NCBI GenBank assembly: GCA_011800155.1 | Contig: CM022370.1 | Coordinates: forward strand, 2,170,001-2,234,000 | Origin: Flammulina velutipes | Taxonomy: Eukaryota > Basidiomycota > Agaricomycetes > Agaricales > Physalacriaceae | Reading direction: 5' to 3' | DNA: 64,000 bases | In this document: positions 1 to 64,000 of the stretch, piece after piece | How the letters are laid out: each line of letters opens with the position of its first letter | Numbering within the stretch: the first letter of the stretch is position 1 | The notes under the pieces: model-generated | Told to the model about the DNA's origin: nothing | What the model saw: the letters and a program-made list of their open reading frames with translations, nothing else | Databases searched by the model: none | Position numbers and translations under genes: made by a program

Positions 1-318
1 TGCCAAGGGTAGACGACGTACTTTGTCAAAGAATAATTCAGACTTGTCTTGACCGATAGTCTCAGTTAACGTCTCCCTGATCTGGTGCTCGCATCCAGGA
101 TAGCCTATGACTTTGGTTGAGGACCACAAGAGCAAGAAGGAAAGCTCAACTAACCAGAGATGAAGTTCTCCATGCTACGGAGACGTTGATTAGATGTGAA
201 ACGATGGCCAATCTGAAAGAACGTACTTCATCCATCCTCCAAGTCCAGCACCACGGAGGATAACTTCCTCACCCTTCTCGTTGACGATTTGTGTACCAGA
301 TACTTTGAGAAGCGACAT
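1..318 (-). CDS. GH5 exo-beta-1,3-glucanase-like, N-terminal part (3' end beyond window)
   Basis: Predicted exons are 318-227, 174-155 and 104-22, then a GTACGT donor runs into the window edge. The protein begins MSLLKVSGTQIVNEKGEEVI and continues with an RGAGLGGWMNMENFISGYPG-type stretch, the usual N-terminal signature of fungal GH5 exo-1,3-beta-glucanases. These enzymes trim cell-wall or storage beta-1,3-glucan; the two catalytic glutamates lie further downstream and are not in the window. No signal peptide is visible, since the protein starts directly with the substrate-barrel strand, so a cytosolic form is likely. The ATG at 318 is the first in frame. Only about 65 codons are visible, so the exact specificity is an inference from the N-terminal motif. 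Confidence 0.8.
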
Positions 319-666
319 GGTGGAATGAATGGGAGTGTCTTGGGAATGTCAAGCTTTAATCTTGCTTTAATCGTCGGCAGGCAGGGCATGTGGACTGGCC
401 GATAATTCTCCGGCAGCATAAACATTCCACGCCGGATGTTCGCCCCGGGATAATTTGCAACGCCACAACTTGTGATGTGCATTTTGAACGTCTGTGGACC
501 GCTATTCTTGGGATATACGACCACTCTACGTACCACCAAACATCTGTGAATGATATGACCTCCAAGCAAACTGAACGCTCTCTGTCGCGTTTCTTTCGCT
601 GACTTTCCGGGTTTTGCTGTCGGACAAATGTTGACAGATGTAGGCTATAGGCCGCCATTTCTAGCA
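319..666. other. intergenic gap, upstream of GH5 and downstream of PIG-H
   Basis: About 350 bases between the stop of the PIG-H gene and the start of the GH5 gene, both on the minus strand. It must hold the PIG-H 3' UTR and the GH5 promoter. Open frames cross it but none has splice-consistent coding character, and I see no RNA gene or repeat. Confidence 0.6.
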
Positions 667-1300
667 TCATATGACCTCCAAAAGATCGTGGATTTCGTTG
701 TAGACCTGAGATAAGACCGGAAAGCGAGGCAAGAGGTTCTGCGCGGCGGGTCAGCCAAGCCCCAGTAATCCTTTGTATTGCATAACTTACAGGGAATGCG
801 ACCTGGATGCGTTGACAGCCGAAGGGGTCCTCTGTTGCTATTGCAAGGTAATAACGGACATTCCATCCGTGAAGACCTTCATTGATGACTACATCTCGCA
901 GCGCAGAGAGCGGGATAAAATGTCGAGTCGTACGGAGGGTGTAGCGTGCTTCGAGTTGAATACCATGGCTAGGAAAGACGATGATGGATTCTAAGCACAA
1001 GTAAGGATTGGACAGTGAGGTCGGGCGACACAAGACGAACCAGAAATGAGCGTGTTCAGGTATCGGAAAAGCCAAGTGAGAACGATGGCAAAGGACCAGT
1101 ACTCCCAGTGAGAGACTCTGAGCTAAATGATCATGTTAGGTTCATGGAATAGCGGAAACGAGAAAACTGACGTGTCGTATGCCCAATGCAACAACAGCGA
1201 TAGCCAGCGACCACCACAGCGTACTGCTGCGAGTATTCACGCGTTGGATACGAAATTCATGGAAAGCTGGTGTCCTGACTTGCACAAATTCTTGCGACAT
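667..1300 (-). CDS. PIG-H subunit of the GPI N-acetylglucosaminyltransferase
   Basis: Four predicted exons: 1300-1172, 1122-1041, 990-791 and 738-667. The product is about 160 residues. A hydrophobic hairpin (around residues 22-60) anchors it in the ER membrane and is followed by the PIG-H domain, recognisable from ESIIVFPSHGIQLE, then FIPLSALRDVVINEGLHGW and VRYYLAI, ending in an LLPRFPVLSQVYNEIHDLLE tail. The family forms part of the enzyme that transfers GlcNAc to phosphatidylinositol, the first step of GPI-anchor synthesis on the cytoplasmic side of the ER. Size and domain order match the family. An overlapping ATG at 1304 is out of frame, so 1300 is chosen as start. Confidence 0.88.
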
Positions 1301-1353
1301 GCATGAGAGATAGGAAGTAAAGAGTGATCGACTCTTCCTTCTCGACCATCATC

Positions 1354-2316
1354 ATGGCACCAAAAAAAGCTACCAAAATACAAAAAGTAGACGAACCACG
1401 CAAGCCTGTCGACCACGTCCTTTCAACGCTTCAGCTATCTACGAAACGCGGCCTCGAACACAGAGTTCTTCTGGATGACCAAATTATACTGGTTGATGTA
1501 CGCTTGGACCAATGTGACGAATGCTGTCTGATCCCCTCCAGAACTTTCTGTCTGCGAAAGAATGTGAGGCCACTATCAAAGCGATTGACCAGTTTCCCCT
1601 CGAAATGACGCCTCCGAAGCGGAGAGGAGAAGCCGACAGAGTGAACTGTTCGTGCTAAATTCTCCGCGTCGAAACGTTGCACTCTAATCGCTCTCGAAAG
1701 ATCGGTTCAGCGTCACTTCAGCCACGTTCGCAGAGCGTCTTCGCCAGCTACTGACTCCCCACCTCCCTTTATTCCCTCCCTCCCGGTCTATCAAGCGATC
1801 TGGGCAAATACCTCCCCGCCTTCCAGTGGCATTCAATTCGAATATCCGATTCTACAAGTATACCGCAAATCAACACTTCGGGTTTGGTTCTCCTCCTCGT
1901 TGGCAGCTGGAATTTCTCTAAGCTGTCGCTGTAGACCTCATTACGATGATTATGTCTTCGATGAACAAACTGGCCAGACGTCGGAATGGACTTTGCTAAT
2001 TTACTTGACAGGCGCAGAAGAGGGTGTAGAGGGTGGACAGGCCAGTACCACTCCTTAATCCTGAATATTTCTCACCTTCAGTCCAGACTATATTTTACAA
2101 AGATGAGAAACGTCGTGTGAACGATGCCATTGTGGCGCCTTTGACGCGAGGGACTGCCCTTCTGCATAGGTATGCAACACTTGTTTGTCTGACCATCAAA
2201 CTGACTTGATTATCCGAAGGCACGGTCCCGACTGCATGATGCATGAAGGATCCAAGGTTCTCAAAGGGACCAAGTACGTTCTACGGTCAGATTTAATGTT
2301 TAACGATACACTATGA
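1354..2316 (+). CDS. 2-oxoglutarate-Fe(II) dioxygenase, prolyl 4-hydroxylase-like
   Basis: Starts at ATG 1354 (MAPKKATKIQKVDEP) and ends at TGA 2314-2316, about 240 residues after removing five short introns. The double-stranded beta-helix core is clear: FYKYTANQHFGPHYDDY supplies the HxD iron ligands, and HGPDCMMHEGSK plus TKYVLRSDLMF supply the distal histidine and the basic residue that binds 2-oxoglutarate. No signal peptide or membrane segment is seen, so it is probably cytosolic or nuclear. The substrate is unknown; the fold also serves protein prolyl hydroxylases. The intron at 2041-2086 seems to use a GC donor (CAG|GCCAGT), because that joins EGVEGGQ to TIFYKDEK as the family expects. 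Confidence 0.82.
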
Positions 2317-2616
2317 AAATAAGATCCGCCACTCCTCATTCGTTGGTGTATATGAAGTTTTCTACCAGAAATGTCAAAATCCGATAAATGTGGCGCGTTT
2401 GCGCTGATGCCACGTGCTCATAGACGACTTGAACTGGAACTTGCATCTTGCCTTGAACCAAACGACACTCGGGCTGACAAATTATCTCGAAAGACATAGA
2501 CCGTGCTTACACTGGCATGGTTCTTGATCCAAGCTCAAGGCTGGAACACTTTAGTATAGCGTCATATGCTAACGACAAGACGCAATGTGCCAGCCTGCTC
2601 TTTGCTTCTCACCATC
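2317..2616. other. intergenic gap before the GILT-like gene
   Basis: About 300 bases between two plus-strand genes. It carries the 3' end of the dioxygenase gene and the promoter of the GILT-like gene. I see no reading frame, RNA gene or repeat that I can support. Confidence 0.55.
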
Positions 2617-3453
2617 ATGAAGGCTGCATCTATCCTCCCCGCGATCCTTTTCTTTTCTATGTCTGTCCTGGCTAGCGGGCAGACGCAGTTCTCTCAAACT
2701 TTCGATCGCAAAGTCCCCGTTCATCTTGGGGTGATGAGTCGATGCCCTGATGCCCTCGTTTGTGAAGCCGTATTCGATACAGTACTTCCCAATGTCTCCG
2801 ACAAGGTCGACTTGTCTCTGGTCTATATCGCAAAGTATGAATCAATGAACACCATTTCCGAATAACAGGATAATTGACGAAAGAACATAGATTGAATGAC
2901 ACCGATCCGGATTACGGAGTGACCTGCAAACATGGAGCTGGAGAATGTGCAGGGAATGTTCAGCAGCTGTGCATTGCTAAGCACACGTCGTTCCAGCAGC
3001 TTTGGGAGTTCATCCACTGTTCGAACTCCCAGGGGAAAGACAATGTTGGGAAGCCAGAAGTTACATCTCAGTGTGCGGAAACGGCAGGGTTTGAATGGGA
3101 CGGACCGTTGCAAGACTGTGTAGGAGAAGATTTCTTGGGTAAAACTCCGGAAGGTATCGACTTGCTCAAGAAGAGCGCAGTGCAGGTGCAGGATATGGGC
3201 ATCATGTAAGCTCTTAACCCTCTGAAAACACGGCTCCTTTGTAATTGAGATATCGCAACAGAAACAGCTGCACAGTTATCATCAACTACAAATTTGTTTG
3301 CGTGCGAGATGGGGTTTGGAGGGACTGCGAGGTGAGTTGACCACTCCCGCTGGAGAATTTGGATAATCAATGGGCATAAAGGGTGGACATAGTGCCCACG
3401 ATTTTACTCGTCAAATCAACGAGGAGTATGATCTTATCAATGGTCGATTATAA
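2617..3453 (+). CDS. GILT-family thiol reductase-like secreted protein
   Basis: Exons 2617-2834, 2891-3205, 3262-3331 and 3382-3453, about 225 residues. The ATG at 2617 opens a clean signal peptide (MKAASILPAILFFSMSVLAS). The mature part has the GILT layout: a cysteine pair in VMSRCPDALVCEAVFD, then CKHGAGECAGNVQQLC, a cysteine-rich middle, NSCTVIINYKFVC, and a final GGHSAHDFTRQI tail. Relatives are lysosomal or secreted thiol reductases. The first cysteine pair is spaced CX5C rather than the CXXC of animal GILT, so redox activity is not guaranteed. The final exon is short but keeps the frame and the family tail, which supports the exon model. Confidence 0.82.
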
Positions 3454-3753
3454 AGGTGCGCCACATACCATAATCCGATGCCCTTTCTGAATAGCACTAC
3501 CTCAGGCCTCATGCAGTAATATTTGTCTCTTAACTTTCTCTTACATATGATGTTTTTCTCTGTGCACCACCCATTCTCTCTGCAACTTCAATAACACGCA
3601 TGACGTACGCAAGCTCAGGTACATAATCCTAAAACAGGCTTGTGGCAGTGCCAGAGCTTTGACATGCTTGTCATTAAATAAAATTGTACTTTAGCTTTCT
3701 TCCTTGTATTTTACTTTTCTTCTTGATTACCTTCATCGCCGTCGTTGTGCACG
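3454..3753. other. intergenic gap, promoter of CTP synthase
   Basis: About 300 bases separating the GILT-like gene from the CTP synthase gene on the same strand. The last 100 bases are pyrimidine-rich (TTTCTTCC-like runs), common upstream of highly expressed fungal genes. No other feature is seen. Confidence 0.55.
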
Positions 3754-6138
3754 ATGACCAAGTACATTGTCGTCTCTGGTGGCGTGGTCAGTGGCATCGG
3801 CAAGGGTGTCATTGGTATGTATCTCGTCGCAACCATCCATCGAGTGCTCACCGCGAACAGCTTCGTCGACGGGTTTGCTGCTCAAGACGATTGGCCTCAA
3901 GGTTACAGCGATCAAGATAGATCCATACATGAACATAGATGCAGGAACGATGCGACCAACGGAACACGGTCAGTTTGTCAATCGGGATAGCTAATTGTTG
4001 CGCTGAGAATGTTTCCAGGCGAAGTATACGTGTTGAACGACGGCGGCGAAGTTGATCTCGACCTCGGAAACTATGAACGATACCTAGATGTTACTCTTTC
4101 TCGCGACAACAACATCACGACCGGCAAGATCTATAGAGAGGTCATAGAAAAAGAGGTATCTTGCACCTTACTGTTATCTATCGCTACCACTGACGACCAC
4201 CCCAGCGAAAAGGAGAATACCTGGGCAAGACGGTCCAGGTATGTTGTAAGCTTAAGGATGCTCCTTCCTTCAGTTCAACACGCGTTTAGATCGTTCCCCA
4301 CATCACCAACGCGATTCAAGAGTGGATAGAGCGCGTATCCAAAATCCCCGTTGATGACACTGGAGACGAACCAGACGTCTGTATTGTCGAGGCATGTCCA
4401 ATTCATCATCATCCGCCACCTTCGGGCTGACGTTACTTCAGCTTGGAGGCACCGTCGGTGACATCGAGTCCGCGCCTTTCGTAGAGGCCATGCGACAGTT
4501 CCAATTCCGCGTCGGATACAAGAACTTTGCGCTCATCCATGTGTCCCTAGTTCCGGATATGCATGGGGAACAGAAAACGAAGCCGACACAGACCACGGTT
4601 CATTCTCTGCGTGGGCTGGGTCTTCTTCCTGACCTCGTACGTACTCTTTTTTCCCATTAGCCATCTCTCACACGGTCGTCGGTCGTCTATAGATTGCATG
4701 CCGTTTGCTTTTACGCGAACCTTTGTCTGCCTCTACGAAGGAGAAGATCTCGATGTTCTGCCATGTCTCCGCCGAGCAAGTCTTCGGCGTGCATGACGTG
4801 TCTTCGGTTTACCATGTCCCTCTTTTGCTCCAGTCGCAGGGAATTGTCGAGTATCTGCGCAAGAGGCTTGACCTGAACAGCATCAACATCACGGATAAGA
4901 TGGCTAAACATGGAGTGACTTTGGAGAAGAAATGGAGAGATCTCACGTCCGGGTACGTGCTAATGACCTCCTTCCAGTTGTTGTTAATTGTTTATTGCAG
5001 GCAGGAGCGACTTTTCGACTCCGTCAACATCGTTTTGGTTGGTAAGTATACCGACCTCAAGGATTCGTACATGTCAGTTACGAAGGCTCTTGAACACTCT
5101 GCCTTCCGCGTTCATCGCAAGCTGACCATAACGGTTCGTCCGGTTGGGTATCAGCCCTCGAATACGTGATTAAAGATTTCTCTCCAGTGGGTTGAATCTT
5201 CTGACCTTGAGTCTGAGACTCAAGAGTCGAACCCTGCGAAATACCACGACGCATGGAGGGCAGTCGTTGGTGCTGGGTAAGTGCGTTTTTTTGGTTCTTA
5301 CCACCTCTAATACATATTTCACAGTGGAATTCTTGTTCCCGGCGGATTTGGTGTTCGTGGTACGGAGGGCATGCTCATGGCGATCAAATACGCCCGCGAA
5401 CAACAAATCCCCTTCCTCGGTATTTGCCTAGGATTCCAGTTAGCCGTTATTGAATGGGCAAGGAACGTCCTGAATATCCCCCGTACGTTTACGTCTCATC
5501 TTTGCGGACTTATCCTAACAAGTAAAATGTAGAAGCCACCTCGGCGGAATTTGATGCCAACACCCAGCACCCGGCCATTGTCTTCATGCCTGAGATCTCT
5601 AAGACTCACATGGGTGGTACAATGCGTCTAGGATTACGTCCGACGGTGTTCGAAGAAGATGCTCACTCGTGGAGCAAGGTCCGCAAGCTGTATGGGGGAG
5701 CGGGCAAGATCTGGGAGAGGCATCGCCACAGGTATGAGGTCAACCCGGAATGGGTGAACAAGCTCGCCGCTAGCGGCTTGAATTTCTGTGGAAAGGATGA
5801 AAAGAAAGAACGTATGCAAGTGCTCGAACTTCCTGGTATGTTCTCACCCTTGTATTGCTTTTCTGTACTCAAATTCAGCATGTCTTCTAGAACACCCATT
5901 CTTCGTCGGTCTTCAGGCGCATCCCGAGTTCTGTACCCGTCCTTTAAACCCATCTCCACCATTTCTTGGATTTGTTGCAGCTTCATCTGGCCGTAATGTT
6001 CTCGTGGAGCAGCTGGCATTCCAAGAAGCTAATTTTAAGCCACCTCACCCTGATGAGGCCATGGTGGCTGAGGAGGCGCTTCGACGCGAAGATGCCCCGA
6101 TCGTCACACAGGCCGCAGGCCCTGGGGACACCGAGTGA
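3754..6138 (+). CDS. URA7: CTP synthase (UTP-ammonia ligase, glutamine-hydrolysing)
   Basis: Twelve predicted exons starting at ATG 3754 ([19 protein letters not shown]) and ending at 6138. The N-terminal synthase domain shows the P-loop-like [24 protein letters not shown] and [13 protein letters not shown] signatures. The C-terminal class I glutamine amidotransferase domain has the nucleophile in GICLGFQ and the His-Glu pair in QAHPEF. The enzyme makes CTP from UTP, ATP and glutamine in the cytosol, the last step of pyrimidine nucleotide synthesis. Length fits the family. The intron at 4392-4441 begins with GC (GAG|GCATGT); removing it joins CIVE to LGGTVGD exactly as in homologues. Symbol follows the yeast gene. 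Confidence 0.95.
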
Positions 6139-6964
6139 AGAAAAAAAGGACAAGTACAATTTCGATAGTGTTACAACAAGTGATTCGTACCTATGCCAAG
6201 TTACTCATCGTGTACGCCTACCATCCCCGCATGAACTGTATTTTTAGTCACTGTATTAACAAGCATTCTACACTGAGTCTCGCACTTTTTTTAACGGACT
6301 GTGTTACCTTTCTTAGTGATGTGAACGACCGTAGCTGCCGTCAATACAGCCGGGTATTACAAAGTTCTACATCAAATCATGGACGCCACACCCTTTCCAG
6401 CCGACCCGAGTCATGGGTCATGACTGTTATTCATCTTCTGGCTGAAGTCGTTAACGTCAATTTATATGGCCCGCAGGCTATACCCGGGCAATCAATGTTT
6501 CCCAAGAAAATGTGACAGTGAATGCAGCTATTGATTTATGAGGATTCTGCGTTATACATGTCAATCAGGACTTGTAGAGACATCATCCACTCTGTCTGAA
6601 CAGGTCAGTGAGGTGTCGAGGAATAATTCGAGAACGTTAGTCCATCCTTCACGAGTCTTCATGAGGCAAACATGGATCAAGTGTTGATATGGACACGGGA
6701 CCGATTGTTCAACTTGTATAACTCTAAGTACGAGCTTGTACGGGATCGAGACTTTGAGAGATTGAGATGAAGATGTCACACAGTACCCTGAATCTCTCTC
6801 TCATTTTTGCCCATATGATCGTACACCAATTTGTTTGTACATACATAAGTACTTACAGTCGTGGTAATCCAGCGCCATCCGGCGCACGGCACGTGCAAAA
6901 TAAGTAAAAAGTCCATGAAGATAATATACACTTGCTATGATACTCTTGCAATGCCTAGTTCCTA
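6139..6964. other. gene-free interval between convergent genes
   Basis: About 830 bases between the 3' end of CTP synthase and the 3' end of the small secreted protein gene. Both flanking genes end here. Short open frames occur on both strands but they lack splice sites, biased composition or recognisable motifs. It is AT-richer than the flanking genes. I see nothing else in it. Confidence 0.5.
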
Positions 6965-7460
6965 CTAGGGATCAATGACAATCTTGTCATTTACGAAACA
7001 GTAGAAGTGTGGTCCCGGATTATCACACCACGGCCTGTCTTTGCTGCTTCCGTAGTTGAGTTGGAGATACTCCTTCTCGCTGTAAAATGAAGCCAATATA
7101 AGTAGACATAGTATGCCAATGTGGAAACGTACACATTGTACCGCTTGTAAGTGACTAAGTCTGGGTTTCCCCAATCTTCGTCTGTGGTTCTGACTTTACG
7201 GGTCTTGAATACTATATTGCAACTATCTGGGAGGTGATTGAGTCGTTGGAAGCAATGCTAAAAGGAGAAGTATTACTGGCTCCCGCGCACGGTTTGCCGT
7301 CATCGAGTTTATCTCTATATTCAAGCTCCAATGTGTTGCCTCTGGACGTAACCCTTTTGGGATTCCCGTAATCAATATCGGACTCCCATCTTTTAATAGG
7401 AGCAGTCAATGCTCCCGTCAAGAGGGTTATGAGTACGAAGAGGGTTCCGGAACGATGCAT
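6965..7460 (-). CDS. small secreted protein, unknown function
   Basis: Three predicted exons give a protein of about 125 residues. It begins with a signal peptide (MHRSGTLFVLITLLTGALTA) followed by a mature chain rich in Tyr, Asp and Lys. Only three cysteines are seen, including CAGA near the middle and the pair in RPWCDNPGPHFYCFVNDK near the end. Two introns are inferred: the first joins KPCAGA to IFKTRKV and the second joins KRYN to VEKEYLQLNY. I do not recognise a family. Size and secretion fit the small secreted protein class common in mushrooms. It stands alone between long gene-free stretches, which fits fast-evolving accessory content. Confidence 0.6.
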
Positions 7461-8380
7461 GGTGTGGAGGGGGCCGGTACAGTTAAGAGTGGTGTGTCAA
7501 TTAATTTATTGGTACCAAGCTCTAGTACTTATATCTTCTTTTCGTAACCACGAGCATCGAGTAGTGGAGACACGTTTTACATTCACGCCACACTGCGGTA
7601 CTAAGTCGCCAACCACACTCACAAAACGCAGCCTCAATCTTGATATACGCGAAACATAACAGTTAATCTTCCATACAGCATAGCTAACATAAGAATGGTT
7701 GCATTTCGTCAGCTTTCAAGATACCGGGTGGCGTGTGAAATTCATTCAAAGTATGTTGCCGGAGAGACAAAATACCTTTTCATCCTCAAAAAATGAGCTC
7801 TAAATATAGGGTACAATGTAACTCTCACAGGCTAGGATATGATACATGCATTAAACATTGCCGGATACTATAGCAACCTACTGTGGCGAAGCATCAGCAA
7901 CATGCAAGTAGGAGCAAGCGGTGCGTCCTGAATGGTGAGACATTTCTCTTAGTTAAATTTTACGCCTAGTGGTTACTTCGCTCAAGCCCCATCTCTGCGC
8001 AAGCGTCTTTCTCATTGTAGCAGTTACGCATGACTTACGAGCAATCGCACGGCATTCCTCGTTATGCCGGCGGCTGTGTATCTATCCTGCCGGTGCTATG
8101 TACTACGCACTGTTCAAGCTATGCGTCTATAGTATGCGTCAACGAACAGTTCCAGGCGTATATGCGATTCTCACAAAATGATAGCAAGTCGGTCTTGCAG
8201 TGCTGCTTTTGTTCTTCGCGAGACACCCAACGCGGACGGATTAACAAAGTGAAGGTTACAATGACAATTAGTTCTATCCCACGAACCAAACCCCGAATGC
8301 TAAGTCCTACTAGGTGCTACTGTATTTCAAGTGAATTGGATAGGTTTACATATACAGACACAAATGAGAGCCCAAATAGC
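7461..8380. other. gene-free interval
   Basis: About 920 bases between the start of the small secreted protein gene and the stop codon of the OM14-like gene, both on the minus strand. It holds the secreted protein promoter. Open frames of 70-150 codons exist on the plus strand between 7969 and 8503, but they overlap the last exons of the OM14-like gene and have no recognisable motifs, so I do not call them. Confidence 0.5.
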
Positions 8381-9281
8381 TTATTTCCTCTGCACACGGT
8401 AGCGCTCTGCGAGAACACTAACGAGACAAAAGGAGACAAGATCAGTCATGTCCAACATTCATGGGACAAGTTGAAACTTACCCTTCACCACCCCATAATG
8501 TGAGGAGGGCAACCGACACAGCAGACACAGTGCGACGATCCCATGTTGGGCGATCCCAGTTGATGTAGGAGAAATAGCCAACGGCGCTGATAATGCCCGC
8601 GTTGACTAGACATCTGTGAGAATATGCGATGTACACAGGAAAGAAGGCTAACCTAGACCGACTAGGCCTCCGAGTACGCCAGGACGGAGGACGATTTCTT
8701 GAACATGGCGGTAAAGCAAAGTACCCTCCTCTTTGGCGCGCTTGAGCTCCGCCTGTCCTCGGGGTGTTTCGTGATATTTCTCAGCGGCATACCCTTCGGC
8801 GGAGAGAAGAGCGAGAGTCGCAGCCGCGGTCGCAGATATGATTTTGGTATTGCGACGAAGGGAAGGATCAGCGTAGAACGCGCGCACAGCGCCAGCCAAA
8901 AGACCGATGTTTACTGAAGAGAATATAAGAGACGAGCTAAAATATTCTGGATTGCGTACCGATTCCGACGAGTCCACCAGCAACGCCTGGTCGCAAAAGG
9001 TAGTTCTGGGCAACTTGCCAAAGGTAAGCGCCCTCGGCCTTTGCTTCATTCACGCTGCGGTTTCCCTTCTTCTTCTTCTCTGGAAGCGCGTCGTCCCACT
9101 GAGGTCTTGACTCTGAGGTGAGGGTGGCAGGATGCTCCTTGAAGTCGGAGGGAACGACGTTGACCTTTGCACCGTCGTCGGCGACTGGCGATGCTGAGGA
9201 CTGTGTGGTGTTGAGCAGAGCGGTATCTGGAAGAGGATCTTTTGTTTTGGGGGCATTGGCAGCAGCGGACGCGTAAGACAT
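8381..9281 (-). CDS. OM14-like mitochondrial outer-membrane protein
   Basis: Four exons: 9281-8960, 8923-8653, 8605-8482 and 8417-8381, about 250 residues. A disordered N-terminal part (MSYASAAANAPKTKD) is followed by two related hydrophobic modules, LLRPGVAGGLVGIVNIGLL and VLRPGVLGGLVGL...NAGII, each at the head of a transmembrane segment, and by a final TWDRRTVSAVSVALLTLWGG helix. This repeated xRPGVxGGLVG pattern is what I associate with fungal OM14-type proteins, whose yeast member helps recruit ribosomes to mitochondria. The domain name is a moderate-confidence recognition. The tiny last exon (VLAERYRVQRK) keeps the frame and gives a basic tail. Confidence 0.65.
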
Positions 9282-9464
9282 GGTGGCGGGAAGGAAAGAA
9301 TGGATGGTCGTCTGAATCCGTTTGACGCGCCATAAAAGCGATCAATTGCATGACATCACTGATACGTCACTGATGGCGGCATACTCCGGGCCCAATGACG
9401 AGTAGATAACGCGTGAATAACTACAAGAAAAAATCAAGCATATCAACCTCCTCATGCACAACTG

Positions 9465-10593
9465 TCATGCATTGTTACTGGTATCCTCACATACCCACAA
9501 TATTACCTGCTTTACTGCCTCTGTCACTGCTTCAGTACTGACCGGTTGGTTCGCAGGAGGACAGTGCAGTAGCAGCACCCGCCGTGTGTCCTTGTCGTAC
9601 GGCTTCCCATTCCGCTTTGCCTCTGCTAATGAGCAGTAGTACACAAAGTCACATATATAGTGGCCCGCGTCCATTGACGAGTAGACGCCCTGCGCAACTG
9701 GTCAAAAAAGGACGATAACGCGAGGAGAAACAAGTACCTCGATTCCAGCCTGCTTCATGTCCTGCACCAGCCTTACCACGTCAATGTCAGACGATAGCTC
9801 TGCAAGAACAGTGAGCCAGGATGTGCGAGGATGAAGGAACACGTGCCTTCCTCGAGCCTCTCGTATCCATGGCCAAAGCCTCGGTTCGAGCGTGTAAGAA
9901 AGTTGTCCACGCTTGGGCTCGGCGGAGGATGGGCATCGGCGACAACGAGCTGGTTGTTGGGTGCATGTTGCTGGCCATCAGGTGCCTGCCCCGCGACGAC
10001 CATCGTCCCATTCGATTCGTCCGCCTTCTTGCCGGTTTGACACTGAGGTGCATGCTTGCCTAGTGCATCCTTCATGTGGTACCCAGTCTTGTGTGCGATC
10101 TTTTCCATTCGTAACGGGCCACGCCCAGCAGCCCCAATGTGGAAGATAAAGTCGTAGCCTCGTTCCGGTGGCGTAGGGAACGTCGGGTCATTCTTCGCAC
10201 TCTCGGGCAGCACTGGTGGACGAGCATGCAGTCCCGGAACTATGGTCATTATGGGGTCGTATTCAACTGGGATTTCCAGTGCTGATATACGTATTTCGCG
10301 AGGAGGCGGTCGTCTTGGCTCCTCGTTGAGTATTGGCTGGCCCTCTGGTGTGGTCTGGTTCTCTGGAGGGGCGGATTGGCCATCTGAGCCGATCGCTTGG
10401 CTGGGGTAGTCAAGAGGAATAAAGGTGTTCTGAAGAGTTCGAACTGCTGCCCAAGATGGATTCTCCTTGTGCTGAGGGGAAGGCTGTTATCGCAAAGGTG
10501 AGCATGTTGACACGAATCATGGTCGACGAGACGCACCCCGAAGCCAGTGAGCAGAACATTATAAGTTACGCCACAATCTGAGGGTTGAGGCAT
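9465..10593 (-). CDS. pyroglutamyl-peptidase I (peptidase family C15)
   Basis: ATG 10593 opens with YNVLLTGFG, then ENPSWAAVRTLQN, the N-terminal hallmark of C15 peptidases. The core IFHIGAAGRGPLRMEKIAHK follows, and the catalytic cysteine sits in DAGHYICDFVYYCSL, with the histidine in LLLHCPPANQP. The enzyme removes N-terminal pyroglutamate from peptides in the cytosol. The protein is longer than the usual ~215 residues because of Pro/Gln-rich insertions around residues 45-85 and 135-165. Introns: one after GFG, one at 9846-9800 that appears to start with GC (G|GCACGT), and one after QAGIE. The GT alternatives at the second site give stop codons. Confidence 0.85.
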
Positions 10594-10775
10594 GCTGAAT
10601 AGGGTAAATGAAGGCGCTCGCAGTGAGCTGAATTACAGTAAGTAATGAACGGGAAAGATGCAGAGTTATATCGCCTCCGCCGCCGATATGCCGCCAATTG
10701 TGTGTCCCTGCTTGTCTGCGCCATCTGCCAACTCTAATCAACTTTTTCAAGTCGACGGCGATTATCTCTGCCAAA

Positions 10776-13681
10776 ATGTCCCGTTTCTTCAGAGCTGCAG
10801 GCGACTCGGATTCCGACTCTGAATCCTCCGACGATGAGCTCATGTCCAGCGGCGACGAGGCGCCAGCACAGAAAGCAGCAACAGCCACAAAACCAGTCAT
10901 GTCCCGTTTTCTGCGAACTGGATCAGGCTCGAGTGACTCGGACGATTCAGACGATTCAGACAGCGACAGTGACAGCGACGACGATGAAGCACCACGAAAA
11001 TCTGGCAAGAAAGCTGCTCACAGCGACTCGGAGGACGAAGCATCAGAGGAGGAAGGCCGTGCTGGCGTGCGTATCATGAGTGCCCAGGAAAGGCGTCTGG
11101 CAGAGATGGAGGGAACTGGAAAAGCAATGGAGAATGCGCTCAAGATCAACGACTGGGTCGCAATTTCGAACGGTGCGTACCATCTGAATTGTATTAAATC
11201 CATCTAAATGCTTTGTTAGAATTCGATAAACTTGCACGAATGATCCAACGCCAGCACAATGTGTCCGAACCGATCCCTCCATTCTACATAAAGACTCTCA
11301 TCAGCCTCGAATCATCCCTCAACAATGCAATCTCAAAGGAGAAAGAGGCAAAAAAGAAAATGAACGCCACCAATGCAAAGGCATTGACAGCGATGAAGCA
11401 AAAAGTCAAGAAGGCTTCGAAAGAGTACGAAACAGATCTGGCAAAATACCAGGCGGTACGTTCCCCAGCTCCCTTGTTGAATTCTCATCTTGAATTACAT
11501 TTCAGGATCCAGAGGCATTCGAACGCGAGTATACCGCATCTGTCACCCGAGAAGCACCCGTCGCGGCCGCTTCCAGGCCATCTGCTGCCCAGCGCGATGG
11601 TGACGCGACCGACGATTTTACCACCGTTGGAAAGGGTGGCAAAACTATGCTGTTCACTTCTGAGAGCATTTACAAAAACCTCCAGGCTATACAAGAAGCT
11701 CGTGGAAAGAAGGTCGGTCAAACTACCAGTTGAAAGCTCATCCTCTGACACCAGTATAGAACACTGACCGCGTAGAACAAATCCGTACCCTCGAGGGCCT
11801 GCTAGGTGTTGCTGTCACTTCATACCAGCGCATCCGTGTCCTCCTTGCTCTCATCTCGTCTCGCTTTGACTACAACTCCTCGGTCGCGACCCACATGCCC
11901 CTCGAACTCTGGCTGAGCGCCCAGCGCGAGGTCGACCAATTGGTCTCAATCGTCGCCGCAGATTCTGCCTATTCAGTGCAGGAAGTGACTGAAGATTACG
12001 ATGAAATGCTCGAGCGCAAGCCGAGTGATCAAAAGGATGGCGTCGTTCGCATCCGAGGGAGCATCATTAGTTTCGTGGACCGCTTGGATGACGAGTTCAC
12101 CAAGAGTCTGCAGAACATTGACCCTCATGGCCCCGAATACGTCGATCGCCTCAAGGATGAGAAAGTCCTGTACTGCACAATATGTCGCGCCGAGGCTTTC
12201 TATGAAAAGTTACACCTTGCAGAGCCCTTGGGACGCGTTGTCATGCGACGTCTCGAACACATCTATTCCAAGGTTGGCAGACTATCTCTCATCTCATGTT
12301 GTAGCTTTAACCATCTTTGTAGCCTGATCCCGTTGTCCAAGCCCTTGAATCTGCCGTAGAAACCCTAGAACCTAAACCGTCTTTGACTCTCGGCAAACAA
12401 GTCACTACCTCCAAACTGATACACGAGCTGTGTGTTCACTTATATGCTGGTGGCAACTCACTCCTACGCACACGGGCAATGCTCAGCCACATCTATCACT
12501 TTGCTCTCCATAACGAGTTCCACACCGCCCGCGACATGCTCCTCATGTCACATTTACAGGAATCTATACACTCTGCCGACGTCGCCACCCAAATCCTCTA
12601 CAACCGGACGATAGTCCAATTGGGTCTTTGCGCATTCCGTTGTGGTCTCATCAAAGAGTCACAGTCCATTTTGCAGGACATATTCACCACTCAGCGTGTT
12701 AAGGAGTTGCTCGCGCAGGGTGTCCACCAGCAGAGGTTCCAGGTCCTCACTCCCGAGCAGGAAAAGGCGGAGAAGCAACGCCAACTACCTTTCCATATGC
12801 ACATCAATACGGAGCTTTTGGAGGCGGCTTTCCTCGTTTCGAGTATGCTGGTCGAAATACCGTTACTCGCGAGTATAGACTCGGAGGAGCAAAAGCGAAA
12901 GGCCATATCCAAGCCCTTCCGCCGTCTTCTCGACTTTGCAGACCGCCAAGTATTCACCGGCCCACCAGAAAGCACGAGAGACCACATTATGCAGGCAAGT
13001 AAGGCGCTGCAGGACGGCGAGTGGGAGCAGTGCAGGGACCTGGTCCAGAGCATCAAGATCTGGAGCTTAATGCCTGAATCGCAAACGGTTAAAGATATGC
13101 TTGCAAAGTAAGTTGTTATCTCCTTCTAGTCACCGATCGTGAACTAACCTTTCTTCATAGACGGATACAAGAACAAGGTCTCCGCACGTTCTTGTTCACG
13201 TATTCGGTGCATTATGCGACATTATCGCTTTCTTTGCTCGCACGGACGTTCTCTTTGCCAATCAGGACCGTGACCTCCATCGTATCGAAGATGATCTGGA
13301 CGGAGGAGCTGTCTGCGTCTCTTGACCAATCCGGGGGTGTAGTTGTCTTCCACCGTGTTGAGGTCTCGCGCGCGCAACAGCTTGCGTTGGTCATTGCGGA
13401 CAAGATTGGGTCGATGGTGGAGCAGAATGAGAAGACGCTTGATATTAAAATGGGCGGGTCTGGGAATTGGGGGGATCGTGGAGATGGCGCTAAGGGGGAG
13501 AAGCGCGGTGAGCAGACGCAGGAGCGTCGTAATAGGCAGGGTGAGCGAAGAGGTGGTGCGCGAGGTAAGTTATATATTATCTTCTTGTTGTTTGTATTAC
13601 TGACCGATTCATCCAGGATCCATGCGTGGGCGGGGTGGGCGCTTTGCTCAAGGGCTTGGAAACCAGATGCAGACTTCGTAG
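10776..13681 (+). CDS. NIP1: translation initiation factor eIF3 subunit c
   Basis: ATG 10776 (MSFRFF-like start, read [17 protein letters not shown]) leads into two acidic Ser/Asp tracts, then the eIF3c N-terminal domain ([28 protein letters not shown]), a long helical body and a PCI domain towards the C-terminus ([37 protein letters not shown]), ending in an RG-rich tail ([15 protein letters not shown]). eIF3c is the scaffold of eIF3 and binds eIF1 and eIF5 on the 40S subunit. At least six introns are predicted, the last one short and inside the RG tail. Length near 860 residues fits the family. The acidic N-terminus is typical and is a likely CK2 target, which is an inference. Confidence 0.93.
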
Positions 13682-13890
13682 GGGCCTCTTTCTGCTTGCA
13701 TACGCAAATCATCATGTATGCCTGGATTTTGACATGTGAACATATTTTTCCTGCTTTTTCGATTCCTTTTGTGCATGTTCGAGTTGTCTGTTCCTTTCGT
13801 GCTGAGATTTGTTCCTCCTACTAACTGGTTTTACACCGCACAAGCAATTCCTCAAAACATTACAGTAATTAACACAACAACAAAAAGACA

Positions 13891-15428
13891 TCAAGCAGGG
13901 CCATCCCGCTCACTAATACTGTCGCTGTACATAGTTGGCATTCGAGGGCGAGCTTCGACTTCCACACAAGACAACTCAACATCCGTGTCGGAATTCCCAC
14001 CTAACGATGGCGCCCTTCCACGAGCAGGCACTGGTTGGAATTTACCGAACAAGCCCGTGTTGGGACGGGTCCAAATGAGCAGGACGACGTTGATGAACCC
14101 GCTGAGGCGGTAAACAGCTTCCACGAACATGGTCAGCGCCGCCCTGTTGTCTCCCAGCCCGTTTGCGTTGTTGAAGGTGATCCAGCGGATCACGCTCAGC
14201 GGGAGGATTGAAAGTGAGTAGACGAGCGGATAGCTATTTGTTTTTGTTCAGATTGGAAGAGAAGGAACGAGGAAGAGACGCACGCTAGCATGGTCCAGGC
14301 CCTCGGGCGAAAAGAGAGATCGTCAGGATTATCGCGGCGCGTGCGAAAGAACGTCATCCTCCACAACGAATCGTCGTCAAACTTGATGTTCCCGCGGGTC
14401 CATAGCGTGAGGATGGCGTAGAGCAGTAGGGAAGTGACAAGTGCAATCCAAAACCATACGTATTCTCCCGCAATCTTGAATCGCAAATTAAACGCGGGGT
14501 TTCCGATCCAGCACCAATACTAGAGCGGGAGGGAATGAGCTTGGGTCCGGACATGCTTAGAAAGGAAAGGTGTTACAGGTGTCGGCTCCATGTAGTATTT
14601 CCCACCTTGGTGGAGGGCGAATCCGAGGCCAATGATCAGAACAACGAAACACCACGCCACGATGATTGACAATACAGCGAAGAACATCATCCCGGCTCGC
14701 CTGGTTTTTCCCTGCTTGGTTCCACGGCGTAGGATGAGGAACGTGAAGATGGCCATTGTCTATTTATACCTTCAGTTAAGCCAACGGAGATGTAGGAGTT
14801 GAAGTGAATCGCTCACAAGAGTCGTGATAGCCACGCCAGTCTCACCGAGCTGCTGTATCGTACCTGTTCCATTCTTAACTCGGCTTATCTTAACTATCAG
14901 CTCGAAAAAGTACCTTGTGCGGTGCAGAAGGACCCGACTGTTAATTTGCCTGTGTTGATCCATTTGATGTTTATCACGCCTCCCAGAGCCTGAAGGAAAT
15001 CGGCAATGAAGAGCGATAACTATTATTCAGAACCGTGAGTACTTTGAGAGAGTACAAGTACACGCGCTTCCACTCACCATGATGACTTCCATGGGCTCGC
15101 GGAAGAACTTCTTGTCGTAGGTATGATCTTTGGCGTAACGGACGATATTCATCTACGAGATAAATTCGAGCTCTCCAGAGCAATGGAAAACGCACCAGGA
15201 TGATAGCAAAGACGTATAGAACAGCGAACAATGACAGGAAAGCACTTTCTGCTACGATCTATAAGAGGACGTGAGTCCCACTCCAACGCGAAATTTACTA
15301 GCAAGCAATCTGACCGTCAATCCAAAGCTCTCCCCTTGCGTCAGACAATGCAGTTGGTTGCCTTGACTGGCGTATTCCGCTGGGTCGCAGGCCACCTCGT
15401 CGACGTACTCGTTGTACGGCTTAGGCAT
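13891..15428 (-). CDS. seven-transmembrane receptor, fungal Git3/cAMP-receptor type
   Basis: Around eight exons encode seven hydrophobic segments, for example SAFLSLFAVLYVFAIIL, LFIADFLQALGGVIN, TMAIFTFLIL, AVLSIIVAWCFVVLIIG, FWIALVTSLLLYAILTLW and VYRLSGFINVVLLIWTRPN. A YWCWIGNPAFNLR loop precedes helix five, as in fungal class C/D-like carbon-sensing and cAMP-type receptors. Cysteines before helix one and in the TVGSFCTAQGT loop could form the conserved disulfide. The tail is short with Ser and acidic residues (GGNSDTDVELS). It probably senses an extracellular ligand and signals through a G protein; the ligand is unknown. The start is uncertain: ATG 15428 is used, but an upstream exon could exist. 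Confidence 0.75.
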
Positions 15429-15921
15429 GGCAGTAGTCGGTTCGAAGACAGAGACGGAAGACAAGATTGACACGCCGCCAACAGCTTTGATAAAGATAGC
15501 GCGGACTGGGGGAGTTAGACAGCTCCATCATTGCCACAGCATTCATCGTGGGAAGGGTGCCCTGGTCTAAGTCAGTGGCGTGCACACTGCACAGCACTGC
15601 CAGAACAGCAGTTTACATCTCAGGCGAGTTATACGGGGTGCATTGATGGTCACTGATGAAGATGAGAAAGCGTGAGATATCTTCAAACCACGTGGATCTG
15701 GCAGCGGCGGAAATAGAAAGTACATGCAGAGTATGATAATGCAAACAAGAAGCGTCAAAGGTAAATTCAAGCTTCGGTAGTCGATCTAACCAATTAGCCA
15801 TATTAATCCCTCACTTCAGTCTCATGTGGCGCAAGCGGCAACACCCATGTATCCTTGAAATAGTATCCTAATATCCAGAATCTGGTATCCATAAGTAGTA
15901 ATCCACATAATTAAATTGATA

Positions 15922-18102
15922 TCAAGAAGAGGTCGCCATCTGCGTCTGACTGAACACCTTCAGCCAACCATCCCCCATGTCCTTCTTCAAAGCTTCAATC
16001 CTCTGCCGATATGCCTCCGCGCTGTCCCTAACCTCCTCCGGGCGCTCCTCTGGATCTGACTGTGTGGGTGGTGGCTCATACACCGAGGCAGAGACACGCG
16101 CACGCCGTGCAGCAGACCGGCCGCTAAGTGTCTGTGATCTATGGCTCGAAGTCGTCGCCGGCAACTCCTCCACTTCAGGAAAGCCTGAGCTGACATATTC
16201 CGTCTGGCGGCGAGTATGCTTCGAATGTCTGGCTCTGGGAGGCACGCCTGTAGCAGCTGCAGAAGTAGACGCGGTCTTCTCGCTTTCTAGAATGTCCTCG
16301 AACCGACCCCATTGCTTCAACGGACTCGCCTCGCGAGTAGCGTTGACGTCGGCGCGCTTGACCTTGGGGGTTGAACGACCCTTCCTGGAATCATCTGAAC
16401 GTATCCGCCGGTGACCAGTGCTCTTGGTGCTCCCATCGCTCTGATCCCCATCGAGGTCAACTATCCGTTTGACCTTCTTCCTTCGCGCTTTGCCCACTAC
16501 ACCGATAGCACCGACAGGAACGAGATTGGGTGACGTAGTATTGGAAGAAGGTGGTGTGGGTTGAGCTAGACGGGGGTAATGCTCGTGCGCGTGACCAACT
16601 GCAACAGTAGGGGGAGAGTGTGCAACAGAGACTGGGCGAGTCGAGGACATCTGTTGAGGGGGCGCGACCGTTAGTCCACGCTTCTCGTAGTAGCTAGGTT
16701 GAGTCCCATCCAAAGCTATGGTCTTGCCCTCCTTCCAAAAGAAATCAAAACAAGGTATCCGATAGCCTTCGTCCTCGGTGAACGGATTCCCCTCAATTAA
16801 CACTTCAGCAATATTGGGAAGAGCCGCTAGGCGGCCGATTTCTGCCACGTCGTCGATGATGTTTCCTCGAAGATCGACGCGTTCCAACGCGCCCAACCTC
16901 TCCAGTCCGCATATAGAGTCCAGGCGATTATGGGCGAGGTTGAGATAGAGAACCTGGCCCAAGTTGAGGTAGATGCCAAGGACGGAGTCTATCATGTTGT
17001 CGGAAAGATTGAGAGAGACGAGATTATAGAGTGAGCCGAGGCCAGAGGGGACGGAAACAAGGAGGTTGGATGATAAGTCGAGGTGTGTGAGGGGCGTGAA
17101 ATAGGGAATTAAGTCGGCGGGAAAGAAGGCTAGAGCATTATCGGCTAGGGAAAGGTGCTTGAGAAATGCCCATTTGAGGGAAGACAGGGTATTGGGAGGA
17201 GGAGGAGAGCCACTTCCACCTTCGATAGGTGATTCCTGAGAGGATGCTTCTCCATCTGCATCCTCGGTGACGGATTCCGGAAGCTGAGTTGCGTAGAATG
17301 AAATCTGCCGTTCCGGACCTCTTGGAATTCTTCTATGGCGCTTTCGACTAGTGCTACCCTCTCTCCTAGCTTGGTCGTCGATTACGGCGCCGATAAAGAT
17401 GTCGGATATATCCTCTAAGCCGCTCTTCCTAATCTTCAAACTCCGTAAGCTTTCTGCTAAACGATCCCAGCCAAGAAGGGTGCGAGGGTCAATATCTATA
17501 CACTCCAAGCTTTGTATGTTCTTGAAAGCGTCGAGGGGAAGAGCATTCTCGTTTGGTGGCTGATTGGAGAGTTCTGCTACCATATGACGGCCTGGTGCCG
17601 TAATGGAAAGCGCAGGAAGCTTGGTGAAGCTACTATAAAGGTATTTGAGCTCCATGTCGAGGGGTGGCAGCTGTGATTTGCCCCACCATCCTCCTCCGAG
17701 GGAGAAGGTGGAGACGGCGGATAGAGAGGAGCGAAAGGACGCGAGAGAGAGCGTTTCAGCCTTGTCGGCATCCGGAAACAGATTAATGTAGCTCATTGGT
17801 CGCGAAGGAGCGTCTACGCGGACATCGAGAGTTCCGACTGGCAGAGCGAGTTCCTCCATGCGCATAAGGATGTAGAAGAGATGGTGTGTGTCAATGGACA
17901 GTATGATGGGCTTTACAGCGGGCAGCGTCGCGGCTGTCGCTGGTGGTCCAAACCATCCTAGTGGGTTCAAGTACGAAGCTGTTTCCACAGTGGGCTTTGC
18001 ACGACGACGGGGAAGGCCTCCCTCGGCCAGACTCTTCTCGTTTGTGCGTATAAACGTTGCAATACGGCGCAGATAATCGTCTCCTGGTTCATGGTCTGGC
18101 AT
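15922..18102 (-). CDS. leucine-rich repeat protein, STK11IP/Nischarin-like layout
   Basis: One long exon of about 726 codons, which is unusual in this intron-rich window. ATG 18102 (MPDHEPGDDYLRRIATFIRT) is preferred because the frame upstream has no other ATG. A conserved N-terminal block (IDTHHLFYILMRMEELALP) precedes five to six LRRs around residues 325-450 (LKHLSLADNALAFFP, LTHLDLSSNLLVSVP, LVSLNLSDNMIDSV, VLYLNLAHNRLDSI, LERVDLRGNIIDDV). The rest is Ser/Pro-rich with basic patches and a short C-terminal helix (RQRIEALKKDMGDGWLKVF). The order resembles fungal relatives of STK11IP, a scaffold for kinases or vesicle traffic. That assignment is tentative; the LRRs are certain. Confidence 0.75.
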   Translation of the reverse strand: MPDHEPGDDYLRRIATFIRTNEKSLAEGGLPRRRAKPTVETASYLNPLGWFGPPATAATLPAVKPIILSIDTHHLFYILMRMEELALPVGTLDVRVDAPSRPMSYINLFPDADKAETLSLASFRSSLSAVSTFSLGGGWWGKSQLPPLDMELKYLYSSFTKLPALSITAPGRHMVAELSNQPPNENALPLDAFKNIQSLECIDIDPRTLLGWDRLAESLRSLKIRKSGLEDISDIFIGAVIDDQARREGSTSRKRHRRIPRGPERQISFYATQLPESVTEDADGEASSQESPIEGGSGSPPPPNTLSSLKWAFLKHLSLADNALAFFPADLIPYFTPLTHLDLSSNLLVSVPSGLGSLYNLVSLNLSDNMIDSVLGIYLNLGQVLYLNLAHNRLDSICGLERLGALERVDLRGNIIDDVAEIGRLAALPNIAEVLIEGNPFTEDEGYRIPCFDFFWKEGKTIALDGTQPSYYEKRGLTVAPPQQMSSTRPVSVAHSPPTVAVGHAHEHYPRLAQPTPPSSNTTSPNLVPVGAIGVVGKARRKKVKRIVDLDGDQSDGSTKSTGHRRIRSDDSRKGRSTPKVKRADVNATREASPLKQWGRFEDILESEKTASTSAAATGVPPRARHSKHTRRQTEYVSSGFPEVEELPATTSSHRSQTLSGRSAARRARVSASVYEPPPTQSDPEERPEEVRDSAEAYRQRIEALKKDMGDGWLKVFSQTQMATSS

Positions 18103-18306
18103 GGCTGCCTTGGAGGACGTCAAGGCTGCAGCAGCTGTCGTTTGCTGCAGGCTCACCTGTTGTGTGGCGTCGTTATGAAGAGAGGTGCGACAACGGTCTG
18201 GTTGATGGCATGAGCCTAAAGAGGATTGAAGCGTGACATCACGTCACTGGCGCTCAAGACGCGTAATCGTGTCTTTCCTCCTGCCACCATCATCCTCTAA
18301 ATCGCG

Positions 18307-19721
18307 ATGAAGGTTACCGTAAAGACTACTCAGCAGAAGGTTTTCCAGGCAAGTCTCTTCCCATCGTCCTACTCGTCGTCGCTGACCGAAATCGCATAGA
18401 TCGACGTAGAGGAAGAGGAAACAATAGGCGTCCTCAAGAACAAGATCCAGGAATCCCAAGGACATCCCATTACCAGCCAGAAAATTATATACTCTGGTGC
18501 GTTCTCTGCCTTTGCTCTTTACAGCTTTCTCATTCTACGCAGGTAAAATTTTGGCCGATGACAAGACTGTAGGCTCTTGCGGTATCAAGGAGAAGGACTT
18601 CTTGGTGCTTATGGTTTCCAAGGTCAGTATTTTGGACTATCTGCTAGAACTACCCGGCTTCAACTGTGTAACAGCCGAAGCCTACACCTACACCCATGCC
18701 CGCCACAACATCTGCAGCACCCGCACCGCCTCAGGCTGCTGCTCCCGCACCGGTTCCAACACCTGCAGAGGCACCATCAGCTCCCGCTACTGCCTCCACA
18801 GCAACTTCACAGCCCGTCTTTGGTGATTCAAGTTCCTTCCTAACTGGCGACGCTCTGCAATCCACGATTAACAACATGACGGAAATGGGCTTTGAGCGAG
18901 AGCAAGTGCTGCGTGCTCTGCGCGCGAGCTACAACAACCCAGACCGCGCTGTAGAATATCTCATGAGTGTACGTGCTTATTTTGGATCCCCCAAGGCGTC
19001 ACTCACGATCATCTAGGGCATTCCCTCCCATCTAGAGGCTGAGGCGTCTGGTCAGGCAGCTAATCCGGCCCCACCGGCAACTGGTGCTGGTGCCACCCAA
19101 CCGCCCGCTGCTGCTGCTGCCGTACCTGCTGCTGCACCTGGCCAACCACAGAATCTGTTCCAGGTATGAACAATGTATTGATATTATCGCTCGATGTTCA
19201 ACTTTACTAGCTTGCGCAACAACAACAGCAGGCAACAAATACTGGTGCTGCCGGTGGAGCTCCTGGTGCTCGCGGATTGGGGGGACTGCCTGGATTGGGC
19301 GGAGTAGGCTCACTCAACGAGTTGCAAAACGCTCCCCAAGTTCAACAGCTCCGGGAGTTGATAAGCCAAAACCCAGCTCTTCTACAACCGCTCATTCAGC
19401 AACTTGCTGCTAGCAACCCGCAGATCGCGCAGCTCATCCAAGAAAACCCCGAGGCCTTGTTACAACTTCTTGGTGCTGGTGGAGATGGAGATGAGGATGG
19501 TGCTCTACCTCCTGGTAGTCAAGTCGTCCAAGTTACCCCGGAGGAACGTGCTGCGATAGAAAGAGTAAGTCTGCTCCTGAACGTTTTGGGCTCCTCTAAC
19601 ATTGCACTAGCTGGAGGCATTGGGATTCCCTCGTCAGGTTGTATTAGAAGCATACTTTGCCTGCGATAAAAACGAGGAGCTAGCGGCCAATTACTTGTTT
19701 GAGAACGGGTTTGAAGATTGA
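18307..19721 (+). CDS. RAD23: RAD23-type UV excision repair / proteasome shuttle protein
   Basis: Seven exons from ATG 18307 ([14 protein letters not shown]) to TGA 19719-19721. Order: ubiquitin-like domain ([29 protein letters not shown]), Pro/Ala-rich linker, UBA1 ([20 protein letters not shown]), a Gln/Gly-rich linker, the XPC-binding domain ([20 protein letters not shown]), and UBA2 ([20 protein letters not shown]). RAD23 stabilises the XPC/Rad4 damage sensor and carries ubiquitinated proteins to the proteasome. All four domains are intact and in the normal order. The first intron (18349-18399) starts with the perfect GC-donor sequence CAG|GCAAGT; no GT donor keeps the frame. Confidence 0.96.
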
Positions 19722-19855
19722 TTGTTAACGCTGTGTAATTATACGTGTACGATATCGATATTGAATATTGTGTATGTTCCTTTGTTCGTTGAGATAAAGG
19801 AGTACTAGTAGTTATCAATAAATAAAGGACTATATCAGCTTCCGTCTTGACCACC

Positions 19856-21762
19856 ATGACCACAAATCCGTCGCATGTTCTTATGGCTAGGAACTCGAGA
19901 GGACCAAATAACCCATCTGCAAATCTAAGTTCGCCAACAGAGACGCACGCTGCGGCTGCAGGCGTGTTTCGTTCATCTGGCTCGCCACCCTGGCTTTTCG
20001 AAGAATGCGAGACAGACGACGTGGTATCTGACCTCGAAGTCGACAGCGACGACGAGGTCATCGATCTCGACGAATCCTTCACCAAGAACTGTGCGCTCCC
20101 GGGGACCGTAAAGATCGTCGTCGAGAGTACGACATTCTGGTACGCCACTCCGCCACGTGCCCCACGCCTGGCTCTCACCGGATAACACAGGGCGCACAAA
20201 GAAGTGCTCTATTTCGCCTCCCCGTTCTTCGAGGCTGCCCTCAGCGGAAACTGGGCAGAAACTAGCTCGGGCTCAGGCTCGGGGCGACCCCCGTCCATGT
20301 CGTCTGTAATAACCATCTCACGGCCCCCCAGCGTCCCCGGCGACAAGAGCAAACCAGACGTGACGTTCTCTCCGATGGAGACTACGGATGAGTATATTGA
20401 GGTTGAGGCAAAGTCGGAATCGGCGCCACCCAGCGAGGGTGATAATAGTGATCTGGAAACGGACGACAAGGCCAAGGCGCAGGCGAGGGATGACTCGCTT
20501 GCTAAACTCCAGGCGACGCCGAGTCCTACCAAATCTATTTCCGCTAAGAAAGTGGCCATGGTGAAACGACGCGCAAAGAGCGGCCAGCCCGATGCAGTCA
20601 TAGTACTCAAAGAGGAACGAGTAAGCCTCGTCCACCCGCGGAATCTACTACTATCTCATGTTGATCAAAACCCATCCAGGCTTCCTCTTTCCATGACTTT
20701 CTCAAATTCGTATACCCACAGTACGTTCGCATGCATCTTCTGCCTGGGTCTGAATATCATAACTAGCAACTCATTAGTCTGGAATGCACCATCACCTGGA
20801 ACAACGCCGAAAGCCTCATGAACATGTCGCACAAGCTCTGCGTACCAGGTTTGCAGCGCGAGTGTCTGACTTTTCTGCTTACACATGCAGCGGGGAAGCC
20901 TATCAAGGCCATGCGCATAGCGGAGCTCTTTGAAGAGGAGGAACTATACCGCGAGTCAAGTCGTTTCGTCCTAGACAACCCCGGCGGGTGGTCAGAGCAC
21001 GAGCTCAACACTCTCAGTCAGGAAACGTTACTCAAATTAGAGAAGAGGTATGTTGGTGTATGTTTGTATGGACGCTACTGTACTGAACCACTCTTAGGCG
21101 AAACTGGTTCTTGGAGAGGGTTCTTAAGATAGGACTGACACAAGTCGCGAAGGAATACCAATGCGTGGGTCGTGTTCCTTGGTTTGGCTGGAATAAGAGG
21201 TCCTTACTCGAGATGCTAGAGCGCCACATGTCCCGATTCGACCAACTGCGCACGGATACTGGACGAAAAATTCCGACAAGCGTATCAAGCTATCTTTCGG
21301 TTCGGTATGTAGGAGTTTGCTCTATGGGTCGCATATGGAAGTTTTACGATTGGTTAGGTCCTCCCCAACCATCAATGGTATACCGATACCTACGAATGCT
21401 CGAAGGAGTGAGCCCTCCACTTTTATTAACACATCTTAGCTGCCAAACGACTGCGAAAGCTTTCATCGCTACGCGTACGTAGAGGTTCTGCCTTTCAATG
21501 GCCATCATTGACACACCGCTTCTAGTTTTCGACCGTATGTTCTCATTAGGGGTCAGAGGACCCGATACTGTACCCACAAGAGTGGCAGCGGCCGCAGCAG
21601 CAGCAGTCGTCGCCGGCCCACGACGCCATTTCCTATACTGCACCCTCAGGTCAGAAAACCCTCCAAAAGCGCGGCGCTCTCGAGAAATGCTCTCAGCATG
21701 AATACATGCAAGGCGAAAAGTGTGTTCCGGTACTAATACATCCTGGAGCCAGTGTACGTTAG
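19856..21762 (+). CDS. BTB/POZ domain protein with cysteine-containing C-terminal helical region
   Basis: ATG 19856 is used (MTTNPSHVLMARN); the frame extends a little upstream only with non-ATG codons. The BTB fold is split by an insertion: IVVESTTFWAHKEVLYFASPFF EAAL is followed by about 110 Ser/Asp-rich residues, then SFHDFLKFVYPH and the helices LMNMSHKLCVPGLQRECLTFLL. After it come a BACK-like helical part (LFEEEELYRESSRFVLDN) and ECPD-like cysteines (QCSATCPDSTNC), then EKFRQAYQAIFRFG. BTB proteins often act as Cullin-3 adaptors or oligomerisation hubs; no client is evident. Introns are predicted at 20140, about 20620, and several later sites. The final exon and the exact stop are uncertain. 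Confidence 0.68.
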
Positions 21763-21934
21763 AGGGTATGAGAAAAAAAAAGGAATGTGCAGGGTAGATG
21801 TCAATGATAATACTGTACTAGAGAATGATCTGTAAAATATAAATAAGGACAGCGTAAAAAGAAGGATTGGGATCAAAAGACTACGAACAGCCCGCAATAA
21901 AGGAGGAAATAGAAATCCAGCAAGGCGATCCGCT

Positions 21935-24900
21935 TCATTGTTGGCCATTGCCAAAGACTTCGACGGCATTTTCGACAATCCACTCTATGCTCAAGGCCTT
22001 ACCAGCCATATCGCTAAATTCAGCACCAGGATTTCGTGAGCGCATCAAAGTCGCTGCGAAGGCATCAGTTCAAGGACAAGGAGTGAAAAGGAAGAGGAAG
22101 CCGCGTACGTCCAAACACCACACCAAGGTTGCGAGCATTCATAAGGTTGCGTTCACTGCGTTGCATAATACTATACATGTATTGGTGAGCCGTTGGTTCA
22201 AATGGTAAGACAGGGAGAAACTCACCGGTTTAAATGCAACATCAACTCCCGCACAGTAGCATAGTGTTCTGGCGGTAACTTATTAACCAGTTCCGTCAGG
22301 TTCCTATCCTTTGACACCTTGTCTCGATTCTCAACAGCGGCCATAAAATGATCGTGCAGGTCGTATGTGAATAACGGCACAGGCAATGATCTGAAGTACG
22401 TCTTGAGAACCGACGTGACACTGCAGATATCGTTGAAACGATCAAAGTCTCGCAAATCGAACGCATTGTAGTCCCCTCGCTCGAAAAGCTGCGTGATGAT
22501 CTTGCTCTGTCCAGAGCCGCCAGTTTTCCGGTATATGCCTTCATACTCCAGCGCTATGGAACCATTCAGTGCTTGTTCGCTCAAATTTGGTTCGAGGTGG
22601 ACATACCAATGGATTCCACAGCATCGATACATTTCTCAACGATCACTGGGACTAGACGAGAACCACCTTCGAGTTGTGCATCCGCGTGAACTTGCTCGAC
22701 AAGATCACGTCCGAACATCGAAGGAGCTATAATAAAAGAGTCACGAAAGGGTTATACGAAGAAGAACAAATGCACATACGCATAGGTTGACTATCATCAC
22801 GCGCTGACGCTTGATGAGAACATGCAACCTGCACTTGATTGATGCATCGAACATGCACAGATATGTTGCACCCTGTAGATCATCAAGATCGGCCACGAAA
22901 ATCAAAGACACGAACTTACCATTGCAACGAAGCTGAGAGCCCCACATCTTGTCTCCGCAATGGTCGCATCGCGTAAAGCGTAGAACGCTGAGCTGCTGGA
23001 AGTTGTGTTCAGTCTGCGACTTGCTTCGATCCATAGCGGGACTGGAGATGGTATCCTTCGCTCGTGATCCCGGCCACTTGATGAACTTGCCCTTCGAGGG
23101 CGTAGGCAGTTCGATATCAGACTTTGAGAACTTTGGTCGAAGTTCATTCAGAGTCATGGAATCGTCCGTCGCTAATGATGTAGTAGATGTGTACAGGTTT
23201 TGTTGCAGTGGCGTCTGTGGAGCTTGAGGCCGCATCCGTTCTTCAGATGGCTGCGACGCGACGTTCTTTTTGAGAGGTGTTTCTGGTAGATTGTCCATCC
23301 GGCGCGCGTATTGAGCACTGAGCTGGGCGAGCTCCTCGTTCCGTGCATTGAGCACTGTCGTCTCCTCCAAGAAAACGTCACGAACAGCCTTGAGTTCAGC
23401 AATCTCTCTGGCAAGGACCTCCCGCTCTTTCGAGAGCGGCGCCAGCTCCTTCTGGTATTGTGATTTGAGGTTGTCCAGCCGCATCGTCAATGATCGATTT
23501 AATAGTGCTGGTCTCTGTTCCACGTTGGAGCTATTGACAATAAGCTTCAGGTCGAGATAACACGGTTTACACTTACCTCTTCGCCGCAGAGAGTTCCTCC
23601 ACTTCCGCCAATGCCATATCCCTATCAACAGTCAATTTGGAGAGATCTTGTTCCAGTCCTGACAACTTGTCGCTGAGGTCTTTGGTCATCTGTTGTCGCA
23701 GCTCTTGCTTGCGCGAGTCACCAGACAGTGTAGTGAGACGCGCGGCTTGACCAGAGAGCAGCACTCGGAGTCGGGTTACTTCAGCTTCCGCATCACGTCG
23801 CGCTTTCAATTCACGGTCGTATTCGGTTTGAGCCACAGTGAGACCTTCGATGTACTGCTTGCTTGCTCTCTGAAAAAGAAAATGAGACATAAAGTCATCC
23901 GACCCCACTTGTCACATACCTTCATACCGTCGAATCGGCCCTTTAGTTCGAGTAGATCGGTCTTACGGACTTGCATGGAGCTTAAAATGGCTTCAACAAA
24001 AGCTCGATCCATTTTCAACTGTTGTGCACCACGGTCCCGAGCATCCGTCAACGCTTCTTGCAAGCGAACGAAAACGAAATCCGGGTTCTCTTTCTCTGGT
24101 CGAGAGAAACTAGATGACGACGATGAATCTGGGGGACTCAAGGTGAATTGAGTTTCTCCTTGAGGTTCGGATGTTATTTGTATAGGCGGCACCGATGAGG
24201 GCGTCGATGGTCTGAAAACAAAAATGAGCAATATGAACTATCAAGAAATAGAAAGACGAACTTCTCGTCCCTCCTTTGCTCGCTACTACTCCTTCCTTTT
24301 GAACTAACGGTTTCAGCGGAAACAAATGCTGTCCGGTCGCTATCAGGAGTAGACGATACTCCGTTTGCTTGGAGGGATGAGGCTGTAGGAGGAGGTGTAG
24401 GCGGTACATCGTCATCGCTTCCTTCCCCCCGAGGAGCCAGTTGATCAAGAGATTTCAATGAATTGATGCCACCGACAGAATTCAAAAGGTCTGAAAAATC
24501 TGCCGTGTTCATCGAGAATCGAATGGGAGGTAGCGCAGGCGCTATGAAAGTTGAATGGGAGGTTTGTTCGACGGGAGACGATTCAGACATGTCATCTGAA
24601 CCACTGTCCTGCTGGGAGACATTAGACGAATCCGCATCGTATTCGCCTTGGGGTGATAAACCATCAGGCGATCGTTCGTGTTCTCGTTTGGGCGGTGGGA
24701 CCGGAGGAATCGAATCCTGCGATTCGGAATGGCGGTGGTAATCATGCTCGCCTTCGGTATCTGTACTTTCAACGCTATGCGGGACGGCAGCTCTAGAAGG
24801 TGCTCTTGAAGCATCCTTTGGTGATATTGCGCCGTTAGCGGTGGAGGGACGTTTTTCTCGTGTCGGTGGGCGCTCTCTGGTTGGCGGGCGCTCATCAAAC

Positions 24901-26417
24901 GAGCGACGGGGACGGACAGTGTCAGGACTAGGAAGACCGTTGGAGGTGGGGGTATCACGTGGAGAGCTCAGTTTCCGTGATCGAGGAGTGGTATCATCGG
25001 CTGAGGACGTTGGCTGAAGCAAAGTGCCCTGTTCGTCGCCCGTCGCTCGTCGCCTCGGAGATCCTCTACCATTCACTCTATCGTCCTCCGATGCTAAATC
25101 GCGAGTTCGGCTGCCGTCACTATGAATAGAGTCATTGGACAGTGGCCGAGATTCTGCGAAGTGTTCCCGTCGAGGTGATGCCACATACGACGAGTCCGTT
25201 CCGTTCTGCCTCGGTGGTGTGGCAGAACGAGAACCTTGCTGCTGCTGCTGCAAAAACGAGGCAGCAATCGGCGATAAACTGGGAGATGCGGCCGCAGGGG
25301 GACTTGCTGCTGGCGCTTGTAGATTATTTAAGGTGAGGCTAGGGTTGATAGAGCGTCTCTTGTCGCGGGCCGAAGTTGCTACGTCTAGAGACCCGTTGGC
25401 TCTACCTTCCTGATGGATAAATTGCTCGGAAGATGTTGACGACTGATGAGGTAGTAAAGGTCTCGATGGAGTGGCATTATCGACGGGAGGGGCGACCGTT
25501 ACAGATAACGGCTGCTGATGTTGGGGAGGCTGGGGGAACATTGGTGTCAAGTAAGAAGGAGATGACTGTGCGGGAGCCTTTGTTCGTTGGCTGGTTGGCG
25601 AGAATGCGTCGTCGACGTAGGGACCGGAACGACGGCGATTCGGAGGGACTTTGTTCCTCGGAGTGGTTTGCTCGTTTGGTGTAGATGCATGGTACGTTTT
25701 GGACGAGAGGGGAGTGTCGTATGGGTTGAGGGCGGGCGAGGGTTGCTGTACAATTATCAGGAAACACCGCCAAGTAGAGCGCAAAAGTACTTACGCCATT
25801 CTCGCGCTTGTATTTTCCATCCCGAGAGGACGCACTGCCGCCAGCTTTTTCCCGTTCCGCTTTTCTCTGAGCGTGCTTCCTAATCTTGATCATGCGCTCG
25901 TTGTGGCAGTCCATACAGTATATTCCCTGGCTTGTTTTCGCGAACACGAGCTCGTCGATGCGGTTACGGCACACTTTGCATTTAAAGCAATGTGCATGGT
26001 AAGAGTCATCTCCGGTCATTATTGCTTCGTCGAGTATTGGTAGTTGGCAGACATTGCAGTTGTACGAGCAGCTGGCGCAAACGGGGGAGCCATCCGAGAG
26101 AAGGAGGAGATTCGTATCCGCAGTGACCTTGTTTCCGCATTTTGCGCATTTAAAGCAGTCGACATGGAAGAATGATTGTCTGTGGATGTTTGTTGAGCGA
26201 CTGGTATGGATGAAAGCCCGGCCAGCTGAAGGAAACGCGCTTGGACTAGTGGAACGTACCCGAATGCTACGACCAATCCACCATCGTCTGTCACTGCTGT
26301 GAGGGTACAACCTGGACAGATCTTGTCCAAATCAACGTGTTCTCCGCGCGCGAGGTCGAGCTGGTTGTTCTGGTGGATTGAGGCCGTCGACTGGGAAATG
26401 TTCATGGTAGCTAGCAT
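21935..26417 (-). CDS. LIM-LIM-coiled coil-C1-RhoGAP protein (Rho GTPase-activating protein)
   Basis: A large multi-exon gene of about 1,200 codons. Domains in order: two LIM fingers at the N-terminus (ICPGC, FFHVDCFKCAKCGNK, YNCNVCQLPI, HCFKCKVCRNR, GIYCMDCHNE), a long Ser/Pro-rich linker with poly-Gln, a coiled coil (ELAPLSKEREVLAREIAEL region), a C1 zinc finger (RFTRCDHCGDKMWGSQLRC, VHVRCINQVQVAC), and a RhoGAP domain with the arginine finger in EGIYRKTGG and the helices NARNLGVVFGPTLMRS and DMAGKALSIEWIVEN. The gene likely switches off Rho/Cdc42-type GTPases at sites of polar growth. Two in-frame ATGs (26417 and 26405) compete. Its 5' part and promoter are duplicated in the next gene. Confidence 0.88.
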
Positions 26418-26597
26418 TGTTGCTAGTACAGGGGGCTAGGCCGTCAATAAATAGAGACCGCCGGGGTGTTCTACCAGTGGGAAAGAGAGAGAAATACGGG
26501 TATAAAGCGAGAGACGGCTGGTGAACGTCGCCCGAATATTGGCGGAAGGGCAAAGCGCGCGCTCGAACGAACCGTGGCGCTAATCGTAAAGCAGGGT
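25157..26597 (-). repeat. donor block of a segmental duplication (LIM exons plus promoter of the RhoGAP gene)
   Basis: This block aligns with 29105-30382 in the same orientation and is highly similar throughout, both in exons and in the two introns and upstream DNA. It runs from the middle of the Ser/Pro-rich linker (near the CGAAGTGTTCCCG site) to the AAAGCAGGGTT sequence upstream of the gene. Relative to the copy it holds an extra stretch of about 205 bases around 25547-25750 and a 21-base stretch near 25310-25330, and lacks an insertion in the promoter. It is read as the donor because it sits in a full-length gene. Confidence 0.9.
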
Positions 26598-27463
26598 TAC
26601 GGTGGCGGTGCAGACTCTCTTTTGCGTAACAACACCAAACAAATTGGAATTGCAGATCCTGGCAACGCGCCACGCGCACGGTGGGGCAACCATTTGCTTT
26701 CAATCAATAGCCTTTCCATTCAGAACGACCGTCTAGCCACAATACTATGCCTACCGTCTGTCAAACGTGTTGCTAAATCTCACTGGCCTGCAACGTTTGA
26801 CTGGTGCTGGACCCATCCACCGGTAGCGGCAGATCACTGCATTTGTGCTTCCGGCCCTGACCCGTGTATCGCGCCACTTGCAAGTTCAAGTTCCTTACAT
26901 TTCCTCCTGGGTCTATCCAACTTCTGCACTGTTGGTATCACTGTTATTACGGAAATAGGTACGAGTGCCTATCTCGGCCGTACTATGCAACAGCCTCCTG
27001 AGTCATCGCGCTCGCTAAATACCGCTAAATCTAGATCTTCGGAGCGAGGCAAGTATGCATCCGTGTGGCGCATATCCAACGTGAAGCTGATTTCCAAACT
27101 CACACCTTGTTCCCATCTTGAGGTTGTGAGTACCTCACGTGAGTATTCCCTCGAGTGTGGTATAGAACCTTGCAAGTACATTAAATATAGCATCTAACTT
27201 TACATTATTTTAAGCCTTGGTGACCTTCTGTCTCCATGCAATGTCCCCAATAGAGAACCCCAGACCGTAGGAATGCCCCCCAAGGCAGAAACATTCCCAT
27301 GGTGGGGTTATTGCGAGTACTCGCGGGCCGTGTTGGCCAGTTAGTGCGCCACACAAACGAGGTAAAGTGCGCCACACAAGGGTATGTGGATGAATATTTC
27401 TACATCAAATGCTTGAAAGTCGCAAGTACCCTCACTCCATCAATTCTACCAGAGACATTATGT
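26598..27463. other. intergenic region between RhoGAP promoter and kinase 3' end
   Basis: About 870 bases with no gene I can support, lying between the duplicated promoter block and the stop codon of the LIM-kinase gene. It includes a small direct repeat at about 27343-27381 (GTGCGCCACACAA twice, 20 bases apart). The sequence does not match the region on the far side of the copy, so homology stops sharply at the block end. Confidence 0.5.
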
Positions 27464-30150
27464 CTATGGATCCAAGTTCAGCTGGTCTATCAGTCTATCC
27501 AAAGGCCCCCGTAAACACCTCAAGACCTCTCCTGCATCCGGCCTATCCATTGCTTCAAAAGCCAAACACTGATCCACAACATCCCACACCGCTTGCATCA
27601 GAAACGTCGTCGGTGAAGGCAATGGTTTCTTCTTCTTGAGAAGCACTTCCGCGAGTATCGCTGGGTCATTGCGAATATTCGGAAATGGTGCTTTCCCACT
27701 ACAGATCTGCACAAGACATAAAGGATAAGAGAGGCCATTATTGTGCATTCTATTGAAAATGTCACCTCGATGACTGTACACCCAAAGGCGTAGATATCTC
27801 GTGAGGGTATATGGTCAGCCTGACAACCAGTGCTTTCATTGAAGAGAAACGACTCTGGAGCAAGCCAACGCGCTGCCCCGCCATTGATTCTCGAAGAAGC
27901 AACACGGGAGTCGACGACTGTCGTAAGCCCAAAATCAGCAAGACAACAGGTTAAACCATCCTGCACAAGGATATTTGCCTGTCTTTAATGTTAAGAACGA
28001 TGAGGGAAACATTGAGGATATGAAATTACGCCACGAATATCAGCATGCACAAGAGGTGTTTCATGTGAATGGAGAAATTGAATCCCTTCCATGACCTCGA
28101 TGATCTAATTTGTATGTATGGGAACGGGTAGGCCGGAACAGATGATACGTGTGACTTCTCACCACCTGCATTCGATTATGTGTTGGTTGTCTTTGAAGAA
28201 ATTGGTTTATATTGCCATTTTTCATACACGGAGAAATGAGGCAAGGCCGTGGGAAGAAAGTCGTAGTGTTAACGCCGAGAAAGGGTAGTATGTTTGGATG
28301 TCGAAGTTGACGCCACAGTAAGGCCTCTTGGCGGAATGCCTACAAAAAAGTGCAGATTTCAGAATGGTGAAGATGATGTTCGTACCTTCGAAGTCCTGAT
28401 GTAATCGTCGTCGTCGTCATTGCCAAATGTTCGAAGAACCTTGAGAGCCACTCTTTGAGAACCGACTTGCCCGAACCAAACATCCTAAACAGCCCGTGTG
28501 GGTAAATGGCGGGAAGCGCTACACAGACTGTTCTACTTACAGCAAATCCTCCTCCAAATGATGGTGTATCCCTCTCTGTGAAAACGTTCTCTATCGTCAT
28601 GGATGTTGGAAGACAACCAGAAAGCGCGCTGATAGCTTGAAGGCACTTGATGGCTGCGGTACGGGAGGCGGACTCCATGTGTGGAGAGTAGTCTAGAATC
28701 TTGTCTACGATGTGAGCAGGCAGTACTCAATGGGAAAGTAGTGCTTACCAGTTGAAGCCCATCCATAACCGTTTGAAATTGATCTGGACGCAGTTCGGAA
28801 ACAGTTTGCCACGGTCTCGAGTTATGATCAGCTATAATATCCTCCAACTGCCATACTTCTGGATAAGAAGTCGCAAGTAGGTCCTTCCATGTGAGGGAAG
28901 GCGCGTTGTCTGGATGCTGAATCGAGGAGGGGTACGAAGGAAAGATTGGACGTAGTGAGGTTTGGCTCATATCTGGCGTGCTCTGCCCCGAATAATCTGA
29001 ATGAAATTTTTCTAGCCAAGGAGATGGCGGACGAGACGTTGCTCCAGAGCCCAGGTTGTTCATAGATCCATGATACTGCAGACCATCATTGTTGGCGTCA
29101 TTCTCGAAGTGTTCCCGTCGAGGTGATGCCACATACGACGAGTCCGTTCCGTTCTGCCTCGGTGGAGTGGCAGAACGAGAGCCTTGCTGCTGCTGCTGCT
29201 GTAAAAAGGAGGCAGCAATCGGCGATAGACTGGGAGACGCGGCCGCAGGGGGACTCGCTGCTGGGAGGCTAGGGTTGATAGAGCGTCTCTTGTCGCGGGC
29301 CGAAGTTGCTACGTCTAGAGACCCGTTGGCTCTACCTTCCTGATGGATAGTTTGCTCGGAAGAGGTTGACGACTGATGAGCTAGTAAAGGTCTCGAAGGA
29401 GTAGCATTATCGACGGGAGAGGCGACTGTCACGGATAACGGCTGCTGATGTTGGGGAGGATGGGGGAAAATTGGCGACAATTATCAGTGAACGCCGCCAA
29501 GTAGAGCGCAAAAGCACTTACGCCATTCTCGCGCTTGTATTTTCCATCCCGAGAGGACGCACTGCCGCCAGCTTTTTCCCGTTCCGCTTTTCTCTGCGCG
29601 TGCTTCCTATTCTTGATCAAGCGCTCGTTGTGGCAGTCCATACAGTATATTCCCTTACTTGTTTTCGCAAACACGAGCTCGTCGATGCGGTTACGGCACA
29701 CTTTGCATTTAAAGCAATGTACATGGTAAGAGTCATCCTCGGTCATCATTGCTTCGTCGAGTATTGGTAGTTGGCAGACATTGCAGTTGTACGAGCAGCT
29801 GGCGCAAACGGGGGAGCCATCCGAGAGAAGTCTAAGGAGGAGATTCGTATTCCCAGTGACCTTGTTTCCGCATTTTGCGCATTTAAAGCAGTCGACATGG
29901 AAGAATGATTGTCTGTGGATGTTTGTTGAGCGACTGGTATGGATTAAAGCCCGACCAGCTGTAGGAAACGCGCTTGAACTACTGGGACGTACCCGAATGC
30001 TACGACCAATCCGCCATCGTCTGTGACTGCTGTGAGGGTACAGCCAGGACAGATCTTGTCCAAATCAATGTGTTCTCCGCCCGCGAGGTCGAACTGGTTG
30101 TTCTGGTGGATTGAGGCCGTCGATTGGAAAATGTTCATGGTAGCCAGCAT
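27464..30150 (-). CDS. chimeric LIM-LIM-protein kinase (TKL-type)
   Basis: N-terminal part (30150 to about 29105) is a copy of the RhoGAP gene: two LIM fingers (ICPGC, FFHVDCFKCAKCGNK, HCFKCKVCRNR) and part of the Ser/Pro/Gln linker. After EHFE it switches to new sequence (NDANNDGLQYHGSM), a conserved pre-kinase region (SLTWKDLLATSYPEVWQLED), then a kinase domain: FGGGFADVWFG, VALKVL lysine, VHADIRGANILV catalytic loop, LADFGL, an RWLAPESF segment and DIYAFGC. All catalytic residues are present, so the kinase should be active. The layout of the kinase half is typical of the large TKL-like kinase family of Agaricomycetes. About nine exons; the frame is open across the fusion. ATG 30150 or 30138 starts it. 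Confidence 0.85.
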
Positions 30151-30382
30151 TGTTACTAGTACATGGGGCTAGGCCGTGACCGCTGGGGTGTTCTACCAGT
30201 GGGAAAGAGAGAGAAATACGGGTATAAATAGACCTGTCACTGGCCGGTAAAGAGTCGTCGTTTACGCTTCGTGAAGGGTGTATCAGGCCTAGGGTATAAA
30301 GCGAGAGACGACTGGTGAACGTGAATATTGGCGGAAGGGCAAAGTGCGCGCTCGAACGTGGCGCTAATCGTAAAGCAGGGTT
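29105..30382 (-). repeat. acceptor copy of the segmental duplication (LIM exons plus promoter)
   Basis: Copy of 25157-26597, about 3.8 kb away in the same orientation. Differences: loss of about 205 bases at the intron 3/exon border (joined near 29472-29480), loss of 21 bases in the linker, gain of 6 bases in a LIM finger (two extra residues), one more glutamine, and an insertion of about 60 bases in the promoter. The left breakpoint has short matching sequence (ATTCT before CGAAG in both). The first ATG and the upstream DNA to the AAAGCAGGGTT boundary are included. Confidence 0.9.
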
Positions 30383-30429
30383 GTGGAGGAAATGATTCTA
30401 CCGGCCCGCATTCGCCTAGTGACTTTCCC

Positions 30430-31151
30430 ATGAACCACATTGTCTTGGAATGTCGACGGCGAACGCTGCCTCTTTACCCAAATTTCTTCAAAAGCCAACG
30501 ACGATGGATGAGATCAGCACCTCACCAAACCCCCAATCACAACCATTATCCCTATCCCGCACATGCAAACCCAACGCCACACCAAATATTCCATCTCCCC
30601 CATTCCGCAACTCCAGTTCAAATCAAGGCCCGATGTATGTGCGTTGCGCCGAGCTGCACATTAGACAACTATTGATGGCTTGTACTTGCAGACTATGAAC
30701 TGGTGAAACTGTATCATCCAGACAAGTCGGGTGTTTCGTCGGAGGAACAGTTCCAGGCTATCGGGCATGCATACGACGTTCTGCGGGGAAAACGCGCTTC
30801 TGGTTCGACGAGTACGGTGGATTCTGCTACACAGGCTACAACAGCGTCGAGGCGCGCTATGCATGTCCGCCGACACCAAAATCTATACGCTGGCGGCGCG
30901 GTCGATGACAGCTGGAAGGACAAGATCATTCTGGCAGGCGTAGCATTTGTGAGTGTCTTGAAAACGCTTCAGGACTATCGTATGCCTAACCACTGTAGAC
31001 TGTCATTGTCTTATTCATCCAGACAACGACCATGCGACAAGCCGCTATCGAGCAAGCACGTAACGGAGGAGGTCCCGTCTTCTCGCCACCACCACGACTA
31101 CGGACACAGCAAGATTCACGTCTATCGTCAGACCAAACAGAACCATCCTAA
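30430..31151 (+). CDS. J-domain protein with C-terminal membrane segment
   Basis: Three exons. ATG 30430 gives an N-terminus rich in basic and aromatic residues (LPLYPNFFKSQRRWMR) that could direct it to mitochondria. The J domain follows: HQIFHLPHSATPVQIKARYYELVKLYHPDKSG, where the HPD motif needed to stimulate Hsp70 is intact, then FQAIGHAYDVLRGK. The last exon provides a hydrophobic helix (IILAGVAFTVIVLFIQ) and a short Gln/Ser-rich tail. It resembles the small single-J-domain proteins of fungal mitochondria. The first exon is preceded within about 50 bases by the boundary of the duplicated block, so its promoter lies close to, or overlaps, the LIM-kinase promoter on the other strand. Confidence 0.8.
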
Positions 31152-31216
31152 ATGTTACATTATTTCTCTTGTCCATACAGTAATTCAATCCCAGACAACG
31201 AAAGAAAGTCTACTTT

Positions 31217-32646
31217 TCACTCAAAGTATAGCCCCGTCCACCCTCTCGACTTTACAGATATCCTATCTCCGCCCTTCTTGTCTCCCGCCCAATGCGTCCA
31301 CTCCTCGCCAAATTCAGAAAGGTCCGTCGTTGTCCCGTTAATCTCTTGCAGGCCAGTTTCCGTGTACGACCTCGATCCCACAGACAACAGTCCGTTAAAG
31401 TCCGCATGCTTGTAGGTCAAGTAGACATTCGCATTCATCGCGGAGACATGGCTACTCCTTATCGGCCTATGAGGAACCGAATGGTCCGCAATGTAGAAGA
31501 TATCAGTACGCCCGGCTCCAGTCGTAGTCTGAAGCACTGCGGGCTCGACGCGCTGTTGATGCAAAGGATGCATGCGAACGTTGGTGATCCCGTTTCCGCG
31601 CTGAGTGGCGATACTGGTGCTATTTACGATGGAGACGTCGCCCACTATCCAGCCTTTGTATACTTCGAGCATCAGATGGTCGGCGTGGAGGTTCTCGTGG
31701 GGGAGGATCATGTTGTTCTCCTTCATCGCGTACAGAGTGACGAAGAACGTGTCCAACTTGATGTTGGCTTCAGGATCGAACTGGACCTGCGCCACCGCAT
31801 GCTGGAAATCTTTGGTCAGTCTCAAATCAATGGAATACACATCCGGACTCACTGATGCTACATGGAGTTTCTTGAGGCTAGGAGGGACGCGGACGACGAT
31901 ATCAAAACGCATGCACGCATCAGTCTCTCCAGTGTAAGGCGTCGATATCAGAACTCGGCTATTCTCCACCTTCTCCTCAGTGGGATAAATCATCGCCACC
32001 TGGCTGAGCAACCCCTCGTCGTTCGTCGCGAACACAAGCTCATATTGAACCTCCACAGAATCCGCAGCGCCCTCCGTGATGAATATCGTACCAGGCGAAC
32101 CTCCATGCACATCGACGGCATGGTCGCTCCTCGGCCCAGCGGGGATGGAAAGCGACATCGTACTGGTGAACGGCGCGCTGAGGCAGCCCAAGGACGTCTT
32201 GTACACGGGCATGCGATCAAGGCCGGAGGGCGCGGGCTAAATTAAGACTCAATGTCAAACACCATAGAGCCTGAGGGAGGGCGGACATACGCGAACAGCC
32301 CAAATGATGAGTTTCACGGCATACCAGGCACCTGCGACGGTCAGGACGACGGCGAGTGCTTTCCACAATAGGGAGCAGCTGATGAGATACCATGGTTAAT
32401 ACGGGGGAGGACGGCGATCTCAGTGGAAGGAGCGTACTTGGATGCGCAGCAGCGAGAGCGTCGCTTGGGCTTCTCCGTGATAAGATCTTGAGGATTCTCA
32501 GCTAGGAGACCGACGTTCTCTTCATCATCGGTATACGGTCTAGGTTGGCCAACAAATATTTCTGATTCTTCGTCTTGGACTTTGTTGTCTATGATGAATT
32601 CGTCAGAAGGTATAACATTCAATGGAAACAGCCTACTCGCATTCAT
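31217..32646 (-). CDS. DUF7330-type single-pass membrane protein
   Basis: Three exons, about 430 residues. ATG 32646 starts an acidic cytosolic part with a basic stop-transfer cluster (KPKRRSRCCAS), followed by one membrane helix (LLWKALAVVLTVAGAWYAVKLIIWAV) and a long beta-rich outer domain (VEVQYELVFATNDEGLLSQ, LMLEVYKGWIVGDVS, GAMNANVYLTYKHADFNG-like repeats). Agaricomycetes have many such proteins with a C-terminal DUF7330 domain; its role is unknown. The tail faces the J-domain gene end to end, 65 bases apart, so transcripts could overlap. The name rests on overall layout rather than on a catalytic motif. Confidence 0.65.
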
Positions 32647-33095
32647 ACGTTTCCTTCTTACTGAGACCAGCCCACACACCACCCACCCAACCAAAAAACG
32701 AAGGTGACTTGACCATAGAGAAGAACGAAGTTGTTAAGGAATGAGGTGGGGTCAAGCAAGCAGAAATTGTTCACTCTAGCCTCCTGCTGTGCCTTTATAT
32801 GAATGTAACGTACATATCATTCCCGTTATTGACGATCATCGCTTCGACTGATGAAGCTTCAAGGAACAAGCACGACCCAAACCAACGGATTGTCGCCGAC
32901 TGTCGCGGTAGAATAGCCATACAGGGACAGCTGCGCACTGGCTGCGCGCAACCACTTGAACTTCCACGGTGATAAGATGGAAGCGGGTCGGAATATGCAG
33001 AGACGAAGTTTCAAGTGTCAATGGTATGTGGATAACTGGGCGAGTAAGTAGTAGGTTGAATACATGTATCATGTTCGGTCAAAAGTATACAAAGA
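32647..33095. other. intergenic gap
   Basis: About 450 bases between the start of the DUF7330-type gene and the stop of bleomycin hydrolase, both on the minus strand. It must include the promoter of the former. No coding, RNA or repeat feature is seen. Confidence 0.5.
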
Positions 33096-34946
33096 TCAAG
33101 CAAGAGATCCCTATGACACGTCAGTACATTCAGACAGTGAAGTAGAGAACGCTAAACGTACCATAGGATCCCACACAGGGAAGACAGTAGCATCTCCTCC
33201 GTCAAAGATTTCTACAAGCCTCTTCGGCGCCAGCGCACGGGGTACGACTACTTGATAGACGAACCTATGGAGCAAGTCAGATAACCTCACACTTGTCCAT
33301 TACTGGATAACTCACTGCTCGAACCAAGCATCGGTCATCAGGAAATAACCCTTGTTGCCCGGATCATCACCCCACGAGTTCTCGACCTTGTATCGGACGG
33401 GATTGCCATCCTGGTCGAGGTGGACTGCAGTGATGACCATGGCGTGGGTCATGGCAGACTCGCTGACCTGCAGGCGTTCGGCCTTTGTCAAACCGAGTTT
33501 GATGTCGAAAGCACTCTGGGAAAAAAAGAACCACTCTGAGAGAAAGAACCCAATGATAGGCTGAGGGAAAATACCTCATATTTGTAGAGAGAAGAATCCA
33601 TGATACCTGCGCCACTGTCTGAAGACTGACCGACATCACACCCAAAGAAGACGGGAACACCAGCTTTGATCATCTAAAGGTCGTTAGGTAAAGGTCTACA
33701 TTCGGTAGGGTCCAACTTGCCTTTACGACAGCTGCCTTCATGTTCTCAATCTCCGTATTGACATCTGTGAAGGCTCGTTAGACAAATGTGAGAAGAGCAC
33801 AGATGACAGCCCACATTTGACGGGTCTTCCTCCCCAGATGTTGCCGAGCTTGTCCACTGTGTAGAGCTTAGAGTACGCGTTACGGGGGTCGTTTATCAGA
33901 GAGAACGAATCCTTGGGCTGTATGATGACAAGTCAATCAATGTATGATGAACGAAACACGACACACTTACGTGGTAAGGCTTCGCAGCGTACTTTTCCAA
34001 GAAGTCAGTCGGTGTGCCCTCGAAGCGGCCCACCTTGTTGTCCGTGTCGTAGTACTCCCACACAAACTTCTTATCGGGCATGGGAGGAACTCCAAGAGTG
34101 GCGGTCATAATGTTGTACACCTCCTTCATGAGACGCTCCTTCTCTGCCCTCAAAGTCGATGTAACGACTTCGGGGGAAAGAGATTTCTCCTTGAGCGAAT
34201 TGGCCAGCCGGCGCAAGATCAACGCGTCTTCCCTCAGTTTAGTCTTCAGAAGCGTGTTGAGAGGGCCAGAGAGGGACGAATGCAAGGACTCGGGATAGAC
34301 GTCTTGGGGAACGACACCGTATTTCTCCAAAAGGTTGACGGACATGTCCCATTGGCCACCATCACTGATAAGGTCGCCAGCAAGGGTGTACACAGTCCTA
34401 TCGTCGAGAGGCCTGTCCGCGAGCTCGATGGAGAGTTCTAGATAGTAGTTTGACTTGTTGAGCTTATCCCAGAAGAAGAGGTAGGACTATGGCAACATGT
34501 AAGCTTCATTCAAGCAGAGTTAACGCAATACGCACTTGGGACAACTGGAATTCCTTGAGCTTGAGCTTCTTCATGACATCGTAACGGAGAACGTTGGTGG
34601 TAGCAAAGAGCCAGCAGCGCCCACTGGACTTCTGGTTGGTGACTGGGCCAGTCTTGAAGTCGATTTCGTGGTTGAAGACGTGGGTGTCGGAGATGACGGA
34701 TGAGCGGGAGATGAGAGCTGAACGGATGTTGGAATGGTTGAGGATAGTACGAGCCAGCTGTGCCTTTGGGTCAGCCTCGACCTCTGACTCCCAGTCGACG
34801 ACGTTGGTCAACGATAGAGAACCGTCGGGAGATTTGGCGGTCCGTAGAGATGCAGAGGCCATGTCAGAGCTGAGGTTGTCGACCGAGTATTTCTCGTTAA
34901 TGTCGTTGGCAGAGGCCTCTGCTGGACGAGATGAAGAGGAACCCAT
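33096..34946 (-). CDS. BLH1: bleomycin hydrolase-type cysteine aminopeptidase (C1B)
   Basis: ATG 34946 (MGSSSSRPAEASAND) to TGA 33096-33098, about 500 residues in several exons. Peptidase C1B motifs are complete: the oxyanion glutamine and nucleophilic cysteine in VTNQKSSGRCWLF, histidine in SAMTHAMVITA, asparagine in YKVENSWGDDPG, and the final exon closing as VWDPMGSLA, as in yeast and human homologues whose C-terminus sits in the active site. The hexameric enzyme trims peptides and inactivates bleomycin. The start could carry an N-myristoyl signal (MGSSSS), which is an inference. Symbol follows yeast BLH1/LAP3. Confidence 0.93.
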
Positions 34947-35254
34947 AAGTGCGTGGTGGTGGTGGTAGCAAGTCAAAAGAGATGATAACGAAACGTGTTA
35001 GATAGGCATTGCAATACGCATATGGCCGTGAGTACCTTAACGGTCATCGTTCTTGGTAATTCAACCATGCATTCTGCCAGACATAAATAAGCGAGCACGC
35101 GTTTACTGATGGATATGTCTCTAGCGCGTAGTCTCCATACTTTGGTAAGTTATAGCATCGTCCATAGAAGTAACATTACAACCTAGTAGAATGGTCCATG
35201 CATCCGGTCAATAATATAATGATAAGACATCGTACATCATGCATGCATGGTAGC
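34947..35254. other. intergenic gap, bleomycin hydrolase promoter
   Basis: About 310 bases upstream of bleomycin hydrolase and downstream of the next minus-strand gene. No feature other than a promoter and a 3' UTR is expected, and none is seen. Confidence 0.5.
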
Positions 35255-36418
35255 TCATTCAAAAGGATTCGTCCGTCCGGCCTGCAACAAGATCATCAGA
35301 TATACACTCAAGAAGCACCGAGCACCCAAGCTTACCTGATGCCCTCCACTCTCAGTACAGCCGCACAGCCATTCGTGCCACCATCTGAATTTGGGCGGGT
35401 CTTCGTCCATCTGTTTGTTAGCAGCAGAGACAGTCGGCGGTGCTCTAGCAGATGGCGGTGCGCTGGTTGGCGGTGGCGGAGTACGCGGTGGAGGCAAATC
35501 TAAAGGTTGTGGCGCGCCGGGCGGTGCTGGATGGGTCGAAGGTAAAGACAAGTCAGACGAAGGATTCATGACGGCCGTTTGTTGGAATTGGTGGCTGTCG
35601 GAGAAGGGCGACGTGATTTCCGAGGGGGCGTCGAATGGATTGTGACCGACAAAGGGAACGGCAGAGTTCGGCGTGCTTGGGGACGTTGGCCGGGAAGTGA
35701 CTGCCTCGAGCGCTACAGCATCTAGAGAGTCTGTGGACTGCAGCTTGGTATGGTGATGCGGCGAATATCGCGAGCTCTGCCCAGCGGTCTTGGTCGACGA
35801 CCAGAGCAGACTCGCGCGTCGGCCAACGTCAGATACGATGGACGAAGTAGGCGAGTGCAATGTCCCTTCGCGCGTCGTCGACAGCCGCGCATTTTTTCGT
35901 CGTTGGCGTTCTGCGATTTCCCATCGTTTTAAAGTCTGTAACAGCCGTTTGTATGCGTTCGCTTGAGGTCGGTCATTGCGGACGTACCTCTTCTACACGC
36001 CTAGTTTCTGCATCGTCTTCCGTCGTTGGGGGATACTTGCCTGCACTGGTGGGTTCGAATGTGTCGTCCTCGTCGTCCTCGTAGTCTTCGAGCGTCACTA
36101 TGCCCCCTCTCGACGTCATGGCCTGCAAATTGATGGTCAACGAGCGCGCGCGGTTTTAAACCATTCAACACTCACTTCGTCGCCATTTCCTGCCTGAAGT
36201 CCGGGGGAGAACGCGCGGCCAATGGGTGTTTCAGGATATACAGAATAGTCGACTGGATTGGTGGTTGCTCTCTGCTTTCCTTTGGCGTTTCGTGGTGGTA
36301 AGGCGTCCGTAGAGTCGACATCTGACGGTGAAACGCGAGATACGTCCTGCTCAGAGGTCGCCGGCGTCGACAACGACCGCTGCGGGATGACCGTCTCCAT
36401 TGAGGAGATTGACGCCAT
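35255..36418 (-). CDS. Ser/Pro-rich protein of unknown function
   Basis: ATG 36418 (MASISSMETVIPQRSLSTP) to TGA 35255-35257. Four exons; splice joins are GDE to AMTSRGG, then EE to TLKRWEIAERQRRKN, then GHQ to AGRTNPFE. The protein is about 330 residues, mostly disordered, with an acidic ELEDYEDDEDD-like patch, a basic helix (KRWEIAERQRRKNARLS), a proline-rich stretch (TPPPPTSAPPSARAPP) and a Trp/Cys-rich C-terminal end (FRWWHEWLCGCTESGGHQ). The tail WWHEWLCGC followed by AGRTNPFE looks like a conserved short module and may be a membrane or lipid-interacting anchor. I do not recognise the family. Confidence 0.6.
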
Positions 36419-36672
36419 AGTAAGAACCAAGTCTCGTTTTGGAAATCGCTCGTGGGAATCCTTTTCTTCGTGCACTGCAACGCCTAAGTTGGTCTACTCG
36501 CCCTGCTCAGCGCTAAAAATATGGGCGCAGTGGGAAAGAGTGGCCGCCTCTGAGACTCGCGGAAAGTAATACCCACGAAAATGCTAGGCCGAAGTGTGGC
36601 GTATTTCACAATTGTCATCATACATACCTAATGATTATAATCTAGAGCAACATACACTGGTACAGTTTACCA

Positions 36673-38012
36673 TTAATCTCTATAGCTACGCCCTTGTTCT
36701 GGCTCCAGCGACCCCGTCAAACTGTCGTTTACATACCTCAGACTAGACGCTTTCACCGCCTGAGGCGGCACATTCGCGACCGAATTTTCAGTATACGTAC
36801 TGCTTCGCGCACTGTTGTTCCCCATCGACATGATCGAGTACCGCGCAGTCTCCCGCATCTGGGTAAGGCTTTGGTGGAAAGCGTTCTAGTTATCAACCGA
36901 TTAGCTTCCCCGCCCCGCGGCCAATCGACAAAACGCTACCTGTTCCCGCCAGTACTGCAACCGCTTATCTCTTTCTTCGTCCCTTTGCGAACGATGCAAC
37001 CAAAAAAGGCCCAAGAGGATCGCAAACATTCCTATTTCGATTCTTTTGAGAAACCTGTCCGAAGGAGAAATAACGAGTTTCTCACCTCCAAATATTCCGA
37101 GGCACACAAGGACGTACACCCATGCACCGAAATGCCGCGGCGTTTTAGGGCTTTCTCCGCATCGACCACTGCTGAGACAGTTATAAGACGAACACCTGTA
37201 ATCGAGATGTCAGAAAGAGAAGCAATATCCGAGGATAACGTACTCCTTGTCCGCTTCGCAAGCTTCGGCCAGACTCTTGTCTCGAAGGCACCTGAGTTGT
37301 TGAGAATCGCAGTATAATCCCAAGCGACAATTTCCGCTGTGAAATGAAGGTGAATGAATAAACGAGTGCTAAGGACCTGGCCAATTACCGAGAAACGACA
37401 TCGATGAATTCTTGGTTCGTTCCATAGGCAATGTATGCGACGTTTTCGACGGCGCAGGATTCCCCTTCTGTCACGTTGGCCCACCTAAGGGCACTGTCAG
37501 AGACGCCGCATCGAAGGAAATCTGCAGGACGAACATGCATACTGCGTTGATACAGACAGATCCGTTGACGTTCAATCCAATCTCGCTTCTGTCGGCGAGT
37601 TCTCTGTAGTTCGGAGGTCCTTCGCATTGATCTGCGCGAGAATTTGAGAAACGCGATATCGAGGAACCGGTGTGAACATACCATCTCTGTTCAGCTGGCA
37701 AGCGCTTCCCACCGGCTGAACAGGCAGACAGTTATCTTGCTCGTCTGGACAAAACGACCCGCGAGCACACTTGGGCGGGACATCGTCCGCACGAGCATCA
37801 TATCCAAACGGAAATTCATCCTTTCGACAGCCTTTATACGCGCAAGTCGAGTTGGACGCGCAGAACGTTTTCGAATTGCACTCGCTCCAGAATTGGTACG
37901 TCCCGATTTGCAGTCGACTGTTACTCTGAGAGCACGGCTCGCCCCAGTTTGAAGAGCCAGCATAGACGAGCCGAGAGACGACGAGGAGAACGGCGGGAAG
38001 AAGGGAAAGCAT
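36673..38012 (-). CDS. cysteine-rich type I membrane protein, unknown function
   Basis: ATG 38012 opens a signal peptide (MLSLLPAVLLVVSRLVYA). The outer domain has about 20 cysteines in repeated C-x(4-9)-C groups (ECNSKTFCASNSTCAYKGC, NCLPVQPVGSACQL, CRLGLYCDSQQLRCL, ECSSYNCLSSGRCG). A membrane helix (WVYVLVCLGIFG, MFAILLGLFWL) is followed by a basic cytosolic tail (HRSQRDEERDKRLQYWREQ) and a Ser/Asn-rich end. Six exons are predicted; the intron after VCM joins to WANVTEGESC. The pattern matches Agaricomycete surface proteins of unknown role, perhaps sensors or adhesion proteins. Confidence 0.65.
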
Positions 38013-38068
38013 TATTCACGTAGACAGACGGCACATGGAAGAGCGAAAGCAAGAAGGGAATGCGTTGT

Positions 38069-39154
38069 TTACATAAGTACACATCCTTCGTCATCACGTT
38101 CAAGCCGGCGAGAAATCTCATCGGGTGCGACGCCACCTCGTCCACTGCCATTGATTTCTACGACGAGAACTCCTGCGTTCTCTGGATCGACATTGGCCGT
38201 CAAGGCGTGTCTGGAAATCGGTTGAGGACGAGAACGAGGGAATTGAAGTAGACGTTACTTTTGCATTAAATCCTCGATGGCAGGCTTAATCTTAGCAGAG
38301 CCACCGCTAGAATGGAGGCCTTTACCTAAGAAAGAATAAGGTCAAACTGGAGACAGGCTTGCGCTTCTATACTTACCGACAATAAGGCGGACTTCACGGT
38401 CGCCCCGCTTTTTAGCTTGCTGAATAGCAAGGTCTGTCTGAGCAATTGCTTCCTTAACATAAAGGCCATGTAGATCAATCTCTCCGGGTTCGCTATCCTG
38501 TAAACCAAAGTCAGTTCCCCATATTCACACCCAGAGAAACAGAAAAAACCCACCCGGTTATTCTCTGTGGCGCCACTAATTAATCACGGTTTTCCAGACA
38601 CACAAACACCAAAACGCACCGACATAAATCCAATCACTCGCTTTCTTATTCAACGCCTCCATCTGGCGTTGATGTTCCTTTCCTTGGTTAGAAAGCTCTT
38701 TCGCTTTCGCGCCATCTCCCCGCGAGTATGCCTCGTGGCTCTCTTGGAAACAACGAGCCATGGCGTCTCCTTCACGGTTGGCATCATCGCGCAGGCTTCT
38801 GTAGTGATCGTTTTGCTGATTTTTCTGATTATCATCCTGTATGAACGACTCGTCAATAAAACAATGGGTTGCAACGCGCTAAATGATTATTACCTCGTAT
38901 TTGTGGAATCGTCCTGGTGAAGCGGCCTGATGCTGCGGTTTCGGGGAGGTTGGATGGGAGGGGGCGTGGGATGGAGGATATTGTGCAGGTTGGCCGTTCG
39001 CATGGCCACCATGCTGTTGCTGTTTGTGCGGCTTATGAGGCGCTTGTTGACTGGGCTTATGAGGCGTAGGTTGTTGCTGTTCTTGATGCTTGTCCGAAGA
39101 ACCACATATCAGGTTAACGATGTTACTAAATATCTTCAAGAAAAAGCCAGACAT
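38069..39154 (-). CDS. Smr-domain protein with DUF1771
   Basis: ATG 39154 (MSGFFLKIFSNIVNLICG) to TAA 38069-38071, about 240 residues in five exons. A hydrophobic N-terminal helix and His/Gln/Pro-rich segment precede DUF1771 (RSLRDDANREGDAMARCFQ, AYSRGDGAKAKELSNQGKEH) and an Smr domain (EIDLHGLYVKEAIAQTDLAI, VRLIVGKGLHSSGG, ILVVEINGSGRGG-like end). Smr domains bind or cut nucleic acids; this DUF1771-Smr pair is typical of eukaryotic proteins. The LHGL and GKG motifs are present. The N-terminal helix could anchor the protein to a membrane. Confidence 0.85.
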
Positions 39155-39286
39155 GATGGTAGAAGCAGAGTAAAGGTGGAGCAAGTACGTATCAGGTTCG
39201 TAGGAATAATGCAACACGTGGATTGAAAATAATAGGAGATGTATCAGATTACAGTACTTTCAATGAACAAGATAGAGCATTCCTTG

Positions 39287-40173
39287 CTAAATCTCCATAC
39301 CAACGAGTACAAAGGCAGGATCGGCCTTGAACGGAGGTTTGGTTACGACGCTGCCTCCGACGTACATGAAGGCGTGGAGCAGTTCACCAAGGTGAGGGGA
39401 CGAACGTTCCAAAACGATGACCAGAGCAGAGCATTGCAGCTGCTCGTCTGCAAGATCCAATAACGCGACGACGCTGGGGAACACAGTCAGTCAGGGCAGA
39501 ACAAAATCAGTATTATTGGGACGTACCTTTCTCTCAGACTGACCAGTCTGGCGCTCTTGCCGTCGACGTAGAGGGTCTTGGACTTCCCAGGCATGTCCAA
39601 AACCATCCCATTGAAGTCCGAGTCGAGATTGGGAGCAGAAATGTTGACCCGTTTGGCGTACGGCAAGGCGGCGAGGCCTTCTTTGGGAAAGACGGTCATG
39701 AGAAAGTCGAGAGCGTCCTTGTCGTCACATCCGAAGTCAGAGCCGCTGAGGCTGCATTCACTTCCGCCGTCGGGGGTCAACGGCGGAGTGTTAAGCTCCG
39801 AAGAGGATCTAGCGGGGATAGGACGAGGAACAGCGGCAAGATAGTCAAATGCCGAGTTGGAAATATTGTTTTCTGGCGAAGAAGAGGGGGAATAGGGAAT
39901 GGAAATGCGCGCCACACTGCCTGTCACACAGTGCGACGACCCTCGGTCGGGAGGGCATTTTGACTTGGGGGCGTCAAAAACGCCACTGAGATAAAAGTAA
40001 GTAATTGGAGCAGGGAGATAGAACGGAATACTCACCCCGGGTCCGCCAGAGAACGTAGTGGAGTAGTAGTACATATCGTCGTTGCCCTCCATTTGGCAAA
40101 CAGCGAGGACGCTAGGATCAAGAGAGAATGCAGCCCCATCTCCAACAGTCTGACGACCGTTGCTGTTATCCAT
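39287..40173 (-). CDS. OAZ1: ornithine decarboxylase antizyme, made by +1 frameshifting
   Basis: Exon 1 40173-40036, exon 2 from 39985, exon 3 ends at the stop 39287-39289. After splicing, the first frame runs MDNSNGRQTVGDG...FSGGPGWRF and stops at TGA (39976-39974). A +1 shift at TTT-TGA, by skipping the T at 39976, opens the second frame (DAPKSKCPPDRGS). Its end is unmistakable antizyme: VALLDLADEQLQCSALVIVL, HAFMYVGGSVVTKPPF, DPAFVLVGMEI. Antizyme binds ornithine decarboxylase and targets it to the proteasome without ubiquitin, and blocks polyamine uptake; polyamines raise frameshifting. If the 50-nt intron 40035-39986 were kept, the frame would be open with no shift. Confidence 0.9.
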
Positions 40174-40702
40174 GTTAGCAGAGACTCAAAGGCAAGTAAA
40201 GAATATAACGAACGTGGGGCAGAGACTAGATTTCCGTTTTGTGAAATTGGACATTGAATTCAACGACATGGAGTGCCAACTTGATACGATTGCGGGTGAA
40301 GGTCTACAAAGGCGTTCGTTAGTGGCGCATAGATAAAAGTTAGCCGAAATGAACTCGCTTTCCAAAGTTTTCGAACGGTGGCGAGATGATGGTGTGAGAG
40401 TAAGACTAAGCAGTGCTCTTGGCGTTGGCCAGAACAAACAGTGCCACACCGGCATCTCGGCACGGCCATTCGCCCCTTGCGTCCGATACCGACCAAAATT
40501 TCGACGACAGCCTCCTCATCGTACCCTTTTGCGCTCTCCGTATCGTAAGTCGCTGTCTCGATTCTTCATCTACGCGCCATACAGGTCTCTACACTGCTTA
40601 TCGTGGTGTTTTTGCGGCGGAATTCACTGAGATGGCGCTGGATGGAGCTTCACAAGACAGGATAACGTTTACTGACTACTTGCATTCGACAGAAACTAAA
40701 CA
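40174..40702. other. divergent promoter region between antizyme and uS5
   Basis: About 530 bases between two divergently transcribed genes. A long open frame starting near 40413 runs into uS5, but that frame lacks a plausible start and reads through the uS5 first intron, so it is not coding here. Around 40547-40585 a GTAAG...ACAG stretch could be a 5' UTR intron of uS5, as often seen in ribosomal protein genes; this is only a suggestion. Confidence 0.5.
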
Positions 40703-40919
40703 ATGGCTGACGCTGCTCCCAGAGGACGAGGTGGATTTGGACGTGGACGTGGTGACCGGGGACGTGGACGTCGTGGAGCCCGTCGCGGAGCTCGCAAGGA
40801 CGAAGAGAAGGAATGGTGCGCGATCTCGTTTGACCCACTCGAAACTTCAAAATTCATTCCATCCCAGGGTTCCCGTCACCAAACTCGGACGCCTCGTAAA
40901 GGATGGCAAAATCAAGTCG

Positions 40920-40951
<32 letters not shown>

Positions 40952-41576
40952 GAAAGAGTACCAAGTGATCGACCTCTTCCTGCCCAAACTCAAGGATGAG
41001 GTTATGAAAATCATGCCCGTGCAGAAGCAGACGCGTGCCGGCCAGCGTACCCGCTTTAAGGCTTTCGTCGCCATCGGTGACTTTGACGGTCACGTCGGTC
41101 TCGGTGTCAAGTGCGCGAAGGAAGTCGCGACTGCCATCCGTGGCGCTATCATCATGGCAAAGTTGTCTGTGATACCCGTCCGCCGTGGTTACTGGGGTGC
41201 TGCTCTTGGTGAGCCTCACACCGTGCCTTCCAAGGTCAGCGGGAAGGTTGGATCTGTTATGTGCCGTCTCATTCCCGCACCACGGGGTACTGGTATCGTC
41301 GCCGCCCCTGCCTCCAAGCGCCTGCTCCAGCTTGCTGGTATCCAAGACGTATACACCCAATCGAAGGGTTCAACTGCCACCATGGGTAACTTCTTGAAAG
41401 CAACATTCGCAGCTGTACGTCCCCGTCGTAATCCTGTTCTTCAATCACTGACCTTCACGCAGATCACCAAAACATACGCCTTCCTTACACCCGATCTCTG
41501 GAGGGACATCCCCGTATCCAAGCTTCCCTTCGACGAGTACAGCGCTCATCTCCAGCTCACGGCGAAGAAGGCTTAG
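40703..41576 (+). CDS. RPS2: 40S ribosomal protein uS5 (S2)
   Basis: Exons 40703-40815, 40868-41414 and 41463-41576. ATG 40703 starts a Gly/Arg-rich tail ([20 protein letters not shown]) followed by the S5 fold: [59 protein letters not shown], and the C-terminal [14 protein letters not shown]. Length about 257 residues fits eukaryotic S2. The first intron separates the basic tail (KEEKEW-like end) from [14 protein letters not shown], a common position in this gene family. It is highly conserved and clearly functional. Confidence 0.96.
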
Positions 41577-41763
41577 ATGTACTGATTATCTCTGTCATGT
41601 TGTACTATTTTCGGCAACGCTTCTTTTACCGATTCCTTGCGTGTGTACCTCAAACCTGAATCTTCAAGACCACAAATACACTGACTGCCGTGCAACAGCA
41701 GACCGGATGATTGACAATACAAATCCACGAATACCAACAAACATGGCGAGATAAAAATACAGT

Positions 41764-42801
41764 TTACTTGCGTGAGCCTAACCATTCTACGATACCCTTG
41801 CTCGCTTTCATCCACAAACGACGGACTCGATCCCTGTTCGCTCCCGTCTCCTTAACAGGCTTCTTGCGCTCTGGTGTGATATCCATAAACGACGACAGCC
41901 CGTCCTTCTCATGCCGGAAATGCGTCGTCTGTGGTCGTGGTCGAGCTCGCGGCTCGGCTGCAGACAAGTGAGGAGACCGATATCCCCCAGCTCCCTTCAT
42001 AAACACCGACCGCGACGACGCAGAATGCCCTTGGCTGGTAAACTCCATCGAGACAGAACGTCCTTTGAGCAGCGATCGTCGTATAGGCTTTAGTTTGGTG
42101 TCCTGAGGTGCGCGAACAGGAGAGTCCAAAGAACAGTGGAACTTGAGCGATCTCATCTTGTGTACGGTCCGAGCGGAATCCTGTGTAGTGACAGGAACTG
42201 GGGCTGGTGCTGGCGTATAATACACGGACGCCCTTCGAGGTGTGGTAGGAGGATGCCGTACGACTGATTCTCTTTTGGACGCGCGAGGCGTCGCAGGGGA
42301 GCACGCCTCAAACCGTTTCGAAAGCCCATTGACCCTCCCATCCGGCGCGTAAAAAGAGTGATGATGCGTGCTCGCGGCCGGGGACGACGCGCTCTCCGAC
42401 ATATGCTTCGCCCGGCGGGGCGGTGGCTGCGAGAATCGGCTGTTCAGCGCGATGTCATGTCGGAACAGATGCTGCGTATCAGCGAAAGACGGCGCGCTTT
42501 CCATGCGTCTAAGCTGCGGGGTGGTGATACTAGGCGGCTGGGGAAACTCCATCTCGATATCCTGCAGCGACGACCTGTCCGACTCTGAATCATAGGCGAG
42601 CCCCGGACTCGAGCTGGAGCTGACCGGACTCGTCGTGCTCTCCGAGTTGTCTTCTCTGCTGAAGCCGAGGTTTAGGCAGTGTCGCCTGGCCTTTCTCGGG
42701 TCGGTTGGGGGATCTCTGAGATCGACTTGGAGGATCGTGAGCTGACGCCTGTCGAGCCTGTCGAGAATATTAGACGGCGAGACGCCCAACATTGGGTTCA
42801 T
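41764..42801 (-). CDS. Ser/Pro/Arg-rich protein of unknown function
   Basis: A single exon of 345 codons starting at ATG 42801 (MNPMLGVSPSNILDRLDRR). It has an N-terminal helix (SNILDRLDRRQLTILQVDL), then long Ser/Pro/Arg-rich disorder with several basic-proline sites (ATPRASKRES, PTTPRRASVYY, KPIRRSLLKGRSV), and ends with a short helix rich in Trp and basic residues (RVRRLWMKASKGIVEWLGSRK). No family is recognised. The (S/T)P(R/K) sites suggest control by proline-directed kinases; that is an inference. Its tail end faces uS5. Confidence 0.6.
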   Translation of the reverse strand: MNPMLGVSPSNILDRLDRRQLTILQVDLRDPPTDPRKARRHCLNLGFSREDNSESTTSPVSSSSSPGLAYDSESDRSSLQDIEMEFPQPPSITTPQLRRMESAPSFADTQHLFRHDIALNSRFSQPPPRRAKHMSESASSPAASTHHHSFYAPDGRVNGLSKRFEACSPATPRASKRESVVRHPPTTPRRASVYYTPAPAPVPVTTQDSARTVHKMRSLKFHCSLDSPVRAPQDTKLKPIRRSLLKGRSVSMEFTSQGHSASSRSVFMKGAGGYRSPHLSAAEPRARPRPQTTHFRHEKDGLSSFMDITPERKKPVKETGANRDRVRRLWMKASKGIVEWLGSRK

Positions 42802-43347
42802 GCGTACGGCTTTGACGTTCTGACGTGGGCATCGCGTAAATGTGGCGTCGGCGAGTCCAAAAGTGAATCCGAGTCATTAGATGGAAAGGCGTGGACCATT
42901 GAGAGGTGAATTTCGTGGGCGAGGTGCAGCGCGCGGTCGTAAAATGGGAAAGGAAAGGAAAGAGGTAGCCAGGCGGTAGTGAAAGGGAGAGAAGGGAAAG
43001 GCGGGAAGAAGAGGACTCGGGGAAGCTTGTATCCTCGGCTTCGGAATCAAACAAGCCACTACTGCTATATATGGGTCGGATAGAGCTGTGGCGCATATGT
43101 ATCTAGTTTAGTATTTCTTGCCTGCCGCTTTCTGGCAGGGTGCCTTACCAGAACACGCGCGGGATATCCAGCTTCTGTGTCACTCATTCGACTGGCAGAC
43201 TGGATTCAGAGGCACCCAGAAGGCCCGTCAGTTCATTTCCGCGCGTACTAGTCGTATATCGACGGCGGCAAGTATCTCAGTCAGGATTCCAAACCCACGT
43301 CGTACATTGACAATACATACATTGCTCCAAGTAATACATCGAGTCCA
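42802..43347. other. intergenic gap
   Basis: About 550 bases between two minus-strand genes. It holds the promoter of the Ser/Pro/Arg-rich gene and the 3' UTR of the next gene. No further gene, RNA or repeat is seen; open frames here lack splice sites. Confidence 0.5.
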
Positions 43348-44233
43348 TCACATCACATTCGGCGGCAAAGGAAAATCAGAAAGGTCCACCGAAACACTGG
43401 CCCCAAAGCTCAAAGCCGCCAGACTCTGCGAACTAGGATGATCTTTTCCCGCCCGCGGGTACGCCACAGTGAGGTGATGCCCCGACACCTCGTCCGCGTT
43501 CTCCAGGATAGGCGGTAGCTCAGGGAGATACAAGCTCCTCACCACCACCGCTCGCTGCACACGGTGGATCTGGTACTCCTCTTCCTCATCCTCGCTGTCC
43601 GTCGAGTGAGCAGAGCCGCCATTGATAGTCTCCATGCTCGTGACAGACGACCCATTCGCGCTCGGAGGGAATCTAGAGCTCGAAGCCATCGTGTCCAGCG
43701 AGCTCGAGTTGCTGCACGCCTGGAGTCTGCGCGAGAGGACGTTGGTCAAGTCCGCGGGAGCATCGATTTTGAGAAGGCAAGGTAGCGCGAAAGAGGCAGA
43801 GGTCGTACGTGAGTGGGAACGTCGCGAAGTGATGTCCTTCTCCGAATTCGAAGGCGAGACGATAGGGATGCTGTAGATCGAACAGGGCATAGATGTGCGC
43901 GATTCCGATTTCAGATAGTTCGTGTCAATGTCTTCCGCCTCCTGGATCTTCTCAGAATCTTCGCAGCCGACGATTGAAAAGTCGGAGGTTTCGAGGGAGT
44001 TGCTGGATCGCCTAGAGTGGATGAGGGCTTTGCGCGATGTTCGGCGGGAGCGCAGGCGTGAAATCGCGTAGACGACGGAGAAGACGACGGCGAGGCTGAG
44101 TAGCGCTGTGAGGGAAATGAAGAATATTTCTTTGCTAGACAGGGCGTGCACGGGAGTAGAATTATCTGTACGAAGGCGTTGTTAGTATCGACATACGCAG
44201 CGATGTTGAATACCCACCTTGATGTTCTAACAT
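43348..44233 (-). CDS. single-pass membrane protein with Ser-rich cytosolic tail
   Basis: Two exons: ATG 44233 gives MLEHQ, then an intron of about 67 bases joins to DNSTPVHALSSKEI. A membrane helix (IFFISLTALLSLAVVFSVVYAI) is followed at once by a basic stop (SRLRSRRTSRKALIHSRRSS) and a long Ser/Glu-rich cytosolic tail that includes EDEEEEYQIHRVQRAVVV and ends near SVDLSDFPLPPNVM. The short outside N-terminus lacks a signal peptide, so it is a type III (signal-anchor) protein. No family is recognised; the C-terminal motif PLYLPELPPILENADEV-like may bind partners. Confidence 0.6.
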
Positions 44234-44495
44234 GATAGTTGATGGTAAGAGAAGTCTCGCGATCGCCCACCACTAGTGGCGCAGCGAGTATCCCAAATAA
44301 AAGTCATAAAAAAGTCATAAATTGGTGCAATGTGTGTGCCTACAGTACAGATAACAGTGAGGATATGCACGATTACGATAGCAACCAAGGAGAACCATTG
44401 ATATCCCGAATAAGATATATAATTTAGGGTGAAGGAGAGGACGCTACACGCTGGTGTGCACGCGGGTATAAAAGAAGGTGGTATGTGCTCAGCGC

Positions 44496-46043
44496 TCAGT
44501 GAGCGAGGTTCAATATGCCACGCACGTCGCCTACCGACTTGAGGTCAATTAAGAACGGAACGAGGTCCATGAGCTCTGCGTCGTGTGGGTCGTTGAACCA
44601 GGATGAGACGGGTACAGCGTTGTGAGGATGGAATATGTAGGAGGCGGGGGAATTATCTAGGATGATAGTATCTGCGATGGGGCGTCCAAGCTGCGAAAGG
44701 TCCTGTAAAGTGATGTGAGCCAAGCGAGAGCGAATCGAGCTAGATGCGCTTACCTTGACATAGTTGCCTTTATGGTTGAAGCAACTCTCCCTGAATAGAC
44801 GATGGTTGACGACGCGATGTATATCCAGTTTGTCTAACACAGGATCAGCGTACTGTGGACAACATTAGTTGGATCCCAAGAACGATATCAAAAGTACGAA
44901 CTTTGCTCAAACTGGCGGTATAGATTACGATTTCGTAGTGCTCTCCCATCCGTTTTAAAAAGTCATCTACACCTGGTCTTTTGAGAACGTGAAAGTGATG
45001 CCAGGTATATTCGATCTCGACTGGGACGATGAAATCGGCGTTGGGTACAGCCTAGCGGCGGGGCGATCAGTAATCTGACAGAGATGCAGCGGAATCAAGC
45101 TACCTTGAAGCTACTGTGTACTAGGGTTTCGTCCAGGTCCAGCACAAGGCACTTTCGACCGACGTGCTCTGGCGCTAACGGAGGCAAAAGTGGTTTTGGA
45201 AGGCCGTCCTATTTAAAGTTAGGAATCCATTAAAGAGCAGCAACCACTAGTACTCACGGGTCCTACAGGTATACCGGCGCCTCCGTTGCGGATGAGGCGC
45301 TCTTCCTCGGCTTGCTCGTCAAATACCTGCATGTCTTCGCCGCCATCATCTTCCATATAGCTGGTGCCATCGGAGTTTTCAGAGTCGTCGCGGGTGGGTA
45401 TACGGGCAATGGGCTCCCCCGTTGAGCCTGGAGGCTGGACAGCGCCGGAGGTTAGGCCATCGGTCTCGTCTGTTGGCAAAAGCTGGGTAGCTGGTGGCGG
45501 TGGCACGATGATGTCTGAATCGCTAGAAGATGGCGGTGGATCGTCTTTCTGGATTGGAGGAATAATTAGTGTGGGAGGCAGTGGCGGGAGAGGCTCTTCG
45601 TCGGTGCTGTTTCCTCGCTCGTCGTTGGCTGGTGGGGTGTGGGGGGTCTCTGGGACACAGGGTACGACTTTATGAACGACGCGCGATAGAAAGGAAGGCC
45701 TTGTGCGCCTGCGACGAGGTGGTGATTTTGTTGTTGAAGACGACAGGGCTGTTTCTGATTTGTTTGCTCTACGACGATAGAAGGGAACGCGATGATTGCT
45801 TGTTAGCGTTGTGTTAAGCGACGAGGAATGCTCGCGGTCCGAGTCTGAGGGTGGTGAAGGAAGAGCGGAAGGAATTGAGTGTGCGGTGTGTGAAGTGGCT
45901 GTTTTAAAGTGAGATGGGATCAGGAAAGACGGGCGAAGAAAGTAACCTGGCGTTGACTCGACCATTTCGAGAGCATTATTGCACGTGTCCGGCGGTGAAT
46001 CCTTCGCCTTTGAAAACAGTCTTTGGCGCAAAGACGGCGACAT
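44496..46043 (-). CDS. Psr1/SCP-type phosphatase (FCP1-like domain), copy A
   Basis: ATG 46043 ([19 protein letters not shown]); the frame reads further up only from a GTG codon. The Ser/Pro-rich N-terminus has a conserved [17 protein letters not shown] motif. The catalytic domain follows in several short exons: [19 protein letters not shown] (DxDxT nucleophile), then [35 protein letters not shown], and [20 protein letters not shown]. These phosphatases act on phosphoserines, including stress-response and RNA polymerase II CTD targets. The end reads [15 protein letters not shown] where copy B has [15 protein letters not shown]. It shares almost all landmarks with copy B on the other strand. 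Confidence 0.85.
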
Positions 46044-46197
46044 GGATTCGACGCTGGACACTGTCGGCCCTGCAAAGGCTCAAGCGCGAAGCAGAGGGTG
46101 TAGCACAACACGGCCAAGCAAAGCTGTGACAAGACTCACGTGGTGCTTACTCAGCTCTTACTAATACTTGTTTGCTTTTCCCGCTGTCGCAGGCAAG

Positions 46198-46937
46198 ATG
46201 AGCGTCTTCCAGCACCAGAACATACAGAATGTACAACAGCAAATGGCTGGCCAGCCACAGACAGCATCGCCTCTGGATTTACGAGATCCCCAGTCACAAC
46301 AAGTAACACAGCCGGCCCGCAATCCCCGAAAGCGCAAGTCGCCGCCGACGCAACAAGACCCGGCTCAACCAGCACCTCCTCCTCCTCCCCAGCCCCAGCA
46401 ACCACAACAGCAGCAGCCACCGCCACAGATGCATCATGTTCTCCCCCCTCTTATGCACATACCCCCAGGCGCAATGCCGCCTTACCAATACGACTATACA
46501 CCAGGAGGCATGCCCCCTGCGCCTCCACCAGAGCCCCAATCCCCGGACAATTCAGCTGCAAATCGCCCTCTGAGCACCAGCAAACGTGCTGAGCAGAACA
46601 GGAAAGCACAGCGGGCGTTTCGAGAACGACGAGACCAGTGCGTTCATTCTGCTTGCTTGCTGTCCCATCTTCGTCCTGTGCTAATGCTGTTGTTAGACAT
46701 GTCAAGGCGCTTGAATCCAGGTCGCAGCTCTTGGATGCTGCCCTTGCGTCCGCCGATGAAGCCAATCGCCGTTGGGAGGAATGTCGTGCGCTTGTGGACC
46801 AGCTGCGGGTCGAAAACACTGCTCTTCGGGCAGCGCTTGCCCAGTCGCAGGGCCATGTCCAGATCATGACTCCTGGCGGTGTCCTGCAGTCGAGTGAAGA
46901 GCACAAGAAGGAGCATGAAGAAGAGAGAAAAGAGTAG
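46198..46937 (+). CDS. bZIP transcription factor, Yap type
   Basis: ATG 46198 (MSVFQHQNIQNVQQQMAG) starts 154 bases from the Psr1-like gene start, so the two share a divergent promoter. Gln/Pro-rich sequence precedes the basic region RAEQNRKAQRAFRERRDQ, which carries the NxxAQxxFR signature of the fungal Yap/AP-1 class. One intron inside the following junction joins RRDQ to HVKALESRSQLLDAAL, giving a leucine-zipper-like heptad pattern (L spaced by seven around RVENTALRAAL). The C-terminus is short and lacks the redox cysteine domains of Yap1, so it is probably a smaller relative. It likely binds TTAC-type sites in promoters. Confidence 0.85.
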
Positions 46938-47434
46938 CGTCGTGTCGGTTTCGCATCGTCTTGAAATGTTTTGTTATCGTCTAGTCAGTCTTGCGTCTTT
47001 GGGCGCTCGTAGTCGTCGTCTGTGTCGTGGTAGTGGAGAACCAACTATGATCTGTTTTATGTAACCCGCTGGCTTTGTCAACTTCTTTGTCATCGTATTG
47101 TGGTAGAGGATGTACAGTGACGACTAGACGACCCCCAGACGACCACAGTGGCAGCAGCTGCGCACTTTTATACCCCAATCCATTGCTCTCAAGTAGTCAG
47201 TCAACAAACTACAGTCCACTAACTTGCCAACTCCCAATTCCTCAATTTCCGATGTTTTCCGTACTTCTCGGACAACGTCGGGCATCCCGCCACACATCGC
47301 TCGCGCATCTTTGGCGTCGGCACCGGCGATGAACGGTCTCAGAACGCGTATACGCATACACGCTGACACAATGAGCTGACGTTACGGTCACGACACCAGC
47401 GCGTCTTGTTCTCAAACCACCACCACGGTCTACA
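46938..47434. other. intergenic gap before the telomere protein gene
   Basis: About 500 bases between two plus-strand genes; 3' UTR of the bZIP gene and promoter of the TPP1-like gene. No gene, RNA or repeat is visible. Confidence 0.5.
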
Positions 47435-50400
47435 ATGGCCGACTCGATAACTCCATGGATAGCAGCCCATATCAACAGCGTCGCCACCAAGCACGGCGCA
47501 GAGTTCTATCGCAGCAGTCCTCTGCAGAACAAGAAGGTCCAGCTTGTCCAGGTGCGTCAGCCTTGCTCTTGTTAGCACTCTACTTACACTTTCGCAGGTT
47601 ATCAGACAAGACTCTCGCACCGATGACTCTCCCTTGTATGCTATCGTGTCAGATACATCTTACAAGATGCCCATCTTGTTCTCTCGCGACGCCATCGCGA
47701 CTTATATGAAGAGGTGATCCTCACGACGCGTCCATCGGAACGACACTCATCATGCATAGGAAAGACTGGAAACCACTCTCTGACCATTCAAAGGCTCTTC
47801 TCGTTCTTCATCAGTGTCAGCTGAACTTTCAACGCGTGCCCACCGGCAAGGGCGCTGGCATCACCCTCGACGAAGTGCTAATCCTCGAATGTAAATCATT
47901 CGCAGTGTTGAGACCTATGGACACGTCTCGCTCGAAGAATCCCCAGCCTATCATGAAGAACGACAAGATTAGTGCTTACGTGCAAGGCCTCCGGAAAGGA
48001 GGTGGAGGAGGGTACGTTGTGTTACATCCTAGTGGTTTACATTGACGGCCTTCTAGTAATCTGTTTATGCAAGACAAACCACTCGACAAGACCTCTCGAA
48101 TGCTGCGCTCCCCTAGTCCTATTAGCAGTTCCCCGCCTCCCTATAAACACTCCATCCACAAATCGGACTGGTTGCGCTCATTTCCCAAGGATGTAAGGGC
48201 AAAGTTGAATGTTCGAATACAATATTTCTGACGAATTTAAAGGATACGGAATGGCTCAGAGCTATGACAAAGGCTAAGTCTAGTGATCAGTCGAGTACGT
48301 GGAACGGAAATTCTTTCGAACGGATGCTAAATGGTCATAGATTCCGAGAGCGACGAACCAAAGGCAAAGCGTTCCTCCTCACGCCAACGACCACGTCCGT
48401 ATATGCACAATCTAATTTGCTTAAAACTGACTATCCTGTAGCAGCAGATTCTTCTTCCTCCGAAGACGACCAGTCAGACGTTTCGCAACCTCTAACCAAC
48501 AACTGGTCTTCAAGTCCTGTGCCTCATCGAGATGAAGAAATGGCCTCAGATTCTTCTTCTACTTCTTCTGAAACACCGCCAGCCCATCCGCCCACGCGTA
48601 CCAAGAGACCACGCCGCTCTTCTCCTCCGTCATCTCATCGTCCTAACCACTCTACGCCCGTAAAGAAGCGTAGAAAGACAACGCATTCTGACGAGGATCC
48701 CCAAGAAGCAGAGCCTTCGACATTGTCGACTCCCAGGTCTTCTTCGAATCCTTCTGTTAAAAAGGAATCCCAATCTCACAGCGTCTCAAAGCGCCTCCCT
48801 TCGTCCTCGCCGGAGACAACTACTGCTCCCATCCCCTCTTCACCAGAGCCGACTGCTGTGCCCATTCCTTCCTCTTCACCTTACGTCCCTCTCTTATCGT
48901 TATCGTCGTCGCCTCTGAGAGAAGAGAGTTCATTCAGTCACCACAAGCCTCGCCACATTCTGAAGAGAAAGGTCCCTTCCCCCCAAGTCGCTACACTTTT
49001 GAGGTCAAGTCAAGTCGACTGTACCCCTCGTGTGCTGGTTCCTCCGTCGGAGATTGCGACACAGTCGCAGCGCTCGGAATTAGCGACCCAGTCTCAACCG
49101 AAGACTCACTCATCTCCTCGTTCCGATCCTCCCCAGCCGTCACAATCTCAGCCGCAGGATTCATTATTCACACAGGCGCAGAGTCAGCCTATCGACTTCG
49201 AATCCCAACCAGCAATGGAGAATGGATCTCAGACCATTTCACAGATGGCTCTTACGTCGCACATTCACTCGCAGCGGTCGGAAATTTCTTCGCACTCCCA
49301 GCCCGAATCGCATTCACAGTCGCAATCCCAGCCGCTGACCAAACACGATTCGCTATTTTCGCAAGCGTCCGTAGACATGTCACAATCGCAGAATCAACGA
49401 ACGGCGAGGAAGACTGCCTCTCAATCACTATCCCAGCATTTGGTAGCTAGGAAGAGCGTCTCGTCGCAAAATCACGAGCACGGGTCACAATCTCTATCTC
49501 AAGCATCACAATCGTCCGCACGGAAGGTCGTGTCTTCCCAAAGAATAGAGATTAGCGATGGGAGTGATACGGAAGAAGAAGATGAGGACGAAGATAGCGA
49601 TCATGATTCTCTATTTTCGGGAGATGGGGATATATCTGGTTTGGATGGTGATGATGAGGAAGTTGCTGCAGATGGAGACTCGTTGACGGTGAACCTTCCT
49701 GATACGCAACGTGACGAGGATTTGGAGGGACCCCGGGATCAGGAGGACGAGGAAGGAGACGAGGATGAGGACGAGGAGGATGAGGACGAGGACGAGGAAC
49801 GGGAGGTAGAGGTCAATGTTGGGGCGACGCAAGAGGAGGAAACTCAGGAGAACCCAGATCATACCGCTCCTGGCGACATATCCGAGGACGACATAGAGAT
49901 GGAGGACATGACGAATGAGGCGAGGAAGGACGATACTGATGTCATATCACTCTCCGACGACGACCTACAAACACAAGACGACCTTTTTGGCAACTCGCAC
50001 TCTACTGTCGGGAAGTCAGCCGGAACTCCATACGTTCTCGCGTCGCCACGCGTATCGACGCGTGTTGCACATGATCAAGATGCATGGAAGCAGCCCAGTT
50101 TCATGCATAAACGGACCGTCACGGGCCCGGAACAAGCGCAAAGAGGGAATGGAATAAGTGGACATCGACATCCATCAGCTCACGATGATCAGATAGATAC
50201 TATCGACAAGAGGGAAGAGGAGCCTGATGGGGATTCGAAGTCGAAGGGGAAAATGGTGGTTGGAAATGTGAAGAAGGCTTCGAAACTGAAAGGATTTACT
50301 GTCGATGTGCGCGAGGCGTTGGACAGCAGCAAGGTGGTGGGGTGGCCTGCGTATGTTGCGTGTCTTTTGACGTTTGGGACGGGTCGGGCACAGGAGCTGC

Positions 50401-50568
50401 GAGGCGAGAGAGAATCATGACGTTCATGCTTCATCTGCAGAAAGATTCACCGCCCTGGAATATACCGGACGCATGGTGGGAAATTGGGAGTGCCTTTGTG
50501 CAGCGCTTGGATGTGAGCTGGGTTGCTGGTATCTGAATGGGTTGCATAGAGATGTTGTATATGTATAG
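47435..50568 (+). CDS. TPP1/Tpz1-like shelterin subunit
   Basis: ATG 47435 starts MADSITPWIAAHINSVATKH, an OB-fold of the TPP1/Est3 type continued by YAIVSDTSYKMPILFSRDAI and ALLVLHQCQLNFQR. A very long Ser-rich middle follows, with about 25 SQ or TQ pairs and acidic runs (DEDEDSDHD, DEEDEDEDEE), then a C-terminal part. The last intron (CCTGC|GTATG to CACAG|G) is needed to reach a conserved end, NWECLCAALGCELGC..VVYV, stopping at 50568; without it the frame stops at 50420. Tpz1/TPP1 proteins bridge telomeric DNA-binding proteins and recruit telomerase. The SQ/TQ cluster points to Tel1/Rad3 control, which is an inference from family biology. Confidence 0.75.
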
Positions 50569-50949
50569 CTGTGCGTCGAACAGCGCCCAGGACGCGCACC
50601 AACGTTTTATTTTTGTACATTTCCGGGTGATGTTTAGTGGAGAAGATCAAATTAGGCTGAGTCATGGCGTTCACGTGGCGTCTTGAATGAGTTTGCTCTT
50701 TTCTTTTTGGCGTCCGTCAGATCTTGGACTGTACCAACAGTCGAGATCAGATTTGGCCGACTCTTTCTTTTACTGTCTCGTCGTCGCGGTGAACGACGTC
50801 GAAGACCCTCTTGTCGACATCCACACAGCCGGTCGCTCGCTCGTCGGCGACCCTCACCAACCCTGTCCACTCAAACTCATCCAATCGCCACCACTGGTCC
50901 TGTCGAATTCCTTTCAAAATCCCTTCGAAGGGATTCACTGTTCGTCCTT
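50569..50949. other. intergenic gap
   Basis: About 380 bases between the telomere protein gene and the next plus-strand gene. It is pyrimidine-rich near the end (TTCTTTTACTGTCTCG), as expected of a promoter. I see no coding evidence for the open frames on either strand. Confidence 0.5.
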
Positions 50950-53646
50950 ATGAGCGTCTCATTCGGCGGACTGGGGCTCATGTCCTTCCGCAATCCCTTT
51001 GCGGACGTGGTTGGCGCTCTCTGGGGCAAAGGCGACATCCGTTCCATGTTTTGGCTTATCGTCTTTGCCATCGTCTGCCTCGTCCTCGGTCAGTCCTTGT
51101 CTTGGCTTTCTCTTCAGCCCCGCGAACTAACCATTATTCCCAGCCTATCTCACCAACCCGTCGGAAACATCCTTTCGCACATTTTTAACCGAGCAATCCT
51201 TCCGGCAGCACCTCAGTCGCCTCGACGACAACCTCGACGACAACGACAATGACCACGACATCTCTGTGCAGCGTCCAACCATCGCTCGCCACACTCACAC
51301 CCACACCCTCCCCTTCGACAACCGGTCTCCTTTCCATTTCGCTAACCGCGCATCCGTCTCGCTCCGTACACCGAAACACGTATTCCACAGCTTCGGCATA
51401 TTCACCATCGCTGCAATTATTCCCATCGCAAAGTCAGAACGCATCGCCACAAAATCACTCGAACATGCATCTGTCATCTGCGACTCGTGGTATGTTGGCG
51501 TATTCGGCAGATGGTGGCGTGGTGGCGTGCTTGAGGCTTGGTACCAGGACGTGTTCGCGCGGACGAATGATGAGGAGAGCTGGAGTTCTGGTATTTTGGG
51601 CATGAAAACAACTGAACGGCATACTGAATACTCGGGTGCGTAGTTTTTCATTTTCGCCACATTATGCTGCCTGCGGGTCTCATACTTGTGATATCAGGTT
51701 TACCATTCTCTACCAAGAACCTCCCACCACATTTACTATCACGCTCGCCCCCTAGGCTAAGAAATCGCGATAAATCGTCGCAGCGCAGTTCGACTCCGCC
51801 ACCACTGCCCAAGTCTGTCTCGCTGCCGCTGCATGCTACGCGGTCCAGTGGCGAGCTTAACATCGTCGCCCCACCTTTGGCTCAGCCTCCGTCGAAAAAT
51901 ACGTTTGTCGAGTCAGCTGCTGCAGGGACACAAGGACATTCACTCGACCAATCTCCGCGTGTCATTGAACTGCTACACCAGGTCTCCACTTCCAAGGCTT
52001 CCATTCTCGAGCTCCGCACCCAACTTACCGATTGTCGGACCACTGCGTCGCAGTCGCAGGTCGTCCTCAACGAAGAGCTGGAGGCATGCAGAGAGAAGAA
52101 GAGGCAAGAGGACGCGGTCAGGAATGATCTCAAGACCCGCACTAAAACTCTGGATGATGCAAAACGTCAAGCGGAGAGTCAGAAGCGGGACGCAGAGAAA
52201 CGGCTTAAATCGGTTACTTCTCGTCGACAGGATACTCGGCAGCACATAGAGCACATCGATGCAGAAGTCGCTCGGCTCCGGCGATCTATAAAGGAGCAAT
52301 CATCGACTAGCCCTGCCCAAGAAACATCTCAGGCCGAGCAGGAGATCCAGGCTGCTCTTGCAGAGAAACACCGTGAAATTGACTCTGGCGAAGATGTTGT
52401 TACGGCGTTGAATCTCCGTGCGAAGGATCTCGAGGACAAACTCATTGCCCAGAGGGAGCGGCTCCAGCTCATCAGAGATCGCGTTCAATATCTAGAGAAC
52501 CAGCATATCCAATCGTTCCCTTCCGTTGATCCCATACCTTCGCCTTGGCCAAACTCGCATGACTCTCCTCCAGTGCCCCACCATACCATTCCGGAATACT
52601 CTCACGCAGATCTGCCCGTTACCCCGGACAGGCTTGTAGGTCCCGAGGTGTCCCCAGATGTGCACATAGTATTCGGAGGACACGAACACAATAATATCCA
52701 ACCACTGGACATCCCGAGGCTGAAACCCATCACCAGCAACTTCTCCCCGTTCGCGGAACTCGACCAACCCCAACCCACCGTCATTTCCCCCACATCGTCG
52801 AACCTCATACCGGCCGGTCTCATGTCTTCATTGGCCCTGGACAACCTTGACACCGTGTCGCGCTCTTTCCAGTCCGAGAGTGACACCTTCCTGGATCGTC
52901 ATTGGCGTAACGACGGCATTGTACACGGGGCTCCGCACCGGACGTTTGAAGATGGCCTCCCGAGACGCGATACTCATTCGTCGCCTACGTCGCTGCATGG
53001 CCCGATTGGCAGTGATACGGAGTACGATCCCTTTGAGGTCCGGATGCTCTCTCCGCACGAACGAGAACACTTTTCTATGCGGACTGAATCGGCTATGGAC
53101 ATGCAGCGCGCATCACTGCTACCCCGGAGCCACGCACCCCTCGTCTATCCCGTGGAGGACGTGTCAATCGAAGAAGATAAGGTCCCCACTCACCGTCGCT
53201 GGTTCTCTTCATCCTCCCGCGACAAGACGAAGAAGGGCTTGAATCCCGATGCAAAGGCGTTCAACCTCTCCCGCAAGTCGCGGTCCTCCCACACTGGCAT
53301 GTCGTTCGACGCACTGAACCCTCACGGGCACGGTCTTGGCCACCACCACTTTTTGACACCCGCGTCTGACAACACGACGCTGCTGCGTGCGTTCGCGCCG
53401 TCTGCGGCGGAGCGGGAGGTGCTGCAGCGCGCGCTTGGGGGGTCGACGAATACGAGTTTGGAGCGTTTACCGAGTTTGAGCGATACCATCAGCATCCCGC
53501 CGTCGCCCTCGCACGTCCATGCCCATGCCCATGCCCCCTCGACAATGGACAAGATCCCGGCGTGGCTGCAGTCCCTGCCCCGGATTCGGAAGACGACCAA
53601 CTTCAGTCCGTGGGATGATGATGAGCCGATGAGGAAAAGTGGTTGA
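50950..53646 (+). CDS. membrane-anchored coiled-coil scaffold protein, unknown function
   Basis: One gene formed from what look like two reading frames. Exon 1 (ATG 50950) gives MSVSFGGLGLMSFRNPFADV and a membrane helix (MFWLIVFAIVCLVL); exon 2 gives AYLTNPSETSFRTFL and NRASVSLRTPKHVFHSFGIF; then a GTGCGT...ATCAG intron joins EEYSG-type sequence to LPFSTKNLPPHLL. The long third part has a coiled coil around residues 270-370 of the protein (LKTRTKTLDDAKRQAESQKR, IEHIDAEVARLRRSIKEQ), followed by Ser/Pro-rich regions. The layout is conserved in mushrooms in my memory, but I do not know a function; a cortical or organelle-surface scaffold is plausible. Confidence 0.72.
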
Positions 53647-53851
53647 TATTATTTTTGTGTAGAGAGAAAGTTCGTCAGCCTCCCAGTGAACGTTGTGTGT
53701 ACAAATTTGAAGAGCAGAGTACTTGAGTCTTGGTCGAGTCTTTGCAGATGTTTATATAGCAACACAAATCGTATATTATTATACAGTACTTGGAACGAAG
53801 GCAGACTCAGGAAAGGAAAAACTGGAGAGATCATCCACTGTGTCTACAGAG

Positions 53852-54381
53852 TAGTGCTGTTCTAAGACGATACCGTCTCGATACAAGACGGTCTCGATAC
53901 CATCAAATTTCCTAAACAGGCGTCTCGATACCGTCTGGTATCGATACGTAGCGATGTGTCCATGTGGCGAATGCTCCAGACCATCAATAATTATGTGGCG
54001 CTCTAGTCGCTCTCCTACCTCTGTAACTTATAATAAGTATATACAATATAGCTTTTCATTGCGGTTTTATACAAGAAACAAATTATTATTCCCCCCAGGG
54101 AGTCTGGGACACCCAGAAGGAGCAACAGAAGTGGCAAAAACAGACAAAGCTATTGATTCAGACAAGTTTGAGGACGGCTGTCGTTCAATCATCTGTCATA
54201 CATATTCCTCCCCAATATTCATGAGCACAATGCACGTTCAAGCCCACTGTCTACGCGTTCAAGTACGTTTCTCCCTCGCCTCGGAATCTCCCGCCCCCAT
54301 CACTCATCTGGGTATCGAGACGTCTCGATACGCAGGGTCGCACGTCTCGATACCGTCCCGTATCGTCTTTGAACAACACTA
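53852..54381. mobile_element. non-autonomous hAT transposon (MITE) with 8-bp target-site duplication
   Basis: The element is 530 bp. Its ends are inverted repeats starting TAGTGCTGTTC (left) and TAGTGTTGTTC (right, reverse strand), matching at 20 of the first 22 bases through AAGACGATAC. It is flanked on both sides by the same 8 bases, CTACAGAG (53844-53851 and 54382-54389), the exact target-site duplication length of the hAT superfamily, and the TAGTG... terminus fits hAT ends. The interior has no transposase-like frame. Near both ends it carries repeats of GTCTCGATAC in both orientations, the kind of subterminal sites hAT transposases bind. It must depend on a transposase encoded elsewhere. 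Confidence 0.88.
54312..54331. repeat. 20-bp perfect palindrome inside the hAT element
   Basis: The sequence is GTATCGAGAC followed at once by its reverse complement GTCTCGATAC, with no spacer. The same half-site recurs near both ends of the element (for example at 53872-53882, 53891-53903 and 53921-53931). Repeated half-sites suggest a protein-binding array. Confidence 0.9.
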
Positions 54382-55370
54382 CTACAGAGACATGACCCCT
54401 CCTCCAAATTTCCGGGATAAGAGAGAGCTCGAGGATCATCAAACTCCACCTATATCTTGTTATAAGTCACTAGGTCCCGAAGATTAATTAATCCTCGTCA
54501 ATAGTAAGGATACGGAGTAGTTCATGATGTGGCTATCTGGAAGGGATTCGATCCCTGTAAAAATCAGAAACGTGAACTCGATTGGCCTCCTCCCATAAAC
54601 GGGCGCAGCCATATTTTGAAAGGTGACAAGCACACTTTGGTATTATACGACACATCCTAATCATGCGCCCAACCTGTCGGATGAGACAAAATGAAACGCG
54701 TTTTGCAATCCGACTAGCCGATATAATGGGGGCCTTCGTGACAGAGTCAGCAGGAATGCGACTAGGAACTTCCATTGACCTTCCCCCACACGACGCCACA
54801 TTCGACAGGGCCCTTCGATCGTATGCTCCGAGTTAAGAGGAAGCGCGGGGAGATTCGTGTTCTACGGCAGCCCATTTGACGGCGATATTTTGTGTCGGGT
54901 TCCTGTAAATGAACTGGCAGATACCACTGTCAAGTCGCATCATCAGCTTGAAGGCATCGTATGTTCAATGGGAGACGTACTCATCGGCCTCATATAACCA
55001 GTTATGTTACCCCAGATGTCACCAGCAATTGGCCGCTGTTAGACACTGGCAGTCCATAGAGATGAGCTAGCCACCTCGGTTCTCCTTTAATGAGTCCCAT
55101 ATCCTAGTCTCGTCCCGCCAATGCTACCTTTGTGTATTATTTCGTGTCAGAATACTACGCTGCGTGTACTGTGCCATGCCAATAGGTAGGCTAGTCCGAG
55201 TCGTCGAAGTCTACGATAGCAACCCAGTGGGGATCATAGCCGCTCATCGCAATAATATGCTGTTGACAGACTGAGACCCTCCGGATACAGACTGGCGAGA
55301 ACGACCGTGCACAGAAAGAAAACAAGCTGACGTAGAGTGGTTTGTGCATCTAAATAACATATGTTCAGAT

Positions 55371-56659
55371 TTAATCTAACACGGCGTACTTCTGGAGATG
55401 CTCAGGTATCGCAGAAGACAACCCCTTTGATTCCAGCCACTTCTTGGAGAACAAACGGCTTTGATACCGGTATGCGCCATCGCATAGAATTGTCACAATC
55501 TTGGAACCTTTGCACTCTTGATCAGTATTCGTCGACGAGCATGCACCTGAGGATATACCTTTCTTTAGCCTCTGGGCGAGCTCTACTGCGGCTGCGACGT
55601 TCAATGCGGAGCTGGCGCCTAGGTATATACCCTCGTTGTCCAGAAGCTGGTAGAGCGTGGCAATGGAATTTTCATCTGGAACAGTGAAAGCGCCATCTAT
55701 CTGGTTCACAAAGGTCGCAAGGTTATCAGTTATCCGTCCTTGGCCAATACCTATAACAGAGAATGTTAGACATGTCGAGTTTGACAGTCGACTAACTGAC
55801 CTTCTGTGATAGAACTGCCGGAGCGTTCAACGAGCTTCCCTCCACTCGAAATGTAGCTGGTCAACACACTACCAGGAGGGTCTGCCAGCCATATTTGCGT
55901 CTTTCCGTTACTCTTCTCCTTCAGATATTTGCCGGTACCGGCGAGGGTGCCGCCCGTTCCCGTGGCGCAGATGAACGCGTCAAGCTCTCCGCCAGTCTGC
56001 TCCCATATTTCCGGCCCAGTCGTCTTGTAGTGTATACCCGCATTGGCAGTATTGTCAAACTGGTTCGTCCAGACGGCCCCAGGCGTGGTTTCGGCAAACT
56101 CGCGCGCTTGGTGGTTGTAGTTCTGTGGGTTCTCGAACGCGACGGCCGGAACGGGATAGACTTCAGCACCAAGCATGCGCAGGAGGTCGATCTTTTCTTG
56201 ACTCTACAGGAGAATGAAGTCAAGTCGCGTGAGTTGAGGTAAGATGAGGCTTACTTGGGTATTGGGCATGAAGATAACACAGCGATAGCCTTTGGCGCGA
56301 CAGACGTGTGCGAGACCGATGCCAGTGTTCCCAGCGGTACCCTCGACGACCGTACCACCAGACTTCAACCTAAGGACGGGTTACTTACGGCTTGCAGAAA
56401 GGCCTAGCTACTTACTGGCCACGTTCTTCTGCGTCAACGACGACACCGAGGGCAGCGCGATCCTTGACACTCCCACCAGGATTTTGGAACTCTGCTTTTC
56501 CGAGGATCGTGCAGCCAGTCTGTTCCGAGAGTGTTTTCAGGTAGATCTACGGTTGGGGTTATACACGAGTGGAATCAAGATAGACAAAGTGAATACCAGA
56601 GGTGTATTGCCCACTGCGCCGAGGAATCCGTTAACGCTGCGACGAAGAACGGCAGCCAT
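55371..56659 (-). CDS. cysteine synthase (O-acetylserine sulfhydrylase family, PLP enzyme)
   Basis: ATG 56659 opens [21 protein letters not shown], directly followed after an intron by [20 protein letters not shown]. The PLP-binding lysine is in [13 protein letters not shown], the substrate loop in [14 protein letters not shown], the phosphate loop in [18 protein letters not shown] and the C-terminal lobe in [19 protein letters not shown]. The enzyme makes cysteine from O-acetylserine and sulfide, or a related thioether product. Position of introns and the mitochondrial-like N-terminus resemble the fungal Mcy1/CS2 group rather than CysK; this is inference from the N-terminal start. Around six exons. 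Confidence 0.9.
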
Positions 56660-57034
56660 GATGGGTAAAGACAACCAGTGCTTGACAATGCGGTGAGCAC
56701 CAAGCACGACATTCTTAGGTCACGCTAGTAGGCATATGTGGGTCCAATATAACGACAAAATGGGCAATGTTCCAAATTACATACAGACATGTTGTGGGGA
56801 AACGATCAAAACGGACAACGTTAATGCATTAAAATGTGTATAAGGAGACCGCCCATAGAAAAGAATAGAGACAGGGGAAACAGGGAGAAAAGGCATGAAG
56901 CAATGCACGAATATGTCCAATCATACGTTGCAAGTTCGTAGAGGCACTCGTGCCAGACCATGATTGAGGGAGGATATAGTGATGACGGGGGGACGGAGCA
57001 GTATGGGTATCCAGAAAACAGTCTATAGTGACAT
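56660..57034. other. intergenic gap
   Basis: About 375 bases between cysteine synthase and Arf6, both on the minus strand. It holds the cysteine synthase promoter and the Arf6 3' UTR. Nothing else is seen. Confidence 0.5.
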
Positions 57035-57837
<803 letters not shown>

Positions 57838-58035
57838 TTTCTTGAGATTTATTCGGTGAAAGAGTAAAGAACGACTGAGGGACGGATAGTGGCCGTGAAC
57901 GGAGAGCAGAAGAGAAATTGAGAAAGAGCAAGTTCAACGCTGAGCGCCTGTTGGGCCGGACCGTGGGAATGGCTGAGGTAAGCCAGCCCATCCCGTCAGC
58001 CTCAGTGCCATCGTTCGTTCTCTTTTCTCTGTTGA

Positions 58036-59761
58036 ATGGCCGAATCTTCACCGTCGCCGCCAGACACAGCGCCAAAGCAGATATTAGAGCCGTCGACGTC
58101 GTCGTCTGCACCGGTCGAGGTTAGTCTCTCCATTTGAAGCGCATAAATCGTCTTTATATCAAGCAACAGACCGACGCAATGAACGGTGCACCAGGTAAAG
58201 ACAATCCCAGTCCATTGTCTCCCGACAGCACGGCCGTGGAGGCAGAGCAGGCTCCCTCTTTGCCGCCCAAGGAATCGAGTGAACCACCCGCCGACACCAA
58301 TAACGACAAGGAGACGGAAAAACACGAGAACGGCTCACTGTCCACGACGCTCACTGGCACAAATGCTACCTCCCGACGCAAGGCCCACCAGTCTTCAGCT
58401 TCAGAAGAGCACCCTTCCTCCGCGACGCATAATAAAGAGAAAGAACCCGGCTCTAAACGAACCATAAAACCGTCTTTCTTCTCCAGATTCATTCGCAAAA
58501 TGGTTCCCTGCATTCCCTCGTCGCCGTCCTCGCAGCCCGTAGAAATTGACGAACTGCACAACGACACGTCCCCGCCTTCAAAAGAGAAATCTGGCGCGCC
58601 TGCTCCAGAACACGAGCCTGCTGGCGTTAGTGAGCCTCAGGCCGACACTGCTACGTCGAGTGGAACAAAAGAAGAAGCTGATCTCCCTCCACTGGACATG
58701 TCTCCTCCCCCACCCACCGACAGCGATATTATTCTACCCCCGACCCCGACAACACATCTACTTCCCCAGGCAGAGACCGAAGGCATGACTTCAGGTGCCG
58801 TCGTACCGCCAGGGGCAACAGGTACCGTTAGCAAGCGACATTCGCATGTACCAAGTACCAACGGCGACGATGGGGAGGAGTCTGAAGCCTCCAGCGTCAC
58901 CGACGAGTATGTCGACGATCTCAACGGCGCCGATGAAATTGAGGATGAAGAGGACAGGCTCATCATGAATGGTGGCGCTGGCATACCCATTGGCCCTGTA
59001 AGTTCTTATACTCTGTATTCTCTCTCGCCACTGACACTGCGTGCTAGGATGGCAATCCAAAACCCCTCCTACCTCCCATCTCTCCCAATCATCTGGGACG
59101 TAAATGCCTCGTTCTCGATCTGGACGAGACTCTCGTACATAGCAGCTTCAAGGTGAGTGGCAACCTGGCCTCTCCGCGTGCACGTTTCTGATTCATTCAA
59201 TTCATAGGCGATACAGAACGCCGATTTTGTGGTGCCCGTGGAGATTGAATATCATTGGCACAACGTGTACGTGATTAAGCGGCCGGGAGTGGATAATTTC
59301 CTCAAGAAGATGGGAGAGATCTACGAAGTGGTCGTGTTCACCGCAAGTCTGAGCAAAGTGAGCTTCTCATCTAGCAACTTCACCCCGCGTCTCACACATT
59401 CTTTAGTACGCTGATCCAGTGTTGGACAAACTGGACATTCATCGCGTGGTCAAACATCGCCTATTTAGGGAGAGTTGCTACAACCACCGAGGCAACTATG
59501 TAAAAGTATGTTGTATCCACAACTAACTGCCGCCATTGATTAACCTCTCTCCAGGATCTATCACAGCTGGGCCGTCCCATCGCGGACTCCATTATCATCG
59601 ACAACTCCCCCGCTTCATACATCTTCCATCCCAACAATGCTGTACCAGTGTCGTCGTGGTTCAACGATCCCCACGATACTGAGCTTACTGACTTGGTGCC
59701 ATTCCTCGATGACCTCGCGGACGTGCCAGATGTGAGAGGCGTATTGGACGGCGCGCGGTAG
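58036..59761 (+). CDS. Psr1/SCP-type phosphatase (FCP1-like domain), copy B
   Basis: ATG 58036 ([20 protein letters not shown]) then an intron (58120-58171) joining VE to TDAMNGAP. The disordered N-terminus carries [17 protein letters not shown], the counterpart of copy A. The catalytic domain is in several exons: [76 protein letters not shown], ending [17 protein letters not shown]. Same family and almost the same domain sequence as copy A at 44496-46043, but on the opposite strand. The intact DxDxT site means it should be active. It starts 200 bases from the Arf6 gene start on the other strand. Confidence 0.87.
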
Positions 59762-60383
59762 CCTTTTCTCGGGTCCTTTTACTGGGTTTTCAATGGTCTG
59801 TTCCGGTCACACCATCCATAATGTTCATTATACCCCAGCAAGCAATTTTACCTCATTAGCGACCGCAACAACCACACCACGCTCCTTGCCCTCTTTATCT
59901 AATTATCGACGCAATTCATTCAACCTGGTTTGTGTCGTCAGTTATTTCAACATGTATTCATATTGCGGACCACCTGGGATACTTTGCCCGAATATCTTGT
60001 TTGTTACGAACTGCTACGACACTTACTTTTACAACGAATAATAGTTATCGAGGTTATACCTAAACTTGCTGGTAGATCTGAGCCGTATTCACTTACAATG
60101 ACGCCAGGTTTCACGGGACGACTTGCTTTCGACGACCGCAACGAATGTTTTAGTAACCTCATTCCATTGGCCACGACGCTATTTGTCTACGATCACACTG
60201 CTGTATTCTTTGCTTGGCTATTCTAGCCACGAGAACAATTGTCATGTCAAGGTTTACTACTACTTCAAGTCCTGAACTCGAGCTAGGCGATTGGACATTG
60301 TCTGGCATAGAGGCTTAATCCACAGGTTAGTCGGTCAAGTCGACCTCCTTATCATTTATTGACTTGCTCAGACAGAGGGGATC
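59762..60383. other. intergenic gap
   Basis: About 620 bases downstream of the copy-B phosphatase gene. Open frames exist but none shows splice sites or motifs. It ends at the first ATG of the decayed tandem family (60384). Confidence 0.5.
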
Positions 60384-61166
60384 ATGTCTCTCCAACTACC
60401 TATCGACCTGCATAACGACCTATCTTTGTATTTTTACGACACTGCATATCTCTTCAACGCCTACTCTATCGACAAGGCCTCCGCACCATTTATCTGCCCA
60501 GTCCAAAGATACCTAAACAAGGTTAGCGATAACCTTTGAACAATGCATGAGGAATATGCTGAGCTCCTGGATGCATGCGCCTACCAACTTGGACATCCAC
60601 TCCGCGAGCAATTTCTTCGAGATATCCGTACCATCACTGCTCGCATCGCTACAGTTCGCGCCACTGTCAACAACAGCGCCGACTTCATTGTCTTGAACAA
60701 AGATGCTCTCGTATCCGGGTTGCAGCAGCAAATTAAACTGCCGGGCGCAACCCAATTCCTACTCTATGTACCCTGGCTGGATATAACGAGGCGCACGAGT
60801 CTGCTCGACCGTCTAACGACAGATGTTGACGACGTGATTGCCCTGCATCACCGACTGGTCGAACGATTAGATGACTTCGAGGAGCTCATGCGCCACATGA
60901 ACGTATTGCTTTTGCATATGCCGAGTGATACAGATCTGGTGGTATTTGCGAGAGAGCTGCGTCTGCTGGCTGCAGCGATATGCTTTCTTGGCTCCCCGTT
61001 GATGGAGCAGCACTGTCTGCCAGATTTGGAGCACAGGTCGGAGAGCCATCAGACTGGAGGATAATCCTATACAGCTGGCTGTCTAGGCCATGGCGTATGT
61101 CAAGAGGAGCGTGGACAATTCCATAACCATGACTGAGTCTAACTCGCTGGATACCAAGGACGAAGA
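60384..61166 (+). pseudogene. unknown helical protein, tandem copy 1, probably inactive
   Basis: ATG 60384 opens MSLQLPIDLHNDLSLYFYD, which ends in a stop before the next helical part unless an intron near AAG|GTTAG is removed. The main part, from 60555, encodes a run of amphipathic helices (HPLREQFLRDIRTITARIAT, LLDRLTTDVDDVIALHHRLV, EELMRHMNVLLLHMPSDTD). Near its end the frame that matches copy 2 (RLEDNPIQLAV, AMAYVKRSVDNSITMT) has an in-frame TAG. The gene looks decayed or needs unusual splicing. No family is recognised. Confidence 0.5.
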
Positions 61167-61589
61167 GGGGACATCCTGGATCCTGGCATGCGCCACGGGC
61201 CCTGAAATTACTGCCAGTGGCTATGTAGTGATCTTGGTTCTCTAAGGAGATTACTGATGTCAACGATGTCAAATTACTCACCCAGGACTCAACTGGTTAT
61301 ACAACCCACAATGTCGAACCGTTCATACATGTTGGCCATACTAATAGTATCACATCACTCCCTTTCCCGTACTCTTTCTCTTCCGTCCGAGAGAACAACC
61401 ATTATTACATTGTCTAAGACTCCCTCCTTTGAAGGCGAGGAATGGGTATGGTATGGTACTCTGATCGTGCAAGCTGCGTGTGAATTTTGCTTCCATTAGT
61501 AAGTACAACCTTGCGCGCAAACAATCATGGCATTTGAACTCTATGAGCCTCAGCCAAGTGAATGTACATGTCCTAGCATAGAATTCTAT

Positions 61590-62246
61590 CCACGGGTATG
61601 TCCTCTTCAGCTTGCGATTATACGCTGCCCTCTTGAACACATGCGCTGACCGGCTTGGCCTCCGTCGCTCGGCGATGACATCCCTCGACAGACCCGTTCC
61701 ATAGCTGCTCTCCTCAATACAGTCCGCGCCGCCATCATCCACAGCAGTGAGTCCATTCCTCAGAGAAGAGAGATGGTCTCCTTTCCGGGTTGAAGCAGGC
61801 GACCCACACTGTTGGGCGCTGCACAACTCCTGCTTTATCTACCGTGGCTGGATATATCGAAGCGCACGACTCTGCTCGACCATCTACCAGCAGATATCGA
61901 CAGCGTCGTCGCCCTGCATCACCGACTAGTCGAACAGCTAGATCATGACTTCGAGGAGCACATGCGCCACATGAACCTATTGCTTCTGGATGTGCCGAGC
62001 GATACAGACCTCGTGGCATTCTCAAAGGAACTACGTATGCTGGCTATGCTGGCTGAAGCGATATGGTTTCTTGCCAGCCCATTGTTAATGCAAGGCTGTC
62101 ACCCAGATCCAGAGTTCCTTGCCATACCAGGTCGGAGAGTCACAATCCGGAGATTGGAGGATAATGTTATCAAACACAATATATTCGGTTGCTCAGGCCG
62201 TGGCCTCTGCAAGGAGGAACGTGGACAATTTCATGACCACGACTGA
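61590..62246 (+). pseudogene. unknown helical protein, tandem copy 2, decayed
   Basis: Matches copy 1 over about 600 bases. The shared part reads GAAQLLLYLPWLDISKRTTL, LPADIDSVVALHHRLVEQLD, EEHMRHMNLLLLDVPSDTDL and ends RLEDNVI. Compared with copy 1 it has lost bases in the middle (reading frame breaks near 61790-61815), has an in-frame TAG around 61703, and shifts frame again after RLEDNV. Because it still reads through long parts in the family frame, it is a recent duplicate that has begun to decay. Confidence 0.55.
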
Positions 62247-62678
62247 CTTTGTTTGCTCGATGAGTAGCGCTCAAGCAGGTTGTAGTGGGAGTTGATTCAC
62301 TTACCCTTAAATTCCCTCTTATCCCAGAAAGTTGGATGAGGCCTTGTCTCTGTAGACGGTGGAGGTACCGGTAGCTTTCGGTTTCTGCCTGATTTTGCTC
62401 TTCCTGACTACCAAAACGAAATCGCATACTTTGGGCGCTTATAATTCTCTCAATGTCATAATTTATATCCTACTACTTGCTAGTATGTTTTCTTCCGTCC
62501 CACATGATCAAATTTGTTGGACATCCACATTTCCTCCTACCTGAACTACGGGTTCCAATGTTAGCCCTCGTAAGTTATAAGGTCCGCCACACATATTAGT
62601 CATCTGTTTTTACTCGTACCGTGTTCTACTCGTATTATACAAAACACCAGACCTATGCCATACAGCAGAGATTTGTCC
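62247..62678. other. intergenic gap
   Basis: About 430 bases between the decayed tandem copy 2 and the stop codon of the Mgs1-like gene. AT-rich, with no gene or repeat I can support. Confidence 0.5.
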
Positions 62679-64000
62679 TTACTCCCGCCCCAAATCACTC
62701 CTTTTTTGCCGCCCAGGCCAGTCTTTGCCAGCATTCTCCGCCAATTCCCACTGTGCCAAAGCTTCGTCGTCCCAAACCTTACCGGTCAAATCACCTTCTT
62801 CGAGCAAGAATTTCTTTGCCTGTAACTGGAATGGAAGATATGTATTGGTCACCGGATGACTTTACATGATTAATGAACAAATGTGCAAAACGAGATGAGC
62901 AATGCACTTACGCATAATCCGGATTGTACCGGTATTCTTTTGCACATCCCATTTCCTCCATCAGCTTAGTCGGTGCATTTCTCACTTGGAGCGGCACAGG
63001 AAGTGTAGGATCCAGCTTCGCCGCTTCTTCCGCTCGTTTGTACGCTTCATACGCACGTGTCGACTTGGGTGCTTCGCTGAGATACGCCACAATGTGGGCC
63101 AGATTAATACGGCATTCGGGCATACCAATAGTCTGGCAGGCCTGAAGAGCCGCCATCGCCTGTAGAAGTGCGGTTGGAAAGGACAACGCGGGAATGGATT
63201 CAGAAGAGAAGCGGGGAACGTACGAGGGGAAGAGCGTGAGGGTCAGCAAGCCCGATATCCTCGCTGGCGCAGACTACCATGCGGCGGGCGACGAAAAGAG
63301 GGTCTTCGCCTGCCGTTAGCATGCGTGCGAGCCAGTACATGGCTGCGCTGCCTTGGCTCCCACGCACACTTTTGTGAAGAGCGGAAATCATGTCGTAATG
63401 GCTGTCACCGGTGCGGTCGTAGGAGACTGATACAGACCTGCGCATCGCTGCTATCACGTCTGGTTCTGGTAAGTCGGCCTTCATAACTAGCTCAAGCAAG
63501 GAGAGCGCGGTCCGGGCGTCACCCGAGGACAAAGAGACTAGTGACGCCATGACCTTCTCGGTGATTTGAGAATGGGCGTTGGGCGCAGCAGCAGGGTTGG
63601 ATTCTTGGCTAGACATTGACGCCAATGTGGGAGATGAGGGAATATCAGTCGGTTGGGATTGAGAAGAATTGTTTTCAGATAACTTCTCTAAAGCATTCCG
63701 TACGATTCGTTCAATGTCGGAATCTGTCAATCTTTCCAAGACGAAAACCCTGTTGGAGAGTTGGAGTTAGGCGCTGGAAGCAATTGATATAGAATCTAAC
63801 CGGCAACGACTCAAAAGCGCGCTCGTCAACTTGAACGACGGGTTCTCTGTCGTGGCACCGAAAAGCTACACGTATACGAGTTTGAGGTTTACTTCGGTTT
63901 GTAAACCTCGGAAGCGAGGGCTCACTTGAATATGGCCTTGTTCAACAAAGGGTAAGAAGATGTCCTGCAGTCGTATTAGATAAAGAACGGGAAAGGTAAA
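62679..64000 (-). CDS. Mgs1/WRNIP1-type AAA+ ATPase, C-terminal part (5' end beyond window)
   Basis: Reading from the right edge: DIFLPFVEQGHIQ, LFGATTENPSFKLTSALLSRCR (sensor 1 and arginine finger), VFVLERLTDSDIERIV, then the conserved KADLPEPDVIAAMRRSVSVS-type helical domain, GSAAMYWLARMLTAGEDP, VCASEDIGLADPHAL, and a last exon HPVTNTYLPFQLQAKKFLLE. This matches Mgs1 (yeast) / WRNIP1, which acts in DNA replication and repair near stalled forks with PCNA. The ATP-binding P-loop would be outside the window. The TAA at 62679-62681 ends the gene, and the C-terminal block is typical of the family. Confidence 0.9.

Follow-up and report, generated by a model that had tools for sequence, protein, structure and literature searches.

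Within a 64,000-nucleotide window of the Flammulina velutipes genome (C3:2170001-2234000; the genome searched here comprises 38.1 Mb in 23 contigs), a nine-exon gene model on the minus strand, running from 30138 to 27464, encodes a 731-aa protein in which two LIM domains precede a protein kinase domain. Exon 1 (29993..30138) carries the start codon and the first part of LIM1, exon 2 (29522..29912) the remainder of LIM1 together with LIM2, and exon 3 (28749..29444) a linker, a fusion joint and the N-terminal part of the kinase-derived sequence. Downstream follow exon 4 (28541..28699), exon 5 (28386..28484) with the VALK lysine, exon 6 (28166..28339), exon 7 (28030..28104) with HADIRG, exon 8 (27766..27978) with DFG and APE, and exon 9 (27464..27706) with the stop codon. 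At E<=0.01, Pfam reports three families for the protein, namely two kinase models (PK_Tyr_Ser-Thr at 7.1e-33) and LIM, the last matched in two stretches. All 16 positions read as LIM zinc ligands are cysteine or histidine, and the protein retains all 19 cysteine or histidine columns that are shared by at least 90% of 33 LIM-RhoGAP homologues, as had been predicted. The kinase part contains GGGFADV, VALK, FRQEALL (with the alpha-C Glu), HADIRGAN, DFG and APE. The original prediction of a complete catalytic set thus holds for the main motifs, including VALK, DFG and APE, but not for the HRD arginine, which is alanine in this protein and also in a related copy on contig C10.

The gene is placed upstream of, and in the same orientation as, a LIM-LIM-C1-RhoGAP gene (21935..26405, minus strand; 11 exons, 1310 aa). 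Pfam detects the RhoGAP domain of this neighbor at 4.5e-41 and none in the LIM-kinase protein. DNA alignment, BLAST and a genome search confirm the proposal that the chimera arose by duplication of the 5′ end of the RhoGAP gene: positions 25157..26605, covering the copied part of the gene and its flank, recur at 29105..30389 (both minus strand), about 3.7-3.9 kb away and over a slightly longer stretch than the pairing of 25157-26597 with 29105-30382 that had been suggested for alignment. The copied stretch takes in ~200 bp of the 5′ flank and runs through exons 1 and 2 into exon 3; in the chimera it accounts for LIM1, LIM2 and the linker. It aligns in six ungapped blocks of 92-98% identity, with 91% at the outermost edge; BLAST recovers the same copy as segments with identities of 93, 89 and 88% and places its end at 30382. 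The copy had been described as near-identical, a wording that does not fit its 7-12% DNA divergence, a net deletion of 203 bp in the chimera that extends from late intron 2 into exon 3 and took the beginning of that exon, and three coding indels (+6, -21 and +3 bp relative to the RhoGAP gene), all of them in frame. In a search of the whole genome with the RhoGAP gene DNA, the only non-self match was its own 5′ part at the chimera. The closest LIM-RhoGAP matches among those listed come from Armillaria, Cylindrobasidium and Desarmillaria. Four LIM-RhoGAP relatives in other mushrooms (P0007, P0028, P0074 and P0115) are listed with LIM and without a RhoGAP domain; these are either gene models that were split or additional partial copies.

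The kinase half, too, was copied, from a second donor that the original prediction had missed. By DNA search, the segment 27402..29106 (minus strand) is 88.8% identical to C10:2088824-2090538, and the copy extends over the introns and for 62 bp into the 3′ flank. The parent kinase on C10 has its own N-terminus upstream, in which Pfam finds no LIM match, and further kinase matches lie nearby on the same contig. The unfused state of the kinase, which it had been proposed to seek in related genomes, is thus present in the same genome as a LIM-free parent. Alignment to both donors places the joint at 29105..29106 (minus strand), exactly where homology between the chimera and the C10 kinase begins. 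The chimera reads ...GAACACTTCG|AGAATGACGCC... at this point, within exon 3 and with the frame kept. On the RhoGAP side the sequence is ...GAACACTTCG and on the C10 side CGAGAATGACG..., with a 2-bp overlap, CG, common to both (RhoGAP ...ACTTCG versus C10 kinase CGAGAATG...). As a separate observation, the C10 parent's candidate first exon (C10:2088438-2088545) resembles C4:1541161-1541266, the start of a proline-rich open frame, at 74% over 108 bp from the ATG on (E=1.5e-9). The likeness could possibly reflect an older capture, a weak lead, short and proline-rich, on which we do not rely.

The 203-bp deletion bears directly on splicing. Since the ancestral acceptor of intron 2 was lost in it, a full-length product requires a new acceptor. 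A candidate, AACATCAG|CAG at 29445, lies at the end of the chimera's intron 2 (29445..29521, minus strand); it is in phase 0 and is preceded by a pyrimidine-rich run, and we infer that intron 2 would be spliced there. The resulting model contains no stops or frameshifts. If intron 2 is retained, the LIM frame stops soon after LIM2, ending in ...NISSRYP. The claim of an open frame across the join is therefore correct for the joint itself, which lies in frame within exon 3, whereas an uninterrupted path from LIM to kinase exists only if the acceptor at 29445 is used.

The upstream region has also diverged. Only ~200 bp 5′ of the ATG are common to the chimera and the RhoGAP gene, and this copied promoter contains a dispersed 63-bp element (30229-30291; 30220..30300 with its flanking duplications, no strand assigned). 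Its terminal inverted repeats match at 7/8 positions, and it is bordered by a 9-bp target duplication: GGGTATAAA flanks the element on both sides and occurs as a single site, at 26498, in the RhoGAP promoter. A genome DNA search found pieces of the element elsewhere on C13, C1 and C3. The kinase had been predicted to stand under the same promoter as the Rho regulator; ~200 bp were indeed copied, but only that much, and with so short a shared flank, now split by the 63-bp insert, the statement is no longer true in detail. On the plus strand, at ~30490-31150 of the window, a small gene that by eye appears J-domain-like is arranged divergently, ~350 bp from the start of the chimera.

We favor, with a probability of roughly 0.6, the reading that the locus holds a genuine chimeric gene of recent origin, put together at the DNA level from two donors still present in the genome, in which the LIM-linker part re-addresses a kinase. 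Substitution patterns speak to whether its frame is maintained. Between LIM plus linker and the RhoGAP gene there are 22 synonymous and 16 non-synonymous differences (dS 0.119, dN 0.025, omega 0.21), and an omega of 0.5, the expectation if the chimera drifted and only the RhoGAP side was wholly constrained, is rejected (p=0.009). The source of this signal is the linker, the best conserved part of the RhoGAP-derived half (13 synonymous and 4 non-synonymous differences, omega 0.10, p=0.004 versus drift). For the LIM part alone neutrality is not rejected (p=0.29), a result that counts against a maintained gene. The kinase half has a pairwise omega of 0.21 relative to C10, and the kinase domain one of 0.17; with 12 of 45 changes ambiguous, the polarised kinase changes number 9 on the C3 copy versus 24 on the C10 copy (p=0.014). 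That the frame has no stops says little by itself (P0 0.05-0.21). As a whole, the substitution pattern appears to favor a maintained coding frame.

To polarise the changes in the LIM part, 33 of the 38 listed LIM matches served as outgroups. By majority rule, 11 of the 12 amino-acid differences between residues 1 and 179 are assigned to the chimera (p=0.006); four of the twelve lie in the first 24 residues, where the alignment is poor, and outgroup support is thin at residues 4, 16, 20 and 24. Within residues 69-150 all eight differences are on the chimera side, four of them at sites identical in all 33 relatives, and a 2-residue insertion in the chimera is found in none of the 33. In the LIM tree the chimera has a terminal branch of 0.062, compared with 0.000 for the RhoGAP gene in the window; the chimera's branch is exceeded by those of 8 of the 33 other homologues. 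Judged from these comparisons, the LIM part of the chimera is fast relative to its sister without being extreme, and frame and fold seem to have been kept while the LIM surface departed from its ancestor. The notion that the chimera retained the same LIM-binding partners is accordingly weakened: the zinc ligands are in place, but nearly all changes are on its side, some at otherwise invariant sites, and the insertion is its own.

These changes are also what might be expected of a transient, non-functional chimera, with a kinase that was constrained before the fusion and a locus that has drifted since. The 11:1 bias in the LIM part, the splice site lost in the deletion and the mobile-looking insert in the promoter all fit such a history. 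It is harder to reconcile with a model free of stops and frameshifts, with three coding indels that are all in frame, with the strong conservation of the linker and with the rejection of a pair omega of 0.5 for LIM plus linker, and we consider it unlikely, if a serious contender. Less likely still is that the locus yields two products, a short LIM-only protein from transcripts retaining intron 2 and a kinase translated from an internal ATG. Termination of the unspliced LIM frame after ...NISSRYP and the presence of in-frame ATGs beyond the joint (MNNLGSG, MSQTSLRP) would permit this arrangement; yet the linker, which would be absent from both products, is the best conserved part, and a pyrimidine-rich phase 0 acceptor exists.

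For a single young chimeric gene, the order of assembly can be approached through non-coding sites, at which the LIM pair differs at 17/298 and the kinase pair at 64/383 (p=8e-6). The simplest reading, favored although not settled, is that the kinase was copied first and the LIM part later; a faster rate in C10 or gene conversion between the neighboring genes could mimic a younger LIM copy. A kinase segment belonging to the C10 cluster would have been copied to C3, and then, or together with this event, the RhoGAP 5′ end (flank, LIMs and linker) would have been joined to it in frame, replacing the kinase N-terminus. If protein is made from the chimera, the LIM pair and linker might bring the kinase to where LIM-RhoGAPs reside, at the cortex, tip or septum, and there the re-addressed enzyme could act on, or compete with, the Rho module. 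Work in Magnaporthe describes an effect of the RhoGAP domain as well as of LIM2 on the localisation of Lrg1, so LIM may not suffice for addressing. No orthologue of the fusion was present among the best 120 of 1152 matches, which leaves long-term retention unproven. On the favored reading, a new multidomain signalling protein has been caught soon after its making, with its parents present, its introns and flanks alignable and its joint exact to two bases. The chimera makes testable how a kinase acquires a new cellular address.

Animal LIMK1/2 consist of two LIM domains, a PDZ domain and a kinase domain, and the original prediction saw in the chimera their convergent fungal counterpart. The likeness extends to two N-terminal LIM domains ahead of a kinase and to nothing beyond this domain order: Pfam finds no PDZ at E<=0.01, the kinase is of another type, and the origin is independent and recent. 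Of the solved kinases, plant CTR1 comes nearest (1.3e-21), ahead of tyrosine kinases and RAF; LIMK does not occur in the best 60 of 1943 matches. That the protein does the work of a LIM kinase, with cofilin as its target and Rho in control, would agree with the LIM-LIM-kinase order; without a PDZ domain, with CTR1, tyrosine kinases and RAF as nearest kinases and with a LIM-free mushroom kinase as its unfused parent, we regard this as very improbable. An assembly or haplotype artefact is hardly credible, since both donors survive, the RhoGAP-derived half diverges from its donor by 7-12% and the kinase half by about 11%, the indels are separate, and the insert is private to the chimera.

The relatives of the kinase among the matches listed are mushroom kinases with 30-48% identity over the aligned part. 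The best 120 of 1152 matches include 82 kinase proteins, a few of them unnamed as to organism; those that are named all belong to what we take to be Agaricomycetes. In kinase type and in its mushroom relatives, the chimera resembles the TKL/TK-like kinases expanded in this class, i.e., the FslK lineage and its relatives. FslK kinases have been described as a group that expanded in mushrooms, 16/241 members of which have additional domains (PMC3937382), and a fungal kinome survey reports an excess of TKL kinases in Laccaria (PMC2838846). By that count, its additional domains set the chimera apart from most FslK members; its kinase may belong to FslK or to the neighboring TKL clade. With fungal LIM-RhoGAPs of the Lrg1/Rga type it shares its N-terminal LIM pair and the linker, both taken from a member of that group, and it differs in that the C1 and RhoGAP domains are replaced by a kinase. 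The extra domain is hence a copy of a domain from another host protein, the original of which is still present. In plants, kinase fusion proteins and tandem kinases such as Lr9, Sr43 and Pm4 likewise join a kinase to foreign domains; unlike in these, nothing in the chimera points to immunity or effector binding. Chimeric genes of the jingwei type arise by partial duplication, forming a new gene from two parents. The gene described here also has two parents, but it formed at the DNA level in a mushroom, retains the introns and left its two donors intact. Among the open-licence papers listed on LIM kinases, fungal kinomes, fusions and chimeric genes, the titles and abstract openings show no fungal LIM kinase or comparable capture.

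Whether the event belongs to a wider pattern can be gauged from the same 82 kinase proteins. In a tally made by hand, 23 carry a precomputed non-kinase Pfam domain (PF00069, PF07714, PF06293, PF03109, PF14531, PF01163, PF17667, PF01636 and PF19974 being treated as kinase), a number to be read with the list favoring long proteins (about 402-1279 aa) and including sub-cut-off Pfam matches. None of the 82 is listed with LIM. When three proteins were rescanned with Pfam, CRIB/PBD in P0045 and PH_5 plus CNH in P0070 passed the cut-offs, and PH_10 in P0078 fell below its own. Two further fusions, RRM/Mei2-like plus kinase in Rhodocollybia (P0034) and Gti1/Pac2 plus kinase in Collybiopsis confluens (P0107), were placed in trees of 14 sequences each. 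The fused copy has the longest terminal branch in both trees (0.85 versus 0.01-0.47, and 0.66 versus 0.055-0.25). For P0107 an intact gene, P0242, is present in the same species (58-60%); for P0034 no other Rhodocollybia protein is named among the best 120 of 143 matches. The branch lengths suggest that the attached domains are fast-evolving copies, which falls short of proof of capture, and both proteins may be annotation fusions.

Within F. velutipes, we searched by DNA for captures around six genes of the family, the C3 gene and those at C10:2089, C10:2104, C10:147, C10:2065 and C10:2067 kb, covering the 5′ side of the genes at 2089 and 2104 kb; the gene at 147 kb represents one of 14 regions retrieved. 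One of the six, the C3 gene, has a captured part with a close surviving donor. The 5′ side of the gene at 2104 kb has no second copy in the genome DNA search. The genes at 147, 2065 and 2067 kb matched other kinases and dispersed sequences that we took for repeats. From LIM-RhoGAP here and RRM/Mei2-like, Gti1/Pac2, CRIB, PH plus CNH and others in relatives, one might speculate that mushroom TKL-type kinases recurrently capture regulator domains, the copies evolving fast, by analogy with the integrated decoys of plant immune receptors, while the originals stay intact; at present we regard this generalization as an improbable lead. If true, fungal kinases would carry, as bait, copies of signalling proteins from their own cell, and such a pattern would define an overlooked class of domain-capturing kinases in mushrooms and bear on the expansion of the kinase family.

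Two arrangements on C10 are recorded as minor observations. Behind a paralogous kinase at C10:827 kb comes a STE20/PAK-like domain (C10:825802-826598) in which the usual catalytic motifs are missing by eye. Just downstream of another paralogous kinase, at C10:148.9-149.3 kb, lies an open frame containing NIIIFYAGHC, which we take to be a caspase-like motif.
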